A stretch of 64,000 nucleotides of DNA from Dactylosporangium fulvum (GTDB lineage: Bacteria > Actinomycetota > Actinomycetes > Mycobacteriales > Micromonosporaceae). The stretch lies in contig NZ_CP073720.1 in the NCBI RefSeq assembly GCF_025137375.1, positions 4,550,501-4,614,500 of the forward strand. Reading direction: 5' to 3'. This document shows, one piece after another, positions 1 through 64,000 of the stretch. The translations under genes and the position numbers were made by a program. Position 1 is the first letter of the stretch, and each line of letters starts with the position of its first letter. Under the pieces are notes generated by a model. It saw nothing but the letters and a program-made list of their open reading frames with translations, was not told where the DNA came from and did not search any database.

Positions 1-760
1 CGTACCGTGGGAACATACGCTCGCCCTCGACGGCCGTTTTCCTCCGGCGCGGATCCGGCCACTGGATCGGCTTCTGCCGCAGCCGAAGTCCTATTTGGAC
101 GAGCATCAGCGCCGCCAGAATTCCGGGCAGCAGCAGCACGTGGAGCAGGTACATGCGACCGATGATCACGTCGCCCGGAAACTCGCCGCCGAAGATCGAC
201 GACGCCAGCCAGGTGCCGGCCACGGGTATCGACAGCAGGATGCCCTGCAGGATCTGCATGCCGGTGCCTGACATGCCGTCGTCCATCATCATGTAGCCGG
301 TGTAGCCGGTGACCAGGCCGGTCCAGAACACCAGCAGGCCGATGGTCCACTTCAGCTTCCGCGGCTTTCGGAATGCGCCGGTGAAGAAGACCCGCAGCAG
401 ATATATGACGATCGCCGCCATGAACAGCAGCGCTGCCCAGTGGTGCATCTGACGCATCAGCAGCCCGCCGCGGACGTCGAACGAGATGTCCAATGCGGAG
501 GCGTAGGCCGCGGACATGTGCGTTCCCTGCAACGGCGTGTACGACCCGTCGTACACCACATCTTCCATCGAAGGATCGAAGAGGAGCGCCAGCAACGTGC
601 CGGTGACAGCGAGCACGACGAATGAGTACAGCGCGATTTCGCCCAACAGGAACGACCAGTGGTCGGGAAAGACCCGGTTGAGCACGCCGCGTAACGGCGT
701 GACGGCCCCTAGCCGGGAATCCGCTGCGCTACCGGTCTTGCCAGTGCTGCGCTTGTTCAT
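1..760 (-). CDS. qcrB: Cytochrome bc1 complex cytochrome b subunit, 3' end outside window
   Basis: Membrane subunit of the menaquinol:cytochrome c reductase of the respiratory chain. About 253 N-terminal residues are visible on the minus strand. After a polar leader (MNKRSTGKTGSA) come hydrophobic segments, LLMRQMHHWAALLF carrying heme-ligand type histidines, the loop GYTGYMMMDDGMSGTG, and RMYLLHVLLLPGI with another conserved His. This is the order seen in actinobacterial QcrB. The ATG at 760 is preferred because AGGGG lies 7 nt upstream; an in-frame ATG at 823 has no clear ribosome site. The gene is cut by the window edge. Family assignment is firm, but whether it is the housekeeping copy or a paralogue cannot be told here because qcrA/qcrC are not visible. 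Confidence 0.9.
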   Translation of the reverse strand, partial: MNKRSTGKTGSAADSRLGAVTPLRGVLNRVFPDHWSFLLGEIALYSFVVLAVTGTLLALLFDPSMEDVVYDGSYTPLQGTHMSAAYASALDISFDVRGGLLMRQMHHWAALLFMAAIVIYLLRVFFTGAFRKPRKLKWTIGLLVFWTGLVTGYTGYMMMDDGMSGTGMQILQGILLSIPVAGTWLASSIFGGEFPGDVIIGRMYLLHVLLLPGILAALMLVQIGLRLRQKPIQWPDPRRRKTAVEGERMFPRY

Positions 761-893
761 GTCCAGGCCCCTGCTCGTGGAGTTGCGCCGCGCGGATCGT
801 TCGTGCGACGTCCGTTCGAACATCAAGACGTGGGCGAGCCGAGGTTTGTGAGATCGCGGCCCCGTGACGCATGTCACCCTCCGCGGCCGCCGA

Positions 894-1418
894 TCATGCG
901 ATGCGCTGTGCCAGGAGTGTGCATGCGTCGTCGCCGGCGGCGTCGAAGTCGAGCTGGCCGAGGACGGCCGCCGGCTGCCCACCGGCGATCCGGTCGGAGA
1001 GCAGGTCGATGCCCTCGTCCAAAGGGCCTCGCTTGATCAGGCCGTCGGTGTAGAGCAGCACCGAGTGCCCAGGGAGCAGTTGGTGCGACTGCTGTGCGAG
1101 CGACGCTGCAGGGAACACCCCTAGCAGCGGCCCCTGGGGGTTCGGCAGGCACGTCGTCGCCCGGTCGCCGTCCGCCAGCAGCAGCGGTGGATGTCCGGCG
1201 CGCGCCCAGCGCAGCTGACCCGTGCCCGGGCGGTACGTCGCGATGACAGCGGTGGCGGTTGTCACGGTGCCGGTGCGGCACAGCAGCATGTTGAGCCGGG
1301 ACAGGATCGTCGCCGGTGGGTGGCCCTCGGTGGCGTACGCGGCCGTCGCGTACCGCAAGCCGATCATCGTCTCGACGGCCTCCAGTCCGTGCCCGATGGC
1401 GTCGCCGACGCCAGGAGC
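894..1418 (-). pseudogene. 3' fragment of a SpoIIE-type PP2C phosphatase
   Basis: The frame encodes the C-terminal part of a PP2C/SpoIIE serine phosphatase: GDAIGHGLEA (the usual metal-binding GDxxGHG region), ARAGHPPLLL, GPLLGVF and LLYTDGLI, ending at a TGA at 894-896. In this family a sensor domain and the first half of the phosphatase domain normally precede GDxxGHG. Here the reading frame runs instead straight into the outermost degenerate repeat of CRISPR array 1 at 1419. The 5' half of the gene is therefore missing, and the product cannot be an active phosphatase as it stands. The family call is firm. How the junction arose (deletion or rearrangement at the old end of the array) is inference. 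Confidence 0.8.
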
Positions 1419-3142
1419 GGACCACCCCTGCGCACGCGGGGAAGACACGGCAAACAGCGCCAAAATGATGGTGCTCAAGGGACCCCCGCGTGCGCGGGGA
1501 AGACGGGCTCTCCGGACATCAGGGCCGCGTACGCGCAGGACCACCCCCGCGTGCGCGGGGAAGACAATGGCCGTGTGAACGTGGTCAAGGCTGCTGTAGG
1601 ACCACCCCCGCGTGCGCGGGGAAGACCCCCGTTTCGGCGGGGTGGCCGCTATGGACACATGGACCACCCCCGCGTGCGCGGGGAAGACGTGATTGCCCGC
1701 CCGCGCCACACATAAGAGTCAGGACCACCCCCGCGTGCGCGGGGAAGACTGTCGGATGAACGTCGCCTGGCCGGTGACCTCGGGACCACCCCCGCGTGCG
1801 CGGGGAAGACCAGACCGGCACCGTCACCGACGGCAGCCACGTCGGACCACCCCCGCGTGCGCGGGAAAGACGTTACCCACCGCTACCTCCCCTTGGCCGC
1901 GTCTGGACCACCCCCGCGTGCGCGGGGAAGACGCGATCGTCTACGCCTGGACCCATTTCGAGGCCGGACCACCCCCGCGTGCGCGGGGAAGACGGACGAA
2001 CCTCGGCGGTGAGGTCGACGCACAGCGGACCACCCCCGCGTGCGCGGGGAAGACGCCTTGAAGACGGAGGCCTGCGGGTCGTACGACGGACCACCCCCGC
2101 GTGCGCGGGGAAGACGCCGAGTCGAGCAGCTGCACGCCGTCCGCGCACGGACCACCCCCGCGTGCGCGGGGAAGACACCTGGCACGCCCACGAGGACCAG
2201 CCACGCGCGGGACCACCCCCGCGTGCGCGGGGAAGACAGCATCGGCCGCTTCCCGTCGTCGCCCCATCCCGGACCACCCCCGCGTGCGCGGGGAAGACGG
2301 CCGGCGAGTTCAGCGGGTTCGCCGACGACGCGGACCACCCCCGCGTGCGCGGGGAAGACGACGACGGGCTGCCGATGGCGACGAAGGGCGACGGACCACC
2401 CCCGCGTGCGCGGGGAAGACCCGCGCTGTTGTCGGCTGGCATGATCGGAGGCGGGACCACCCCCGCGTGCGCGGGGAAGACGTCCGCGACGTCGTCGCGG
2501 CCACCGACATCGACGGACCACCCCCGCGTGCGCGGGGAAGACCTGCTTTGGACCAAATGCGCGTGGTTCCGCGAGGGACCACCCCCGCGTGCGCGGGGAA
2601 GACATGACCGGTTGGAATCCGCGATCGAACGGTACCGGACCACCCCCGCGTGCGCGGGGAAGACTACGGCCCCATGTCGCTCGGGGGCATGCTGGCGGGA
2701 CCACCCCCGCGTGCGCGGGGAAGACGGCCGAGCACATCCTCGCCCGACTCGACCGGCCGGACCACCCCCGCGTGCGCGGGGAAGACCAAAAGCTGATCGG
2801 CGCGCTGGTCGGGCTGCTGGGACCACCCCCGCGTGCGCGGGGAAGACAACGACCAGACGAAGCTGCTGCAGATGCAGCGCGGACCACCCCCGCGTGCGCG
2901 GGGAAGACGCGCTGACCGCCGAGTCGGTCAGCGATGCCACGGGACCACCCCCGCGTGCGCGGGGAAGACGCGACCGTTCAACGCCTCACGGTACGCGGCA
3001 GCGGACCACCCCCGCGTGCGCGGGGAAGACGCGGGCTCATTCACGATCGCGCAGGTCGGGCCGGGACCACCCCCGCGTGCGCGGGGAAGACGGACGCAGA
3101 TTCTCGAACTGAAGGGCGGTGGGCGGACCAACCCCGCGTGCG
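1419..3142 (-). CRISPR. CRISPR array 1, leader-distal segment
   Basis: There are 28 complete 28-nt repeats plus the first 18 nt of another (3125-3142) that is cut by the IS element. On the plus strand the repeat begins GGACCACCCCCG and ends GCGGGGAAGAC. The reverse complement (GTCTTCCCCGCG...GGTGGTCC) is the usual type I-E orientation, so crRNAs are read on the minus strand. From 1538 to the IS the repeat starts step by 61-62 nt, giving 33-34-nt spacers. The two outermost repeats are degenerate: 1419 has base changes and 1479 lacks 2 nt. The repeat at 1844 has one G-to-A change. Decay at this end marks it as the oldest end. Confidence 0.97.
3138..3142. repeat. Target-site duplication of the IS, left copy
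   Basis: GTGCG ends the broken left half of a CRISPR repeat, just before the IS terminus TGTCGC. The same five bases restart the repeat at 5395-5399. Removing the IS and one copy restores a normal 28-nt repeat, apart from one C-to-A change in its left half. Confidence 0.92.
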
Positions 3143-3206
3143 TGTCGCCGATTTTTGAAATTTGACCCCTTTTGGGTTCCGGAATTTTGACCCCTCCGGT
3201 GGTTGG

Positions 3207-4052
3207 TCAGTTGTGGTTGGTGCGGTTGTCTTTGTTGAGGAGTTCGCGGCGTTGGCGGGTGCGGTAGGAGTCGCCGGTGAGGGTGAGGACCTCGGCGTGG
3301 TGGACGAGTCGGTCGATCATGGCTGCGGCGACGACGTCGTCGGAGAAGGTCTCGCCCCAGCGTCCGAACGGCAGGTTCGAGGTGACCATGACGGAGCCTT
3401 GCTCGTAGCGGGATGCGATGAGTTGGAAGAACAGGTTCGCGGCGTCCTGGTCGAACGGGATGTAGCCGACTTCATCGATGATGATCAGTTTGTAGCGGCG
3501 GATCTTCTTCAGTTCGGCTTCGAGACGTCCGGCGTGGTGGGCCTCGGCGAGGCGGGTGATCCAGTTGCTGGCGGTGTCGAACAGGACGGAGTGCCCGGCC
3601 TGGGTGGCTTTGACGCCGAGGGCGATGGCGAGGTGCGTTTTGCCGAGGCCGGGTGGTCCGAGCAGGATCACGTTCTCGGCTTTCGCGACGTAGGTGCTGG
3701 TGGCGAGGTGGGCGAGGACGTCGCGGCGCAGTGAGGGCAGGTGGTCGAGGTTGAAGTCCTCGAGGGTTTTCACGGTTGGGAAGTGCGCGGTGCGGATGCG
3801 CATGACGGTGCCTTTGGACTCGCGGTCGGCGACCTGGCGTTGCAGCAGCGCGGCCAGATATTCTTCGTGGGACCAGTTCTCGTCCCGGGCCTGACCGGCG
3901 AGTTCTTCCCAGAACGCGCCGATGGTGGGGGTCTTCAGGACCCGGGTGAGGTAGGCGATCATCGACGGCATCCCGTCCTTGATCCCGCCGCCGGGCCCGT
4001 TTCTGGGGCCGGTGGGCTGGGCTTGCTGGGATTTCGTCTTGGTGGTGGTCAT
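3207..4052 (-). CDS. istB: IS21-family transposition helper ATPase IstB
   Basis: AAA+ ATPase of 281 aa that assists the IstA transposase in target capture. The Walker A region LLGPPGLGKTHLAIALG lies near residue 130 and the Walker B region LIIIDEVGYIPFD near residue 190, followed by SNLPFGRW, all characteristic of the IstB/DnaC-like family. Length is normal for an IS21 helper, although IstB proteins are often nearer 250 aa; the extra length is a low-complexity N terminus. The ATG overlaps the istA stop (ATGA), implying translational coupling. No frameshift is seen. Confidence 0.95.
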   Translation of the reverse strand: MTTTKTKSQQAQPTGPRNGPGGGIKDGMPSMIAYLTRVLKTPTIGAFWEELAGQARDENWSHEEYLAALLQRQVADRESKGTVMRIRTAHFPTVKTLEDFNLDHLPSLRRDVLAHLATSTYVAKAENVILLGPPGLGKTHLAIALGVKATQAGHSVLFDTASNWITRLAEAHHAGRLEAELKKIRRYKLIIIDEVGYIPFDQDAANLFFQLIASRYEQGSVMVTSNLPFGRWGETFSDDVVAAAMIDRLVHHAEVLTLTGDSYRTRQRRELLNKDNRTNHN

Positions 4053-5320
4053 TCGCTGCTCGCTCTCGTTGCTGTGCTGGTGGTTGGGTTGAAGTCGACG
4101 CCGAACAGGGCGTCGTAGTCGTGCAGGGCCCGCAGGGTGACCGGATGCCCGTCGCCGTGGTGGCGGGTGGCCGCGAGGCGTCGTTGGCGGTCTTCGGCGA
4201 GGGCGTGGCGCATCAGCTTCGCGGTCGCGGCGTGGCCCGGGTCGGTGATCACGCCGTGTTTGGCCCAGGACCGGTCGTGCCGGGCCACGACGGTGCCGTC
4301 GCAGGACACCGTCACCAGATGCGCCGTGGCGGTGACCTCGACGAACCGGCCGATGAAACGCGGGTCGACGGAGTAGTCGACGGTGTCGACCCGCACGTAG
4401 TAGTCCCGGCCCAGCCGGATCCGTTGCTGCAAACCGACTTGCGGCCCGACCGGTGGCAGCGGCAGCATCGCCGGGCGGTCCGTTTCGAGGAGGTCCACGG
4501 GCCGGCCATGGATCGAGCGGACCGTGCGGGTGTTCGCCGTGCTCCCCAGCCAGTCACCGAGCTGGGTGTTGAAGTCGGTGGGTGAGGTGAACCGCCTGCC
4601 GGGCAGGAACGACGTCTCCAGATAGCCGTTGGCGCGTTCCACCATGCCCTTGTATTCCGGGTCGCGGGGCGGGGCCAACTGGATGCGGGTGGCGAGGGTC
4701 CCGGCGAACGCCGCCGCCGGGGCGCTGACCCTGCCGGTCCCGCCGATCGCGGACTCCCGATCCCAGACCAGGGTCCGGGTGACGCGCCCGATCCCGCAGA
4801 TCAGCAGCCACATCCCGGACAGGATGTCCCCGGCCTGCCGGGTCGGGATCATCGTCGCGGTCATGAACCGGGAGAACCCGAGCGTCATCACCAGCACCGG
4901 CAACACCCGGTCCTGACCCGCAGCGACCGGGATCCGCGGCTGCGGGAACCACAGATCGCACTGCGTGATCTGCCCCGGCTCATAGACGACCCGGTCGACC
5001 GGGTCGATCCCCACGTACTCCGGCCGGATCTGCGCCAGCCGCTTCTTCAACGGCGACAACGAATACGGCCAGCCGATCCGCTGCGCGATCACCGGAACCG
5101 GCATCCGCGGCCACTCACCCAGCAACACCCGGATCCGCGGCTCGAACGCATCCACCACCGACCCACGCGCCGGCCGCTCATACCGCGGCGGCCGATCCGA
5201 CGCCAACGCCGCCCGCACCGTGTTCCGAGCCACCCCCAACCGCCGGACGATCTCCTTGATCGGCACCCCCTCCGCCCGGTGCAAACGACGGATCTCTGCC
5301 CAGTCCTCCACGCTCAACAC
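4049..5320 (-). CDS. istA: IS21-family transposase IstA
   Basis: DDE transposase of 423 aa. An N-terminal helix-turn-helix (WAEIRRLHRAEGVPIKEIV, with RLGVARNTVRAAL next) is followed by an RNase H-like core with candidate catalytic residues in TQCDLWFP, LVWDRESAIGG and KGMVERANGYLETSF, then a C-terminal Mu-type domain. It would cut and join the IS ends together with IstB. The GTG at 5320 gives the usual N terminus MLSVEDWAEIRR. A GTG at 5311 has better spacing from GGAGG and could be the true start. The frame is intact, so the element may still be mobile. Confidence 0.95.
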   Translation of the reverse strand: MLSVEDWAEIRRLHRAEGVPIKEIVRRLGVARNTVRAALASDRPPRYERPARGSVVDAFEPRIRVLLGEWPRMPVPVIAQRIGWPYSLSPLKKRLAQIRPEYVGIDPVDRVVYEPGQITQCDLWFPQPRIPVAAGQDRVLPVLVMTLGFSRFMTATMIPTRQAGDILSGMWLLICGIGRVTRTLVWDRESAIGGTGRVSAPAAAFAGTLATRIQLAPPRDPEYKGMVERANGYLETSFLPGRRFTSPTDFNTQLGDWLGSTANTRTVRSIHGRPVDLLETDRPAMLPLPPVGPQVGLQQRIRLGRDYYVRVDTVDYSVDPRFIGRFVEVTATAHLVTVSCDGTVVARHDRSWAKHGVITDPGHAATAKLMRHALAEDRQRRLAATRHHGDGHPVTLRALHDYDALFGVDFNPTTSTATRASSE

Positions 5321-5394
5321 CCTCCAAGATCATCAGAACGGAGGGGTCAAAATTCAAAAATCCGCTGGGGGTCAGTCTTCCGGAAGCTGCGACA

Positions 5395-7912
5395 GTGCGC
5401 GGGGAAGACTGCCGTGGGCGTCGACCGGATGGCGCCGGGCTGCGGACCACCCCCGCGTGCGCGGGGAAGGCGTCGGGGTGTAGGCGCCCAGCAGCGCGCT
5501 GACAGGACCACCCCCGCGTGCGCGGGGAAGACCGGTTCATGTGCCCGCCGAGCGTCTGCGCCGAGGGACCACCCCCGCGTGCGCGGGGAAGATTGATCCT
5601 GTCTCTGGTGCATGCTCCGCTGCTCAGGACCACCCCCGCGTGCGCGGGGAAGACCGGTCGACGGGCCTCGGCTTGTGTCAGGCGGCCGGACCACCCCCGC
5701 GTGCGCGGGGAAGACCTACTCGCCGCCGCCACCGAGATCCGCGAACGCCGGACCACCCCCGCGTGCGCGGGGAAGACCAGCTGCTCGACGTCGTCCGGCA
5801 CGCCGAGGCCGGACCACCCCCGCGTGCGCGGGGAAGACGGCGGCAACGTCCTCGGCCTGTTCACCGACCTGGGACCACCCCCGCGTGCGCGGGGAAGACG
5901 GTTACTGGCGCCAGACCGGCGAGCTGGCGGGCGGACCACCCCCGCGTGCGCGGGGAAGACCCGGCTTAACCCAGATCGATACGGGTCGACACCGGACCAC
6001 CCCCGCGTGCGCGGGGAAGACGGCGTGGTCGCGTCCCTCGCGGTCGCGGAGGTGGGACCACCCCCGCGTGCGCGGGGAAGACAACCAGCCGCGGACGGCC
6101 TCCAGGACCGGTTCCGGACCACCCCCGCGTGCGCGGGGAAGACAAACTGCCGAGCTTGTCGGAGATGTCGTCGATGGGACCACCCCCGCGTGCGCGGGGA
6201 AGACATCGCGCACCGGATCGCCGAGATCGAACGCGGTGGACCACCCCCGCGTGCGCGGGGAAGACGCGGCATCGAGGCCGATCGCCTCGAACGCCGGCGG
6301 ACCACCCCCGCGTGCGCGGGGAAGACTCCTGCGGGCACCAGGCCGGACAGTTCCACCACGGACCACCCCCGCGTGCGCGGGGAAGACTGGCCCGGTTGCG
6401 GTCACAGCGCCCGCTGGACAGGACCACCCCCGCGTGCGCGGGGAAGACACCGCCTGCTCGTACACGGTGCGGCCGGCGCTGGGACCACCCCCGCGTGCGC
6501 GGGGAAGACCGCTCGACCGTTCGGCCGTCCCCCCGGTGGCGCGGACCACCCCCGCGTGCGCGGGGAAGACCTGCCGTTCGGGCCAGGACCGTTCTTTATG
6601 GCGGGACCACCCCCGCGTGCGCGGGGAAGACAAGGGGTGCCCGTGGGCGCCTGGTGGTGACTGCGGACCACCCCCGCGTGCGCGGGGAAGACGCGCTGTC
6701 CGACATGGCCGGCTACGGCCTGAAGGGACCACCCCCGCGTGCGCGGGGAAGACCGCTGCGGAGTGGCGCCGTACCGCTCACCGGCGGGACCACCCCCGCG
6801 TGCGCGGGGAAGACACCCACACCGCCACGGCCCATGTGAGCGGATGTGGACCACCCCCGCGTGCGCGGGGAAGACTGTCGGCTCTACCGGCTCACCGAGC
6901 AACACGGAGGACCACCCCCGCGTGCGCGGGGAAGACGGCACCACGGCCGGCAACGCCGCCGCTGTCACCGGACCACCCCCGCGTGCGCGGGGAAGACGCC
7001 TCTTCAGGCCCGGCCCCATCGAACAGGTCCGGACCACCCCCGCGTGCGCGGGGAAGACATCGGGCTGCGTGGTTTCACGTGCCGTATGGAGGGACCACCC
7101 CCGCGTGCGCGGGGAAGACGGCCGGTCGCCGTGGACCTCACCGCAGCTCCGGGGACCACCCCCGCGTGCGCGGGGAAGACAACCCACGCAACCTTTCCCG
7201 GCTCGGCCATCACGGACCACCCCCGCGTGCGCGGGGAAGACAGCCCACCGGAGAGGCAGGCGTTGCGGCCAGAGGGACCACCCCCGCGTGCGCGGGGAAG
7301 ACGATCACAGCAACGGTCTTGATGTGGCGGCGCGGGGACCACCCCCGCGTGCGCGGGGAAGACGTGCTCCCCTGCTGGCTGAGTTTTTCTCTCCATGGAC
7401 CACCCCCGCGTGCGCGGGGAAGACGAGACGTCGACGATGCCGTCGGAGCCGCCGCCCGGACCACCCCCGCGTGCGCGGGGAAGACTCCCGTACCCGTGTG
7501 GTCTGTTCTCCGCTTTCCGGACCACCCCCGCGTGCGCGGGGAAGACGCCGACGACGCGACGGCCGCTCGGCCTGTGATGGGACCACCCCCGCGTGCGCGG
7601 GGAAGACAAGCGCGGGGCCTTCGTCGTACCTACGTCATGAGGACCACCCCCGCGTGCGCGGGGAAGACTTGGGCCGGTCGGCGGGGAGCCGCCGAAGGTG
7701 CGGACCACCCCCGCGTGCGCGGGGAAGACGGAGATGGCTGTCAACGGCCTAGCACCCGAGGAGGACCACCCCCGCGTGCGCGGGGAAGACTAAACCAACG
7801 GACGACATACATCCCGTTTCCCCGGACCACCCCCGCGTGCGCGGGGAAGACAGCCACCAGGAAATCCCACCCAACAGCTATGAAGGACCACCCCCGCGTG
7901 CGCGGGGAAGAC
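5395..7912 (-). CRISPR. CRISPR array 1, leader-proximal segment
   Basis: The right part of the split repeat (5395-5409) is followed by 41 complete repeats starting at 5444, 5505 and then every 61 nt (one 62-nt step) up to 7885. With the left segment this makes 70 repeats and 69 spacers. Spacers are 33-34 nt. Repeats are almost invariant; exceptions are 5444 (GAAGGC end) and 5566 (GAAGAT end). The spacer at 5594-5626 is a near match of a spacer in array 2. The leader adjoins 7912, so this segment holds the younger spacers and stays connected to the promoter side despite the IS insertion. Confidence 0.97.
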
Positions 7913-7959
7913 ACTTGTTGACCTGCGGCGCTGGAGATCAACAGTGGCGTTTTTGTTCA
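7913..7959 (-). promoter_or_regulatory. Leader of CRISPR array 1
   Basis: Read on the minus strand, the 47 nt next to the first repeat start TGAACAAAAA, include GATCTCCA and end CAGGTCAACAAGT. The array 2 leader has the same elements at the same spacing (TGAATAAAAT, GATCTTCA, CAGGTGAACAAGT). Of the 13 bases next to the repeat, 12 agree. This conserved block probably marks the site where Cas1-Cas2 inserts new spacers; the promoter should lie upstream, beyond 7959. Confidence 0.8.
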
Positions 7960-8280
7960 GTTGCCTCTGGCGTAGCGGTCGTGCTGAACGGCCTTGAGCA
8001 GTCGCCGTCCAGACTGTTGTTGCAGGCGTGCATATGTTTCATCCCGTGAGACAGATGCGACTGACGGCGTCAGGTGCATGATGCCATGGGTTCGTCGGTC
8101 CATAGGCCCCTGCCTCCATAGTAGGCGCCGAGACCGGGATCCACCCTCTGGCCGTGGCCGCGCCTCATCCTGCCGAATTCGAGTCTGCAGGACGCTCCAG
8201 TTGCATCGATCCGGGGATGGCTCAGGCCGAGGACCGTTGGTGACGACGTGGTGATGGCGGTACGAAGAAGGGAAACCCGG
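7960..8280. other. Gene-free stretch upstream of array 1 leader
   Basis: No convincing coding frame, RNA gene or repeat was recognised in these 320 bases. The array 1 promoter, firing on the minus strand, is expected in its left part, but no clear -35/-10 pair could be assigned. The right end adjoins the stop codon of the methyltransferase gene. Confidence 0.5.
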
Positions 8281-10350
8281 TTACGACTCGTCTGACCGTG
8301 TTCGCGAGGGGTTGGTCCGACTCGATGCGTTCCGGTCGGTGCGGAGGGCAAAGGTGCCCGAGATGAGGCCGTCGTTGATCTCGCGAGCGAGTGTGGCCCC
8401 TGCTGTCGCCGCATGCTCTAGTCCTGCTCGGAACTCGGCCAGCTGACGGAATGCACGTCCGTACTCCTGTTGGTCTCGCAGTGCCAGCACCGGGATCGTA
8501 AGGCGTCTGAGGTCGATTCGCAGAGCGCTGTTGGTGGCGCTGGATGCTCGGCCGGTGACGCGTCGGTTGTCGGTGCGGGAGAGGACGCCGGCGACGAACC
8601 ACGGATCGAACCGGGCCGGATCGATTCGCAGTACCTGCACGTCCGGTTCCGGTTCGGCGCCGACCTGGTCGGGAGTGGCGACCCGGGCGTTGATCTCGCG
8701 GCCCATGGCGGGGATGAGGAGGTCGCCGGGACTTATCCGTGATGCTTCAGTGCCGCGGGTGGCTGCGTCGGCCGGCTGGGTGCGGATGGGTGTGCGCAGG
8801 ACCGACATGCTGCCGGCTCGGATGAGGTCGGCGAGGCTGGCCTGTGGTGCGGTGCCGAGAGTTGTTGCCTTCGCCGGCCGTACCTCAGGTAGTCCGTGTC
8901 GTAGCTCGGCGAGCAGTTGGTCGAGGTCTCGGATGTTCGCCTTGATCTGGATCGGGTCGGTGACGTGCTCGTCCGGCGGTGGTAGGTAGCGCTGGGGGGT
9001 CAGGTCTACCAGGTCGTCGAGGACTTCGATGGCGGGGACGGTGCGGTGGACGCCTGGCACGTCAGCGTGCCGGCCGGACCGGTAGTCGCGCCATACCGTC
9101 CCGATGAGATCGGTGAGTGAGCCGTTGCTGACGGCGGCGTTGACGAACAGCAGCCGGTCGGTGGGCGGCTGGTGTTCGTCGGGCTGGGTGAGCACCCAGA
9201 TCTGCAGGCCGATACCGGCCGGTGGCATCAGGCCGGCGGGGAGTGCGACGACGGCGCGCAGGGCGCCGCGCCGGACCAGTTCGGCTCGGATGCGCCGGCC
9301 GGCTGGCCGTACGGCTGCGGCGGGTGGCATGAGCACGACGCTGGTGCCGCCGGGGGAGAGGTGGGCCAGGGCGTGCTGGACCCAGGCGAGTTCCGGCTCG
9401 GTGCGTGGCGGCAGGCCGTATACCCAGCGCGGGTCGTAGGCGAGCCGGTCGTGTCCCCAGTCGTGGATGCCGAACGGGAAGTTCGCCACGACGACGTCGG
9501 CCTGCAGGTCGGCGAATGCGTCGGCGAGCAGGCTGTCGCCCACGTGCAGCACGGGCGCAGCGGTGGGCTGCCCGGCCTGCTGTGCGCGCTGATGGACGAA
9601 CCACAGACGTAGCAGGGCGATCAGCGCGTACTGCGGCTTGATCTCCTGTGCGTAGCAGTGGGTCATGGTTTCGGTGTGGAGTGCCTGGTCGGCGGCCATG
9701 CGCAGGATCGATCCGGTGCCGCAGGTGAAGTCGAGGACGTGCGTGCCGGGGCCGGCGATGGTGAGCATCACTTCCGCGACCGGGTCCGGGGTGCTGGCGA
9801 GGCCGGACATCGACTGGGCTGACGTGACGTACTGGCTGTGCAGATATTCGAAGGCGGTCTCCGCGTCCTGCTCCCGGCTCAGTTGGTCGACTGTGCGGAG
9901 CATCGCGGTCAGCTGCGGCCCCCACTGGTCGGGAAGCACGCCGCCGACCAGGGTTGCGAGCCGTCGGTCGACGGTGCGCAGCTGGGTGGTGAGTTGTTTC
10001 GGCGTGAGCAGGTTGTTGCCTGGGGTGGGCTGCGTGGCGCGAGCGAGCAGGTAGGACCCGGCGATGACCAGGGCGTCACCGATCTGCGCCGCCGGCTGGT
10101 AGCTCTCGATGTGGCGCCATGCCCATTGCTCGGTGCCGGTCTGGTGCAACTTGCCCTGACGGCGCAGCCACTCTTCGACGTCGCGGGCGTTGAAGGACGG
10201 GCTGCTGGGGGTGCCGCCGACCGGAGCTGGGAAGTCCGCGTAGCGGCGGCGCCAGTTGCTCACCGCTGCTCTGCCGACGTTGGCCAGCCGTGCGATGCCG
10301 CTGGCCGTGATGGTGGCGCCACCGATCACCGTGTCCTGCTCGCCTGCCAT
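8281..10350 (-). CDS. N6-adenine DNA methyltransferase (HsdM-like) with HTH and specificity-like domains
   Basis: 689-aa protein in three parts. Residues 10-65 form a MerR/excisionase-like DNA-binding helix-turn-helix (ITASGIARLANVGRAAVSNW) with a WLRRQGK wing. The middle is a type I HsdM-like SAM methyltransferase: motif I reads VLDFTCGTGSIL (usual DPACGTG) and motif IV reads VVANFPFGIHDWG (usual NPPF). The C-terminal 180 residues (ISPGDLLIPAMGREINARV, later FDPWFVAGVLSRTDNRR) look like an HsdS target-recognition half. The fused layout suggests a stand-alone modification enzyme; no restriction subunit is in view. Both catalytic motifs carry Phe where Pro is expected, so activity is uncertain. 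It is divergent from the 10446 gene. Confidence 0.82.
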   Translation of the reverse strand: MAGEQDTVIGGATITASGIARLANVGRAAVSNWRRRYADFPAPVGGTPSSPSFNARDVEEWLRRQGKLHQTGTEQWAWRHIESYQPAAQIGDALVIAGSYLLARATQPTPGNNLLTPKQLTTQLRTVDRRLATLVGGVLPDQWGPQLTAMLRTVDQLSREQDAETAFEYLHSQYVTSAQSMSGLASTPDPVAEVMLTIAGPGTHVLDFTCGTGSILRMAADQALHTETMTHCYAQEIKPQYALIALLRLWFVHQRAQQAGQPTAAPVLHVGDSLLADAFADLQADVVVANFPFGIHDWGHDRLAYDPRWVYGLPPRTEPELAWVQHALAHLSPGGTSVVLMPPAAAVRPAGRRIRAELVRRGALRAVVALPAGLMPPAGIGLQIWVLTQPDEHQPPTDRLLFVNAAVSNGSLTDLIGTVWRDYRSGRHADVPGVHRTVPAIEVLDDLVDLTPQRYLPPPDEHVTDPIQIKANIRDLDQLLAELRHGLPEVRPAKATTLGTAPQASLADLIRAGSMSVLRTPIRTQPADAATRGTEASRISPGDLLIPAMGREINARVATPDQVGAEPEPDVQVLRIDPARFDPWFVAGVLSRTDNRRVTGRASSATNSALRIDLRRLTIPVLALRDQQEYGRAFRQLAEFRAGLEHAATAGATLAREINDGLISGTFALRTDRNASSRTNPSRTRSDES

Positions 10351-10445
10351 GCGTGAACGCTACCACGCCACATCAATTTTGTGACTGGTGTTCACAGTGA
10401 CTTCCGTGTTAGCGTCGGCTGGTTCACAGGCGAGGAGGAAAGGCC
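10351..10445. promoter_or_regulatory. Divergent promoter region with repeated GTTCAC motifs
   Basis: This 95-bp gap separates the methyltransferase from the plus-strand small ORF. It holds GTTCACAG twice in direct orientation (10390-10397 and 10422-10429) and once inverted (GTGAAC, 10353-10358). The plus-strand gene has a strong GAGGAGGAA ribosome site. A GTTCACA copy also lies upstream of the cas-operon helicase (12712-12718). A shared operator is possible but unproven. Confidence 0.4.
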
Positions 10446-10628
10446 ATGGGACGGCGCGGGCACAGCACCACGATCGGGAAGTTCGCCAAGATCCATCACG
10501 CTCGCCGGGTCTCCGAGATTCGTGTGCTCGGTGAGCTGCTGCGCCGTGAGCAGCGAGCGGTGTTGACCGAGCCGGCTGCCTGTGACGTGTTGTCCGACGG
10601 GCCGGGCGCCTCCCACCCCGACGACTGA
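10446..10628 (+). CDS. Small basic protein of unknown function, 60 aa
   Basis: The ATG at 10446 follows a strong ribosome site (GAGGAGGAA), which supports real translation. The 60-aa product is rich in Arg and His in its first half (MGRRGHSTTIGKFAKIHHAR) and acidic at the end (SHPDD). No domain is recognised. It stands immediately upstream of the HDxxGH protein gene, with AAGGAGG between them, and both probably form one transcript divergent from the methyltransferase. A nucleic-acid-binding or antitoxin-like role would fit its size and charge, but nothing in the sequence shows it. Confidence 0.6.
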   Translation: MGRRGHSTTIGKFAKIHHARRVSEIRVLGELLRREQRAVLTEPAACDVLSDGPGASHPDD

Positions 10629-10647
10629 AGGAGGACCATGAACACGA

Positions 10648-11328
10648 TTGCTCGCACCCACTCCGTCAACGGTCGCAGCGCCGCCGTTCGAGCCGGTCGC
10701 GTATCTGGTCGACGGTGCGCGTCGACTCGGTAGCCGGGCCCGCGACGCGGTGGCGTATCCGCGGGTGCGTCTCGACCCGGTGCTGGGTGGTGCCATCGCC
10801 AGCGCGTACATGACGGCGCCGAGCCGGGACGAAGGCGCCTTCGCCGCGTACGCGGCGTTCTGCGCGCAGACCGTGCGGCAGTACCACTTCCTGGTCGGCC
10901 GGGTGGAGTTCGGCGGGCTGGGCGTGGCGGTTCGAATTGTCGACGACGACCCGTATCCGGACGCCGAGGCGATGGTCGAGGAGGTGCGCCGACGGCGGCT
11001 GCGGGTGTTCGCCAGCGCGGCCACCGGCAATCCGCACCCGTACCTCAGTGACGGCGAGAACGACATGTTCCGCGCGGTGCACGACGCCTTCGGGCACGCG
11101 GCCAGCGGCCGTGGCTTCGACCCACACGGTGAGGAGGCGGCCTGGTTGAAGCACAGCGCGATGTATTCGCCGTTGGCTCGCCGTGCCCTGACCACGGAGG
11201 TCCGCGGGCAGACCTGTGCACAGCTGTTCCACTACGGTGGCGGCCGGTTTCCGGAGCAGAAGGCGGTGCTGCTGTCGCGACGGTTCAGCGATCCGCGGTC
11301 GGTGCGCGTCGACGGCGACGTCGGGTGA
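10648..11328 (+). CDS. Conserved HDxxGH-motif protein of unknown function
   Basis: The product of about 226 aa has a conserved-looking core: NDMFRAVHDAFGHAASGRGF, then HGEEAAW, HSAMYSPLARRALTTEVRGQ and FPEQKAVLL. The HDAFGH...HGEE pattern suggests a metal site. I recall similar uncharacterised proteins in actinobacteria and phages but cannot name a family. The start is doubtful. This frame opens with a TTG at 10648, whereas AAGGAGG (10628-10634) is spaced for the ATG at 10638, which lies in another frame and stops after 31 codons. Removing one base near 10650 would join that ATG to the long frame (MNTILAPTPSTV...), so a frameshift or sequencing error is possible. Confidence 0.65.
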   Translation: MLAPTPSTVAAPPFEPVAYLVDGARRLGSRARDAVAYPRVRLDPVLGGAIASAYMTAPSRDEGAFAAYAAFCAQTVRQYHFLVGRVEFGGLGVAVRIVDDDPYPDAEAMVEEVRRRRLRVFASAATGNPHPYLSDGENDMFRAVHDAFGHAASGRGFDPHGEEAAWLKHSAMYSPLARRALTTEVRGQTCAQLFHYGGGRFPEQKAVLLSRRFSDPRSVRVDGDVG

Positions 11329-11331
11329 TGC

Positions 11332-12594
11332 TCACGGGGTGGTGGGGTGCTCGGCGCGTAGCCGTGTGAGCTCCTGCCGGAGCTCGAGCACTGCCGGGTG
11401 GTCGGGGCCGTCGGCCCGGATGCGTTGTTCCAGCAGGGCGTCGAGCAGGCGGATTGCCCGGCTGTGCTCGCCGAGCGGCAGGTGGGCGCGGGCGGCGCTC
11501 TGCCGCCAGTCGAACACCTGGGGGTGGCCGGGACCGTACCGCTCCTCGTGCTGTTCGGCGAGTTGCCGCCAGCGTCGGGCGGCGGCCCGGTACTCACCTG
11601 CTGTGTACAGTTGCTCCGCCTGCCTGGCGGCTTCGTCTGCGTTGACATCGGGGGGTTCGGTCCGGGGCGAGGGCGCCGCGGTGCGCGCCGCGGGCCGTTG
11701 TCCGACGATGGCGGCGTAGGACCGCACCGGGTCGACACCGTCGCTGACCGCGCCGGGGATCGGCGGCAGGTTCCCGGCGAGCGGGGCGAGGGTGTTGTAC
11801 ACCTCGAGCGCGCTGGCCGGCCGATCCTCCGGGCGCTCGGCCAGCAGTGCGTGTACCAGATCGTCGAGCGCGTCTGGTATTTCAGGACGCAGCTGGGACG
11901 GGCGCGGCGGCGGGTCTTCCAGTTGGTGCCGCACGGTCGTCATGGTGGTGGCGCCGTCGAACGGTGGCTGGGTGGTGAGCAGGTGAAACAGTGTCGCGCC
12001 CAGGCCGTAGAGATCGGTGCGATGGTCGGTGGGGTCGTCCCGGATCTGTTCGGGCGCCATGTATCCGAGTGTGCCGACGCTCTCACCGGTGCGGGTGATC
12101 CGGGAGTACCGGTTGTCGTCGCGCACCACGGCCACGCCGAAGTCGAGCACCTTCACCGCGCCGCTCGGCTCCAGCATCACGTTGCTCGGTTTGAGGTCGC
12201 GGTGCACCAGTCCGATCTGTTGAGCGGCGATGAGCACGCTGCTGATCTGGGCACCGATGGCGGACACCCAGGCGATCGGTAGCGGATCCTGCTCGGCGGT
12301 CAGGTCCGTCAGCGTGATCCCTTTGATCTTTTGCAGGACGAGGTAGGGGCGCCCGTCGTGCTCGTCGAGGTCATACACGGTGGGCACGCCGGGATGGTCC
12401 AGTTGTGCGGTCAGCAGTGCCTCGCGGCGGAAACGGCGCACCAGGTCCGCGTCCATCGCGGCGAGATTGATCGTCTTGACGATCACATGGCGGTTGAGTC
12501 GCGAGTCCCAGGCCTTCCAGACCTCGCCCATGCCGTTGTGCGCCAGTGGGAGGCGCTCCACCACATACCGGTCCTTGAGGCGTGCGTCCGCCAT
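11332..12594 (-). CDS. Ser/Thr protein kinase with C-terminal TPR-like region
   Basis: Hanks-type kinase of about 420 aa. The nucleotide loop is LAHNGMGEVWKAWD (first Gly replaced), the ATP-binding Lys lies in VIVKTI, the catalytic loop is LVHRDLKPSNV, the metal motif is VLDFGVAVV, and GTLGYMAPEQI is the activation segment. From residue 330 onward helical pairs (QAEQLYTAGEYRAAARRWRQ, then LGEHSRAIRLLDALLEQ) resemble tetratricopeptide repeats. There is no transmembrane segment, so it is cytosolic. An ATG at 12594 starts just before the kinase domain; the frame is open up to 12672 and neither start has a clear ribosome site. It lies divergent from the cas operon and may sense or signal to the defence island, which is inference. 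Confidence 0.88.
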   Translation of the reverse strand: MADARLKDRYVVERLPLAHNGMGEVWKAWDSRLNRHVIVKTINLAAMDADLVRRFRREALLTAQLDHPGVPTVYDLDEHDGRPYLVLQKIKGITLTDLTAEQDPLPIAWVSAIGAQISSVLIAAQQIGLVHRDLKPSNVMLEPSGAVKVLDFGVAVVRDDNRYSRITRTGESVGTLGYMAPEQIRDDPTDHRTDLYGLGATLFHLLTTQPPFDGATTMTTVRHQLEDPPPRPSQLRPEIPDALDDLVHALLAERPEDRPASALEVYNTLAPLAGNLPPIPGAVSDGVDPVRSYAAIVGQRPAARTAAPSPRTEPPDVNADEAARQAEQLYTAGEYRAAARRWRQLAEQHEERYGPGHPQVFDWRQSAARAHLPLGEHSRAIRLLDALLEQRIRADGPDHPAVLELRQELTRLRAEHPTTP

Positions 12595-12672
12595 CACGGG
12601 GGCCAGTTTAGCGGCCGGTGCCAGGTCCCGGAGTGCGTGACCTGTTCGGCGGACCACCCATCGAGCATTCAT

Positions 12673-12784
12673 TCGTAAACGATATCAATCGGGGGATTGC
12701 TTGAAACTAATGTTCACAATACGCTGACGTCGGCCGATGGCTGCCCGTGCTCACGCCGGGAAGCTGGAGACGGGAGGAGATGGC
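12673..12784. promoter_or_regulatory. Promoter region of the helicase-cas operon
   Basis: This gap of about 110 bp separates the divergent kinase and helicase genes. It contains TGTTCACAATACGCTGACG (12711-12729), resembling the GTTCACA elements before 10446, and ends with GGGAGGAG before the helicase ATG. Since downstream cas genes overlap or nearly abut, this is the likeliest promoter for the whole operon. Confidence 0.45.
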
Positions 12785-14908
12785 ATGGCCGAGCTGGCCA
12801 TCGATCGGGAGTTTCTGCGCCACTATGCCAAGTTGCCCCGCCCGGTGCAGCGTGCGGTTGACGCAGCGATCGGCAAGTTCGCCGAGCACACCCACGCCGG
12901 CCTGCACCTGGAGAAGCTGACCGGCGCGCGCGACCCCAACGTGCGGACCATCAGAGTTTCGGACTTCTGGCGCGGGATCGTCGTGGCGCTCGGCGGCACC
13001 AGATACCTGCTGAAGGACGTGCTGCCGCACGACGACGCCAATGCCTACGCGGTGAGCCGGATCTTCTCGGTCAACCAGGCCCTGGGCATCCTGGAGGTCC
13101 GCGACCAGGAGGGCATCGACGAGTTCGCGCGGGCACTGCCAGCCGAGCCGCCCGCTGAGGGACTGCTCGACCACGTGCCCAACGCCGACCTGCGCCGGCT
13201 CGGCGTCAACCCCGTTGTCTTTCCGCTGCTGCCGCGGATCAACTCCGACGAGCAGCTGGAGAGCCTGTGCCAACTGCTGCCGGAGGCGCAGCGCACCGCC
13301 CTGACCGGACTGGCCGCCGGGATGTCCCCGGACGAGGTCATGCAGGAGGTGGTCGGGCAGATCCTCGCCGGCGAGGACCCCGGCGAGGTGGACACCCACG
13401 ATCTGGCAGCGGCCGCCCGCCGAACGCCGGACCGCATCGCATTCGTCTCCGGCCCGATCGAGCTGGCCGCGATCCTGGCCCGCCCCTTCGACCTCTGGCG
13501 CACCTTCCTGCATCCGACCCAGCGTGATGTGGCCTACCGCGAGGTCTACAGCGGCCCGGCGTTGGTCACCGGTAGCGCCGGCACCGGAAAGACGGTCACC
13601 GGCCTGCACCGGGCTGTCTTCCTCGCCGGAAGGTTGCCGGACGACGGCTCGAAGGTGCTGCTCACCACGTTCACCCGGGCGCTTGCCGAGGCGCTCGGCC
13701 GGCAGCTGTACAGGCTCACCGACAAGCCGGCGGTCCGCTCCCGCATCGACGTGATCAGTATCGACAAGCTGGCGTACGAGATCGTCGCCCGTGACCGGAG
13801 GAAAGTCACCGTCGCCGACGACGAGGTCCTCAACCCGTTGTGGGAAACGGCCGCCGCGGCCGGACCGACATACCAGAACCGGGCCGGCCGGGTCACCAGG
13901 TTCAGCGGTGCCTTCCTGCGACGGGAATGGGAACAGGTGGTGCTCGCACAGCGGGTGACCAGTGTTGACGCATATCGGGAAGCCGGGCGCGCCGGTCGCG
14001 GTGCGGGACTGCGGGCAGAACAACGCGACCAGGTGTGGGCCGCGATCGAAGGCGTCGCCGGCCAGCTGAACAAGCGAGGCCTGCGCACCCACACCCAGCT
14101 CGCCGACGAGGCCGCCGAGATCGTCCGGCGATCGCCCGCACCGTACCGGCATGTGGTGGTGGACGAGGGGCAGGATCTGCACCCGGCCCAGTGGCGGCTG
14201 CTGCGCGCCCTTGTCGCTCCCGGACCCAACGACCTGTTCCTGCTCGCCGACCCGTACCAGCGCATCTATGACAACCAGGTGTCGCTGGCCCAGCTCGGCA
14301 TCCAGGTGCGTGGCCGGACCCGCCGGTTGACCGTCAACTACAGGACCACGCACGAGATCCTGGACCTGTCGGTGCGGGTCCTCAACGGCGACCCGGTCAC
14401 CGGTCTGGACGGTGAGCACGACACGTTGCGCGGGTACCGCTCGGTCACGCGAGGCGGTGTCCCCGAGGTGGCCGCACACGCCGATCGGAATCTCGAGCTC
14501 GACGCGTTGATCGAGCGGGTGGGCACCTGGTTGGACCAGGGCGTCGAGCCGCACGCGATCGGCATCGCCGTCCGTACCGGAAACCTCGTCAAGACCATCA
14601 GTCGGACGCTGGGCGAGGCCCACATCGACGTGGCCGACGACCGGCGCGGTGCCGACGGAGTGCGGGTGGCCACCATGCACCGGATGAAGGGCCTGGAGTT
14701 CCAGTGCCTGGCCGTGGTCGGGCTGGACGCCGGGGTCCTGCCCGCACCGAACGCGGTGACGTCCGCGGCCGAGGATCCACACGCACACCGCCAGGACCTG
14801 CAGCGCGAGCGCTGCCTGCTGTTCGTCGCGCTGACCCGGGCCCGCGACGTGCTGTACCTGTCGCACAGTGGCACACCCAGCACGCTCCTGCCTGAGACGC
14901 CGAAATGA
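12785..14908 (+). CDS. RelE/ParE-like domain fused to UvrD-type superfamily I helicase, first gene of cas operon
   Basis: The protein has 707 aa from the ATG at 12785, chosen because GGAGG lies 7 nt upstream; the frame is open from 12737. Residues 1 to about 100 (FLRHYAKLPRPVQRAVDAAI, WRGIVVALGGTRYLLKDVLP) resemble a RelE/ParE ribonuclease-toxin fold. The helicase follows: Walker A GSAGTGKTV near residue 263, motif Ia LLTTFTRALAEAL, motif II VVVDEGQDLHPAQW (DEGQD rather than DEAQD), motif IV VNYRTTHEI, and VALTRARDVLYLS near the C terminus. The stop overlaps the cas3 start (ATGA), so it is translationally coupled to cas3. This is not a standard type I-E component. Its link to interference, adaptation or abortive protection is inference. 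Confidence 0.85.
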   Translation: MAELAIDREFLRHYAKLPRPVQRAVDAAIGKFAEHTHAGLHLEKLTGARDPNVRTIRVSDFWRGIVVALGGTRYLLKDVLPHDDANAYAVSRIFSVNQALGILEVRDQEGIDEFARALPAEPPAEGLLDHVPNADLRRLGVNPVVFPLLPRINSDEQLESLCQLLPEAQRTALTGLAAGMSPDEVMQEVVGQILAGEDPGEVDTHDLAAAARRTPDRIAFVSGPIELAAILARPFDLWRTFLHPTQRDVAYREVYSGPALVTGSAGTGKTVTGLHRAVFLAGRLPDDGSKVLLTTFTRALAEALGRQLYRLTDKPAVRSRIDVISIDKLAYEIVARDRRKVTVADDEVLNPLWETAAAAGPTYQNRAGRVTRFSGAFLRREWEQVVLAQRVTSVDAYREAGRAGRGAGLRAEQRDQVWAAIEGVAGQLNKRGLRTHTQLADEAAEIVRRSPAPYRHVVVDEGQDLHPAQWRLLRALVAPGPNDLFLLADPYQRIYDNQVSLAQLGIQVRGRTRRLTVNYRTTHEILDLSVRVLNGDPVTGLDGEHDTLRGYRSVTRGGVPEVAAHADRNLELDALIERVGTWLDQGVEPHAIGIAVRTGNLVKTISRTLGEAHIDVADDRRGADGVRVATMHRMKGLEFQCLAVVGLDAGVLPAPNAVTSAAEDPHAHRQDLQRERCLLFVALTRARDVLYLSHSGTPSTLLPETPK

Positions 14909-17727
14909 GCAGCGACGGGCCACGACTGGGGGAGGCGGCCCGGTCCGTGTGGGGCAAGACCGACCGCAAGGGCACGTCACCGGTCGGCTGGCTGCCGCTG
15001 TGGCGGCACCTCGCCGACTCCGCCGACGTCGCCGGCCGGCTCTGGGACGACTGGCTCAGCCCGGCGGTGCGCCGGCTTGTCGCCGACGAACTGCCCGGCG
15101 GCGACACAGACGGCCGAACACTCGCGGTCTGGCTGGCCGGGGTGCACGACATCGGCAAGGCCACCCCGGCCTTCGCCATCCAAGCTCCGGCGCTTGCCGA
15201 GCGGATGCGTGAGCGCGGCCTCGGGTACCGCTCCGGGCAGATCAACGCCGATCGGCGTCTCGCACCGCACGCCACCGCAGGCCACCATGTGCTCGCCGAT
15301 TGGCTGCAACGGCAGGGTTGGGAGGACCCGCACCCGTACGCCGTCGTGGTCGGCGGCCACCACGGCGTGCCGCCCACCGACGAGCAGCTGCGGGACGTGC
15401 GGATGCGTCCGTACCTGTGCGGCGACGCCGCGTGGGAAGAAGTGCAGCGGGAGCTGCTGACCTGGATGACCGAGCGGTCCGCGGCCGGTGACCGGCTGGC
15501 CCAGTGGCGGGACGCGCCGCTGTCGCAGCCGGCCCAGGCAGCCCTCACCGGCCTGGTCATCGTCGCCGACTGGATCGCCAGCAACGAGGACTTCTTCCCG
15601 TACGTCCTGGACAGCGCCGACGCCGACCGGCTGCGCGTGGGCTGGGAACTGTTGGACCTGCCGCTGCCTTGGCTGCCGGCCGCACCACCCGATGGCGTGG
15701 ACGGGCTCTTCGCCGCACGGTTCGACCTGCCAGCGGGAGCGACACCACGTCCGGCGCAGCGCACTGTCGCGGAACTGGCCGCGGCAATGCCGGCACCCGG
15801 AATGATGATCGTCGAGGCCGCCATGGGCGAGGGCAAGACCGAGGCGGCGCTTGCCGCGGTGGAGATCCTGGCCCGGCGTACCAATGCGTCCGGCTGCTAT
15901 CTGGCCCTGCCCACCCGAGCCACCAGCGACGCCATGTTCGGCCGGATGCTGTCCTGGCTGCGCAGGCTGCCGGACGCTCAGATCGGTCGCGGTGACCGGG
16001 AGGTTCGGCTCGCGCACGGCAAGGCGGCCCTCAACCCCGAGTACGACCAGCTCCGTTTCACGTCGCTGCCCAGCGGCATCGCCGAGGACGCCGGCGGCAC
16101 CGACATCGGGGTCCACGCCTGGCTGGCCGGCCGCAAGCGCACAATGCTGTCCAGCTTCGTGGTCGGCACCATCGACCAGCTGCTGTTCGCCGCGCTGCGC
16201 GGCAAACACCTGGCGCTGCGCCACCTCGGCCTGGCCGGCAAGGTCGTCGTCATCGACGAGGCCCACGCGTACGACGTGTTCATGGGACGCTTCCTGGACC
16301 GGGCGTTGCAGTGGCTCGGCGGGTACGGCGTGCCCGTGGTGGTGCTCTCCGCGACACTGCCCGCGCACCGCCGGGCACAGCTGATGGAGGCGTACGACCG
16401 GGGCCGGCTCGGCCCGCCGCCCCCGCTCACTTGGCGCGACCGGGGCAAGCCGCGCACCGACCCGTACGCCGCGCTCCGCACCGACCTGCGGTACCCGCTG
16501 GTGACCGTGTCCAGCGAGCAGCGCGGCGCCACCGCGACCACCTGCGCCGACTCCGGCCGTGGCGTCGAGGTCCGGCTGCGCCGCCTGGACGACGACGTGC
16601 CGGTGTTGGCCGAACTGCTTCGCGAGCAGCTGTCCGGCGGCGGTTGCGCGCTGGTGGTCCGCAACACCGTGGCACGCGTCCAGGAGACGGCCGCAGCACT
16701 GCGCGCCATGCTCGGCCCGGACATCCCGGTGTCGGTGACGCACTCCCGGTTCATGGCCGTCGACCGAGCCGCGAAGGACCGCTGGCTGCGAGAGACGTTC
16801 GGGCCACCCGGCAGCGCCAACCGCCCGCAGCGGCACATCGTCGTGGCCAGCCAGGTCGCCGAGCAGTCCCTCGACATCGACTTCGACCTGCTCGTCACCG
16901 ACCTGGCCCCGGTCGACCTCGTGCTGCAACGCATCGGCCGGCTGCACCGCCACCCGCGCGCCGACCGCCCGGCCCGGCTCGCCACCGCGACCTGCTGGCT
17001 CACCGGAGCCGACTGGAACGAGGAACCACCCCAGCCGGTGCCGGGATCGCGCCGCGTCTACCAGACCGCCACCCTGCTCCGCAGCGCCGCGGTACTGCTG
17101 CCGCACCTCGACGGCGCACCGCTGCGGCTGCCGGCCGACATCGCGCCGCTCACCCAGGCCGCCTACGGCGACACGCCGGTCGGCCCGGCGGCCTGGCAGC
17201 CGACGATGGCCGAGGCGGAAGCGCGGCGGCAGGACGAACAGGCCGCCAAGGAACAGAAAGCAAACGCGTTCCTGCTGGCCGAACCGGGCGAGACGTCGCT
17301 GATCGGCTGGCTCACCGGCGGCGTCGGTGACGCAGACGACCGCACAGCCCAAGGCCACGTCCGCGACACCGACGCCGAATCGCTGGAGGTCCTGCTACTC
17401 GTTCGGACCTCTGAAGGGCTCGTTGTCCCGCCATGGATCGACGGGGGTGGAGCGCTCGTGCCCACCGGCAGTGCCCCCGGCTGGCCACTGCAACGTCTGA
17501 TCGCCCGTTGCACGCTGCCCCTGCCCCGGATGATGACCGACCCCGAGGCGATCGACGACGTCATCGCCGAGCTGGAGGGGCGGATCGATCTGCGGGCCTG
17601 GCAGGACAGTCCCTGGCTGTCCGGCGAACTCGTCCTTGACGTTGACGGTGACGGCCGAGCCGATGTGGCTGGCTTCAGCCTGCACTACGACCCGGACGAA
17701 GGACTGCGCGTTGCTCGTGCCGCCTGA
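14905..17727 (+). CDS. cas3: CRISPR-associated nuclease-helicase Cas3 (type I-E)
   Basis: 940-aa effector that unwinds and degrades target DNA marked by Cascade. The N-terminal HD nuclease carries WLAGVHDIGKATPAFA near residue 80, HATAGHHVLADWL and VVVGGHHGVPP. The helicase follows with Walker A EAAMGEGKTEAAL near 307, DEAH box VVIDEAHAYD near 450, VLSATLP, and motif VI QRIGRLHRH near 674. All the usual residues are visible and the length is normal. It overlaps the upstream RelE-UvrD gene by 4 nt and precedes cas8e by 31 nt, so it belongs to the same operon. Confidence 0.97.
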   Translation: MSSDGPRLGEAARSVWGKTDRKGTSPVGWLPLWRHLADSADVAGRLWDDWLSPAVRRLVADELPGGDTDGRTLAVWLAGVHDIGKATPAFAIQAPALAERMRERGLGYRSGQINADRRLAPHATAGHHVLADWLQRQGWEDPHPYAVVVGGHHGVPPTDEQLRDVRMRPYLCGDAAWEEVQRELLTWMTERSAAGDRLAQWRDAPLSQPAQAALTGLVIVADWIASNEDFFPYVLDSADADRLRVGWELLDLPLPWLPAAPPDGVDGLFAARFDLPAGATPRPAQRTVAELAAAMPAPGMMIVEAAMGEGKTEAALAAVEILARRTNASGCYLALPTRATSDAMFGRMLSWLRRLPDAQIGRGDREVRLAHGKAALNPEYDQLRFTSLPSGIAEDAGGTDIGVHAWLAGRKRTMLSSFVVGTIDQLLFAALRGKHLALRHLGLAGKVVVIDEAHAYDVFMGRFLDRALQWLGGYGVPVVVLSATLPAHRRAQLMEAYDRGRLGPPPPLTWRDRGKPRTDPYAALRTDLRYPLVTVSSEQRGATATTCADSGRGVEVRLRRLDDDVPVLAELLREQLSGGGCALVVRNTVARVQETAAALRAMLGPDIPVSVTHSRFMAVDRAAKDRWLRETFGPPGSANRPQRHIVVASQVAEQSLDIDFDLLVTDLAPVDLVLQRIGRLHRHPRADRPARLATATCWLTGADWNEEPPQPVPGSRRVYQTATLLRSAAVLLPHLDGAPLRLPADIAPLTQAAYGDTPVGPAAWQPTMAEAEARRQDEQAAKEQKANAFLLAEPGETSLIGWLTGGVGDADDRTAQGHVRDTDAESLEVLLLVRTSEGLVVPPWIDGGGALVPTGSAPGWPLQRLIARCTLPLPRMMTDPEAIDDVIAELEGRIDLRAWQDSPWLSGELVLDVDGDGRADVAGFSLHYDPDEGLRVARAA

Positions 17728-17758
17728 GTCCACTTCGATCGCAAAGAGAGGTGATGCC

Positions 17759-19414
17759 GTGACCGGCGCACCGTACCAATCCGGGTTCTCGCTGGTGGAT
17801 GAGGCGTGGGTTCCGGTGCTGGACGCCGCTGGGCAACGGCGCGACGTGTCGCTGCTGGACCTGTTCGAGCAGGCGGGCAACATTCGCATGATCGCCGGTG
17901 AGCTGCCCACACAGACGTTCGCGATCCTGCGGTTGGCGCTGGCGATCCTGCACCGCGCCACCGACGGCCCGCCCGGCGAAGCCGCCTGGCAGGCGCTATG
18001 GCGGGATCGACGGCCATTGCTGCCGGACGTCCCCGACTACCTCGGCGAATTCCGCGAACGGTTCGACCTGCTCCACCCGGACCACCCGTTTTACCAGGTC
18101 GCCGACCTGCGTGCGGCGAAGGACAACACGTACGGGCTGGAGCGGCTGATCGCCGACGTGCCCAACGGCATGCCGTTCCTGACGAGTCGCGCCGGGCCGG
18201 GGATGGAGTCGATCTCGCCGGCCGAGGCGGCCCGCTGGCTGGTGCACTGTCAGGCGTTCGACCCGTCCGGCATCAAGACCGGCGCGGTCGGTGACAGCCG
18301 GGTCAAGAACGGCAAGGGCTATCCCATGGGAGTCGCCTCGGTCGGTGCACTGGGTGGCGTTCATCTGGAGGGCGCCAACCTGCGCGAGACGTTGCTGCTC
18401 AACCTGATTCCGGTCGCGCCGGGCTGGCGGCTTGCCGACGACCGGGATCTCCCGGCATGGGAGCGGAAGCCGCAGTCCGCCGTCGAGGAGCCCGACGCAA
18501 CCCGTGGCCCGTATGGTCTGCTCGGCCTGTACACCTGGCAGTCCCGTCGGATCCGGCTGTTCGGCGATCGCGACGGCATCACCGGCGCCATGATCTCCAA
18601 TGGCGACTCCCTCGAGTGGCAGGATCGGCACCAGTTGGAGCCGATGAGTGTGTGGGGCCGCAGCGGGCCCAGGGAGAAGCAACAGAAGCGAACCCCGATC
18701 TACCTTCCCCGACCGCACGACCACACGCGGGCGCTCTGGCGTGGACTCCAGACGTTGCTTCCGCCGTTACCGCCTGGCAACGAACCACCGCAGCGGCTCT
18801 CGCCCCTGGTGCTGCAGTGGTTGGCCCGGCTCACCGTCACCGGCGTTGTGGGACAGGACTTCCAGGTGCGCCCGCGTGCGACCAGCATTGCTTACGGCAC
18901 CCAGCAGGCAGTCGTCGACGAGGTATTCGGTGACGGACTCACGATGAATGTGCTGCTGCTGGTCGAGGGATCGCCGCTGCGTACCACCGCCGTGGATGCC
19001 GCCGCCGACGCCGAGGCCGCGGTCAGGGTGCTCAGCCAGCTCGCCAACAACCTGGTCCGCGCCGCCGGTGGCGACGCCGACAGCGGCGCGGGCAGCCGGG
19101 CGGCCGAGCGCGGGTACTCCCAACTGGACCGCCTCTTCCGGGACTGGCTGGCACGGCTGGGCCCGGACAGTGATCCGGCTGCCGAGCGTGCGTCATGGCA
19201 GCGACTGGTGCGACAGGCCATCGCGCGCCTTGGCCGCGAGCTGGTCCAGTCGGCCGGCCCGGCCGCCTGGGTGGGCCGTCTGGTTGAGGACCGCAACGGC
19301 AAGCAGGTGCATTACTCCAGTTACCAGGCCGAAGCGTGGTTTCGAACCGGGCTGGCCAAGGCGCTGCCGCTGGCCTTCGACCGCACGGAGCAGAAGCAGG
19401 AGGTTTCACAATGA
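17759..19414 (+). CDS. cas8e: Cascade large subunit Cas8e (Cse1/CasA)
   Basis: The 551-aa large subunit of Cascade recognises the PAM and recruits Cas3. FSLVDEAWVPVLDAAG at the N terminus, PFYQVADL, WLVHCQAFDPSGIKTGA, GGVHLEGANLRETLLLNL and the C-terminal helical bundle match the Cse1 family. The GTG at 17759 is preferred: GAGAGG lies 7 nt upstream and the product begins VTGAPYQSGFSLVDE. The frame is open back to 17636 but overlaps the cas3 end. The stop codon overlaps the cse2 ATG. Confidence 0.96.
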   Translation: MTGAPYQSGFSLVDEAWVPVLDAAGQRRDVSLLDLFEQAGNIRMIAGELPTQTFAILRLALAILHRATDGPPGEAAWQALWRDRRPLLPDVPDYLGEFRERFDLLHPDHPFYQVADLRAAKDNTYGLERLIADVPNGMPFLTSRAGPGMESISPAEAARWLVHCQAFDPSGIKTGAVGDSRVKNGKGYPMGVASVGALGGVHLEGANLRETLLLNLIPVAPGWRLADDRDLPAWERKPQSAVEEPDATRGPYGLLGLYTWQSRRIRLFGDRDGITGAMISNGDSLEWQDRHQLEPMSVWGRSGPREKQQKRTPIYLPRPHDHTRALWRGLQTLLPPLPPGNEPPQRLSPLVLQWLARLTVTGVVGQDFQVRPRATSIAYGTQQAVVDEVFGDGLTMNVLLLVEGSPLRTTAVDAAADAEAAVRVLSQLANNLVRAAGGDADSGAGSRAAERGYSQLDRLFRDWLARLGPDSDPAAERASWQRLVRQAIARLGRELVQSAGPAAWVGRLVEDRNGKQVHYSSYQAEAWFRTGLAKALPLAFDRTEQKQEVSQ

Positions 19415-20052
19415 CCACGGTCGCAACGGATCAGGCACGCAAGGCCTCACCGGGACGCCGTCGGGACGGTCTGGGCAATCACGTCGCTCGGATCGTCGGC
19501 GCCCTGCAGGTGCAGGTGTTGCGTGACCCGCCCCGGCCGGAGGCGGTGAGCGCACTGGCCCGGCTGCGCCGTGGCATCGGCCGTGACCCCGGCTTCGACT
19601 ACACCCTGGAGAGCTATCTGTGGGTTCCGGATGAGCTGCTGGGTCGCCGGCCGGCCAACGACGCTGAGGCCGCGGACACCGAACATGCGGTGCACGACTC
19701 GATCACCCTGTATGCGTTGCACCAGCAGTCCCGCCGGGAACCAATGCACGTCGACGGGCAAGGACTGGGCCAGGCCATAGCTCGGCTGGTGCACGCCGTC
19801 GACGGGCCGGACGGGGTGCGGCGGCGCTTCGCCGCGCTCGGTACCGCCAGCAGCTACCCGGAAGGGATCTATCACCTGCGCAGCCTCGTCACCATGCTGC
19901 GTGAACACCAGATCCCCCTCGACTACGGCCTGCTTGCCGACGACCTGCGACTCCTTCGTCAGCCCGCGAAACGCGCGACCGTACAGGCCATCTGGGGCCG
20001 CGAGTTCTTCCGTAGCCGCCCCGCCGACACTTCAGAGGAGAGCCCCGCATGA
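19411..20052 (+). CDS. cse2: Cascade small subunit Cse2 (CasB/Cas11e)
   Basis: The 213-aa small helical subunit lines the belly of Cascade and contacts the target strand. The segments ALARLRRGIGRDPGFDY, HDSITLYALHQQSR, LVHAVDGPDGVRRRFAAL and LREHQIPLDYGLLADDL fit the Cse2 family. The ATG sits inside the cas8e stop (ATGA) behind AGCAGGAGG, and the stop overlaps the cas7e ATG. The first 20 residues are a polar extension. Confidence 0.95.
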   Translation: MTTVATDQARKASPGRRRDGLGNHVARIVGALQVQVLRDPPRPEAVSALARLRRGIGRDPGFDYTLESYLWVPDELLGRRPANDAEAADTEHAVHDSITLYALHQQSRREPMHVDGQGLGQAIARLVHAVDGPDGVRRRFAALGTASSYPEGIYHLRSLVTMLREHQIPLDYGLLADDLRLLRQPAKRATVQAIWGREFFRSRPADTSEESPA

Positions 20053-21173
20053 ACCGCACCATCATCGACGTGTACGTGCTGCAGACCGTGCCCCCGAGCA
20101 ACCTCAACCGGGACGACACCGGCTCGCCGAAGACCGCAATGTACGGCGGCGTGCGCCGCGCCAGAGTGTCCAGCCAGGCCTGGAAACGCGCCGTCCGGCT
20201 GGCCTTCGCCGACCTGCTGGACAGCTCCCAGCTCGGCGAGCGGACCAAGCGGGTGGGCGAGGCGCTCGCAGCCCGGATCAAGGCGCTCGACCCGATCCTC
20301 ACCGGCGAGGCAGCGTCCGCCCTGGCCGCCGAGGCATTCGTCGCCTCCGGTCTGGCGAAGGCCGAGAAGAAGAAGGGCGAGGCGAAGGACGTCGAATCCG
20401 GCTACCTGCTGTTTCTCAGCCGCCGGCAGCTGGACAACATCGCCGCCGCCGCGCTGGAGGCGTCACGCAGCGGCACCGCTCTGGACAAGGCGCGGTTCAA
20501 GGCGCTGGCGAACACCGAGCATTCGGTGGACATCGCCATGTTCGGCCGGATGGTGGCCGACATGACCGACATCAACGTCGACGCCGCCTGCCAGGTCGCG
20601 CACGCCATCAGCGTGCACGCCGTCGACAACGAGTTCGACTACTTCACCGCCGTCGACGACCGCAAGCAAGACGCCGCGGAGGCCGGTGCGGGCATGATCG
20701 GTACCGTCGAATTCAACTCCTCCACCCTGTACCGATACGCCACAGTCGACGTGGACGCGCTGCACCACACCCTCGGCGACGCGGCAGCCACCCGGGCCGC
20801 AGTGGAAGCCTTCCTGACCGCATTCGCCCGCAGCGTGCCGACCGGCAAGCAGAACACCTTCGCCCACCGGACCCTGCCCGACGCGGTACTGGTGCGGGTC
20901 CGTGACACGCAGCCGATCAACCTGGTCGGCGCGTTCGAGACTCCGATCCGAGAGACCGACTCCTCCGGCCGGGTCCGGCTCGCTGCGGCCGTCCTGGCCA
21001 AGCACACGCTCGACGTCGAGAGCGCCTACGGTGAGCGGCCAGTCGGCAGCTGGGTCACCCACGTCGGCGAGCGGACCGCGGCGCTGGCCGACCTCGGCAA
21101 GGCGGTGAGCTTCAGTGAGCTCGTCACCGGGGTGGGGGAGCAGGTCACCGCGGCGCTCGGCCAGCCGGCATGA
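20049..21173 (+). CDS. cas7e: Cascade backbone subunit Cas7e (Cse4/CasC)
   Basis: 374-aa RAMP protein that polymerises along the crRNA spacer. The start TIIDVYVLQTVPPSNLNRDD and the block RRARVSSQAWKRAVR are signatures of the Cse4/CasC family. TEHSVDIAMFGRMVAD and ISVHAVDNEFDYFTAVDD are further conserved blocks. Length is typical. It overlaps both cse2 and cas5e by ATGA junctions, so the Cascade subunits are translated as a chain. Confidence 0.97.
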   Translation: MNRTIIDVYVLQTVPPSNLNRDDTGSPKTAMYGGVRRARVSSQAWKRAVRLAFADLLDSSQLGERTKRVGEALAARIKALDPILTGEAASALAAEAFVASGLAKAEKKKGEAKDVESGYLLFLSRRQLDNIAAAALEASRSGTALDKARFKALANTEHSVDIAMFGRMVADMTDINVDAACQVAHAISVHAVDNEFDYFTAVDDRKQDAAEAGAGMIGTVEFNSSTLYRYATVDVDALHHTLGDAAATRAAVEAFLTAFARSVPTGKQNTFAHRTLPDAVLVRVRDTQPINLVGAFETPIRETDSSGRVRLAAAVLAKHTLDVESAYGERPVGSWVTHVGERTAALADLGKAVSFSELVTGVGEQVTAALGQPA

Positions 21174-21871
21174 GCGTCCTGGTGCTGCGGCTGGCCGCCC
21201 CGCTGCAGTCATGGGGCTCGTCCAGCCGGTTCGCCCACCGCGGCACCGAGGTCGCGCCGACCAAGAGCGGCGTGATCGGGCTGCTCGCCGCGGCCAAGGG
21301 CATCCGCCGCACCGAACCCCTGACCGAACTCCTCGGGCTCGAATTCGGGGTGCGGCTCGACCAGCCCGGGCACGTCCTGCGGGACTTTCAGACCGCGCGA
21401 ACGCTGGACGGGCGCGACAGCGCCCCCTTGACGTATCGCTTCTACCTGGCCGATGCGGCCTTCCTCGCCGTGGTCGGCGGCGACCGGAACCTGCTGACCG
21501 GCCTGGCGGAGGCGCTGCGCCGGCCGCGGTTCCCGCTGTACCTCGGCCGCCGGTCCTGCCCACCAGTCGGTCAGGTCTGCCTCGGTGTGCACGACGACAC
21601 CCTCGACGACACGCTGACCACATGGCCGTGGGCCGCCGCCGACTGGCACCGCCGCAAAGCCGCGCGGTCCGTCCGGCTGGAGTTCATCCGGGATGCCCGA
21701 CCGGGCGAGCCAGCCGCCGAGACGATGCACGACGAACCAGTCAGCTTCGATCCGGCGCATCGCCAGCACACCTGGCGGGCGGTCCATCGCGGGTATGTGA
21801 ACGTCGACAACGACCTCGCCGAACGTGCCGGTGTCACCGAGCACGACCCGCTGAGCCTGCTGGGAGGCTGA
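21170..21871 (+). CDS. cas5e: Cascade subunit Cas5e (CasD)
   Basis: 233-aa RAMP protein that holds the 5' handle of the crRNA. The N terminus VLRLAAPLQSWGSSSRFAHR followed by TEVAPTKSGVIGLLAAAKG is the classic Cas5 signature, and LTYRFYLADAAFLAVVGG also fits. The ATG overlaps the cas7e stop and the stop lies 2 nt before the cas6e ATG. Intact and of normal length. Confidence 0.97.
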   Translation: MSVLVLRLAAPLQSWGSSSRFAHRGTEVAPTKSGVIGLLAAAKGIRRTEPLTELLGLEFGVRLDQPGHVLRDFQTARTLDGRDSAPLTYRFYLADAAFLAVVGGDRNLLTGLAEALRRPRFPLYLGRRSCPPVGQVCLGVHDDTLDDTLTTWPWAAADWHRRKAARSVRLEFIRDARPGEPAAETMHDEPVSFDPAHRQHTWRAVHRGYVNVDNDLAERAGVTEHDPLSLLGG

Positions 21872-21873
21872 GG

Positions 21874-22539
21874 ATGTACCTCACCCGGTTCACCATCGAC
21901 CCGGCCCGCCGCGGTGCGCGGAAGCTGCTCGCCTCACCACAGGCCATGCACGCCGCGGTCCGGGCCGCCTTCGCCGCACCCGAGGACCACGACCGGCCCG
22001 GCGCCCGAACCCTGTGGCGGCTGGACACCGCTGCGGACGGTGCCGTCCAGCTCTACATCGTCAGCCCTGGACAGCCCGACCTCGCCCACCTGGTCGATCA
22101 GGCCGGCCGGGCAGCGGCCGAGGCCTGGACGACCCGCCCCTACGACGGGCTGCTGGCGTCACTGCACCCCGGCCAGCGGTGGGCATTCCGGCTCACCGCC
22201 AACCCGACCCACAGCGGACGGAAGACCCCCGAGTCGAAGGACACGCAACGCTTCGGCCGTCTGCGGGTCGAGGAACAGGCGCAGTGGCTGGTCGACCGGT
22301 CTGCCCGATGCGGCTTCACTGTCGCGGCACAGCAGGACGGCGAACCCAACCTGATGCTGCACCGCCGCCAGACGATGACGTTCAAACGTGGTGCCCATGC
22401 GGTCACCCTCACCACGGTGACCTACGACGGCGTGCTGGACGTCATCGACGCCGATGCCTTCCGTCAGGCCCTGAGTCTCGGTATCGGGCACGCCAAGGCG
22501 TACGGCTGCGGCCTGCTGACGATCGCCCCGGCACGTTGA
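21874..22539 (+). CDS. cas6e: CRISPR pre-crRNA endoribonuclease Cas6e (Cse3/CasE)
   Basis: 221-aa RAMP endonuclease that cuts each CRISPR repeat RNA at the hairpin and stays bound to the crRNA 3' end. MYLTRFTIDPARRGARKLLA, the early QAMHAAVRAAF block (His is a catalytic candidate), and the C-terminal Gly-rich loop LGIGHAKAYGCGLLTIAP mark the family. The ATG at 21874 follows GGGAGG. It is the only Cas6 in view, so it must process both arrays even though their repeats differ at a few positions; the stem CCCCGCG...CGCGGGG is the same in both. Confidence 0.96.
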   Translation: MYLTRFTIDPARRGARKLLASPQAMHAAVRAAFAAPEDHDRPGARTLWRLDTAADGAVQLYIVSPGQPDLAHLVDQAGRAAAEAWTTRPYDGLLASLHPGQRWAFRLTANPTHSGRKTPESKDTQRFGRLRVEEQAQWLVDRSARCGFTVAAQQDGEPNLMLHRRQTMTFKRGAHAVTLTTVTYDGVLDVIDADAFRQALSLGIGHAKAYGCGLLTIAPAR

Positions 22540-22543
22540 GACT

Positions 22544-23491
22544 GTGAAGATCCCCGGAGTGCCGCCGGCCGAGCTGCCCGATCTCACCCGCGCCGAGGAC
22601 CGGATCAGTTTTCTCTACCTGGAACGCTGCGTCATCCACCGAGACAGCAACGCGCTCACCGCTACCGACGACCGGGGAGTCGTCCACATCCCCGCCGCCT
22701 CCGTAGGAGTGCTGCTGCTCGGACCCGGCACCAGCGTCACCCACCAAGCTATCGCCCTGCTCGCCGACCACGGCGCCACCGCCATCTGGGTCGGCGAGCG
22801 GGGCGTGCGCTACTACGCCCACGGCCGGTCGCTGGCATCATCAAGCCGGCTGCTCATCGCCCAGGCGGCGGCAGTCAGCCATCGTGGTCGCCGGTTGGCC
22901 GTGGCCCGCACCATGTACGCGATACGCTTCCCCGGCGAGGACACCGCCAACCTCACCATGCAGCAACTCCGTGGCAAGGAAGGCGCTAGGGTCCGCCGCA
23001 TCTACCGGGAGCACGCCGCACGGACCGGGGTGGCGTGGAACCAGCGCCAGTACGATCGGGAGGACTTCGAGTCCGGCGACCTCATCAACCAGACGCTGTC
23101 CGCCGCGCATGCCTGCCTGTATGGCATCGTGCACGCCGTTATCGTCGCGCTCGGCGCCGCCCCCGGACTAGGCTTCGTCCACACTGGACATGAGCGTGCC
23201 TTCGTGTACGATATCGCGGACCTCTACAAGGCCGACATCACCATTCCGGTCGCATTCGACGTCGCGGCCAGTGACCCCACCGACATCAGCGCCGACACCC
23301 GCCGCGCGGTGCGGGACAGGGTGCACGACGGCGCGATCCTCACCCGGTGCGTGCGCGACATCCGAATGCTGCTGCTCCAGCCACAACCTACGGGAGAGAT
23401 CGAGGAAGAGGAGTCCCTAGGCTTGTGGGACGACAACGGCTTCGAGGTGGCCGCGGGCCGCAACTACGCTGACGAGGACGTTGACTTCTGA
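22544..23491 (+). CDS. cas1e: CRISPR adaptation integrase Cas1e
   Basis: 315-aa integrase that, with Cas2, inserts new spacers at the leader. Conserved parts include FLYLERCVIHRD, the helical domain, and GFVHTGHERAFVYDIADLYK holding the His and Asp of the metal site. The start is a GTG at 22544, 4 nt after the cas6e stop. The C-terminal tail (EIEEEESLGLWDDNGFEVAA) is acidic, as is common in Cas1e. The stop overlaps the cas2 start. Confidence 0.97.
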   Translation: MKIPGVPPAELPDLTRAEDRISFLYLERCVIHRDSNALTATDDRGVVHIPAASVGVLLLGPGTSVTHQAIALLADHGATAIWVGERGVRYYAHGRSLASSSRLLIAQAAAVSHRGRRLAVARTMYAIRFPGEDTANLTMQQLRGKEGARVRRIYREHAARTGVAWNQRQYDREDFESGDLINQTLSAAHACLYGIVHAVIVALGAAPGLGFVHTGHERAFVYDIADLYKADITIPVAFDVAASDPTDISADTRRAVRDRVHDGAILTRCVRDIRMLLLQPQPTGEIEEEESLGLWDDNGFEVAAGRNYADEDVDF

Positions 23492-23868
23492 TGACAGTCA
23501 TCATCCTCACGGCCTGCCCACCCGGGCTGCGGGGCCACCTCACCCAATGGCTGCTGGAGATTTCCGCCGGTGTGTACGTCGGACACATCAGCTCACGAGT
23601 GCGAAGCCGGCTATGGGCACGAGTGCAGGATATGGCCGGCCCAGGACGTGCACTGATGGTGTTTCAGATAGGCGGCGAGCAACGACTCTCCTTCAAGGTG
23701 CACGACCATCATTGGACGCCGGTAGACCTGGACGGGATAACGTTGATGCGCCGCCCCGCCGAACCCGTGTTCAACGCAGCGATGCCAGCGGGCTGGAGCA
23801 AGGCGGCACGCCGCCGTCGGTTCGGTCGTAGAGCTAGGCCTGCACAGCCGACGACGGAGAGCGAGTGA
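23491..23868 (+). CDS. cas2e: CRISPR adaptation protein Cas2e
   Basis: 125-aa Cas2 of the type I-E (CasD/Cse-linked) branch. It starts MTVIILTACPPGLRGHLTQW, followed by SAGVYVGHISSRVRSRLW. It forms the central dimer of the Cas1-Cas2 integrase. The C terminus carries an Arg-rich tail (KAARRRRFGRRARPA). The ATG overlaps the cas1 stop (TGATG). The stop codon itself lies at the beginning of the block conserved with the array 1 leader. Confidence 0.96.
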   Translation: MTVIILTACPPGLRGHLTQWLLEISAGVYVGHISSRVRSRLWARVQDMAGPGRALMVFQIGGEQRLSFKVHDHHWTPVDLDGITLMRRPAEPVFNAAMPAGWSKAARRRRFGRRARPAQPTTESE

Positions 23869-23912
23869 ATAAAATCTGGTATCTGGATCTTCATTGCCCC
23901 AGGTGAACAAGT
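23866..23912 (+). promoter_or_regulatory. Leader of CRISPR array 2
   Basis: These 47 bp run from the cas2 stop codon to the first repeat and end CAGGTGAACAAGT. They align without gaps to the 47 bp flanking array 1 (33 of 47 bases by hand count; the A-rich TGAAnAAAA, the GATCTnCA block and the 13 bases next to the repeat are best kept). Confidence 0.8.
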
Positions 23913-25404
23913 GTGCTCCCCGCGCACGCGGGGATGGTCCGTGGCCGGGGAGTAAGCGCGACTGACTGTGCGAGTGCTCCCCGCGCACGCGGGGATGGTC
24001 CCTCTTCTTCGAGGACCATGAACGCCCCTTCCTCGTGCTCCCCGCGCACGCGGGGATGGTCCCATCGTCGCGGTCGCGCGGAAGTTCGACGAGCAGTGCT
24101 CCCCGCGCACGCGGGGATGGTCCGAATGGGTTCGCGTTCAGCGGGGCGGTGAGGCTGTGCTCCCCGCGCACGCGGGGATGGTCCGCGGGTGAGCACCTGC
24201 AGCGTGGTCGGGGCCGTGTGCTCCCCGCGCACGCGGGGATGGTCCCGCGCGCTGCCGGTCCGCCTCCTGCCGTAGTCGGTGCTCCCCGCGCACGCGGGGA
24301 TGGTCCGGAGGAGCGGCGGGCGGCCGACCGCCCTGGGATGTGCTCCCCGCGCACGCGGGGATGGTCCTCGTCACCGCCCTCGCCGACCGCACCCGCCACC
24401 GTGCTCCCCGCGCACGCGGGGATGGTCCGGCAGCGCCGTTGCTCAGGGCCGCTCAGGACGCGTGCTCCCCGCGCACGCGGGGATGGTCCCGCCCGGCACA
24501 GCGGCGCGAAGTCGTGTATCCCGTGCTCCCCGCGCACGCGGGGATGGTCCACACAGAGCGCGTCCTGGTGGACCGGTCCGCGTGTGCTCCCCGCGCACGC
24601 GGGGATGGTCCGCTACCGCGTACCGTGAGGCGTTGAGTGGTCGCGTGCTCCCCGCGCACGCGGGGATGGTCCCTAGTCCGTTCGGTCGAGGGTGAGTCCT
24701 TGCACGTGCTCCCCGCGCACGCGGGGATGGTCCTTCACCCTGTCACCCGTGTTCGCGTCGATGGCCGTGCTCCCCGCGCACGCGGGGATGGTCCGGAGGG
24801 CGGAGAACAGTCATCAGGGGTGCTGCTGTGCTCCCCGCGCACGCGGGGATGGTCCCTCCATGCTCACACCCTCCGGGGCAGAGGGAGCGTGCTCCCCGCG
24901 CACGCGGGGATGGCCCGTACACGCCCGCCGGCGTGCTGCAGATCCTGGAGTGCTCCCCGCGCACGCGGGGATGGTCCCCAACGTGATTTCGACGTACGCA
25001 AACACAAACCGTGCTCCCCGCGCACGCGGGGATGGTCCCTCCATGCTCACACCCTCCGGGGCAGAGGGAGCGTGCTCCCCGCGCACGCGGGGATGGTCCC
25101 GTGTGCCGGAACAGATGCGGGTGGATGTCGATGTGCTCCCCGCGCACGCGGGGATGGTCCTGAGCAACGGAGCATGCACCAGAGACAACATGCGTGCTCC
25201 CCGCGCACGCGGGGATGGTCCGGCCCAGTCCTTCCGTGGCCAGATCTTCCGCTCGTGCTCCCCGCGCACGCGGGGATGGTCCCGTGACGAGGCCATGGCG
25301 GCACTGGTGAAGAAGGTGCTCCCCGCGCACGCGGGGATGGTCCGAACTTCATCAGCACCGGCAGCGCGATGATCGAGTGTTCCCCGCGCAGGCGGGGGTG
25401 GTCC
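23913..25404 (+). CRISPR. CRISPR array 2
   Basis: 25 repeats of 28 nt start at 23913 and every 61 nt up to 25377, giving 33-nt spacers. The repeat begins GTGCTCCCCGCG and ends CGGGGATGGTCC, and is in crRNA orientation on the plus strand. It differs from the array 1 repeat at the third, fourth and 22nd positions. The repeat near 24889 ends GGCCC, and the last one (25377) has several changes. One spacer is present twice (24856-24888 and 25039-25071). Spacers at 24613-24645 and 25161-25193 nearly match spacers of array 1. The leader and cas2 lie at the left, so the right end is the old end. Confidence 0.97.
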
Positions 25405-25436
25405 CGGGCGGTGGGATGGTCGTCGAAGCGGCGGTG

Positions 25437-25520
25437 GTGCACCCCGCGCTTTCGAGGATGGTACGTACGCCGACAGGCCGCGCCGCCGCCAGGACCAGTG
25501 GTTCCCGCGCGGGATGATCC
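25437..25520 (+). repeat. Decayed repeats beyond the old end of array 2
   Basis: A 28-nt sequence at 25437-25464 matches the repeat at about 22 positions (GTGCACCCCGCGC...GGATGGTAC). After exactly 33 nt, a 23-nt sequence at 25498-25520 (GTGGTTCCCGCGC, GGGATGATCC) matches with a 5-nt deletion. Both sit on the array period, so they look like eroded repeats rather than chance matches. A further half-matching stretch sits at 25554-25581. Confidence 0.7.
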
Positions 25521-25866
25521 CGAGTCCCACATAGACCCGGTCGACTCCCGACGCAGGCTCGCTGCCATGCGGTTTCGGTCCAGTGTGGAGCCTTCCTTGC
25601 GTGATGCTCGGCCCATGCGAGCACGGATGTGTCGATCGAGTCCGTGACGGACCGGGTCGGCTCTTCAGGTGCGTTCCCGGCGGTGTCGGCCATCGGATGC
25701 CCATTTCATGGTGGGCTGTGCGGCTGTGGCGGTGACAGCTACGTGCGTACCGACGGCTGGCGCGTACGGTCGGCGGCATAGAAAGATGTACATTGAGGCT
25801 TGAGGTTCTTCGGGTGATTGTCGGTTACGCTGACCCGACAACAGGCGATTGTGGAGTGTGTTCGGG
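25521..25866. other. Gene-free stretch after array 2
   Basis: No convincing coding frame was found. The first 60 bases may hold one more very eroded repeat. The rest precedes the HTH protein gene and probably contains its promoter. Confidence 0.45.
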
Positions 25867-26361
25867 ATGGCGTTGTCAGAGCTTGCCGCAGTAGAGGCGG
25901 CGTATCAGGTGTTGCATCCGCTGGATGCGGCTGGCCGTCGGCGGGCGTTGCAGTGGTTGTCCGACGCGTTGAGCGCGGAAGGGCCGCTGCCAGAGTCCGC
26001 GCCCGGGACTGCCGGGTCGACAGGGCGGGCTGGCGGGGAGCGTGGTCCGAAACGCGCACCCGCTACCAGGTCGGTGTCGACCCGTGCCTCCCGAGGACGC
26101 GCCAGCGCCGAGGCCGCGGCGGCGGAGACTCCGGCGGGCCGTCCTCGGCGGGTCCGGGCCGCCAAACAGGCCGCCGCGCCGGCGGAGAGCCGGGATCGGG
26201 CGTACCGGCGGATGCCACCCGCCGAGGATGTCATGGCCGCCTACCGGCAAGTCGGCAGCGTCAGTGGACTCGCTGATCATTTCAACGTTCCCCGGTACAC
26301 CGTGCAGGGCTGGGCCCGGCAGTTGCGCAAGCAGGGCCACGCCATCGGCCGGGTCAGCTGA
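25867..26361 (+). CDS. Hypothetical protein with C-terminal helix-turn-helix
   Basis: 164-aa protein from the ATG at 25867 (a TTG at 25849 is also in frame). The N terminus (ELAAVEAAYQVLHPLDAAGR, RRALQWLSDAL) is helical and resembles short segments found in actinobacterial phage-like DNA-binding proteins. A basic Ala/Arg-rich linker of about 70 residues follows, then EDVMAAYRQVGSVSGLADHF and VPRYTVQGWARQLRKQGH, a clear helix-turn-helix. It probably binds DNA. It has no operon partner. Its position after the decayed end of array 2 may mark the island border. Confidence 0.65.
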   Translation: MALSELAAVEAAYQVLHPLDAAGRRRALQWLSDALSAEGPLPESAPGTAGSTGRAGGERGPKRAPATRSVSTRASRGRASAEAAAAETPAGRPRRVRAAKQAAAPAESRDRAYRRMPPAEDVMAAYRQVGSVSGLADHFNVPRYTVQGWARQLRKQGHAIGRVS

Positions 26362-26721
26362 ACCACGCCACAAGCTGGAGCGGTCGATGGTCTGCGAGTA
26401 GGTGAATCATTCAACACCCATCGCCCGCATCGTTCGCTGAGCCAGCCGCGCCGCTGCGTGGCCTTCTGGGTGCGCCCTCGGCGCTCGCGAGTCCGATGCG
26501 AGCGTCGCGGGCGCCATGTCGGCCGGGCTGTGGGTGCCCGGGCTGGGTGCCGCCGCAGGTCGTCGTGGGCGAGGTGGGCCGCGCCTTGCCCGGCGCCACC
26601 GTGCACCGCATCTCTCGATCTCCAGGCGGCTGGCGCACCGCCTCACACAGCGCCGCCGACACCGACGGATGACGCGAGCCCCTGGCCGGCGCTGCCGCCG
26701 GCCGGGGGTTCCCCGACGAAG
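26362..26721. other. Gene-free stretch
   Basis: Only overlapping high-GC frames without recognisable motifs occur here. No RNA gene or repeat is seen. A minus-strand frame ending QRTMRAMGVE near 26411 could be the tail of a lost gene but cannot be assigned. Confidence 0.35.
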
Positions 26722-27075
26722 TCAGGCGTGCGGGACCACCGTGCCGCTCGACGCGTCGATGACCTTCCGGTCGTCGATCGGCCGGGACAGGGTGTGCGAC
26801 GCCTCGGCGTGCACGCCGATGTCCACGTTGTCGCCCGTGTCGATGCGGACCCACACGGTCACCACGATCCGGTCGTCGTGCTCCTCGAAACGGGTGCGGG
26901 TGATCCGGTCACCGATGCCGAGGGTCAGGTTGACCGTGATCCGGGTGTCCTGCGGCCCGCCCCGATACGACACGACCTGGCTCTTGACGTCGAAGGGGGA
27001 CCACCAGTGGTACCCCGTGCACGCGACGGCGACCAGCAGGAGCGCCGCGACGGCGATGATCACTCGTTTGCGCAT
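26722..27075 (-). CDS. Small putative membrane-anchored or lipoprotein, 117 aa
   Basis: The start ATG at 27075 is preceded by GAGGAGGAAC. The N terminus is a typical export signal, MRKRVIIAVAALLLVAVACT, with a Cys that could be a lipobox Cys although the residues before it (AVA) are not the ideal pattern. The remaining 95 residues (VSYRGGPQDTRITVNLTLGI, RIVVTVWVRIDTGDN) look like a beta-rich extracytoplasmic domain of unknown function. It follows a frameshifted gene by 32 nt on the same strand. Confidence 0.7.
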   Translation of the reverse strand: MRKRVIIAVAALLLVAVACTGYHWWSPFDVKSQVVSYRGGPQDTRITVNLTLGIGDRITRTRFEEHDDRIVVTVWVRIDTGDNVDIGVHAEASHTLSRPIDDRKVIDASSGTVVPHA

Positions 27076-27107
27076 GCGTTCCTCCTCAAACCGCTGTCGA
27101 TCGGGCG

Positions 27108-27576
27108 TCAGCCGAGGCGCAGCAAGCCCCGCAGACCGTAGTAGGCCAGATAAATGTCGGTGACACCACCACTGCACGGGATCAGCGAAGTGCCGCCGCC
27201 CCAGCTCCAGATGCCCTTCGCGGCGACGCCACTCAGGGTGACAGTGATTTCTGTTGGCGCGCGTCCTGTCGTAGCCGAGTTGAGTCCGTCCGCTCACCGG
27301 CAGGCCGAAGTCGGCGGGCCGTTCGGCAACCTTGACTCTGAACGCAGTCTCTAGGGCCTCGTCTTGGGGGCCGAGATCATCTTGCCTGGACTCGGCGTGG
27401 TCACCGTCCAAGGCATGCTCAATGAGGTCTGCTACGAGCTCGGCGAGTTCCGGCAATCCGAAGTACCGCATCGCGTCCCTGGCTCGTTCCAGACGGAAGG
27501 GCTCGTTCACCTCGACAGTGAAGCCCAAGCCGCCACCCATCGCCGAGTTGTAGACACGCAGCAGTGCTAGTTCCAT
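27108..27576 (-). pseudogene. Frameshifted hypothetical gene
   Basis: The ATG at 27576 overlaps the end of the alpha/beta hydrolase gene. The first frame reads MELALLRVYNSAMGGGLGFT and continues to about RPADFGLPVSGRTQLGYDRT. Near 27245 the sensible frame changes by one base to TEITVTLSGVAAKGIWSWGG and ends ...YLAYYGLRGLLRLG at a TGA at 27108. The unshifted frame has no stop and runs into the next gene. A single-base frameshift, natural or from sequencing, explains this. No family is recognised. Confidence 0.6.
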
Positions 27577-28442
27577 ACGCGGTCGAGGAAGTTGGCGATG
27601 AGCGGGGCGATCTGCGGGAGGTGGGTTTCGAGGGCGAAGTGGCCGGTGTCGAACAGGTGCAGTTCGGCGTCAGGCACGTCGCGTAGGTAGGCGCGGGCGC
27701 CGGGCTCGGGGAAGAACGGGTCGTTGCTGCCCCAGGTGATGAGGGTGGGCGGGGTGTGCTTGCGCAGCCAGGCTTGCCAGCGGTCGTAACGCTCGACGTT
27801 GGAATGGTAGTCGAACGCCAACGCCACCTGGGCTTCCTTGCGGCCGGGCAGGTCGAGGAAGTGCTGGTCGAGGGTCCACCCGTCGGGCGGGATCAGGCCG
27901 GGGTCGGTGACGCCGGTCTCGTACTGGCCGCGGGTGCCGGCCAGGGTCAGCAGGTCGCGGATGGTTGCTTCGCCGCCGGGCGTCTCGGGGCGCAGGGCGA
28001 TGAAGTCCCGGGCGCCGTCCGACAGGCCTTCGGTGTAGGCGTTGCCGTTCTGCACGACCAGGCCCGCGACCCACGCGGGGTGCCGCTCGGCGAGCCGGAA
28101 GCCGACCGGGGCGCCGAAGTCGAAGACGTACATCACGAACCGGTCGAGGCCGAGCCGTTGGACGAAGCCTTCGGTGAGGTCGGCGAGCCGATCAAAGGAG
28201 TACGTGAAGCCGTCGGGCGCCTGAGTGTGGCCGAAGCCGGGATAGTCCGGGGCGATCAGCCGGTAGCGGGCACCGAGGACGTCGATGAGGCGGCGGAACT
28301 GGTGGGAGGCGGACGGGAAGCCGTGCAACAGCAGCAGCACGGGCGCGTCGGGACGGTCGGGGAGTGACTCGCGGTAGAAGACGCGGACGCCGTCGACGTC
28401 CAGGTGGCGGTGGACGGTGGAGGCGATCGGAGAAATCGGCAT
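27567..28442 (-). CDS. Alpha/beta hydrolase of the haloalkane dehalogenase/epoxide hydrolase type
   Basis: 291-aa cytosolic hydrolase. The oxyanion motif HGFPSASHQF follows strand 3. The nucleophile elbow reads MYVFDFGAPVGFRL, with Asp as nucleophile as in dehalogenases and epoxide hydrolases rather than Ser. A cap domain follows, then GSNDPFFPEPGA with the acid and DTGHFALETH with the catalytic His. The substrate is unknown. It is divergent from a CGNR regulator gene, with a palindrome between them (28473-28497). Confidence 0.9.
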   Translation of the reverse strand: MPISPIASTVHRHLDVDGVRVFYRESLPDRPDAPVLLLLHGFPSASHQFRRLIDVLGARYRLIAPDYPGFGHTQAPDGFTYSFDRLADLTEGFVQRLGLDRFVMYVFDFGAPVGFRLAERHPAWVAGLVVQNGNAYTEGLSDGARDFIALRPETPGGEATIRDLLTLAGTRGQYETGVTDPGLIPPDGWTLDQHFLDLPGRKEAQVALAFDYHSNVERYDRWQAWLRKHTPPTLITWGSNDPFFPEPGARAYLRDVPDAELHLFDTGHFALETHLPQIAPLIANFLDRVWN

Positions 28443-28472
28443 CTCTAATGCCTTTCATTCGTGGAGATACGT

Positions 28473-28497
28473 TAGGTGTAGCGATCGCTGACCTAAT
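28473..28497. promoter_or_regulatory. Nested palindromic operator between hydrolase and CGNR regulator
   Basis: Outer arms TTAGGT and ACCTAA enclose the perfect 10-bp palindrome AGCGATCGCT. The site lies about 30 bp from both divergent start codons. It is a good candidate binding site for the CGNR protein encoded at 28528, which would then control both genes. Confidence 0.6.
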
Positions 28498-28527
28498 GTG
28501 TCAACTCCGTGAGGTAGCATTAGCAGA

Positions 28528-29094
28528 ATGAGCGATTTCGTCCCCCTGACCGGGGAGCTGCTAGCGCTCGACCTGGTCAACACGCGCCCGAGCGGCGCCG
28601 ACCTGCTGGCCACCCCCGCCGACCTGCGCGCATGGCTGAACCTGCAGGCCGACCGGTTCCCGCAGGCGCGGCAGTTCGCCGCCGTCGAACTCACCGGCGC
28701 CGACCTGGCCGCCGTGCAACAAGTCCGCGAGCGCACGGCCCGCGTCCTCGAGCATGCCCGCCACCGCACCCGGCCGCCGGTCGGCGACCTGGAGGCCCTC
28801 AACCGGGCCCAGCGCGCCGCGCCCGCCATCAACGAGCTGGCCTGGAACGGTGACGTGGTCACCGCCGTCCGCAGCCGCACCGGCCCACCCGGAGCGCGGC
28901 TGGCGGCCTGGCTCGCCGAAGCCGCTGCCGAGCTGATCGCCGATTCGGCGGTCGTCAACGTCCGCCAATGCGAGGCCGACGACTGCGTGATGCTGTTCCT
29001 GCCCGCCCACCCGCGCCGCCGCTGGTGCTCTGCGGCCCGCTGCGGCAATCGCGTCCGCGTGGCACGCCACTACCAACGCAACAAACCCACCTGA
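28528..29094 (+). CDS. ABATE/CGNR zinc-finger transcriptional regulator
   Basis: 188-aa protein. The N-terminal ABATE-like domain begins PLTGELLALDLVNTRPSGAD, and the C-terminal zinc finger is VRQCEADDCVMLF...RRRWCSAARCGNRVRVARHY, with Cys pairs and the CGNR signature. Such proteins are stress-linked regulators common in actinobacteria. The gene is divergent from the alpha/beta hydrolase, which is its likely target, with a palindrome in between. Confidence 0.9.
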   Translation: MSDFVPLTGELLALDLVNTRPSGADLLATPADLRAWLNLQADRFPQARQFAAVELTGADLAAVQQVRERTARVLEHARHRTRPPVGDLEALNRAQRAAPAINELAWNGDVVTAVRSRTGPPGARLAAWLAEAAAELIADSAVVNVRQCEADDCVMLFLPAHPRRRWCSAARCGNRVRVARHYQRNKPT

Positions 29095-29104
29095 GCGCCC
29101 GTCC

Positions 29105-29240
29105 TCGGGTGCGCGTCAGCTGACCGGCCATCAGCCGGACCATTGCGATCGTAATGAAGTCTTCGGCGTGCGCGGCAGTGCGTTCGTAGCCGTGGGTCTG
29201 CTCCATCACCCACCGGCGGTTCTTCCCGCGAGCATTGAAG
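29105..29240 (-). pseudogene. IS5/IS4-type transposase remnant
   Basis: The minus strand encodes NARGKNRRWVMEQTHGYERT, then AAHAEDFITIAMVRLMAGQL. This resembles the C-terminal end of an IS5-group DDE transposase (RRWVVERTFxW...YER...A). The middle of that block is deleted and there is no full-length frame. The 175 bp on its right (29241-29415) have no recognised gene. Confidence 0.6.
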
Positions 29241-29415
29241 GCCACGCCCGGTGGGGTGGTCACCGATGCGTCTGTCTCCCCGGCCGTGCTCGACGAGCTC
29301 GTGCCCTCGCCGGCCACACCTTCACTCGGAACATCCGCCGCGGCCGTTACGAACTCGGCGTTGACGTCCCGCCCACCCTGCGGGTCGTCGCGGCGTTCAC
29401 CGCTCGAGGAGAAAC

Positions 29416-30261
29416 TCAGCCGGGTTCGGTGCCGGTGGCGACCGGTCGGGTGGGGTCGGCGCTCCACTGGGTCCACGAGCCCGGGTAGAGCGCGGCCGGG
29501 ATTCCGAGCCGGTGCAGCACGAGGATGCCGGTGGTCGCGCCGACCCCGCCGCCGCAGTACAGACCGAGCGGGGCGATGCCGTCGACTCCGTGCCCGGCGT
29601 AGAGGGCGCGCAGGCTCTCGTCGTTGCGGAGCAGGCCGTCCTCGTCGAGGTTGTCGGAGTACGGCACGCTCACCGCGCCCGGGATGTGGCCCTGGCCGGG
29701 CTGTTCCGCGTCACCCAGGTATGCCTCGCGGGGCCGGGCGTCCAGGAGCAGCCCGGAGCGGGCCAGCGCCCCGGCTTCGTCCGCGTCGATGGTCGGCAGC
29801 GAACCCGTACGCACCTGGAACGTCCCGCCGCCCGGAGCCGGCTCGTCGGTGGTGAGCTCTCCGCCGGCGGCCGTCCAGGCGTCCAGGCCGCCGTCGAGAT
29901 ACCGGACGTCCGGCACGCCCGCCCAGGTCAGCACCCACCAGGCGCGGGTGGCCGGCGGGGCGGCCCCGCGGGTGTAGACGACGACGGTCGACGACGGGTG
30001 GATGCCCCAGCCGGTCACCGCCGCCTGGATCTGGTCGTCGGTCGGCAACGGGTTCTTGCCCGATTCCGGCGTGCGGACGCCAGCGAGTTGCGTGGAGTGC
30101 TCGACGTAGTGCGCCCCGGGCAAATGCCCGGCCTCATATTCGTGCCGTAGTCCGCGGTCGGCGTCGCGGCGGATGTCGAGCAGTACGACGTCGGCGCCGG
30201 AGTCGAGCAGCGTTCTCAGCGCGGTGGCAGAAATGACAGCGTCGGGACGGGTGGTGGTCAC
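29416..30261 (-). CDS. Sulfurtransferase (tandem rhodanese, thiosulfate/3-mercaptopyruvate type)
   Basis: 281 aa with two rhodanese domains. The first, LLDIRRDADRG...GHLPGAHYV, lacks a Cys loop. The second, LLDARPREAYLG...GHIPGAVSVPY, ends in the active-site loop LYCGGGVGATTGIL. The enzyme would move sulfur from thiosulfate or mercaptopyruvate to an acceptor. The GTG at 30261 follows GAAAGGAT; longer frames upstream overlap the redoxin remnant. It is on the minus strand next to a sulfonate-type uptake operon, which supports a sulfur-metabolism role. Confidence 0.92.
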   Translation of the reverse strand: MTTTRPDAVISATALRTLLDSGADVVLLDIRRDADRGLRHEYEAGHLPGAHYVEHSTQLAGVRTPESGKNPLPTDDQIQAAVTGWGIHPSSTVVVYTRGAAPPATRAWWVLTWAGVPDVRYLDGGLDAWTAAGGELTTDEPAPGGGTFQVRTGSLPTIDADEAGALARSGLLLDARPREAYLGDAEQPGQGHIPGAVSVPYSDNLDEDGLLRNDESLRALYAGHGVDGIAPLGLYCGGGVGATTGILVLHRLGIPAALYPGSWTQWSADPTRPVATGTEPG

Positions 30262-30271
30262 GCGGATCCTT

Positions 30272-30502
30272 TCAAGAGGTGCCTGCGGAGGGCGTCGCGG
30301 GCGGTACGCGCGACAGGTCGCGGCCGCAGATGGTGATTGTGGGGGAGCCGGCGAAGCCGAGCCGGGCGAGCGCATATGGGCGGTGGTTGGCGGTGAACCC
30401 GACGACCGTCGCTGCGCTGGCCCGCGGATCGACGGTGAGGTCGCCACCGTCGGCGCGAGGCAGGGCGAATGACGCGACGACGTCTCCGACTGCGTACGTC
30501 AT
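30272..30502 (-). CDS. Short thioredoxin/AhpC-like protein, probably a remnant
   Basis: 76 aa behind a good ribosome site (GGAGGGCC). MTYAVGDVVASFALPRADGG followed by ATVVGFTANHRPYAL matches the first part of a peroxiredoxin-like thioredoxin family whose redox loop normally reads NHCPYA. Here the Cys is Arg and the rest of the fold is missing. The tail (FAGSPTITICGRDLSR) instead looks unrelated. It probably arose by an internal deletion and is not redox-active. It precedes the sulfurtransferase by 10 nt. Confidence 0.55.
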   Translation of the reverse strand: MTYAVGDVVASFALPRADGGDLTVDPRASAATVVGFTANHRPYALARLGFAGSPTITICGRDLSRVPPATPSAGTS

Positions 30503-30811
30503 GGCCCTCCGTCCTGAAGACTGGTATTCCTATCGGCTTGATTGACAATAGCAGGCAGGACGGCACACACTTGATCACGTGGGGCGGGGGACCACTGCTG
30601 CTGACGCGCGAACTAGGCGTCGATCTGCGGCGGGTCTGTAGCGCACGCTGTTAGCGCCACGCCGCCGCTGTCGACGACCTCGTCGCGCCGTTGTGTCGCA
30701 TCGCACCGTCTCACACACATTGTCTGGCGCCGGTCCATCGTCGATCGGGCTTCCGCAAGCCCTCCGATTCCGACAATTCCTATTTGCTAGTCCATAATGG
30801 AGGTACCTCTC
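30503..30811. promoter_or_regulatory. Divergent control region of the sulfur genes
   Basis: There is no gene in this 300-bp gap. It contains two copies of ATTCCTATnnGCTnG (30526-30540 and 30776-30790), one near each of the divergent start codons. A shared sulfur-responsive operator or promoter element is likely. Confidence 0.45.
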
Positions 30812-31855
30812 GTGTCCAGTTTCCCGCGGCTGGCCGCCGCCTTAGCGTCCGTGCTTCTCGCGTCGACGCTCGCCGCGTGCGGGGAGGAGGCGCCGTCGGC
30901 TTCGTCCGGTGCGCTCGACCCCGCCAACCCGGTCAAGATAACCGTGGCCGACGCGGGGTACGCCAACGCCCTGGAAATCGCCAAGGCGAAGGGGTACTTC
31001 TCGAAGTACGGCCTCGACCCCAAGCTCACCCAGACCCAGAGCGGTGTGGCCACCCTCGCCGCACTGCAGGGTGGCAGCCTCGACATCGGCTATGCGGATT
31101 TCTACGCAGGCATCAACGCGCTCGGCAACGGCTTCGACATCCAGCTCGTCGCGAACAACAACACCAACCTGACGAGCCTGCCGTTCCTGGTGAAATCCGG
31201 CGGTCCGGTGAAGACCGCGGCCGACCTCGCCGGCAAGAAGGTCGGTGTGTCGCCGGTGCCGCAGTTCATCGTGAACACCCGCGGCTTCCTTGAGGCCAAC
31301 GGGGTCGATTCGAACAGGGTGACCTTCGTCATCATCCAGGACGCGACCGGTGCGCCGCAGGCCCTGGAGCGCGGCGACTACGACGTGTGGGCCGGGCACT
31401 GGACCGCGGCCTACTCCAACGACGGCAAGACCGGCTACAACTTCACCACCGTCGGGGACACCTCGACCAAGGCGTGGTCCAACCCCGACGCCACGACGGC
31501 CGCGTTCTGGACCACCGGCGACTACGCGCGCAAGCACCCCGAGATCGCCCACGCGTTCGCCAAGGCCCTGTATGAGTTCCACGCGTGGTGGAACGCCGTG
31601 TCACCGTCGGAGCAGGCGGATCTCGTGCAGCAGTACTACAAAATCGACTTCAAGAAGATCGCCGGCGGGGACGACGCCAAGCTGCGCAACCTGCTGCCGA
31701 CCTACTACCAGACCGGCCCGATCAACCTGGACGCCACGCAGTCCTGGTACGAACTCGGCCTGAAGTACGCACCGGACAAGATTTCCAAGGGCGTGGACTG
31801 GAAGTCGCACGTCTTCGCCTCGGCGACCCGGTCCTCAGCGGGCGGTGCACCGTGA
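30812..31855 (+). CDS. Sulfonate/taurine/nitrate-type ABC transporter substrate-binding lipoprotein
   Basis: 347-aa exported lipoprotein (SsuA/TauA/NrtA fold). The signal peptide LAAALASVLLASTLAACGEE has a lipobox ending in Cys. Then come KITVADAGYANALEIAKAKG with YFSKYGLDPKLTQ and GSLDIGYADFYAGINALGNG, the typical ligand-cleft blocks. The GTG at 30812 is preferred over the ATG at 30797 because GGAGG lies inside that ATG's codons, 8 nt before the GTG. It is the first gene of an ABC plus LLM monooxygenase operon, suggesting uptake of an organosulfur compound. Confidence 0.9.
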   Translation: MSSFPRLAAALASVLLASTLAACGEEAPSASSGALDPANPVKITVADAGYANALEIAKAKGYFSKYGLDPKLTQTQSGVATLAALQGGSLDIGYADFYAGINALGNGFDIQLVANNNTNLTSLPFLVKSGGPVKTAADLAGKKVGVSPVPQFIVNTRGFLEANGVDSNRVTFVIIQDATGAPQALERGDYDVWAGHWTAAYSNDGKTGYNFTTVGDTSTKAWSNPDATTAAFWTTGDYARKHPEIAHAFAKALYEFHAWWNAVSPSEQADLVQQYYKIDFKKIAGGDDAKLRNLLPTYYQTGPINLDATQSWYELGLKYAPDKISKGVDWKSHVFASATRSSAGGAP

Positions 31856-32694
31856 CGAGCACGGAGAGTCTTGCCGTCGACCGTGACATGCGAGCCCATA
31901 GTGGACTGTCGGGCGACATCGTGTTGGCCGGCGCCGGCAAGGACTACGTCGCTCTCGACGGCAACGTGGTGCGCGCACTGCGTCCGGTGAGCCTGACTAT
32001 CGACCGGGGCAGTTTCGTGTCGCTGGTCGGACGCTCAGGCTGCGGGAAGTCCACCTTCCTGCGGCTGGTCGCCGGGCTGGAGGCGGTGTCGTCCGGATCG
32101 ATCCACATCGGAGCCGACCGGGTCGACGGGCCGCCCGACAGCGCACGCTACGTGTTCCAGAACTACAACGAGTCGCTGTTGCAGTGGCGGACGGTCGGGG
32201 ACAACGTCCGGTTCGGACTCCGCCACCGGCACGGGCCGCGCCGGGCCCACAGCCGGGCCGAGGAGAACGAGATCATCAACGGCTACCTGGCCGAGGTCGG
32301 ACTTGCCGGGCAGTTCAGCCGGTACCCGGGTGAACTGTCCGGGGGCATGCAGCAACGGGTGGCCATCGCGCGGGCGCTGGCCGCCTCCCCCCAGGTGCTG
32401 CTGCTCGACGAGCCGTTCAGTGCGGTCGACGCCCTGAGCCGGTCGAACCTGCAGGATCTGCTCCTACGGATCTGGCAGCAGCACGACCTCACCGTGCTGT
32501 TCGTCACCCACGACATCGAGGAGGCGCTGTTCCTGTCGCAGCGCGTCATCGTGCTCCACGAGGCCGGCGCCGGTATCGCCCGCGACGCCACAGTGGACAT
32601 TCCCTATCCGCGCACGCAGGTCGACGTCCGGGAGGACCCGCGGTACCTGCGGCTTCGGCGCGAGGTGCTCGGCCTCGTGCTGGGCTCGGAGTGA
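31852..32694 (+). CDS. Sulfonate-type ABC transporter ATP-binding protein
   Basis: 280-aa ATPase. Walker A GRSGCGKSTFLRLVAGLE, Q-loop VFQNYNESLL, signature LSGGMQQRVAIARAL, Walker B VLLLDEPFSAVD and switch His in FVTHDIEEALFLS are all present. The GTG at 31852 overlaps the stop of the binding-protein gene (GTGA). It would energise the permease encoded next. Confidence 0.95.
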   Translation: MTSTESLAVDRDMRAHSGLSGDIVLAGAGKDYVALDGNVVRALRPVSLTIDRGSFVSLVGRSGCGKSTFLRLVAGLEAVSSGSIHIGADRVDGPPDSARYVFQNYNESLLQWRTVGDNVRFGLRHRHGPRRAHSRAEENEIINGYLAEVGLAGQFSRYPGELSGGMQQRVAIARALAASPQVLLLDEPFSAVDALSRSNLQDLLLRIWQQHDLTVLFVTHDIEEALFLSQRVIVLHEAGAGIARDATVDIPYPRTQVDVREDPRYLRLRREVLGLVLGSE

Positions 32695-32701
32695 GCCGCA
32701 C

Positions 32702-33607
32702 ATGGCTGACCTGACCGAAGCCCGGCCTCCGGGCGCGACAACCGGGGACCCGCAGACCACAGGCGCGCCGACGACCGTCCCGCCGAAAGCCGGGACCGGG
32801 CCGGCCGAGCGGCCGCCGGCGTCGATCCGGTTCGGCCGGTCGCTGCTGCGCTTCCTGCGTAGCCGGGTGTCCGGCTGGACCCTGGTCGCATTGGTCATCG
32901 TCGTCTGGCAGATTTCGTCGGAGATCCATTTCGACCCGACCATCTCCGCCCCCGACCGGATCGCCCAGACCTGGCTCCATGAGATCACCCAGGGCGAACT
33001 TCTGCCCGAACTGGGCCGCACGTTGCGTACCATGGCCATCGGTTTTGCGCTTGCGGTCCCGCTCGGCGTTGGCATCGGGTTCCTGATGGGCCGCTCCCGC
33101 ATCGTGTGGGGCCTGCTGGAGCCGACGGTCGAGGTCCTGCGCCTGACGCCGACGACCGCCATCCTGCCGATCTTCGTGCTCTTCCTGGGCATCGGGGAGT
33201 CCATGAAGATCGCCGTCTTCCTGGCCGCCGGCATCTTCCCAATGATCATCAATTCGTACGCCGGCGCGCGCGGAGTGTCCAAAGTGCTCAACGAGACGGC
33301 GCAGACATACCGGTTGACGTGGTGGCAGACGCAGCGGGAGATCGCCCTCCCGTACGCCACGCCGTTCATCCTCGTCGGGATGCGCCAGTCGTTGGGCATC
33401 TCGCTGGTGCTGGCCGTGGTCGTCGGCATGCTTGCCGGCAACGACGGAATCGGGTTGTACATCCTCAACGCCCAGCAGACCTTCAACATCAACCAGTTGC
33501 TGGCCGCGGTGGTGACGGTGGCCTTCGTCGGTTACGTACTCAACTCGATCTTCCTCCTGGCCGAGCGCCGCACCACCCGCTGGCGCCGGGTCGCGATCGG
33601 CGAGTGA
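32702..33607 (+). CDS. Sulfonate-type ABC transporter permease
   Basis: 301-aa SsuC/TauC-like inner-membrane permease. A 45-residue polar, Pro-rich N-terminal tail precedes about six membrane segments. The EAA-type coupling loop reads YRLTWWQTQREIALPYATPF, and TIRT-like LGRTLRTMAIGFALAVPLGV marks the BPD domain start. It starts 7 nt after the ATPase stop. Confidence 0.93.
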   Translation: MADLTEARPPGATTGDPQTTGAPTTVPPKAGTGPAERPPASIRFGRSLLRFLRSRVSGWTLVALVIVVWQISSEIHFDPTISAPDRIAQTWLHEITQGELLPELGRTLRTMAIGFALAVPLGVGIGFLMGRSRIVWGLLEPTVEVLRLTPTTAILPIFVLFLGIGESMKIAVFLAAGIFPMIINSYAGARGVSKVLNETAQTYRLTWWQTQREIALPYATPFILVGMRQSLGISLVLAVVVGMLAGNDGIGLYILNAQQTFNINQLLAAVVTVAFVGYVLNSIFLLAERRTTRWRRVAIGE

Positions 33608-33648
33608 CCCAACATGACCACCGTGGACTCTTGGAAAGGACAGCGCCT

Positions 33649-34710
33649 GTGACCGCCAAGCCGTTCCGCCTAGGCTTCTTCACCCACGCCAACACTGCTT
33701 CGCCGCCGGCCGAGGCGAACGAGGAACTCATCCGGCTGTTCGTCGGCGCCGAGGAGCTCGGCTACGACATCGGCTTCCTGGCCCAGCACCTGCTCGTGCG
33801 GCCCGAACTGGGTTCGGCTCCGTCGCCGCTGGTGTCGTTCGCCCCGGTCGCGGTCCACACCCACCGGATCGGCCTCGGCGTGGCCGTAGTCACGCTGCCC
33901 CTGACCGAGCCGCTGCAGCTCGCCCAGGACGCGTTGACCCTCGACGCCATCGCCGGCGGCCGGCTGCAGCTCGGACTGGGCACCGGCGCGGCGAACATTG
34001 ACAAGTACGCTGCGTACGGGGTGGACGCGTCGGATCCGGGCAAGCTCTTCGACGACCACCTGGGCGTGCTGCTCGACGCGCTCAGCGGGCGGCCGCTGCG
34101 GGGCACCGACCAGCGCATCCACGCCGACGGAACCGGTCTGGCCCAGCGGCTGTGGCGTACCCCCGGCAGTCCGGAGTCGGCCCGGCGGGCCGCCCGGACC
34201 GGGCTTGGCGCGTTGTTCGGAACGGCCACATTGGACGCGAAGACCGTGCAGCGCCCCATTATCGACGCCTACCTCGACGAGTGGCGCACGGTCGGTCCGG
34301 TCGAGGCCCCGTCCGAGATCGCCCCGCTGCTGACCCCCCGGCTGGGTGGCATCCGCAACATCTACGCCGGCGCCTCGCGCGCCGGTGCCCTCGATGACCT
34401 GAACCGCTTCCTGGAAAGCTCCCGCAAGCGCATCGCCGACGTGCGGGGTGTCTCGGCCGACGACCTCACCCTCGACGACATCATCGCCGGGGTGAACCTC
34501 AAGACCGGCTCGGCCCAGGACGCGGCCGAGGGATTGCGCGCCGACGCCGCGCTGCTGCCGGAGGTCGACTACATCATCGCCGTCACCGGATTGCTGGAGG
34601 CGGTCGAGGTCGGCCGGGGCCACCGGCACACGGTCGATGTGGCCCTGCGGGGCCTTGAACGCATCGCCCGTGACACCGCGCCGCTGCTGGGCTGGACCCC
34701 TGCGACCTGA
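33649..34710 (+). CDS. LLM-class flavin-dependent oxidoreductase
   Basis: 353-aa bacterial luciferase-like TIM barrel using reduced FMN. LGFFTHANTASPP at the N terminus, GYDIGFLAQHLLVRPELGS, and DAIAGGRLQLGLGTGAANID are the usual LLM blocks. The GTG at 33649 follows GGAAAGGA. Behind a sulfonate-type transporter it is likely a desulfonating or sulfone-cleaving monooxygenase, but the substrate cannot be read from sequence. It pairs with a second LLM enzyme 16 nt downstream. Confidence 0.88.
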   Translation: MTAKPFRLGFFTHANTASPPAEANEELIRLFVGAEELGYDIGFLAQHLLVRPELGSAPSPLVSFAPVAVHTHRIGLGVAVVTLPLTEPLQLAQDALTLDAIAGGRLQLGLGTGAANIDKYAAYGVDASDPGKLFDDHLGVLLDALSGRPLRGTDQRIHADGTGLAQRLWRTPGSPESARRAARTGLGALFGTATLDAKTVQRPIIDAYLDEWRTVGPVEAPSEIAPLLTPRLGGIRNIYAGASRAGALDDLNRFLESSRKRIADVRGVSADDLTLDDIIAGVNLKTGSAQDAAEGLRADAALLPEVDYIIAVTGLLEAVEVGRGHRHTVDVALRGLERIARDTAPLLGWTPAT

Positions 34711-34726
34711 GACCGAAGGAGATCCC

Positions 34727-36007
34727 GTGACCGACCGACAACTCGTGCTCAACCTCTTCAGCCCGCCGTTCGAGGCGTGGCGGCAACCCGACGTCGACAC
34801 CGGTCGCGCGTGGAGCATCGACGCGCTGGTGCGCCTCGCCCAGGACGCCGAGCGGGCGCTGTTCGACGCCATCTTCCTGGCCGACAGTCCCAGTCTCGGC
34901 GAGGGGTACACGACGCCGGAGCCGTTCACCGTCCTGTCCGTGATCGCCGCCCACACGACGTACCTCGGTTTGGCGCCGACGATCCTCACCACGTACTCCG
35001 AGCCGTACAACACCGCCCGGAAAATCGCGACGCTCGACCAGCTCACTGGCGGCCGCGTCGGCTGGAACGCGGTAACCGGGTCGCAGCCGTCGGTGGCGCC
35101 GAACTTCGGACCGACCGCGCACCCGGAGCACGCGCTGCGCTACGAACGCGGCGAGGAGTACATCGAAATCGTCAAGGCGCTCTGGGACAGCTGGGAGCCC
35201 GACGCCTTCGTCGCCGGGCCGTGGCCGACGGCGACCTTGGACCATGGCAAGATCCACCCAGTCCCCTTCCGGGGTAAGCACTTCCAGCTCGACGCGCTGT
35301 TCAACGTGCCGCGCTCGCCCCAGGGTCGCCCGGTCATCTTCCACGCGGGTTCCTCCGACACCGGCCGCGATCAAGGTGCCCGGCACGCCGACGCCATCTT
35401 CACCGCCCAGCCCACCATCGAGGCCGCCCGCGAGTTCTACCAGGACTTCAAGCGGCGGGTGGCGGGCTTCGGGCGCAACCCGGCCCACGCCCTCGTGCTG
35501 CCGGGCATCCTGCCCATCATCGGCAGCACCGAGGCGGAGGCGCAGGCCGCCCTGGACGCGTTCAACGCCAACGTCGACCTCGACCAGGCGATCGTCCGCC
35601 TGCACCACCAGATCGGGCTCGACGTACGCGGGCTCGACCTCGACGCGCCGATCCCCGCAGCGGTGTGGGACGCGGCCGGCCAGAGCTTCACCAGCCGCGC
35701 CGCCGTCATGCGGGCCGAGGCCGAACAGGGCGGCTACACCGCTCGTCAGGTCGTGCTGCGGGCGACCGCGGCGTTCGGGCACCACCTCATCGTGGGTACG
35801 CCCGAGCAGGTGGCCGACGACATTGAGCTGTGGTTCCGGACCGGCGCCGCCGATGGCTTCAACTACCGGATCCCGGGCGGACGCGAACCGCTCGAACAGT
35901 TCATCAACCACGTGCTGCCCCTGTTGCAGGGCAAGGGCATCTTTCGCAAGGAGTACACCGCGCGGACGCTCCGGGGGCATTACGGCCTGCCGGTGCCGCC
36001 GCGATGA
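34727..36007 (+). CDS. NtaA/SnaA/DszA-family FMN-dependent monooxygenase
   Basis: 426-aa LLM monooxygenase of the nitrilotriacetate/dibenzothiophene-sulfone branch. Signature parts are LNLFSPPFEAWRQPD, FDAIFLADSPSLG, LEP-like TTPEPFTVLSVIAAHT, ATLDQLTGGRVGWNAVTGSQ and RGKHFQLDALFNVPRSPQGR, all typical of the family. The GTG at 34727 is preceded by GAAGGAGAT. With the transporter and first LLM gene it makes a plausible organosulfur uptake and cleavage operon. Confidence 0.92.
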   Translation: MTDRQLVLNLFSPPFEAWRQPDVDTGRAWSIDALVRLAQDAERALFDAIFLADSPSLGEGYTTPEPFTVLSVIAAHTTYLGLAPTILTTYSEPYNTARKIATLDQLTGGRVGWNAVTGSQPSVAPNFGPTAHPEHALRYERGEEYIEIVKALWDSWEPDAFVAGPWPTATLDHGKIHPVPFRGKHFQLDALFNVPRSPQGRPVIFHAGSSDTGRDQGARHADAIFTAQPTIEAAREFYQDFKRRVAGFGRNPAHALVLPGILPIIGSTEAEAQAALDAFNANVDLDQAIVRLHHQIGLDVRGLDLDAPIPAAVWDAAGQSFTSRAAVMRAEAEQGGYTARQVVLRATAAFGHHLIVGTPEQVADDIELWFRTGAADGFNYRIPGGREPLEQFINHVLPLLQGKGIFRKEYTARTLRGHYGLPVPPR

Positions 36008-36174
36008 GCGTCGGCCTGCCGCTGGGCACATGCGACTCCGCCCGCTTCACAACCGCAGGTTCGGGAAGTCCACGCTGATCGAGGCGTACGGACTGAATCC
36101 GGAGGGCGGCTCGCGGGGTGCGATGCCCGGCTGGACCGACGGCGCGCCCGCCGACCTGGTCGCCGTTGCCGGAG
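36008..36174. other. Gap after LLM operon with a short coding scrap
   Basis: One frame reads RFGKSTLIEAYGLNPEGG and continues GAMPGWTDGAPADLV before a stop near 36184. It has no start codon of its own and looks like the tail of a lost gene. The convergent TetR gene begins at 36175. Confidence 0.3.
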
Positions 36175-36774
36175 TCACTGATCGATGAGGTGCTGGATGG
36201 CCCGGCCGTACCGGCGGATGACCTCCTCCGGTGCCGCACCTGCCGCCGGGGTGTGAAAGATCCGTGTGGTGGCGGCGAGCCCGGTCAGCGCCGCGACGAC
36301 GAGTTCCGCTCGAATGTGGGCGTCGGCGTCGCCGCCGAGGCGTTCGGCGAGAGGTTCGAGGTAGCCGGCGGTGAACTGCTGATGCACGCTGTCCGGGTCG
36401 GGTGCGGAGAGCCGGAGATTCAGCGAGCGGGCGAGCGGCTCGATGGCGCCGCGATCCGAGCGGGTGAGGAGTTCCTCGACGAGGCGTGCGCCGAGTTCGG
36501 ATCGCGGCACGTCGGGCAGGGGCGGCGGGGTGATCTTCGCGGAGCGGAGGAACAGCTCACGTTTGCTCCCGCCGCACTTCATGACCATGGCGGGGGACAG
36601 GTCGGCGCGCGCGGCGATGTCGCGGATGGTGACCTGGTCGTAACCGCGCTCTGCGAACAGCTCCGCGGCGGCGGCGAGGATGGCCCGCCGGGACGAACCG
36701 GGCGCCGGCTCGTCCGCGGCCGACGGGTGGGTGGCCTGCGTGACTGGTGCTGCGTCGTGGTTCATCGGAGGCAT
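36175..36774 (-). CDS. TetR-family regulator of the adjacent MFS transporter
   Basis: 199 aa. An N-terminal TetR helix-turn-helix (ILAAAAELFAERGYDQVTIR, DIAARADLSPAMVMKCGGSK) is followed by an alpha-helical ligand domain. It starts 5 nt after the MFS stop on the same strand, so both are co-transcribed. A perfect palindrome just upstream of the MFS gene (38812-38829) is the likely operator, giving an autoregulated efflux operon. Confidence 0.9.
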   Translation of the reverse strand: MPPMNHDAAPVTQATHPSAADEPAPGSSRRAILAAAAELFAERGYDQVTIRDIAARADLSPAMVMKCGGSKRELFLRSAKITPPPLPDVPRSELGARLVEELLTRSDRGAIEPLARSLNLRLSAPDPDSVHQQFTAGYLEPLAERLGGDADAHIRAELVVAALTGLAATTRIFHTPAAGAAPEEVIRRYGRAIQHLIDQ

Positions 36775-36779
36775 GGTTC

Positions 36780-38786
36780 CTATGCTGCCTCGGTGGCTTC
36801 CTGCCGCGCCGGGGCGGGGTGGGCTGACCCGTTGTCGCGGCTGGTCCGCAGTCGTATGTCGACCACGCGCTCGGCGCCCCAGACCGTGACGGCTCGTGCC
36901 TCGGTCGCCGCCCACGGCGTCACCACGGTCAGTACGTATCGCCCGCTCGACGGCAGCGGCAGCTCGTACCGCCCGTCCACCGCCGTCAGGGCGGCCTGCA
37001 CCAACTCCCCGCTCAGCCGGGTCAGCGCCACGGTCGCGCCCACGATGTGGCCCTGGGCGTCGCTGACCTCGCCGGCCAGGGTGAGCCGCTCGCACAGGAC
37101 GATAGGTTCGATCTCGTGCCCGGCGTGCAGCGTGGCGAGCCGTGACTGCGGCGCCCAGCCTTCGGCGGCTGTGACGATGAGGTAGCGGCCCGCGCCGGGG
37201 ATCGCCAGGGAGAAGGAGCCGGCCGAGTCGGCTTGGCTCCAGTCGACCTGCTGACCCGACGTCGTGAGCAAGGTGACCACCGCGTTGCGGACGGTGTTCC
37301 CGCCGCCGGTGATCACCTGGCCGCGCACGACCGCCTCGGGTACGTATTCCGTGCTGGCCGACTGTTCGAGGTCTTGCCTCCTCGTCCGGAACAGCGGCAG
37401 CATGAGCAGCGCGGAGACGAGCGACGCGCCGGCGGCGATCCAGAATATGGTGGCGAGCGCGCCGAAGCTGGGGAGCGCGTCACCGTCGACGTTGACCACC
37501 GCCGTCGTAGTGACTGCGGCCAGGGCGGCGCTCGAGGTCGATGTGCCGACGGAGCGCAGTAGCGAGTTGAGCCCGTTCGCGGACGCGGTCTCGGTCGCGG
37601 GGACGGCGCGCATGATCAGGCTCGGCATCGCGGCGAAGGTCATCGACGTGCCGGCCGCGACGAGCGTCGAGCCGACGACGATCTGCCAGAGTCCATGGCT
37701 GAAGAAGACGCGGGCGGCGTAGGAGACGGCCATGATCATGGCCCCGGCCAGCAGGGTCGTCTGCGGGCCGAAGCGGCGGGTGACCGACGCCGACACGGGC
37801 GCCATCGCGCCGAAGACGACCGAGATCGGCGCCATCCACAGCCCGGTGTGCAGGATGTCCAGGCCCAAGCCGTATCCGGTGCGCACCGGTTGCTGCAGCA
37901 GCTGGGTCGTGGTGAGCATGTTGGCGAACATCGCGAACCCCGTCAGGACGGAGGCGATGTTGACCAGGAGTACCGCCCGTCGCGCGGCGACCCGCACGTC
38001 GACGAGCGGGTTGTGCACCCGCAGTTCGAGGGGCAGCCAGACTGCCACCAGGACCAGGCCCAGCACGGCGAGCACGATGGTCTGATAGGACAGCCAGCCC
38101 CAGTGTGAGCCCTTGGACAGGGCGAGCAGCAATGCCGTCGCCGCGGCGGAGAGCAGCAGGGCGCCCGGGAAGTCGAACGATCCGCGGGTACGCACGGGGG
38201 ACTCGGAGACGAGCAGCGCCACCGCCGCGAACAGCACGGCGCCCGCGGCGACGCTGACCCAGAACACCGCGTGCCAGTTCATGTGCTCGACGATCAGCCC
38301 GGCCAGCGGCAGCCCGGCCCCGGCACCGATGGCGAGGGTGCCGCTCATCAGCGACACGCCAAGGGGGAGCCGCCGCGGCGGAAGCTCGTCGCGCATGATC
38401 GCGATCCCGATCGGGACGAGCGCGACGCCGACGCCCTGCAGGGCGCGGGCGGCGATGATGAGCGGCAGGGTCTGACTGAAGGCACCGAGCGCGGAACCGA
38501 CGATCATGACGGCCAGCGCCACCAGCATCATGCGCTTCTTGCCGTACATGTCGGCGAGCCGCGACAGCGTCGGTGTGGCGACGGCCCCCGCCAGCAGCGT
38601 TGCGGTGATCAGCCAGGACGCGTTGTCGGGCGTGGTGTGCAATAGCCGCGGGAAGTCCGGCAGCACCGGCAGCACCAGCGTCTGCTGCAACGATACGGCG
38701 GTGCCACACAACGCCAGCGTGCCGACGGCGACTGCGCTGCGGGTCTTCTCGGCCGTGTCGTTGCCCGAAATGGTGGGCCGATCCAC
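36780..38786 (-). CDS. DHA2-type MFS efflux transporter with C-terminal beta-sandwich domains
   Basis: 668 aa. The first 480 residues form a 14-segment drug:H+ antiporter: LADMYGKKRMMLVALAVMIV is the loop 2-3 motif, and ARALQGVGVALVPIGIAIMR is the motif B region. The remaining 180 residues form two carboxypeptidase-regulatory-like (Cna-B-like) domains, VRGQVITGGGNTVRNAVVTL and LAGEVSDAQGHIVGATVALT. Such tails are known on some actinobacterial MFS proteins; their role is unclear. Its operon includes a TetR gene. Confidence 0.92.
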   Translation of the reverse strand: MDRPTISGNDTAEKTRSAVAVGTLALCGTAVSLQQTLVLPVLPDFPRLLHTTPDNASWLITATLLAGAVATPTLSRLADMYGKKRMMLVALAVMIVGSALGAFSQTLPLIIAARALQGVGVALVPIGIAIMRDELPPRRLPLGVSLMSGTLAIGAGAGLPLAGLIVEHMNWHAVFWVSVAAGAVLFAAVALLVSESPVRTRGSFDFPGALLLSAAATALLLALSKGSHWGWLSYQTIVLAVLGLVLVAVWLPLELRVHNPLVDVRVAARRAVLLVNIASVLTGFAMFANMLTTTQLLQQPVRTGYGLGLDILHTGLWMAPISVVFGAMAPVSASVTRRFGPQTTLLAGAMIMAVSYAARVFFSHGLWQIVVGSTLVAAGTSMTFAAMPSLIMRAVPATETASANGLNSLLRSVGTSTSSAALAAVTTTAVVNVDGDALPSFGALATIFWIAAGASLVSALLMLPLFRTRRQDLEQSASTEYVPEAVVRGQVITGGGNTVRNAVVTLLTTSGQQVDWSQADSAGSFSLAIPGAGRYLIVTAAEGWAPQSRLATLHAGHEIEPIVLCERLTLAGEVSDAQGHIVGATVALTRLSGELVQAALTAVDGRYELPLPSSGRYVLTVVTPWAATEARAVTVWGAERVVDIRLRTSRDNGSAHPAPARQEATEAA

Positions 38787-38811
38787 ACAGCGCTCCTCAT
38801 GCTACAACCAG

Positions 38812-38829
38812 GGTGAACAGCTGTTCACC
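38812..38829. promoter_or_regulatory. TetR operator palindrome upstream of MFS gene
   Basis: GGTGAACAGCTGTTCACC is a perfect 18-bp inverted repeat 25 bp before the MFS start codon. It is the expected size and position for the operator of the co-transcribed TetR. The remaining bases to 39007 hold no gene. Confidence 0.75.
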
Positions 38830-39007
38830 GTGACACGAGTCAACCATCAACGCCCGCTGGGGGCCAGCCTTTGGGGACGCGAGGTCCGCCACACGCGCGG
38901 CCGGCGCTTTCCTTCCGCGATCATGGAGAACGCCGTCTGCCTTGAGAAACACGCCCAGCGCCTCGACCGCATTGGTCTCGCTCAAAATCTCGGGCTGGTG
39001 CACGCCT

Positions 39008-39691
39008 TCAGGGCGTGCCGGGCGCCTCGTCCCACGCGGTGTTGAGTGCCTGGAGGAACGCCTCGACGGGTTGCCCGCCGGAGAGGGCGTACTTGCCGCC
39101 GAAGATGAAGAACGGCACCCCGGAGATGCCGAGCTGCTGCGCCTGGCGGATGTCCGCCTGGACGTCGTCGTCGAACACGCCGGTGGCCAGCGCTTGCGCG
39201 GCAGCCGCCGGGTCGAGGCCGGTCTCTGCGGCGAGGCCGGCCAGCACGGTGTGGTCGCCGACGCTCAGGCCCTCGGTGAAGTAGGCCCTGAACAGCCGCT
39301 GCACCATTTCGTGCTGGCGCCCGGCCTTGGCGGCGAAGTGGATGAGCTGATGCGCCGCGCGGGTGTTGGCCGCGATCGCACGCTCAGAGCGGTATTCGAG
39401 GCCGATGGCCGCGCCGCGCGCGGCGATCTGCGCGTTCATCGCCTCGATCTGCTGACGCTGGAAGCCGCGCTGGCGCACCAGATACTCGGTCAGCCCGACT
39501 GCGGTGTCGGGTGCCAGATCGGGCATGAGCTGGTAGCTGTGGTGGCGGATCTGCGTCTGCTGGGCGTGCGGGAACCGCTCGAGGGCTTGCACCAGCAACG
39601 TGGTGCCCATGTAACACCACGGGCACATCACGTCGCTCCAGACGTCGATGACCAGATGCCCGGCTGCGCGGTCGGATGCTGCCCCGGCCAT
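39008..39691 (-). CDS. DsbA-family FrnE-like oxidoreductase
   Basis: 227 aa from the ATG at 39691. IDVWSDVMCPWCYMGTTLLV holds the CPWC active site, and GISGVPFFIFGGKYALSGGQ the cis-Pro loop. There is no signal peptide, so it is a cytosolic FrnE-type thiol oxidoreductase of the kind often found with polyketide or other secondary-metabolite genes. The ATG overlaps the stop of the 60-aa Cys-containing peptide gene (TGATG), so the two are translated together; an alternative start at 39718 would lie inside that gene. Confidence 0.9.
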   Translation of the reverse strand: MAGAASDRAAGHLVIDVWSDVMCPWCYMGTTLLVQALERFPHAQQTQIRHHSYQLMPDLAPDTAVGLTEYLVRQRGFQRQQIEAMNAQIAARGAAIGLEYRSERAIAANTRAAHQLIHFAAKAGRQHEMVQRLFRAYFTEGLSVGDHTVLAGLAAETGLDPAAAAQALATGVFDDDVQADIRQAQQLGISGVPFFIFGGKYALSGGQPVEAFLQALNTAWDEAPGTP

Positions 39692-39873
39692 CAGGAACAG
39701 CCCCCGTTCAGGTCGCACACGCCGTACGCGTCATCAGCGCACAGGAAGGTCAGCAGTGGCTCCTCGGCACTGTCCTGCGTCAGGTCACCCTGCGACACCG
39801 CGTCAACGGGCGCCGCCTCCCGGGGGAACGGAGTTTCGGGCGTCACAGCCGTGCCATTGGTGGTTTCTGTCAT
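39691..39873 (-). CDS. 60-aa Cys-containing peptide, possible peptide-natural-product precursor
   Basis: The ATG at 39873 is preceded by CGAGGAAAA. The product has an acidic, Cys-free first part (MTETTNGTAVTPETPFPREA, then DLTQDSAEEP) and a short C-terminal segment with three Cys (LLTFLCADDAYGVCDLNGGC, then S). This leader/core shape recalls ribosomal peptide precursors, and the gene is translationally coupled to a thiol oxidoreductase. No lanthipeptide synthetase or other maturase is in view. It could also simply be a small redox partner. The frame choice is supported by the exact TGATG overlap. Confidence 0.55.
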   Translation of the reverse strand: MTETTNGTAVTPETPFPREAAPVDAVSQGDLTQDSAEEPLLTFLCADDAYGVCDLNGGCS

Positions 39874-39931
39874 AGTGGTTTTCCTCGACGTTTCCTATCG
39901 GGAGCGCACGTGGACTGCGTGCGCGCGGGCG

Positions 39932-39959
39932 CCGCATGCCCGCCGCGGCGGGCATGCGG
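39932..39959. terminator. Perfect 28-bp palindrome between YceI and peptide genes
   Basis: CCGCATGCCCGCCG is followed directly by its reverse complement. As RNA it would fold into a stem of about 12 bp with a tiny loop. There is no U tract. It may act as a terminator or as an mRNA-processing hairpin that sets the peptide/DsbA genes apart from the yceI operon. Confidence 0.6.
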
Positions 39960-39984
39960 TGAGCCCGGGACGCACCGGAGCCCG

Positions 39985-40549
39985 TCAGCGCGCGAGCGTG
40001 GCTTCGATGTCGATGCGGATCTCGACCCTGCGGCTTACGAGCAGGCCGCCGATCAGCGGCATGTCCAGCAGCTCCGAGCTGAGCCCGAAGTCGGCGCGAT
40101 CGATGGAGCCGGTGGCGGCGATGCCCATCCGCGTCTTGCCGATCGGGTCGGGGGCGAGGATGCCGCCGGGTTCCAGCCACAGCGGAACCTGCCGGCTCAT
40201 CCCCTTGAGGGTGAGCTCGCCGTCGAGTACGTAGCCGTCGGCGTCCTCGCGCAGGGCCGTTGAGCGGTAGCTCATCAACGGGTGGGCCGAGACGTCGAGG
40301 TACTCGGGGGCGCGCAGGTGCTCGTCGCGCTCGCGGTCGTTGGAGTCGATCGACGAGGTCTCTATGGCCGCGGCCACCGTGGACTCCAGCGGGTTCTCGC
40401 GGGTGACGACCTCGCCGGCGAACACGTTGAACCGGCCGTGCATCGTGTTGACGAGCATGTGCCGGACCGTGAAGGTCACCGCCGAGTTCGCCGGGTCGAT
40501 GTCCCAGCGCCCCGCCGTGTAGCCGGGTATCGTCGCGGTGGCGCTCATG
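39985..40549 (-). CDS. YceI-family polyisoprenoid-binding-like protein
   Basis: 187-aa lipocalin-like barrel. GRWDIDPANSAVTFTVRHML is the classic YceI start, followed by VAAAIETSSIDSNDRERDEH, YLDVSAHPLMSYRS and DRADFGLSSELLD. There is no signal peptide, as in many actinobacterial members. The start codon overlaps the stop of the SnoaL-like gene (ATGA), so they form an operon. The function in this family is poorly defined; isoprenoid quinone binding is the usual guess. Confidence 0.92.
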
Positions 40550-40994
40550 CGGGCTCTCCCAGGCCGAAGACCTCCTGGGTGCCGAGCATGACGAACAGCG
40601 CCTCGTCGAAGCGGGTGAAGCGCCAGCCCCCGGGGGTGCGCGCGACCGAGGCGTCGAAGGTGCCGAGGGACTCCTCGAACAGGCCCGCCTTGTCGCCGAT
40701 GCCGACGTGGTAGGCCTTCACGCGTACGCTCGCCTCGGCGGTGTCCCCGTCGAACGAGACGCGGAAGTTCGACACCATGTGATGGGTGCGGCCCACTTTG
40801 CCGACCAGGTCGCTGATGAAGCCGATGACCTGCTCGCGCCCGTCGACCTGGTACTGCTCGAACCAGAGGGATTTCACGTCCGGCGTGAACAGCCCCTCGA
40901 GCCGGGTCCAGTCCTTGAAGTCCAGGGCGTCGGCGTACTGGTGGAAGAGATCGAGGATCTCCACGCGGTCCTCGATGCGAACGGCGTCGGCCAT
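40545..40994 (-). CDS. SnoaL-like/NTF2-fold protein
   Basis: 149-aa cone-fold protein. EDRVEILDLFHQYADALDFK, DWTRLEGLFTPDVKSLWFEQ and HHMVSNFRVSFDGDTAEASV are characteristic of the SnoaL_4 type. These serve as small cyclases, dehydratases or binding proteins. The ATG at 40994 follows CCAAGGAGGG. Upstream lie two GGTAG/CTACC palindromes (41034-41091), so the TetR encoded at 43707 probably represses this gene and yceI. Confidence 0.9.
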   Translation of the reverse strand: MADAVRIEDRVEILDLFHQYADALDFKDWTRLEGLFTPDVKSLWFEQYQVDGREQVIGFISDLVGKVGRTHHMVSNFRVSFDGDTAEASVRVKAYHVGIGDKAGLFEESLGTFDASVARTPGGWRFTRFDEALFVMLGTQEVFGLGEPA

Positions 40995-41033
40995 GATGGC
41001 CCTCCTTGGGTGTTGGTCGGCCGGAGAAAGAAG

Positions 41034-41091
41034 CGGTAGTTGTACTACCGGATAACTGGAGGTTAGCGAAGAAATGGTAGTGCTGCAACCG
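41034..41091. promoter_or_regulatory. Paired TetR-type operators before the SnoaL-yceI operon
   Basis: CGGTAGTTGTACTACCG (41034-41050) is a perfect 7-3-7 inverted repeat. A weaker copy, GGTAGTGCTGCAACC, lies at 41076-41090. The same motif occurs before the quinone oxidoreductase gene and the tetR gene. The next 195 bp up to the SDR gene contain nothing recognised. Confidence 0.7.
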
Positions 41092-41287
41092 TTTACCGGC
41101 CCCGCGGACCCGCCTGGGCTTGCGGCGAGTCGCGGTAATGCCGCCGTCAAACGCGAGCCGCTGCCGTGAACGCAGGTGGGTCGTCCTACCCGAGGCAGGG
41201 AGCGGCCCCTGGACGCTGTCGGGCTGAGCGAGGCGGCGACGCGGCGACGCCTGCCGTGACCGGGTTGGCCCCGGCGGAGCGGCGGGA

Positions 41288-42070
41288 TCAGTACCTGTAG
41301 GACTGGCCTCCATCGATGGTGATGACGGCGGCGTTGATGAACGGCGCCTCGCCGGACAGGAGGAAGGCGATGAGGTGGGCGACCTCGTCGAGGGTGGCGA
41401 AGCGCTTCATGGGGTTGTCGCTGAGGAACTTCCTGGCGGCCTCTTCGGGGTTGTCCGGGTCGAGCTGCCGCAGGTACTCCTCGACCATGGGGGTCAGCAC
41501 GGCGCCCGGAGCGATGGCGTTGACCGAGACGCCGTACTGGCCGTATTCCACTCCGGCGTTGCGGGTCAGGCCCACGACACCGTGCTTGGACGTCGCGTAG
41601 GGCGACTGGAGGCCGGTGCCGCGGATGCCGCCGACAGAGGCGGTGTTGACGACGGCGCCGGAGCCCTGCTCCTTCATCACAGCCAGGACGTGCTTGAGGC
41701 CGAGGAAGACGCCGCGCAGGTTGATGGAGAGGACGCGGTCGAACTCGTCCGTGCTGGTGTCCTGGATCAGGTTCTGCGTGCCCTCGATGCCGGCGTTGTT
41801 GAAGAAGCCGTCGATGCGGCCGTAGGCGGCCACGGTGTCGGCGACGTAGCGCTCGACGTCGGTCTCTGACGACACGTCGGCGGTGACGGTGATCACCTCG
41901 GTGCCGGGTGAGGCCTTCTCGATCTCCTCGGCGGTGACGGCCAGCCCCTTGGCGCTGATGTCGACCAGCGACAGCCGAGCGCCCTCGGAGGCGAGCTGCA
42001 GGGCGGCCGCCCGTCCGATTCCGGAGCCACCGCCGGTGATCAGCGTGACCTTGTTGTCGAAACGTCCCAT
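41288..42070 (-). CDS. Short-chain dehydrogenase/reductase
   Basis: 260-aa classical SDR using NAD(P). The cofactor motif is TLITGGGSGIGRAAALQLAS, with Asp in LSLVDISAKG favouring NAD. NNAGIEG follows strand 4, and the active site is Ser in NTASVGGIRG with YATSKHG. The substrate is unknown. It lies between the quinone oxidoreductase and SnoaL-yceI genes on the same strand, with a 244-bp gap before it in which no gene was recognised. Confidence 0.94.
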   Translation of the reverse strand: MGRFDNKVTLITGGGSGIGRAAALQLASEGARLSLVDISAKGLAVTAEEIEKASPGTEVITVTADVSSETDVERYVADTVAAYGRIDGFFNNAGIEGTQNLIQDTSTDEFDRVLSINLRGVFLGLKHVLAVMKEQGSGAVVNTASVGGIRGTGLQSPYATSKHGVVGLTRNAGVEYGQYGVSVNAIAPGAVLTPMVEEYLRQLDPDNPEEAARKFLSDNPMKRFATLDEVAHLIAFLLSGEAPFINAAVITIDGGQSYRY

Positions 42071-42314
42071 GATCGTGCCCTTTCGTGCATGGCGGCTGGA
42101 CGCCGCCGGATGGTGCGGATGTGTTTCCAGCTCGGGGCCAGGCCCGAGTGAGCCGCTCCGGGTCCGGCCGGGCGTTCCTTCTAGGGATGCGGCAGGCCCG
42201 GGCGGCGCTCCTGGCGCCGTCGGTGCGGGGGCGGTGTCACGCAGGGGTAAGCGACAGCAGTACGCGGCCCACCGGCCGGCCGGGCAGGCTTCGTCCCGGC
42301 CGGCTCGGGTGAGG

Positions 42315-43241
42315 TCAGGCGACGCTCAGGACCGCCTTGCCGCGCAGGCGGCCGGCGGACATCTCCCGCAGCACCGGGCCGGCGCTGCTCCAGTCGCCGC
42401 GGTGGCCGATCTCGACCCGGAGCCCGCCCTGCGAGGCCAGGCTGAGCAGTGCCTCGATGTCCGCGGCGTCACGGCTGCCGTCGCCGTCGGCGTAGACGAA
42501 GTGCCGCAGGGTCAGCGAGGTGCCCTCCTGGAGTAGGCGGAAGAAGTCCAGGGTGATGGGGTTGCCGCTGGCCTGGCCGAACCAGAGGCTCTGGCCGCCG
42601 GGGCGGAGCTTGTGGATCGTCTTGGACCCGAGGTCGCCGCCGACGGACTCCAGCACGATGTCGAAGGCGCCGCCCTCGACGGCGTCGATGTCGAGGGCGA
42701 TCCGGGCGCCCAGCGCCGCCATGTGCTCGGTCGGCTGGCCCGCCTCGGCGACGGCGGTGATCTCGGCCCCCGCTGCGACGGCGAGCTGGATGAGGACCTG
42801 GCCGACGCCGCCCCCGACGCCGGTGGCCAGGATTCGGCGCCCCTGGAGCGGGCCGGCCAGGGCGAGTATCCGCCGGGCCACCAGACCGCCCAGCGGGAGC
42901 GCGGACGCGGAGGCGGAGTCCACGTTGTCCGGGATGACCGCGAGGCGGTCCGCCGAGGCGGCGACGTACTCGGCTCCCCCTCCGCCCGCAGGAAGGTGCA
43001 GGACCACGCGGCTACCCGCCGACGGCCCGCTGCCGTCGGCGGCAGCCCTGGCGACGACCCCAGCGGCGTCGATGCCAGGGCGGAAATCGCCGGCGGGGCC
43101 GCTCAGGTACAGAAAGTCCGCCCGATTGAGCGAGATGTCGGTCACCCGGATCAGCGCCTCGTGGTGTGCCGGGGTGGGAAGGTCGACTTCGCCCAGTTCG
43201 GTCAGGGTTTCCGGGTTGCCGGTGGGGATGAGCGCGCGCAT
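42315..43241 (-). CDS. Zinc-free medium-chain NADPH:quinone oxidoreductase
   Basis: 308 aa of the zeta-crystallin/QOR group. The GroES-like part has RADFLYLSGPAGDFRPGIDA with AGVV, and the Rossmann motif is ATGVGGGVGQVLIQLAVAAG. No zinc-ligand Cys cluster is present. The ATG at 43241 is chosen; a TTG at 43253 is also in frame. Two GGTAG/CTACC palindromes lie at 43267-43320, just upstream. With the SDR and SnoaL genes this looks like a TetR-controlled response to a reactive or quinone-like compound. Confidence 0.92.
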   Translation of the reverse strand: MRALIPTGNPETLTELGEVDLPTPAHHEALIRVTDISLNRADFLYLSGPAGDFRPGIDAAGVVARAAADGSGPSAGSRVVLHLPAGGGGAEYVAASADRLAVIPDNVDSASASALPLGGLVARRILALAGPLQGRRILATGVGGGVGQVLIQLAVAAGAEITAVAEAGQPTEHMAALGARIALDIDAVEGGAFDIVLESVGGDLGSKTIHKLRPGGQSLWFGQASGNPITLDFFRLLQEGTSLTLRHFVYADGDGSRDAADIEALLSLASQGGLRVEIGHRGDWSSAGPVLREMSAGRLRGKAVLSVA

Positions 43242-43266
43242 GAAAGCAAGCACCTTTCTTGTGAAG

Positions 43267-43320
43267 CGGTAGCATTACTACCTCTTCACCGTAGCGCGCA
43301 AAACGGTAGTGTTACAACCG
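43267..43320. promoter_or_regulatory. Paired TetR-type operators before the quinone oxidoreductase gene
   Basis: GGTAGCATTACTACC (43268-43282) is a perfect 5-5-5 inverted repeat. CGGTAGTGTTACAACCG (43304-43320) is a one-mismatch copy 37 bp away. The arrangement (one perfect and one weaker site, about 40 bp apart) repeats that before the SnoaL operon. Confidence 0.7.
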
Positions 43321-43706
43321 GATCGCCTTTTCGCGGGTGGCGGCGCCGTCAGGCCAGCATCGAGAGCTGTCGTCATCGCGCTCACGGCGCTCACAGGGGC
43401 GGGCTGAATGCCGGCATCCGGGCCGGCGGAGGCGCCGACAGTGCGGCGCTCACGGAGGGCGCCGCCGGCGCGCCGTGGACCCGCGGTTTGACGAGGGAAA
43501 CGAGCTGTGGCGCGGGGTTGATGATGCCTGCCGCCGCAGTCGTCGCACCGATTGCGCTGCCGATCCCGTCCGGAGCCGGAGGCCGCGGGCGAGTGCGCCG
43601 GACCATCCGGGAAGCGCGCCGACCCGGCCCGAGCAACGAAGAAGGATCCGGGCCGCGCGGCGTGGCCCGCCGTCGGGTCCCGCCGAAGTTCCGGAGAGGG
43701 GCGCCG
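43321..43706. other. Gene-free stretch between oxidoreductase promoter and tetR end
   Basis: Only GC-driven open frames without motifs are present. No repeat, RNA gene or clear terminator was recognised. Confidence 0.4.
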
Positions 43707-44261
43707 CTACGCGGCCGGGACGCGCAGCCCGGCCAGCATCACCTCGTACGTGATCTCCCGCTGCCGGGGGGTTGAGGCCGAGTCAGCCATGCGCATGAGC
43801 GCCGCCACGTCCTCGGCGGTGACGTCCTGGCGCAGCCGGCCGCCGTCCCGGGCCCGGTCGGCGACCGGGGCGATCAGGGAAGTCGCGATCAGCTGGCCCT
43901 GCTCGGCCGCCTGCACGCTCGTCCGACACAGGGCGTCGAACAGGTGCAGCCCTTCCTCGTCGAGCGCGCATCCGCGGACGAACACCGTGCGGAAGGCCTC
44001 CCAGTCGTCGGCGACCGCGGCGGCCTCCTCCGCGACCTCGCGCGCGCCGCCCGCCAGGTCCTCCAACAGTTGCAGGACGAGGTCGTCCTTGGTCGGGAAG
44101 TGCCGGTAGAAGGTGGTCGCCCCCACCCCTGCAGCCCGGGCCACAGCCTCGATGCTCAAGTCGGGCCCCTGCTCTGCGAAGGCCTGGCGGGCGGCGTCGA
44201 GCAGCCGCCGCCGATTGCGGACCTGGTCTTTGCGCGGCGCGCGCTGTGACGCTGCAGTCAA
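43707..44261 (-). CDS. TetR-family repressor, probable regulator of local oxidoreductase regulon
   Basis: 184 aa. The HTH is RLLDAARQAFAEQGPDLSIE with AVARAAGVGATTFYRHFPTK, a canonical TetR N terminus (TTFYRHF). The C-terminal part resembles the SbtR-like/TetR_C group (FRTVFVRGCALDEEGLHLFD). A palindrome GGTAGCTATACTACC lies 70 bp upstream, and the same motif stands before two neighbouring transcription units, so autoregulation plus control of those units is inferred. Confidence 0.92.
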   Translation of the reverse strand: MTAASQRAPRKDQVRNRRRLLDAARQAFAEQGPDLSIEAVARAAGVGATTFYRHFPTKDDLVLQLLEDLAGGAREVAEEAAAVADDWEAFRTVFVRGCALDEEGLHLFDALCRTSVQAAEQGQLIATSLIAPVADRARDGGRLRQDVTAEDVAALMRMADSASTPRQREITYEVMLAGLRVPAA

Positions 44262-44330
44262 AACGAGCTCCTCGTCGGGACGCCCGTCGATGCGGCAGCG
44301 GCAATCCGGCCTCGACGGGACGGTAAATTC

Positions 44331-44345
44331 GGTAGCTATACTACC
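44331..44345. promoter_or_regulatory. TetR operator before tetR
   Basis: GGTAGCTATACTACC is a perfect inverted repeat (5-5-5) that matches the operators at 41034 and 43268. It sits in the promoter region of the tetR gene. Confidence 0.7.
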
Positions 44346-44727
44346 ACTTCAATCGACGGACGGTCATCCAGCAACGCACGACCGGCTGACTCATGACGCA
44401 CCGACGGCTCGTGCGCGACTTGCGAAAAGCTTCCAGCCAGCCCAGAAGCCATGATCTATATCTCGATGATCGACAATCTCGCCAGGCGCATAACGGACGA
44501 GAACACCGTCACCTGGCGAGGAACATGCTGGGGCGAAAAGCCTGTATCAAAAGCCCTTTCAGAGGCCCGTCCGTGCCGCGCCGGCCCGCAACCCGCCAAC
44601 CACGCCGGCGCTGGCCGACGGTAGATGAGCGCGCCGGAAAACACGTCGTCACACATTGGGCCGCAGCAGTCGCTGAGCGTCCGGATTCTCCTGTGACACG
44701 GAGTGATTGAGCTGGGATCGTGTACCG
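44346..44727. other. Gene-free stretch
   Basis: No supported gene. The region has lower GC in places and separates the tetR promoter from the HflX-like fragment. No RNA gene or repeat was recognised. Confidence 0.4.
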
Positions 44728-45132
44728 GTGACCGCCATCCGCTCTGTAGTCCTGGTGGGGCTGTTCTCGGCGAAGGACCGCGGCTACCAGGCGCGGCTCG
44801 ACGCCCTGGAAGCGCGTGTGGCAGCGCTGGGAGGGCACGTGCTGGGACGCTTCGTCCAGCGCAGGGGCGTCTCCGACGGTGGGGTACGGCTCCTGACCGC
44901 CCCGTTGTCCCGGCGCTTCCTCGTCGGCCCGGGAAAGCTCGAAGAGATCGCGACGACCTGTTCGAGTCAGAGCATCGACGCTGTCGTGTTTGCCAATGAC
45001 CTGAGCGCATACCAGCGCCGCTGGCTGTCGACCCGACTCGGGCGTCCGGTGCTCACCGCAACCGACCTCGACCAATCAGTGGAAAGCCTGACCGCCCGAA
45101 CCGGATCTCAACCTCGGGGACCGCATGTGTAA
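44728..45132 (+). CDS. HflX N-terminal-domain-like protein, probably a fragment
   Basis: 134 aa starting at a GTG at 44728. VVLVGLFSAKDRGYQARLDA, LGRFVQRRGVSDGGVRLLTA, FLVGPGKLEEIATTCSSQSI and DAVVFANDLSAYQRRWLSTR correspond to the N-terminal nucleotide-binding-like domain of the ribosome-associated GTPase HflX. The GTPase domain is absent: the frame stops shortly after and overlaps the end of the convergent ROK gene by 57 nt. It is either a truncated hflX copy or a stand-alone HflX-like domain protein. Confidence 0.6.
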   Translation: MTAIRSVVLVGLFSAKDRGYQARLDALEARVAALGGHVLGRFVQRRGVSDGGVRLLTAPLSRRFLVGPGKLEEIATTCSSQSIDAVVFANDLSAYQRRWLSTRLGRPVLTATDLDQSVESLTARTGSQPRGPHV

Positions 45133-46227
45133 CGGGTCGTCGAGGAAGGCGGCGAAGCCGAGCTCTGCGGCTCCCAGCAGGGCCGCGTTCTGGCCGAGGA
45201 TGCCGGGCCGCAGGTCGGTCGGCCGTCGGGTGTCAGGCGTGGCGTGATGGGCGATCCTCGCGTGCACCTGTTCTGCGGCGCCGGCGTATAGGTAGCGCAG
45301 CGTGCCGTCGAGGATGACGACCTGTGGGCGGATGAGGGTGATCAGGTTGGCGACGGCGATGCCGAGCCAGTCGCCTGCGATGGCGAGAGCTTTCGCGGCC
45401 GTATGGTCGCCTGCCGCAGCGTCACGCACCATCGCCCGGACAGCGTCGTGATGGCCGGCCTCGGGGTCACGTCCCGCGGTCGCCAGCAGGGCGTCGCGTC
45501 CGAGTCTGGTGTCGAGGCAACCGAGTGAGCCGCACGAGCATGGTCGTCCGTGCTGTGGATCGACCAGCATATGGCCGATGGTGGGCGTCTGTCCGTCGTG
45601 GTGTCCGAGTATCGCGCCGTCAACAATGATGCCGCCGTCCACGCGGTCGCCGCCCTGCAGGTAGACGACGTCGTGGAAACCGGCCCCGGCGCCTCGTTCT
45701 CGCTCGGCGACGGCGGCCAGCTGGGCCCGACGACCGACAACGACCGGTCGTCCAAACAGGCGTCGCAGGTCGGTCCCGATGGTCATGGGTTCGGCGTCGA
45801 GCGCGGCTCCCGCTCCTACGCACGCGGAGCCCGGTGTGGCGGACTGCTGTATCTGCTGGCCGAGTTCCGCAAGGACGTCACACATGTCCTGGCCGGAGGT
45901 GCGCGTGGGCGTGTCGGCTTCGCGGCGGTCCAGCAGTTGCCCGCCGAGGCCGACTCGGGCGGCTACCGACCGGTCTGTTCCGATGTCGAAGGCCAGGACG
46001 TAGGCGCGCTCCGGTCGCGGGCGGACGACCAGCGATGGGCGCCCGGCCCCTGAACGGGTGGCCGCATGTTGGTGCTCAAGTAGGCCCGCGGCGGCAAGTT
46101 CCCTAGTCAGGGCCATGATCGTGCTGCGGTTGACGCCCATCCGGCGGGCCAGAGCAGCGCGGGACATCGGACCGCTGCGATGCACATGCGTGAGCAGGGC
46201 GCCCAGACTCGGCCGGAATCGGCTCAT
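45076..46227 (-). CDS. ROK-family transcriptional regulator
   Basis: 383 aa. A winged helix (MSRAALARRMGVNRSTIMAL, TRELAAAGLLEHQ) is followed by a ROK sugar-kinase-like domain with VLAFDIGTDRS and the zinc/ROK motif GRPCSCGSLGCLDT. The region after VGAGAALD is shorter than usual, so part of the sugar site may be lost. The start overlaps the end of the HAD gene (ATGA), making a three-gene operon with HAD and DeoR. A carbohydrate-responsive repressor role is likely. Confidence 0.88.
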   Translation of the reverse strand: MSRFRPSLGALLTHVHRSGPMSRAALARRMGVNRSTIMALTRELAAAGLLEHQHAATRSGAGRPSLVVRPRPERAYVLAFDIGTDRSVAARVGLGGQLLDRREADTPTRTSGQDMCDVLAELGQQIQQSATPGSACVGAGAALDAEPMTIGTDLRRLFGRPVVVGRRAQLAAVAERERGAGAGFHDVVYLQGGDRVDGGIIVDGAILGHHDGQTPTIGHMLVDPQHGRPCSCGSLGCLDTRLGRDALLATAGRDPEAGHHDAVRAMVRDAAAGDHTAAKALAIAGDWLGIAVANLITLIRPQVVILDGTLRYLYAGAAEQVHARIAHHATPDTRRPTDLRPGILGQNAALLGAAELGFAAFLDDPLHMRSPRLRSGSGGQAFH

Positions 46228-46868
46228 GCTCGCCGGCCGTCGGGCTCGGGCTGTGGCCGGGTGGCGTCGATCACCTGGGCCGTCTCGGCAGGGCCGGTGA
46301 ACAGGTGGGTGTGCAACCCGAGGCGTTCAGCGGCGTACACGTTCTCGGCACGATCGTCGATGAACAGCACACGATCGGGTGCCAGGCCGAGCTCGCGGCA
46401 GCACCAGAGGTACGCGTCGGCGTCCGGTTTCGCCCGGCCGATACGGCAGGAGAAGGCGACGAGGTCGAAGTGCCGCAGCCACCGCCCGTGGTGCCGTTCG
46501 TAGTAGGCGGCCAGGTCCTCGGGAATGTTCGACAGCAGCGCCAGGCGCACACCCGCCGCTGCGGTCCGTTCGATCAGAGCGACCATGTCGTCGTCGATGG
46601 CGCTCCAGCTTGCGACGTCCGCGGCGATGAGGGCGGTGACGCGGTCCTCGTCGAAGACGGTGCCCAGCGCGGTTGCGACCCATCGCCAATACTCGGCGCC
46701 GGTGATCTGGCCCAGGTCGTAGGGGGCGCGCAGCCGCCAGTAGACGTCCCAGAACGCGGGCGCCGGGACGCCGACGGTCGCGGCCACTGTGCGCTTGGCC
46801 GCTGGGGATTGCCGGCGGGCGATGACACCGAAGAGATCGAACAGGACGACGTCGGGCATGTCGATCAC
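46224..46868 (-). CDS. HAD-superfamily hydrolase
   Basis: 214 aa. Motif I is VLFDLFGVIA, where the second Asp of DxD is Phe, as in some epoxide-hydrolase N-terminal-like HADs. Motif II is ALLSNIPEDLA, motif III the Lys of IGRAKPDADAY, and motif IV VLFIDDRAENVYAAERLGLH. It lacks the usual acid/base Asp, so phosphatase activity is uncertain. The GTG at 46868 overlaps the DeoR stop (GTGA); an ATG at 46859 is the alternative. Confidence 0.88.
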   Translation of the reverse strand: MIDMPDVVLFDLFGVIARRQSPAAKRTVAATVGVPAPAFWDVYWRLRAPYDLGQITGAEYWRWVATALGTVFDEDRVTALIAADVASWSAIDDDMVALIERTAAAGVRLALLSNIPEDLAAYYERHHGRWLRHFDLVAFSCRIGRAKPDADAYLWCCRELGLAPDRVLFIDDRAENVYAAERLGLHTHLFTGPAETAQVIDATRPQPEPDGRRA

Positions 46869-47620
46869 ACCTTGTGGACGATGGCGCCGGCGGCGGCGAG
46901 GGCGGTCGTGTCCTCGTCGGATGCGTCGTCGGTGGTGACCACCATGTCGAGCGCGGAGACGGGCGCCACGAACGCCAGGGCGGTGCGGGAGAACTTGGCG
47001 GGGTCGGCGACCGCGATGACGCGGTGGGCGGAGGCGATGATCGCGCGTTTGATCGCCGCGTCGGCGAGGTCGTAGGCGGTCAGCCCGGCGGCGGTCAGCC
47101 CGCAGCAGCCGAGGATCGCGGTGTCGAAACGCAGCGCGGCCAGGGACGCCTGGGCGAGCGGCCCGGTCAGGGCGAGCTCGTCGGGGCGTGGTTCGCCGCC
47201 GGGCAGCAGCAGTCGGAGCTGGGGCGCGCCGACGAGGGCGTTGGCGGCGTGTACCGACAGCGGCATGACCGTGAGCCGGCGCGGAGTGAGCAGGCGGGCG
47301 ACCTCCAGGCAGGTGGTACCGCTGTCGAGGACGACGGCCTCGCCGTCGGCGATCAGGCCGGCGACCGCCTCGGCGATGCGGCGCTTGGCGTCGCTGCCCT
47401 CGTGCATGCGCACGGCGAAGGGAGGCTCCTCGCCGCGCAGGGTGAGGCTGCGCGCGCCGCCGCGGTAGCGCTCCAGCATCCCCTGATCGGCCAGCTGCTC
47501 CAGATCCCGGCGCACGGTCATCTCGGAGGTGCCGGTCAGCTCCGCCAGTTGAGTGACACCGAGCTGGCCGGCCTGCTGCACGGCGTCGAGGATCCGCCGG
47601 TGGCGGTCACTGATCGTCAT
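46865..47620 (-). CDS. DeoR-family transcriptional regulator
   Basis: 251 aa. The N-terminal HTH is RHRRILDAVQQAGQLGVTQL followed by AELTGTSEMTVRRDLEQLAD, the DeoR signature. The C-terminal sugar-phosphate sensor (DeoRC) has VLDSGTTCLEVARLL and ADPAKFSRTALAFV. The gene is divergent from an MFS transporter and is the first of a DeoR-HAD-ROK operon, so it probably controls both directions. Confidence 0.93.
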   Translation of the reverse strand: MTISDRHRRILDAVQQAGQLGVTQLAELTGTSEMTVRRDLEQLADQGMLERYRGGARSLTLRGEEPPFAVRMHEGSDAKRRIAEAVAGLIADGEAVVLDSGTTCLEVARLLTPRRLTVMPLSVHAANALVGAPQLRLLLPGGEPRPDELALTGPLAQASLAALRFDTAILGCCGLTAAGLTAYDLADAAIKRAIIASAHRVIAVADPAKFSRTALAFVAPVSALDMVVTTDDASDEDTTALAAAGAIVHKV

Positions 47621-47710
47621 GCCGCCATTGAACACCAATGCGGTGGCAAACGCAACGTTCCGAACGCGTTTGATGTTAGTTATGTTTGAAGGCATGTTCG
47701 TTACGTTGCG
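47621..47710. promoter_or_regulatory. Divergent DeoR/MFS control region with inverted repeat
   Basis: CGCAACGTTCCGAAC (47651-47665) and GTTCGTTACGTTGCG (47696-47710) are inverted copies with 12 of 15 positions matching. The right arm overlaps the presumed MFS start, so either the true start is later or the site represses by covering it. A candidate DeoR operator. Confidence 0.45.
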
Positions 47711-48875
47711 GGCGGCCCGAGCTGCCACCTTCGCCTACTTCCTGCTGTGCGGCATCGTGCAGGGGGTCTGGGTCGTGCACATCCCGGCCGTGGAGCACCG
47801 GGCCGGGATCAGCCACGCGACGCTCGGCTGGCTGCTGCTCCTGCTCGGCGGCGGTGCCTTCCTCGGCATGCAGGTGCTGGGCCCGCTGGCGGACCGGTTC
47901 GGCGCCCGCCGGGTGGTGCCAGTGAGCGGAGTCTTCCTCAGCCTCGCCCTCGTCCTGCCCGCGCCGGCGACCAACGCCTGGACGCTGGGTGTGGCGCTGT
48001 TCGTGCTCGGGCTCGCGCACGGCTGCCTGGACGTGGGCATGAACGCCCACGCCGTCCAGGTCGAGGCCGCCTACCGGCGACCGGTCATGTCGGCCTTCCA
48101 CGCCATGTTCTCCGTTGGCGGGGTCCTCGCCGCCCTGCTCGCCGCCCGCACGCTCAGCTGGGGCTGGAGCGCCGGTACGACCATGACGGCGGTCGCGGCC
48201 GCCGGAGTGATCCTGGCCCTGGCCTCCACCACCGGCCTGCTGCCCCGCGCCGAGCCCACGATCGCTGCGCGGCCCGCCACCAAGCCCGGCCGCCGCTCCA
48301 CCCCACTGCGGATCTGGATCCTCGCCGCGCTCGCCCTGATGCTCATGCTCGGCGAGGGCGCGGCCGCCGACTGGAGCGCCCTGGCGATGCGCGACGTCCT
48401 CGACGCCGACCCGTCCACCGCCGCCCTCGCCTACGGCGCCTTCTCCACCGCCATGACCGCCGGCCGGCTGCTCATCGACCGCATCGCCGCCCGCGTCGGC
48501 CCGGCCGCCGTGCTGCGCTGGGGCTCCGCGCTCGCCGCGCTCGCCATGGCCCTGGTGGTCTGGTCGCCGTCGATCCCCGTCGCACTCGCCGGATGGACCC
48601 TCTTCGGCGCCGGACTGGCCGGCACTATCCCGCAACTGTTCAGCGCCGCCGGGCATACCGACCCCGCGGCCGCCGCCACCAACGTCTCCCGCGTCGCCGG
48701 CCTCGGCTACCTGGGCATGCTCGCCGGCCCCGCCGTCATCGGCGCCCTCACGCATATCGTGCCGCTCAACATCACCCTCGTGCTCCCGCTCGCCTTCTGC
48801 ATCATCGCCGCCCTCACCGCGCCGGCGGTGCGAACCAGTCACAAGGCGGAAGCCGCCGAGACGGCGACCGTGTAA
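47694..48875 (+). CDS. MFS transporter, sugar/unknown substrate
   Basis: 393 aa, 12 predicted membrane segments. FAYFLLCGIVQGVWVVHIPA starts helix 1, and PLADRFGARRVVPVSGVFLS is the loop 2-3 motif. GCLDVGMNAHAVQVE is typical of the FucP/YbjJ-like group. The ATG at 47694 is used; one at 47682 is also in frame. Divergent from deoR, its likely regulator. Confidence 0.9.
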   Translation: MFVTLRAARAATFAYFLLCGIVQGVWVVHIPAVEHRAGISHATLGWLLLLLGGGAFLGMQVLGPLADRFGARRVVPVSGVFLSLALVLPAPATNAWTLGVALFVLGLAHGCLDVGMNAHAVQVEAAYRRPVMSAFHAMFSVGGVLAALLAARTLSWGWSAGTTMTAVAAAGVILALASTTGLLPRAEPTIAARPATKPGRRSTPLRIWILAALALMLMLGEGAAADWSALAMRDVLDADPSTAALAYGAFSTAMTAGRLLIDRIAARVGPAAVLRWGSALAALAMALVVWSPSIPVALAGWTLFGAGLAGTIPQLFSAAGHTDPAAAATNVSRVAGLGYLGMLAGPAVIGALTHIVPLNITLVLPLAFCIIAALTAPAVRTSHKAEAAETATV

Positions 48876-48990
48876 CTCAGCGCAGATGCGGGTGGATGGC
48901 CGCGCGGACCTGCTCCCTCGTCATCGGATCGGTCGGCAGGGCGCTGTGCAGGGCAGGCCCTCGATGAACGCGTCGAGCTCGCGGGCTCAC
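48876..48990. other. Gap between convergent genes
   Basis: No gene or hairpin was recognised in this short gap between the MFS gene and the convergent hypothetical gene. Confidence 0.3.
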
Positions 48991-49470
48991 CTAGTCGTCC
49001 TCCTCCGCGGGCGAGTCGCCGAGCCGCCACAGCTCTAGCCGGTACTGCTCGACCCCGGCGTACCGGTCGAGGTCGGCCTCTGTGTACCCGCCCGCCGTCC
49101 GCAGGGCTTGCAGCGCCGCGACGGCCTCGTCCCGGCCGTGGGTGGTGACCCGGACGCGGTACACGCCGGGGCCACCCTCGATGTCGCCGCCGATCGCGCC
49201 GGCGCCGGGGTCGCCGAGGCGCACGGTGCCGGTCGGCAGGTCGATGTCGAACTCGAGCGGCTCGGCCGGGCCGGGCGTGCCCTCGCGGTACACCAAGCGG
49301 ACGTCGACGGCGATGAGGTCCTGGGCGACGCTGATGACCACGCTCCAGTCGGTGGCCACGGCGATGCCGGACCCGGCCCGGCCGATGGCGTCGGCCAGGC
49401 CCTCGTCGGCGTCGGAGTCGGCGTCACACAGGATGATCAGCCGGTAGTCGGGTCGCAGTCGCAGTTCCAT
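48991..49470 (-). CDS. Hypothetical protein, 159 aa
   Basis: The acidic 159-aa product begins MELRLRPDYRLIILCDADSD, contains LEFDIDLPTGTVRLGDPGAG and RVRVTTHGRDEAVAALQALR, and ends in an acidic tail (SPAEEDD). There is no signal peptide or membrane segment. No family is recognised; size, charge and neighbours would fit an immunity-type or small regulatory protein, but this is not shown. The start is not well defined by a ribosome site. Confidence 0.6.
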   Translation of the reverse strand: MELRLRPDYRLIILCDADSDADEGLADAIGRAGSGIAVATDWSVVISVAQDLIAVDVRLVYREGTPGPAEPLEFDIDLPTGTVRLGDPGAGAIGGDIEGGPGVYRVRVTTHGRDEAVAALQALRTAGGYTEADLDRYAGVEQYRLELWRLGDSPAEEDD

Positions 49471-49497
49471 GAGGCAATCTTCGTATCGGCGCGAAGA

Positions 49498-50136
49498 TCA
49501 CGGGACGGTGGTCACCGTGAACTCGTCGCTGTTCTCGCAGATGCGGACCGACGCGCGATGGTTGCTGTCGATCTTGGACTGGTCCATGAGCCGGTGCAGG
49601 TGCGAGGGCGGGTTCTTGCCGACGAACGGTCCCCTTGAACTTGCCGCCGATCGGCGTGCCGGCGCTGTCGAAGCGCACCGCGTTCAGGCCCACGTCCTCG
49701 CCGTACGGCTCGGTGAGGACGTCGCGGTACTCGGCGAAGTACGAGATGCTGGCTTCCGGCAGTGTCCGGCGACGTGACGGTGACGATGTCCATCAGCGGC
49801 TGCGCGTGCCAGCCGGTGATGGTCTTGGTCCGCTCCTGCGGCGTGGTGCACGAGATGTCGGTGCGGCCCTGGCAGCCGGACAGCGACACCGTGACGAACG
49901 TGAGGTCATGGCTGCATCGAAGTGGTCTGGTGGACGTTGTCGAGACTGATCGTGTAGTCGACGCGCCGGGTGCCGTCGTAGGCGAAGGCGAGCACCCACA
50001 GGTCGAAGTCGATGTAGCCGAGGTGCTCGCCGGTGTACCGCTTGAGGTTGAGGTGAGCGGGCCCGGGCGATCAACCGCTCGGCGAGCCGAGCACGAAGAT
50101 CCGCGGCGGACGTTGTCGCGCGGCCACATCGGTCAC
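49498..50136 (-). pseudogene. Multiply frameshifted hypothetical gene
   Basis: Sensible protein segments occur in succession but in changing frames: HLGYIDFDLWVLAFAYDGTR, LTFVTVSLSGCQGRTDISCT, ISYFAEYRDVLTEPYGEDVG and KNPPSHLHRLMDQSKIDSNH, ending ...SDEFTVTTVP at the TGA at 49498. At least three frameshifts are needed to join them. The first codon (GTG at 50136) overlaps the VOC gene stop. No family is recognised. Several sequencing errors in one place are a less likely alternative. Confidence 0.6.
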
Positions 50137-50534
50137 GCCGCACCTGCCGGGATGTGCACGACCTCGAGCCGGGACCCGTCCGGGTCTTCGACGAAGACCG
50201 CGTAGTACCCGGGCATGTAGTCGTAGAGCTGCGGTTCATGGACGACCGTGCCACCGGCGGCCACCGCGGCGCGGAACACGGCGTCGACCAGACCAGGCTC
50301 GTCGACCTCGACAGCGACGTGCTGCAGCCCGGGCCGGCCATGCCGGTGCGGCGCGGCATCAGCGCCCTCAACGGCGTAGACCAGCACGTCCGGGCCATCA
50401 CCGCCATACACCAGCGGACTGCCGAGACCGCTGTGGCGTTGATAGCCGAGCGCAGCAAGCACCGCGTCGTAGAAGCGGCTGCTGCGGCCGAGATCGGCCG
50501 CGGTCAGCGCAATGTGATGGACTCTGTTCGGCAC
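50133..50534 (-). CDS. VOC-superfamily (glyoxalase/dioxygenase fold) protein
   Basis: 133 aa with two beta-alpha-beta-beta-beta units. NRVHHIALTAADLGRSSRFY starts the first, and GLQHVAVEVDEPGLVDAVF with DPDGSRLEVVHIPAG forms the second. His and Glu at metal positions are present, so a metal-dependent lyase, dioxygenase or resistance function is possible. The substrate is unknown. Confidence 0.9.
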   Translation of the reverse strand: MPNRVHHIALTAADLGRSSRFYDAVLAALGYQRHSGLGSPLVYGGDGPDVLVYAVEGADAAPHRHGRPGLQHVAVEVDEPGLVDAVFRAAVAAGGTVVHEPQLYDYMPGYYAVFVEDPDGSRLEVVHIPAGAA

Positions 50535-50842
50535 ACAGCCTCCCCGTTAGGCTTCAGCGACAGCAGACGGCGCGGGGCTGACGACCAACGCGCCACTTCC
50601 AGTTCGGCGGATCATGGATCGACGGCGGCGCTGTCATCGATCCGCCCATCCGACGACGCGTCATAAGGTATGCGGTCGCGTGTCGTGGCGACAGCACCGA
50701 CACGGCGAAAACCGAACACATGTCGGACGTGCTGTGAGTATGAGGTAGTACGCCGAACGAGTCGCTTGTTCGGTTGAAGGTGCGTTGGCTGCTGCGCGGA
50801 TGCTGCAGGCCCGACCGGTTCAGACCGCGGTCAGGCCGGTGT
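50535..50842. other. Gene-free stretch
   Basis: No coding frame with recognisable content. It separates the VOC gene from the 3' end of the MFS fragment. No repeat was recognised. Confidence 0.4.
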
Positions 50843-51814
50843 TCATTGCCCCGACCTCGGGGAAGGTCTTGGGAGGTCCACGGCACGCCAGCCCAAGAGG
50901 ACCGCGAGCACTGCCAGGGTGACGATGAGTGCGTAGGTGAGGGTGTAGCTGTTGGTGGAGAGTGTGGTGAGCATCAGTCCGGTGGCCGCGAGGAATGCTG
51001 AGGTGGCCATGCTCTCGGCGGCTTGCAGTGATGAGCTGTAGAACCCGTGTTGATCGGGCGGGGACAACTGCAAGGTGGTCGAGGTGACGACCGGGTAAGC
51101 GATTCCCATCCCCGCGCCCGTAGCGATGCTGCTGACTGCGATGAGCCAGATCGGCGCGGACCCCGCGATCACCGCCGTAGCCCCGATCGGTCCGACGAGG
51201 GCCAGGATGAAGGCGTATCGCAGCAGCGTCCTCGGGTCGGCGCGGCTTTCGAGCCGCCCTTGGGCAATCGCCCCTATCAGCCAGCCGATCGCTCCGACGG
51301 CAACGAGGAATCCTGCGACCGCGGGGCGCACGCCTTGCTCTGCCTGGAGGTACAGGGGGATGTACACATCGGTGGCGGCCACGGCGGCTCCGAGGATTCC
51401 GCGCAGCCCGATGAGCCGGGGCGCCCCTGCCGCACCGCGCAGCGTGCCGCGCGGGAGGAGGCGAACGGCGACCGCGATCAGGGCCACCACGCCGATCGTC
51501 GGCCAGATAGCCGCATGCGGCATCGGCTGGCCACTGCCGATGTGGAGGACCAGGAGCGCGGCAGCCGCGACCACCGCCCACCAGCCCCGCCGGCCGATCG
51601 CGGCCGTCGGGTGGGCCTCGGCTGGCCGTGGGATGTGCCGCACGGTTCGGAGTAGGCCGATCAGCGCGACCGAGGAGAAGAGCGCGACGATGAGGAACAC
51701 CCAACGCCAGTGAGCGACTTCGACAAGTGTCCCGGCCGCGAGTGGGCCGACCATGGACGGGATGACCCATGAAGCAGTGAGCAAACCGAAGGCGCGCTCG
51801 CTGTGATGGGGCTT
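50843..51814 (-). pseudogene. 5'-truncated MFS transporter
   Basis: The frame encodes about 320 residues that begin inside an MFS protein: SERAFGLLTASWVIPSMVGP is normally helix 5 of a DHA1/DHA2 pump. It then continues through the remaining helices to PRPSPRSGQ. The first four helices are missing. The fragment follows the TGA of the upstream DsbA gene directly and in the same frame, with only about five codons between. A deletion joined the two. It lacks a proper start, so it is probably not functional. Confidence 0.8.
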
Positions 51815-51817
51815 CCT

Positions 51818-52504
51818 TCATTCGCAGGCCGGCCCTTCTCCCATCGAGAGTGGCCTGTTGTCCTCGTGGCGTGAATCAGCATTGATGAGCCGACGCAAGT
51901 CCTCGACCGAGAGCACGCCGCTGACCGGTGGACGGTTTCGGACTACGAGGGACGGCACCGAGGTGACGCCACGGCGTTGGCCGAGGCGCTCGTCACTTCT
52001 CACCTCGGCCGTCAAGGCGTCGCCGGCGAGCATCGAGCGGATGTCGTCGGAGCTCAGCCCCGCCTGTACGCCGATCCTCTCCAGGACGGCATGGTCGGCG
52101 ATGTTCAGGCCCTCGGAGTGATACCCGTGGAACAGGGCTTCCATCACCTCGTCAGCACGGCCTGAGAAGTCGGCGAGTTTCACCAGCCGATGGGCATCGA
52201 ATGAGCTGACAGGCCGGGCGTGGTGCAGATTGAGCTCCAGACCCTCGGCGGCACCGAGTTCGCGTATCCGGGCGATGCGCGCCGCGGCGGTGTCTCCCCA
52301 CCACGATCCCGCAGACATCTGCTCCGCTGCGGTCTCACCCGGTATGCGCCCAAGCTGTGGGGCGAGTTCGTAGGCACGCCATCTGATCGTCGGACGGGCA
52401 TCCTCGACTTCGCGCGACACCGCAGCCCGCAAACGTCGGTGGCCGATGTAGCACCACGGGCAGAGCACGTCGGCGTGGACCTCCACGGCCATCTCACCGG
52501 TCAC
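51818..52504 (-). CDS. DsbA-family FrnE-like oxidoreductase
   Basis: 228 aa. VEVHADVLCPWCYIGHRRLR carries the CPWC active site, SSFDAHRLVKLADFSGRADE and GVTSVPSLVVRNRPPVSGVL (cis-Pro) follow. Cytosolic, without a signal peptide. It is a distant paralogue of the protein at 39008. The ATG overlaps the stop of the monooxygenase-like gene (ATGA). The MarR protein encoded divergently at 52903 is the likely regulator. Confidence 0.92.
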   Translation of the reverse strand: MTGEMAVEVHADVLCPWCYIGHRRLRAAVSREVEDARPTIRWRAYELAPQLGRIPGETAAEQMSAGSWWGDTAAARIARIRELGAAEGLELNLHHARPVSSFDAHRLVKLADFSGRADEVMEALFHGYHSEGLNIADHAVLERIGVQAGLSSDDIRSMLAGDALTAEVRSDERLGQRRGVTSVPSLVVRNRPPVSGVLSVEDLRRLINADSRHEDNRPLSMGEGPACE

Positions 52505-52839
52505 GAGGTTGCCGCCTCGACGCGGCGCAGAACGCGAAAGCGGCTGACCCGCGTGTCCGTCAGACCGGGCAGCCGTTCGAGCTCCTGCTGGATGTCAGCC
52601 ATCACCGCCGGGTGATCGCTCGATGCCTCGAACGCGGCGAAATCCGCTTCGGACTCCCACCGCACGACACTGAGCATCTGACGACCGTCGAGGCTCGCGA
52701 AGAACTCTCCCGACGCGTAACCGGCACGGTGGGCGAGCCAGCGCTCATGGACACCCGCGAGCGCATCGGCCAAGGACCGCTGTGTGCCCGGCCCGTCGAC
52801 ACGGTGTTCGAGCACCGTGCAGAACTGCGCGCTTTTCAT
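52501..52839 (-). CDS. Antibiotic-biosynthesis-monooxygenase-like (ABM) protein
   Basis: 112 aa, dimeric ferredoxin-like fold. YASGEFFASLDGRQMLSVVR with WESEADFAAFEASSDHPAVM is the ABM pattern. The ATG at 52839 is chosen because GGAG lies 7 nt upstream; ATGs at 52851 and 52860 are in frame. Coupled to the DsbA gene. ABM proteins oxidise quinone-like substrates or degrade haem; the substrate here is unknown. Confidence 0.85.
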   Translation of the reverse strand: MKSAQFCTVLEHRVDGPGTQRSLADALAGVHERWLAHRAGYASGEFFASLDGRQMLSVVRWESEADFAAFEASSDHPAVMADIQQELERLPGLTDTRVSRFRVLRRVEAATS

Positions 52840-52852
52840 TCCCAACTCCATA

Positions 52853-52925
52853 GTTCGCATGTGAACGATTCGCGTCTCAAGAGTAGGAGCGAGAGGATTC
52901 GCATGTCAACTATTCACATGTACAC
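52853..52925. promoter_or_regulatory. Three MarR-type sites between ABM and marR genes
   Basis: GTTCGCATGTGAAC (52853-52866), ATTCGCATGTCAAC (52897-52910) and ATTCACATGTACAC (52912-52925) are related near-palindromes sharing TTCnCATGT. Two of them overlap the first codons of marR, which suggests autorepression together with control of the divergent ABM-DsbA operon. Confidence 0.6.
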
Positions 52926-53412
52926 TGGGGATGTGATCGGCAAGCAAGGCAAGGCGACGAGAGACCAGCTCGCGGCGTGGCGTGCGCTCTACCGAGCGGA
53001 CTCGCTGCTGTTCGCGCACATCAACAACCAACTGCGCGCCAGCCTTGGCCTGACCTACTTCGAACGGGAAGTGCTCGCCGCCCTGGACCAATCCGGGGGG
53101 CGACTGCGGATGGCGCCGCTGGCCGACGAGCTGATGATCTCCCGCAGCGGCACGACCCGACTGGTCACGAAGCTGGAGAAAGACGGGCTGGTGCAGCGGG
53201 CGACGAGCACCGAGGACCGGCGGGCGACATGGGCAGAACTCACCCCTGCCGGACAGAAGATGCTCACCGATGCGCGGCCGATCATCGACGCGGTCGTCTC
53301 CACCTTCTTCGCCGACTATCTCGACACCGCCGATCTTCGCAACACAGCGAGTGTGCTGAGCCGTCTCGCCGACGCGAACCCCGGGATCGGTGAGTTTGAG
53401 TGCGGCCTGTAG
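52903..53412 (+). CDS. MarR-family transcriptional regulator
   Basis: 169 aa. The winged helix is GRLRMAPLADELMISRSGTT with RLVTKLEKDGLVQRATSTED, RRATWAELTPAG, a standard MarR pattern. The ATG at 52903 has GAGAGG 6 nt upstream; ATG 52918 and GTG 52933 are alternatives. It is divergent from ABM-DsbA, with repeated CATGT sites between them. Confidence 0.92.
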   Translation: MSTIHMYTGDVIGKQGKATRDQLAAWRALYRADSLLFAHINNQLRASLGLTYFEREVLAALDQSGGRLRMAPLADELMISRSGTTRLVTKLEKDGLVQRATSTEDRRATWAELTPAGQKMLTDARPIIDAVVSTFFADYLDTADLRNTASVLSRLADANPGIGEFECGL

Positions 53413-53643
53413 GGCGGGCCACCGCGGAAGGACACCATTGCCAAGCGCCGTTGGCGCTGGTGGTGATCGAGTGCCGGGGCGAGCGGATCAGCGAGATCGT
53501 GACGTTCCTGGGTTGCGGTGACCGCTTCGCGGAGTTCGGTCTGCCGGAAGTCCTCGAAACCTGATTCCCGAGGAGCGATGAGTCCGGCCGCTGCCGGTCG
53601 TATAAGAGGCGACGCATCGGCTACCACCGGAAGGCTTTCGTTC
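53413..53643. other. Gap without recognised gene
   Basis: No supported gene. The short stem CAAGCGCC-GTT-GGCGCTGG near 53441 could be a weak terminator after marR. Confidence 0.3.
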
Positions 53644-54243
53644 ATGTCATCGACCCAGACAGACCTCACGCCGCACGTCCGCGCCGAGCGGGAGCGACTG
53701 GTCGGTCTCCTTTCCGGACTCCAGGACGACGAGTGGGACAATCCGTCGCTGTGCCGGGGTTGGCGGGTACGTGAGGTCGTCGCGCACATCACCATGCCGT
53801 TCCGTACGAGCCTGCCCAGGGTGGTGGTGGGGCTGGCCGCGGCCGGTTTCTCGTTCAACCGGTACGCCGACCGGGCGGCCCGTAGGGACGCTGTCCGGAT
53901 GTCGGGGGCCGAACTCCTGGCCGTCCTGCGGGCCAATATCGCCAACCCGTGGCAGCCGCCGGGCGGTGGCCCCGTCGCCGCGCTGAGCCACGACACCATT
54001 CACGGCCTGGACATCACCGAGCCGTTGGGTTTGCCATCGCCGCCGGTCGAGCGAGTGGCCCTGGTCCTGACGAACGCTAACCCGCGCAGCCTGTCCTACT
54101 TCGGCGTCGATCTGGCGGGCATCCAGTTGCGGGGTGCCGACGCCGATGTCCGGATCGGTGACGGGGAACCGGTCGAGATGCCGGTCAAGGACATCCTGCT
54201 GACCATCACTGGGCGGCGCCCGCTGTTGACCCGACCGAGGTGA
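53644..54243 (+). CDS. Maleylpyruvate isomerase/DinB-like family protein
   Basis: 199 aa of the actinobacterial TIGR03083-type group. LTPHVRAERERLVGLLSGLQ, DDEWDNPSLCRGWRVREVVA and HITMPF give the helical DinB-like core with the conserved W..P..C.GW..R....H pattern. His of VVAHI and of HDTIHGLDI are possible metal ligands. It is possibly a mycothiol-dependent enzyme; the substrate is unknown. Confidence 0.9.
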   Translation: MSSTQTDLTPHVRAERERLVGLLSGLQDDEWDNPSLCRGWRVREVVAHITMPFRTSLPRVVVGLAAAGFSFNRYADRAARRDAVRMSGAELLAVLRANIANPWQPPGGGPVAALSHDTIHGLDITEPLGLPSPPVERVALVLTNANPRSLSYFGVDLAGIQLRGADADVRIGDGEPVEMPVKDILLTITGRRPLLTRPR

Positions 54244-54266
54244 GCGGCTCAACTTACGCTTGATCC

Positions 54267-54785
54267 ATGACAACGCTCGCCCAGCTTCGCAAGGCTGCCC
54301 TCTCCTATCCCGAGACCACTGAGGAGGTCGTCGGCTCAGGAATCGTCGCATTCACGGTGCGCGACAGGCGATTCGCCTCGGTGGACAAGGACCGCCTGGT
54401 GGAACTCCGGCTTCCCGAGCCGGATGTTGAGGAGGTCCTTGTCGCGCATCCGACCGCGCAGCGGCTGGTCCGCGGTGCGGCACCGGTCGGCGTACGTGTC
54501 GCGATCGGAGACATCGACGGTCAACAGCTCAACCATTGGGTGCGTCGCGCCTGGCTGTCGCGGGCGCCGAAGCAGCTTGCCGCGCGAGTAGCTGCGGGGG
54601 ACACCGCAGCACCCGGTGAGGTCGGCGACCTGCCCAAGGCTATCGGAGGGCCCGCCACCAGGGCCCTCACCGGCGCCGGCATCACCACGCTCGCCCAGGT
54701 GGCCGCCCTTACCGATGCCGACCTCCTGGCGATGCACGGAGTCGGTCCACGAGCTGTTCGCATCCTCCGTGAGACGCTCACCTGA
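54267..54785 (+). CDS. MmcQ/YjbR-like protein with C-terminal helix-hairpin-helix
   Basis: 172 aa. The N-terminal 105 residues (ALSYPETTEEVVGSGIVAFT, VRDRRFASVDKDRLVELRLP) have the MmcQ/YjbR fold. The C-terminal 60 residues (IGGPATRALTGAGITTLAQV, ALTDADLLAMHGVGPRAVRI) form a helix-hairpin-helix of the RNA-polymerase-alpha-CTD/HhH type, which may bind DNA. It starts 23 nt after the DinB-like gene and is probably co-transcribed. Confidence 0.88.
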   Translation: MTTLAQLRKAALSYPETTEEVVGSGIVAFTVRDRRFASVDKDRLVELRLPEPDVEEVLVAHPTAQRLVRGAAPVGVRVAIGDIDGQQLNHWVRRAWLSRAPKQLAARVAAGDTAAPGEVGDLPKAIGGPATRALTGAGITTLAQVAALTDADLLAMHGVGPRAVRILRETLT

Positions 54786-54890
54786 AACCGCCCTGACGTT
54801 GGCCATAGAGTAGCGGGTCCCGGCCTTGATCATCCGCAGCCCTCGACTGGACGCGGCATCGGGCCTGTCACGGGCGCCAGACGGTGGTGT

Positions 54891-55195
54891 CAACAGCGTC
54901 CTGGCCGGCCGGCGGCGGTGATGACCCCTGCCGGGGTGGCGTCCTTACGGGCCGGGACGGTCGGGGTGAGAGCTGCCACCGCGTTGATGACGCCGTAGCC
55001 GTAGTGGTCGTCGTAGCCGGGGTCGCGCAGCCACCGCAGGATGTCCTGCGGTGGCTGCGGTCGGGTGCTTGACCGCGATGAGGGCGGCGACGCCGGAGAC
55101 GAGGGCAGTGGAGTTGCTGGTGCCGGTGGCGGTGGTGTACGCCTGCGCTGCGGCGGTCACAGCGGCGGCGTCCCGGGCGGCGGCGGCCCGGATGC
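54891..55195 (-). pseudogene. C-terminal fragment of a subtilisin-like (S8) protease
   Basis: The minus strand reads TATGTSNSTALVSGVAALIA, which holds the S8 active-site Ser motif GTS. It then shifts frame to PPQDILRWLRDPGYDDHYGY and GVINAVAALTPTV. The catalytic Asp and His parts are missing and the two pieces are in different frames. The fragment abuts the lacI gene, so an insertion or deletion removed the rest of the protease. Confidence 0.65.
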
Positions 55196-55197
55196 GC

Positions 55198-56214
55198 TCA
55201 GTCCGGCGGAGGCCGTTCCCCGGAGCCGCGGACGACGAGTCCCACGCCGATGGTGACGGTCTGGACCGGGCGGGTGTGGTCGTCGATGCGGTGCTGCAGC
55301 AGATCGATGGCGGTTCGCCCGATGGTGTCACTGTCCTGGGCGATCACGGTGAGACCGGGGTGAAGCAGGTTGGCGAGGGGGAAGTCGTCGAACCCGACGA
55401 TCGCGGGCTTCGCAGCGGTGGAACCGAGGTGGCGCAGCACCTCGATGGTGGCGGATGCGTTGCCGGTGATGAGGGCCGTTGCGGGGGAGGGGCCGAGCAG
55501 GGCCGTTTCGAGGGCGGCGGCGATCCGGGCGGGTTCGATCAGGCCGGGGTGGACCAGTCCGGTGATGGATTCGCCGCTCGCGGCAACGCACGCACGGAAT
55601 GCGGCGGCCCGCTCGCGTCCGGTGAAGATGCGTTCCGCGTCGCCGATGTACGCGATGCGGCGGTGCCCGTGGGTGCGGAGATGCCGGAACGCGGTGCCGA
55701 TGCCGGCGGCGTTGTCGGAGATGACGGTGTCGACCGTGATCCCGCCGGCGGGCCGGTCGAAGGCGACGATGGGCACCCCGGCGTCCAATTCCCGGCTGAG
55801 GTACTGATGGTTCTCGCCGACGGGTTCCAACACGATGCCGTCGAGATGGCGCCCGAACATCGACGTCACCACCTCGCGCTCGCGGTCCTCCTCATCGGCG
55901 GTCGCCATGGCGAGCACAGTGAACCCGTGCTCACGCGCGGCGGCGTCGAGGGAGCTCAGCACCGGGTGACCGGCGGGGAGGTTGCGCACGGCGGCGCCGA
56001 TGAGCCCGCTTCTGCGACCGCGCAACTGTCGAGCGCGCTCGTCAGGGGTGTAGCCAAGGGCTGCGATGGCGGTGCGGACCCGGTTGACGAACTCGGCACC
56101 GACGGTCGGATCGTTGTTGACCACCCGCGAGACGGTGCGCAAAGCGACGCCGGCATGCTGGGCCACGTCGATCATGGTTGGCCGCTTGCGGCGCGGCTGC
56201 GCCCGGTCGGCCAT
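55198..56214 (-). CDS. LacI-family transcriptional regulator of the downstream sugar operon
   Basis: 338 aa. The LacI HTH and hinge read PTMIDVAQHAGVALRTVSRV, VNNDPTVGAEFVNRVRTAI. The ligand core has GIVLEPVGE, PIVAFDRPAGG, AYIGD and IVGFDDFPLA with LTVIAQDSDTIGRTA. It is divergent from the sugar ABC operon. AACGTT-centred palindromes lie before both its own gene and the operon. The inducer is probably a fucose- or related deoxysugar-derived compound, inferred from the last gene of the operon. Confidence 0.94.
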   Translation of the reverse strand: MADRAQPRRKRPTMIDVAQHAGVALRTVSRVVNNDPTVGAEFVNRVRTAIAALGYTPDERARQLRGRRSGLIGAAVRNLPAGHPVLSSLDAAAREHGFTVLAMATADEEDREREVVTSMFGRHLDGIVLEPVGENHQYLSRELDAGVPIVAFDRPAGGITVDTVISDNAAGIGTAFRHLRTHGHRRIAYIGDAERIFTGRERAAAFRACVAASGESITGLVHPGLIEPARIAAALETALLGPSPATALITGNASATIEVLRHLGSTAAKPAIVGFDDFPLANLLHPGLTVIAQDSDTIGRTAIDLLQHRIDDHTRPVQTVTIGVGLVVRGSGERPPPD

Positions 56215-56815
56215 GCCACTCCTTTCGGATTTGCACCGGTGTGAGCGCGCCGGCGTGACGGCCTCGGAGGCTCGCGATGGGTGTCCGGCCGCACGCTATC
56301 GAATCGGCGAACTGGGCAATGCCGGTGCGCACCGGCGATGCATCCATCGTCACCGCATTCCGTCCTGCAGAAAACGTTGTCCGAACCTAACAGCCGTGCA
56401 ACTGCAAGGTCAACTGTGTCCGGGGCGCGCCCGGGAACGAGCGCCTTCGGGCCGGGAGTGCTTGGAAGCCTGTGCGTCGGTGTGGTCCAGCCGGCCACTG
56501 GGTATTCATCCCATGACCGCGGTGTCCGGTTTCGCTGTCTATGTGGGCCGACCGGAGTTCGCCGCCGGCCTCACGAGCAGCCCATCCAGGACTGCGGTCG
56601 CGCGGCGAACTTGTGGCAAGGACCGCGCTGGCCGACGCGACAAATGATGCAGACAACGTTATCTGAGCCTGTTGACATCCGATGTTTGACCGTCCTAAGG
56701 TCTGCTCTGCCAGCCCATCCTGCTCCGGACCACCCCGCTGGAAGATCTGGCCCACCGGAAACCTAGGCCGGTCGGGTCAATCGTTATCTCTTCCGGACCC
56801 GCCCAGGAGGTTTCC
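56215..56815. promoter_or_regulatory. Divergent control region of lacI and sugar operon
   Basis: There is no gene in these 600 bp. Two LacI-type sites occur: AGAAAACGTTGTCC (56369-56382) and AGACAACGTTATCT (56651-56664), the second nearly a perfect palindrome. TTGACA at 56672 followed 17-18 nt later by CTAAGG/TAAGGT forms a plausible promoter for the operon, just downstream of the second site. CAGGAGG precedes the first gene. Confidence 0.6.
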
Positions 56816-58096
56816 GTGCACCGCACTCGTCGTTCGGTCCTGATCGGCGCGCTCTCGACCGCTGCCTTACTCGCCGTCGCCGGCTGCTCGCCCGGCGAGT
56901 CCAGCAACGGCGGGGGCACCACCCTGACGTTCCTCACCTTCGAGACCCCGGCGCTGACCGCGAAGTTCTGGGACGACTCCATCGCCGACGCGACGAAGAA
57001 CCTCGACGGCGTGACCGTCAAGAAGATCGTCGCGCCGACCAGTGACCGCAACGCCTACGCCAAGCAGTTGCAGGCGTCCGGGCAGTTCCCCGACGTCCTG
57101 GCCTCCATCAACCCGAAGGACTTCCTCGACGCCGGGCTGCTGCAGCCGTTCGACCAGGCCTGGCTGGACGCCAACTTCCTGCAGCCCAACGGCAACGCCA
57201 TCAACGGCAAGACCTACATCCCGCCGACCAACTCGCAGATTCTGCCGATGGTGTTCTACAACAAGGACATCTTCACCAAGAACAACATCAGCGTGCCGAC
57301 CACCTGGGCGCAGTTCGTCGACGTGACGAGCAAGCTCAAGGCCGCCGGTGTCACCCCGATCCAGCTCGCCGGCGCCGAGCCGTGGTCGGCCAGCATGCCG
57401 CTGGTCGGGTTGGTCAGCGCCGACGTGCTCGGCAAGAACCCCAACTGGATCAAGGACCGTTACGCGGGCAAGGTGAAGTTCGCCGACCCCGACGTCGTCG
57501 CCGCCGTCACCAAGCAACGCGACCTGGTCAAGGCCGGCGCGTTCGGCAACGGCGCGCTGGGCGTCAACTACGCCGACGCGAACAAGCAGTTCCTCGACGG
57601 CAAGTCCGGCATGTACCTCATGGGCAGCTGGTTCATCGGCCAGATCTCCGCCGACCAGGCCAAGAGCTTCGGCGCGTTCCTGCTGCCGACCGACGACGGC
57701 AAGCAGATCGTGCCGTTCAACGTCGGCGGCACCACCAGCGTCAACGCCAAGTCGCCGAATGCCGGCAAGGCCGCCGAGTTCGCGAAGGCGTGGTCGGTGT
57801 CGCCGAACAACCTCAAGACGCTCATCGAGACCGACGGCGCGTTCCCGATGCTGAAGACTGTCAAGCTGGAGGACTTCGGGGCCAAGGTCACCCCGGTGTT
57901 CACGGACTGCTACCGGTTTGTCCAGGACAACAACACGAAGGTGAGCTCGATCGGCTGGGTCAACAACGACGACGCGCTACCGCCGGGCGTCTCGGACCTG
58001 TTCTACGCGCTGTCGCAGCAACTGTTCACCAACGACGACGTAAAGGCTCAGCTCGCAGCGCTGGACACCGCGTGGGACAAGGCCGCCAAGAAGTGA
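56816..58096 (+). CDS. Sugar ABC transporter substrate-binding lipoprotein
   Basis: 426-aa extracellular solute-binding protein of the MalE-like type. The signal peptide (RRSVLIGALSTAALLAVAGC) ends at a lipobox Cys. ASGQFPDVLASINPKDFLDA, KTYIPPTNSQILPMVFYNKD and GKSGMYLMGSWFIGQISADQ are the usual blocks. The GTG at 56816 follows CAGGAGG. It is the first gene of a five-gene operon ending in an L-fuconate dehydratase-like gene. Confidence 0.94.
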   Translation: MHRTRRSVLIGALSTAALLAVAGCSPGESSNGGGTTLTFLTFETPALTAKFWDDSIADATKNLDGVTVKKIVAPTSDRNAYAKQLQASGQFPDVLASINPKDFLDAGLLQPFDQAWLDANFLQPNGNAINGKTYIPPTNSQILPMVFYNKDIFTKNNISVPTTWAQFVDVTSKLKAAGVTPIQLAGAEPWSASMPLVGLVSADVLGKNPNWIKDRYAGKVKFADPDVVAAVTKQRDLVKAGAFGNGALGVNYADANKQFLDGKSGMYLMGSWFIGQISADQAKSFGAFLLPTDDGKQIVPFNVGGTTSVNAKSPNAGKAAEFAKAWSVSPNNLKTLIETDGAFPMLKTVKLEDFGAKVTPVFTDCYRFVQDNNTKVSSIGWVNNDDALPPGVSDLFYALSQQLFTNDDVKAQLAALDTAWDKAAKK

Positions 58097-58103
58097 CGGA
58101 CAG

Positions 58104-58132
58104 CGGGGCCCCTCCGGCACTGAGGGGCCCCG
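58104..58132 (+). terminator. Intercistronic stem-loop after the binding-protein gene
   Basis: CGGGGCCCCT and AGGGGCCCCG form a perfect 10-bp stem around a 9-nt loop, without a U tract. Placed between the binding-protein and permease genes, it probably stabilises the upstream mRNA or attenuates reading into the permeases. Confidence 0.7.
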
Positions 58133-58146
58133 CCGGAAGGCAGAAC

Positions 58147-59040
58147 ATGCTCCGACGGCACAGCCGCGGACTGGCTCCGATCGCCTGGCTCGCGGTACTC
58201 CTCTACATCCTGTTCCTGCTGTATCCCTTGGGCCGCAGCCTGGTGCTCAGCTTCACCAACCGCAACCCGCTCAAGGCCGACAGCAGCTTCGTCGGTCTCG
58301 CCAACTACACGGACCTGTTCCACGACGCCCGGCTGCTGGCCACCCTGCGGTTCACGCTGCTCGTCGTCGTCGTGGTGACGGTCGTTGCCAACATCTTCGG
58401 GCTGCTGTTCGCCCTGCTGTTCGCCCTGCTGCTCAACCGCAACACCGCGAACTACCGCGTGATGCGCACGATCATCTTCGTGCCGCAGGTACTCTCCGGC
58501 GTCATCGTCGCGTTCATCTGGCGCAGCATCCTGACGCAGAACGGCTTGCTGAACTCGGCCCTCTCGCAGATCGGCCTGGTCGGCGGCGACGGGCCGGTCG
58601 CCTGGCTCGGCAGCACCAACCTGGCGACGGTATCGATCTGTGCCGTCGTGAGCTGGATGACGATCGCGTTCGCCACCGTGGTGTACTCCGCGTCGCTGCG
58701 CACGGTCCCGCCCGAGCTCTACGAGGCGGCGCGGATGGACGGCGCCAACGCGTGGCAGCGGTTCCGAGCGGTGACGCTGCCAATGATCGCGCCCGGCATG
58801 ACGATCAATGTCGTGCTGTGCCTGATCACGACGTTCAAGCTCTACGACGTCATCGCCGTGCTCACCGGCGGCGGCCCGGCGAACACCACCCAGTCGACGG
58901 CGTACTACCTGCTCGAGGTCGCGTTCACGCAGAACCTCTTCGGCTACTCCTCGGCGATCGCGATGCTGCTGCTCGCGCTCACCGCCGGCATCGCCTACAC
59001 CGTCACGTTCCTGCTGCGCAAACGGGAGGTCCGGCTGTGA
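58147..59040 (+). CDS. Sugar ABC transporter permease (MalF-like)
   Basis: 297 aa with six membrane segments. APIAWLAVLLYILFLLYPLG begins helix 1, and the EAA loop is ELYEAARMDGANAWQRFRAV with TLPMIAPG. It forms the membrane channel with the next gene product. The ATG at 58147 follows GGAAGG. The stop overlaps the next start (GTGA). Confidence 0.95.
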   Translation: MLRRHSRGLAPIAWLAVLLYILFLLYPLGRSLVLSFTNRNPLKADSSFVGLANYTDLFHDARLLATLRFTLLVVVVVTVVANIFGLLFALLFALLLNRNTANYRVMRTIIFVPQVLSGVIVAFIWRSILTQNGLLNSALSQIGLVGGDGPVAWLGSTNLATVSICAVVSWMTIAFATVVYSASLRTVPPELYEAARMDGANAWQRFRAVTLPMIAPGMTINVVLCLITTFKLYDVIAVLTGGGPANTTQSTAYYLLEVAFTQNLFGYSSAIAMLLLALTAGIAYTVTFLLRKREVRL

Positions 59041-59861
59041 CCCGGCGCTTGCATCCACAGACGGTGCTCGCCTGGCTGGCGACGCTACTCTTCTGCCTGC
59101 CGATCTACCTGGCGCTGGTCAACGCGTTCAAGGACCAGAAGCAGATTCTCGCCAACCCGGCCGCACCACCGGCGCCGTTCACCTTCGGCAACATCGCCCG
59201 GGCGATCCAGCGCCCCGACATGCTCATCCAGGTCGGCCTCATCAACTCGGTCGTGGTGACAGCGGCATCGGTGGTGATCCTGGTCCCGCTGGCGAGTGCG
59301 CTGAGCTTCTACATCACCGAGCGTTCGCCGCGGGTCAAAGGTGTGCTGCTGGCGCTGTTCGCGCTCGGGCTGATGGTACCGCCGCAGGTCGTGCTGCTAC
59401 CGATCGTGGGCCTGCTGCAGACCGTTGGACTGCAGCACACGTACCTCGGGCTGATCCTGGCAAACGTGGGCGGCGGCTACCTGTCCTTCGCCGTGTTCGT
59501 CTACGTCGGCTTCCTGCGCGGGGTGCCGCGCGAGGTCATCGAGGCGGCCCGCGTGGACGGCGCCGGCGACCTGCGGGTGTGGTGGCAGGTGGTGTTCCCG
59601 ATGGTGCGCCCCGCGACCGCGACCGTCGCCATCTTCCTCGGCCTGTGGGTGTGGAACGACTTCCTCAACCCGCTGTTCATCCTCGGCCCGCTGAAGGGGC
59701 AGACCATCACCACCGGCGTGTACCTGTCCCTCGGCACCTACTCCACCGACTACGGCCAACTCTTCGGCATCATGTTCCTCGCCGCGATCATCCCGGTGAT
59801 CGGCTACCTGGTCAGCCAGCGCGAGTTCATCCACGGCCTGATGTCAGGAGCCTCGAAGTGA
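59037..59861 (+). CDS. Sugar ABC transporter permease (MalG-like)
   Basis: 274 aa with six membrane segments. The EAA loop reads EVIEAARVDGAGDLRVWWQV, followed by VFPMVRPA; the C terminus [15 protein letters not shown] is typical of MalG/LacG-type permeases. The GTG at 59037 overlaps the previous stop and its own stop overlaps the next GTG. No ATPase gene is in the operon, so a shared MsiK-type ATPase, as in other actinobacteria, is presumed. Confidence 0.95.
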   Translation: MTRRLHPQTVLAWLATLLFCLPIYLALVNAFKDQKQILANPAAPPAPFTFGNIARAIQRPDMLIQVGLINSVVVTAASVVILVPLASALSFYITERSPRVKGVLLALFALGLMVPPQVVLLPIVGLLQTVGLQHTYLGLILANVGGGYLSFAVFVYVGFLRGVPREVIEAARVDGAGDLRVWWQVVFPMVRPATATVAIFLGLWVWNDFLNPLFILGPLKGQTITTGVYLSLGTYSTDYGQLFGIMFLAAIIPVIGYLVSQREFIHGLMSGASK

Positions 59862-62479
59862 CCGTGCCCCCTCTCGACGATCTCGCCGGCGGCTGGCTGG
59901 ATCGCGCGGAGCTGGCGCACCTGCCGTCGCTGCGCAACCAGTGGGGTCAGGCGCACGTCAACGACGACCTCACCTCGCTGTCGTGGCTGGCGATGCCGCC
60001 GTTCAGCGGTGGCTACCACACCGGTGTGCTGCGCATCGACGGCCGTGCCGTGCGCGCCGACCGGCTGCGCTGGGCCCCGTGGGGCGTGCGCCGAGCTGGG
60101 CGGGCGGGCGGGCTTACTGTCGCCAGCGAGGTCCGGATGGGGTACGAGCAGCACGCAGTGTACTGGCGCACGCTCATTGGTAACCCCTCCCCGGAACCGG
60201 TCACCGCCGCCGTGGAGCAGGAGCTCTTCGCTCCGATCGCACACTCCACTGTGGACTGGGGATGGCTCTACGGCACGCCGTGGAACGCCGGGCACCACCA
60301 CGACTACTACGCCACTGAACGGATCCGGGCAGAGGTGCTGGCCGGCGAGCCCCGCCACGCCCACCTGCTGGCTACCGACCCGCGCCGGATCCGGCTCGGC
60401 AGCCCCCGGATCCCGGGCATCCAGCGCGACGAGGACAACGCGCCGATGCTGCTGGAGGCAGAGCTGCCGGACCACTCCACAACGGACAGCGGGCGCACCC
60501 GCGCACCCTCCGCGCTGGGCACCGTGCGGGACATCACCGTGCTGCCCGAGACCGGCCGCCCGATGATCATCGACGGTTCGTTCGAACTCACCGACCCGGC
60601 CGGTGAACGGCGCCTGGAAGCCGTCGCGCTCGGCCCCGGAGCCGTGCTGAGCCTGGAGTTCCGGCCGGCCGTCGACGGACAGACCGGCGTCATCCTGACC
60701 CACGGAAACCATCCCGACTCCGTGCAATTCGGCCTCGAGGACGGCCAGCCCTGGCTGCGCATCGCAGGAGAGGTCGTCGCCGCAGACACACCGCTGCGCG
60801 TCGGGCAGTGGCACCGCCTCGCGGTGCGGATCACCGGAGACGGCGCCGAGCTGAGCGTCGACGGCACCTGCGTCGGGTGGACCCAGCCGTGGTGGGGCGC
60901 ACAGCGCTGGACATCCACTGTGGACGGCAGCGCGGTCGTGGTGACCGACGGGCGCGGCGCGGCGGTGTCCGCCTACGCGTTCGCCTCCGCCCCCGGCGAG
61001 CTGCGGCTGCACGGCGGCGGCGCGGTCGCGCGCTGGTGCTTCACGGTCCCGCCCGGCGCAACGGTGGATCTGGGAGTGGTACTGGCGGTGTCGACCGACC
61101 GCGGCCGCGCACTGGACGCCGCGCGGAGTGCCGCGGCCCGCTTCGACGACGTGTTCGCCGAGATCGCCGACCGCTGGCGGGCCACCTGGACGAGCGCGTT
61201 CACGCCCGGCAACATCGAGTTCTCCGGGCACCTGCCGGTGCTCGACGGCGCCCCCGCGGGGCTGGCCCGCACGTACTATCTCGGTGCCCTGCTCGCGATC
61301 TACATGCGCAACACGGCGGTGAGCCCGATCGGTCCGGTGTTTTTGACCGGTGGCCCGCGGCTCGGCCCGACGACGACGTTCTTCTGGGACCAGTCGGAGT
61401 GGGCACACACCGCCGCGCTGCTGGAGCCTGCGGGTCTGCGGGCCTGGATAATCGCCGCGCTCGGCCAGCCCTACGAGCACTGCCACTCGTTCGACACCCG
61501 CAACCTGCTGCCCGTAGGCAATCACTACGCGGCCAACGACCACGCGCTGTTCCGTACGGTGCAGGCGTACGTCGGCGTGACCGGGGACCTCGCCCTGCTG
61601 ACTGAGAAGGCCGGCGACGCGACCGTCTTGGACCACCTACGCGCGATGGCCTACCGCCCCCGCGAGCGGCGTGCCTCGTTCGGCGGAGGAGTGCTCGTCG
61701 ACTTCGGCCGCGACCCGTGGGAGCTGCTGGAGTGCGTGCCGAACTACCGCGACGCCGTCGTGTCGTTCAACGCCGGCTACGCCGGGATGCTGCGCTCACT
61801 CGCCGCCCTGCTGCGCCGCCTCGACGGCAACGGCCGGGTGCCGCTCGCCGAGGAGGCAGCGCGGGCCGAGGCCGACGCGGCGGAACTCGCCGCCGCGGTC
61901 GTCGGGCAGTACGCGGGCGGCGGCCGGTGGAACATCGCGCATCCGGAGGGCGATGAGACGATCGGGCACGTGCTGGACTTCGCACTCGTCGCCGCCGAGC
62001 TCGCCGACGACCTCGGCGAGGACGTACGCACCGAGATGGTCCGCTTCGTGACCGGGCACCTGCTCGACGGCGACTGGATGCGGGCGCTGTCGCCCGACGA
62101 CCCGGTCGCGCCCCGCTCCGACCGGCCCGACCACGGCGCCGCCGGCGCGTTCGGCGCATGGCCCGGCGCCACCGCCTACGGACTGTGCCGCCTCGGCCGA
62201 CCGGACCTGGCCGTGGACCTGCTGTCGCGGATCCACGCGAGCACCTCCGGCGGGCTGTGGGGTCAGGCGATGGAGTCGACCGGCGGCGGTCGTTACCGGG
62301 TCGCCGAGCGCGGCGTCGCCAACCGGGACAGCAACGCCGGCATCGCCGCCACTGAGGCGATCCTCGTCGGGCTCTTCGGGCTGCGTGCCGGCTTCACCGG
62401 CCCAGAAACCAGGCCAGCGAGTGTCGACGTGTCAGGGATCGGCCAGCTACGCAACGTTCGACACCTGGAGAATTCGTGA
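59858..62479 (+). CDS. Large glycosidase-like protein with (alpha/alpha)6-type and LamG-like domains
   Basis: 873 aa, no signal peptide, so intracellular. Residues about 255-375 ([53 protein letters not shown]) look like a LamG/concanavalin fold. After it the segment [20 protein letters not shown] near residue 510, [20 protein letters not shown] and a helical C-terminal half recall (alpha/alpha)6-barrel glycosidases. The exact GH family is not recognised. Between sugar permeases and an L-fuconate dehydratase it may release a deoxysugar from imported oligosaccharides. Start and stop both overlap neighbours (GTGA). Confidence 0.75.
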
Positions 62480-63780
62480 CCAACCGATTCGTGTCGCTGG
62501 ACACCTACGACGTGCGGTTCCCGACCTCGCAGCACCTAGACGGTTCCGACGCGATGAACCCTGACCCCGATTATTCGGCGGCCTATGTGGTGCTGCGCAC
62601 CGACGCGGTCGACGGGCATGAGGGGCACGGATTCGCCTTCACCATCGGGCGCGGCAACGAGGTCCAGACGGCAGCGATCCTGGCGCTGCGGCCCTATATC
62701 GTCGGACGTCTGGTCAAGGAGGTCCTCGACGACCTCGGTGGCCTCTGGCGGGAGGTTGTCCACGACTCGCAGTTGCGCTGGCTCGGCCCGGAGAAGGGCG
62801 TCATGCACATGGCGATCTCCGCGGTCGTCAACGCGCTGTGGGATCTCAAGGCGAAGCGGGCCGGTCTGCCGTTGTGGCAGCTGCTCGCCTCGATGACCCC
62901 CGAGGACCTCGTCGACCTGGTCGATTTCCGGTACCTCACCGACGCCATCACGCCCGAGGAGGCCCTCGACATCCTGCGCCGCGGCGCGCAGGGCCGCGAG
63001 GAGCGGGTCCGGACGCTGCTCGAGGACGGCTACCCGGCCTACGCGACGTCGCCGGGCTGGCTGGGGTACTCCGACGAGAAGCTCACCCGGCTGTGCCGGG
63101 AGGCGGTCGACGCCGGTTTCACCCAGATCAAGCTCAAGGTCGGCGCCGATCTTGAGGACGACCTGCGCCGGATGCGGATCGCGCGGCAGGCCTGCGGGCC
63201 GCACGTGCGGATCGCGGTCGACGCGAACCAGCGCTGGGACGTCGACACCGCTGTGGAGTGGGTGAAGGCCCTCGCGCCGTACCAGCCCTGGTGGGTCGAG
63301 GAGCCGACGTCACCCGACGACGTCGTCGGGCACGCCGAGATCGCCCGGCGTATCGCACCGGTCCCGGTCGCGACCGGTGAGCACGTGCAGAACCGTGTCG
63401 TGTTCAAGCAACTGCTGCAGCTCAACGCGGTCTCGTTCGTCCAGCTCGACGCCGCCCGCGTCGCCGGGGTCAACGAGAACGTCGCGATCCTGCTGCTCGC
63501 CGCCAAGTTCGGCGTCCCGGTCTGCCCGCACGCCGGCGGGGTCGGCCTCTGCGAGCTGGTCCAGCACCTCTCGATGTTCGACTACGTGGCCGTGTCCCGC
63601 TCGATGCACAACCGCGTCATCGAGTACGTCGACCACCTGCACGAACACTTCACCGACCCGGTCCGGCTACGCGGGGGCCGCTACCTCGCACCGCTGTCAC
63701 CGGGGTTCAGCTCCACCATGCGGGCGGAAAGCCTGGCCGACTACACCTACCCGTCCGGTCCCCGGTGGCAGGCCAGCTAA
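62476..63780 (+). CDS. L-fuconate dehydratase-like enolase-superfamily enzyme
   Basis: 434 aa of the mandelate-racemase group. The catalytic Lys lies in [15 protein letters not shown], metal ligands in [24 protein letters not shown] and [12 protein letters not shown], and the His of [17 protein letters not shown] matches L-fuconate dehydratases, which carry ATGEHxQNR and [11 protein letters not shown]. It would dehydrate L-fuconate (or a close aldonate) to the 2-keto-3-deoxy acid. It is the last gene of the LacI-controlled operon. Confidence 0.92.
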
Positions 63781-63869
63781 CCCCAACTTCTGGCAGTAAC
63801 GCTCATCCTTCCGCCAACGAAGGAGCGAGCCCGGCACGGATACCGAGCATCCAAGCGCCGGATCAAGAA

Positions 63870-63948
63870 CCCAGACGACCCGGCGCCGGGTCACGGGCGC
63901 GGCTTCGACAACGCCGTGGCCGAGGCCAGCTTTTCCACCATCAAAGGG
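63870..63948 (+). pseudogene. Transposase (integrase-core) scrap
   Basis: The plus strand encodes GHGRGFDNAVAEASFSTIKG, resembling the DNAxAESFFSTLK block at the end of the catalytic core of IS3-type transposases. The upstream residues do not continue the family, so only a short remnant is present. The stretch 63781-63869 shows no gene. Confidence 0.5.
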
Positions 63949-63990
63949 CGCCCGGGCCGGCGGCAGGTGGGCACGCCGCCGGCCCGGGCG
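63949..63990. terminator. Strong hairpin after the sugar operon
   Basis: A perfect 16-bp GC-rich inverted repeat (63949-63964 with 63975-63990, arm CGCCCGGGCCGGCGGC) encloses a 10-nt loop and is followed by TTT. It is likely a transcription terminator; given the adjacent transposase scrap it could also belong to a mobile element end. Confidence 0.6.
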
Positions 63991-64000
63991 TTTGGATCAC

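Follow-up and report, generated by a model that had tools for sequence, protein, structure and literature searches.

Organization of the gene cluster and its palindromic sites

The 64,000-nucleotide stretch of the Dactylosporangium fulvum genome analyzed here (the window) contains a cluster of minus-strand genes that includes a TetR-family regulator of 184 aa (43707-44261), which has a TTG start with GAGGAG upstream. At lower coordinates and in the same orientation lie genes for a QOR-like medium-chain dehydrogenase/reductase of 308 aa (42315-43241), an SDR (41288-42070), a SnoaL_4 domain protein (40545-40994) and a YceI-like protein (39985-40548) whose start overlaps the SnoaL stop, followed by a 60-aa ORF (39691-39873) whose stop overlaps the start of a DsbA-like protein (39008-39691). 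The start codons in this cluster are our own choice. The QOR scored 99.4 bits against the model of PIG3-type quinone oxidoreductases (TIGR02824), i.e., below the curated 296.8, and matches Pfam domains of the MDR type.

An earlier note had described perfect GGTAG-N5-CTACC sites at three promoters of this cluster, and a motif scan of the window confirmed them at 41035-41049 (GGTAGTTGTACTACC, proximal to the start of SnoaL, the first gene past it), at 43268-43282 (GGTAGCATTACTACC, proximal to the QOR start) and at 44331-44345 (5' of tetR), with the first site starting at 41035 and not at 41034 as previously given. Dinucleotide shuffles yielded a mean of 0.01 such sites, and none of 100 shuffles reached three. 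The weaker second site that had been placed about 40 bp away at the first two promoters is real as well: GGTAGTGCTGCAACC at 41076-41090 (on the gene strand GGTTGCAGCACTACC) and GGTAGTGTTACAACC at 43305-43319 carry one mismatch each, and the start-to-start spacings are 41 bp (41035/41076) and 37 bp (43268/43305). We treat all five sites as candidate operators without assigned strand.

Not every gene that had been proposed as part of the regulated set is equally well supported. QOR, SnoaL and YceI are backed by sites and by relatives of the locus, whereas an upstream scan at up to two mismatches gave no site for the SDR, the 60-aa peptide or the DsbA-like protein. The SDR would thus belong by its co-orientation only, and the membership of the peptide and DsbA-like protein is doubtful and unproven because a strong palindrome (39934-39957), in a stretch that folds at z -3.3, separates yceI from the 60-aa ORF. 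From the sequence data, tetR, QOR and SnoaL-yceI are well supported as predicted targets.

Rarity of the motif across the genome

The genome scan that had been suggested as a check found the perfect motif at five places in 10,494,953 bp, three of them in this cluster, while all five genome-wide occurrences of the tighter form GGTAGYNNNRCWACC lie inside the 3.3-kb cluster. Similarly, GGTAGYNNNRCWRCC occurs at 29 distinct genome places (32 strand hits), and among these only the five cluster sites end in ACC. A backwards control pattern occurs 35 times per strand genome-wide, which shows how strongly the raw number of such matches is set by base composition.

The Y6/R10 rule, as we call it, holds for all 21 sites at the eight close loci described below and is violated by the two perfect places elsewhere in the genome (5131771 and 8635462). 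Both are near predicted gene starts, and two is about the number extrapolated from the shuffle figure of 0.01 per 64 kb. The first lies 70 bp past an FAD-monooxygenase-like ORF, and ca. 140 bp separate it from the matched part of an EgtA-like gene (350 bits against a cut-off of 370.8); the second coincides with the predicted start of an ORF on the minus strand and precedes a plus-strand ORF by ca. 95 bp. This plus-strand ORF resembles dihydrolipoamide dehydrogenase by eye. Given the broken rule and the expected number, we did not count these two places as distant targets, although they may still have a role.

The regulator and its relatives

The regulator carries a TetR_N helix-turn-helix (PF00440, 57.3 bits with a cut-off of 24), and its structural model (pLDDT 90.4) is all-helical with nine helices and has TetR-family regulators as best-ranked PDB matches. 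The SbtR-like C-terminal domain TetR_C_43 (PF21597) scored 21.7 bits, below its cut-off of 27. By both sequence profile and fold, the top solved structure is MAB_4384 (PDB 5ovy) at 24% identity.

In a search of named genomes, the closest regulators were those of S. prunicolor (77% identity), S. netropsis (63%) and Sphaerimonospora (57%). Broader profile searches, for which four TetRs served as queries, recovered relatives in 10 of 354 genomes of the family at E 1e-35 (own genome included; the genus has six further genomes, and none of them had one). With the limit at E 1e-40, relatives were recovered in 3 of 394 class genomes (including our own), 3 of 392 of the S. netropsis genus (itself included) and 6 of 240 of the family of genome G408 (itself included). 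The distribution is patchy and the nearest relatives belong to another genus, which suggests that the regulator was acquired horizontally. The G+C content is neutral in this respect: at 70.3% versus 69.6% for the window, the cluster bears no compositional mark of foreign origin.

The neighborhood is conserved along with the regulator. QOR stands beside TetR or one gene away in seven of eight close loci, the window included, and the QORs of the six others are 55-84% identical to that of the window. Six relatives from other genera have sites 5' of tetR and/or QOR. Site pairs lie between divergent tetR/QOR in G408 (6447/6483, both perfect), G1248 (3525/3553) and Sphaerimonospora (5942/5971), while S. 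prunicolor has a pair between divergent QOR/SnoaL (5320/5357) plus a tetR site (5876); its SnoaL copy, 73% identical to ours, adjoins this operator pair. G809 and G1004 have three sites each, i.e., a QOR pair, whose second member has the same CAACC half as in the window, and a tetR site. S. netropsis has kept the TetR but only a degenerate site with two mismatches, and its 12.5-kb locus contained no QOR. An Oxidored_FMN gene lies ca. 0.9 kb downstream of the S. netropsis tetR, past an opposite-strand gene. Each locus of S. netropsis and Sphaerimonospora entered the count once, leaving aside the second copies (L106, L113 and L119, L126, respectively).

In more distant loci, the partner genes are different. 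Tests on individual loci identified an F420-dependent LLM protein (TIGR03564) in L129, an F420-dependent PPOX oxidoreductase (TIGR03666) preceded by a small membrane ORF in L132, an SDR in L134 and L137, and a SnoaL_2-hydrolase fusion in L102 and L105. By eye, the LLM protein was also recognized in L128 and L131, the membrane ORF with its PPOX oxidoreductase in L133 and L135, and the fusion in L103.

Sites in the clade compared with control loci

A site with at most one mismatch lies within 250 bp upstream of tetR in 11 of 22 clade loci (7/8 close and 4/14 distant) versus none of 77 control TetR loci, for which Fisher's test gives 5.6e-9, a value that overstates independence since the clade loci are kin. 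The contrast is smaller at up to two mismatches (18/22 versus 24/77). We also built a matrix from the 21 sites at the eight close loci and applied it to the 14 distant ones. In 11 of these 14, it detected site pairs 34-38 bp apart that score above the maximum of the 77 control TetR loci; the tested spacing range of 28-42 was set after several pairs had been seen, and the control stretches were 200 bp long and began at tblastn match starts instead of gene starts, versus 150 bp for the test loci. The misses are L130, L137 and L104, the last of which is mis-positioned and was scored as a miss.

Across the 394 genomes of the class, the pair pattern has four places: two in this cluster, one immediately 5' of tetR in G408 and one in G635, where the surrounding 5 kb contained no relative of a window protein. 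Because the backwards control outnumbers the real pattern (15 versus 5 strand hits), the case is one of location and not of number. Taken together, the earlier proposal of a local TetR regulon is well supported by comparative genomics for tetR, QOR and SnoaL-yceI, and by this comparative evidence it is a genuine regulon that is ordinary in kind.

Proposed promoter layout and possible role of the second sites

At the QOR promoter, a putative -35 hexamer TTGTAA (43312-43317) lies inside the imperfect site and 18 bp from a putative -10 hexamer TACGGT (43288-43293, minus strand). The SnoaL-yceI promoter has a candidate TTGCAG (41083-41088), likewise inside the imperfect site, at 17 bp from a candidate TAACCT (41060-41065, minus strand). 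Both -35 candidates fit TTGYAR, and the promoter alignment shows 17 or 18 bp from TTGNNN to TACGGT or TAACCT. The perfect site starts 5 bp past TACGGT and 10 bp past TAACCT. Counterparts of the QOR -10 are TACGGT in G809 and G1004, TACGTT in G408 and TACCTT in S. prunicolor. A TAGYAT hexamer is found inside the tetR operators of the window (TAGTAT at 44338-44343, minus strand), S. prunicolor, G809 and G1004. A consensus scan for sigma-70-type promoters over 39500-44600 found none, and these -10 and -35 readings are therefore drawn from conservation only.

This layout very probably reflects an autorepressor circuit in which the TetR would bind operators that share bases with the promoters and repress its own gene, QOR and SnoaL-yceI. 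At the QOR and SnoaL promoters, two operators would flank the -10 element, with the upstream one overlapping the -35 element and the perfect downstream one at or just past the transcription start, whereas a single operator would hold the -10 element of tetR. On the gene strand, the upstream sites read GGTTGTAACACTACC (window QOR), GGTTGCAGCACTACC (window SnoaL) and GGTTGTTCCACTACC (G809, G1004). Their right half is CAACC, i.e., TTG on the gene strand, because this half-site would double as the -35 hexamer, and the imperfect half thus seems to reconcile the demands of operator and -35 element. The twin sites may descend from an older promoter region with two divergent genes face to face, a form kept as tetR/QOR in G408, G1248 and Sphaerimonospora and as QOR/SnoaL in S. 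prunicolor, that would have been split when genes rearranged in the window.

Alternatively, the imperfect upstream sites could be mere relics, with one operator per promoter being sufficient. The window has indeed lost the gene divergent from QOR and the site is imperfect, but the same CAACC form is shared by the other window promoter, G809 and G1004, so it seems to have been maintained, if only as a -35 element, and not to be drifting. We regard the relic reading as rather unlikely and favor sites that serve as operator and promoter element at once. The earlier suggestion that two dimers occupy this DNA is plausible, since other members of the clade have twin sites as well, but the spacings of 28, 29, 34-38 and 41 bp do not share a single helical phase. 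We think that promoter geometry accounts for these spacings better than a tight complex of two dimers.

It is possible, though doubtful, that this design extends to the whole actinobacterial TetR clade, of which the literature matches listed gave no description. Two operators spaced by ca. 37 bp and enclosing one -10 element or an overlapping pair would then have been re-used before QOR/MDR, SDR, F420-dependent LLM and PPOX oxidoreductases, SnoaL and SnoaL-hydrolase proteins, with half-sites drifting along with the protein while the spacing holds and with operators doubling as -35 elements. The clade would sense a family of quinone-like or reactive carbonyl compounds.

Possible ligand and alternative regulators

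The ligand may be a small molecule handled by the enzymes, whether quinone-like, carbonyl or aromatic, and a response to quinones or electrophiles, as proposed before, is plausible as a guess from gene names. In a more specific version of this idea, the regulator would be a NemR-like thiol sensor of such compounds with C98 as the sensing residue. This is the regulator's one cysteine that is invariant in the clade (22/22 members), and several partner genes encode redox enzymes. However, 56 of 75 outgroup TetRs also have a cysteine in this column (two of 77 loci failed the length filter), where it may be structural, and NemR itself relies on several cysteines according to the accessible part of its description (PMC7464077). 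C98 thus does not argue for a kind of sensing specific to this clade, we dropped it as an argument for a clade-specific redox sensor, and thiol sensing of this kind appears distinctly improbable. Alignment A2 comprised 21 of the 22 clade loci, with L104 omitted as truncated.

Two other readings concern what acts at the sites. A ROK-type protein (45076-46227) or an ORF near 46865, DeoR-like by eye, is encoded within ca. 3 kb of tetR and could bind them with the TetR as a bystander, but this is very unlikely given that the sites accompany this TetR and QOR in other genera, that no ROK relative was found in the close loci and that control TetR loci lack the sites. Equally unlikely are 5'-leader RNA hairpins (attenuators) in place of operators: the SnoaL-proximal site is terminator-like, with a 7-pair stem followed by CTTCTTTCTC, and the region has three terminator-like sites versus 1.4 expected, but the QOR and tetR sites did not score as such, the upstream sites precede the inferred transcription start, and pairs stand before divergent genes in relatives.

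Comparison with known regulatory systems

With the reading as TetR operators, a motif noticed in one genome becomes an operator that spans genera, has named targets and can be tested. It would also provide a clear case of promoter and operator sharing bases, with twin sites retained after gene rearrangement. As a compact operator with five tight-form places in 10.5 Mb, it could serve as an orthogonal regulator part, and the ligand would indicate what chemistry the redox and SnoaL enzymes handle. Among the literature matches listed, with subscription journals mostly outside coverage, there was no TetR with this operator or gene set; as far as the accessible portions of their reports go, CssR (PMC8176726) and MSMEG_3765 (PMC5660060) have other motifs.

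The nearest structural match, MAB_4384, has a 27-bp operator ahead of an efflux pump, and two dimers on this operator are proposed in the available text (PMC5895659). NemR of E. coli, with nemA and gloA, resembles our proposed system as a TetR-family repressor of electrophile-handling enzymes (available part of PMC7464077) but controls another gene set and uses thiol sensing, which is not supported here. TetR regulators less than 200 bp from a divergent gene usually repress it according to the accessible part of PMC3511530, and the tetR/QOR pairs in G408, G1248 and Sphaerimonospora conform to this rule. The Streptomyces regulators of divergent enzymes from the same source, such as SCO7222/SCO7223, are similar in that an actinobacterial TetR represses a neighboring oxidoreductase, as it would here, while tetR and its targets are co-oriented in the window and the motif stands at three promoters.

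The Tn10-type tetR/tetA system shares a TetR-family repressor, two promoter-overlapping operators and autoregulation (probable in our case), and the available portion of its description gives no indication of cooperativity between tetO1 and tetO2 (PMC3037858). However, its target is a pump and not a set of enzymes. Two operators between divergent genes are found in L007, L112, L127 and L005 but not in the window, whose twin sites would serve single promoters after rearrangement while several relatives keep the divergent form.

Sites matching the proposed operator motif elsewhere in the genome

Outside the cluster of tetR, the quinone oxidoreductase gene and the SnoaL-yceI operon, two perfect GGTAG-N5-CTACC sites were found, one at genome position 5131771 (1501-1515 of locus L004) before an EgtA-like ergothioneine gene and the other at 8635462 (2463-2477 of locus L086), where an ORF resembling dihydrolipoamide dehydrogenase by eye starts ca. 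95 bp beyond the site. Both sites break the rule of a pyrimidine at position 6 and a purine at position 10. At three loci of more distant relatives (L132, L133 and L135), the ORF on the opposite side from the related TetR is small and membrane-like, and a PPOX-type oxidoreductase comes next after it; a Pfam search with the L133 copy of the small protein gave no match.

Genes and features neighboring the cluster

The start of the DsbA-like gene is overlapped by the stop of a 60-aa ORF (39691-39873, minus strand; C-terminal end FLCADDAYGVCDLNGGCS) whose product has no match in Pfam or NCBIfam and whose only match among 201 genomes searched is in the window's own genome. Between this ORF and yceI lies a perfect palindrome of 24 bp (39934-39957; GCATGCCCGCCG/CGGCGGGCATGC) that is predicted to fold into a stem of 12 pairs, and no T run is present at this stem.

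A short ORF at 44722-45132 (plus strand), with the N-terminal GTPase domain PF13167 as its sole domain match, is probably a truncated HflX-like gene. An MFS efflux-type transporter (36780-38786, minus strand) carries C-terminal carboxypeptidase-regulatory-like domains by domain match, a fusion that is to our knowledge uncommon.
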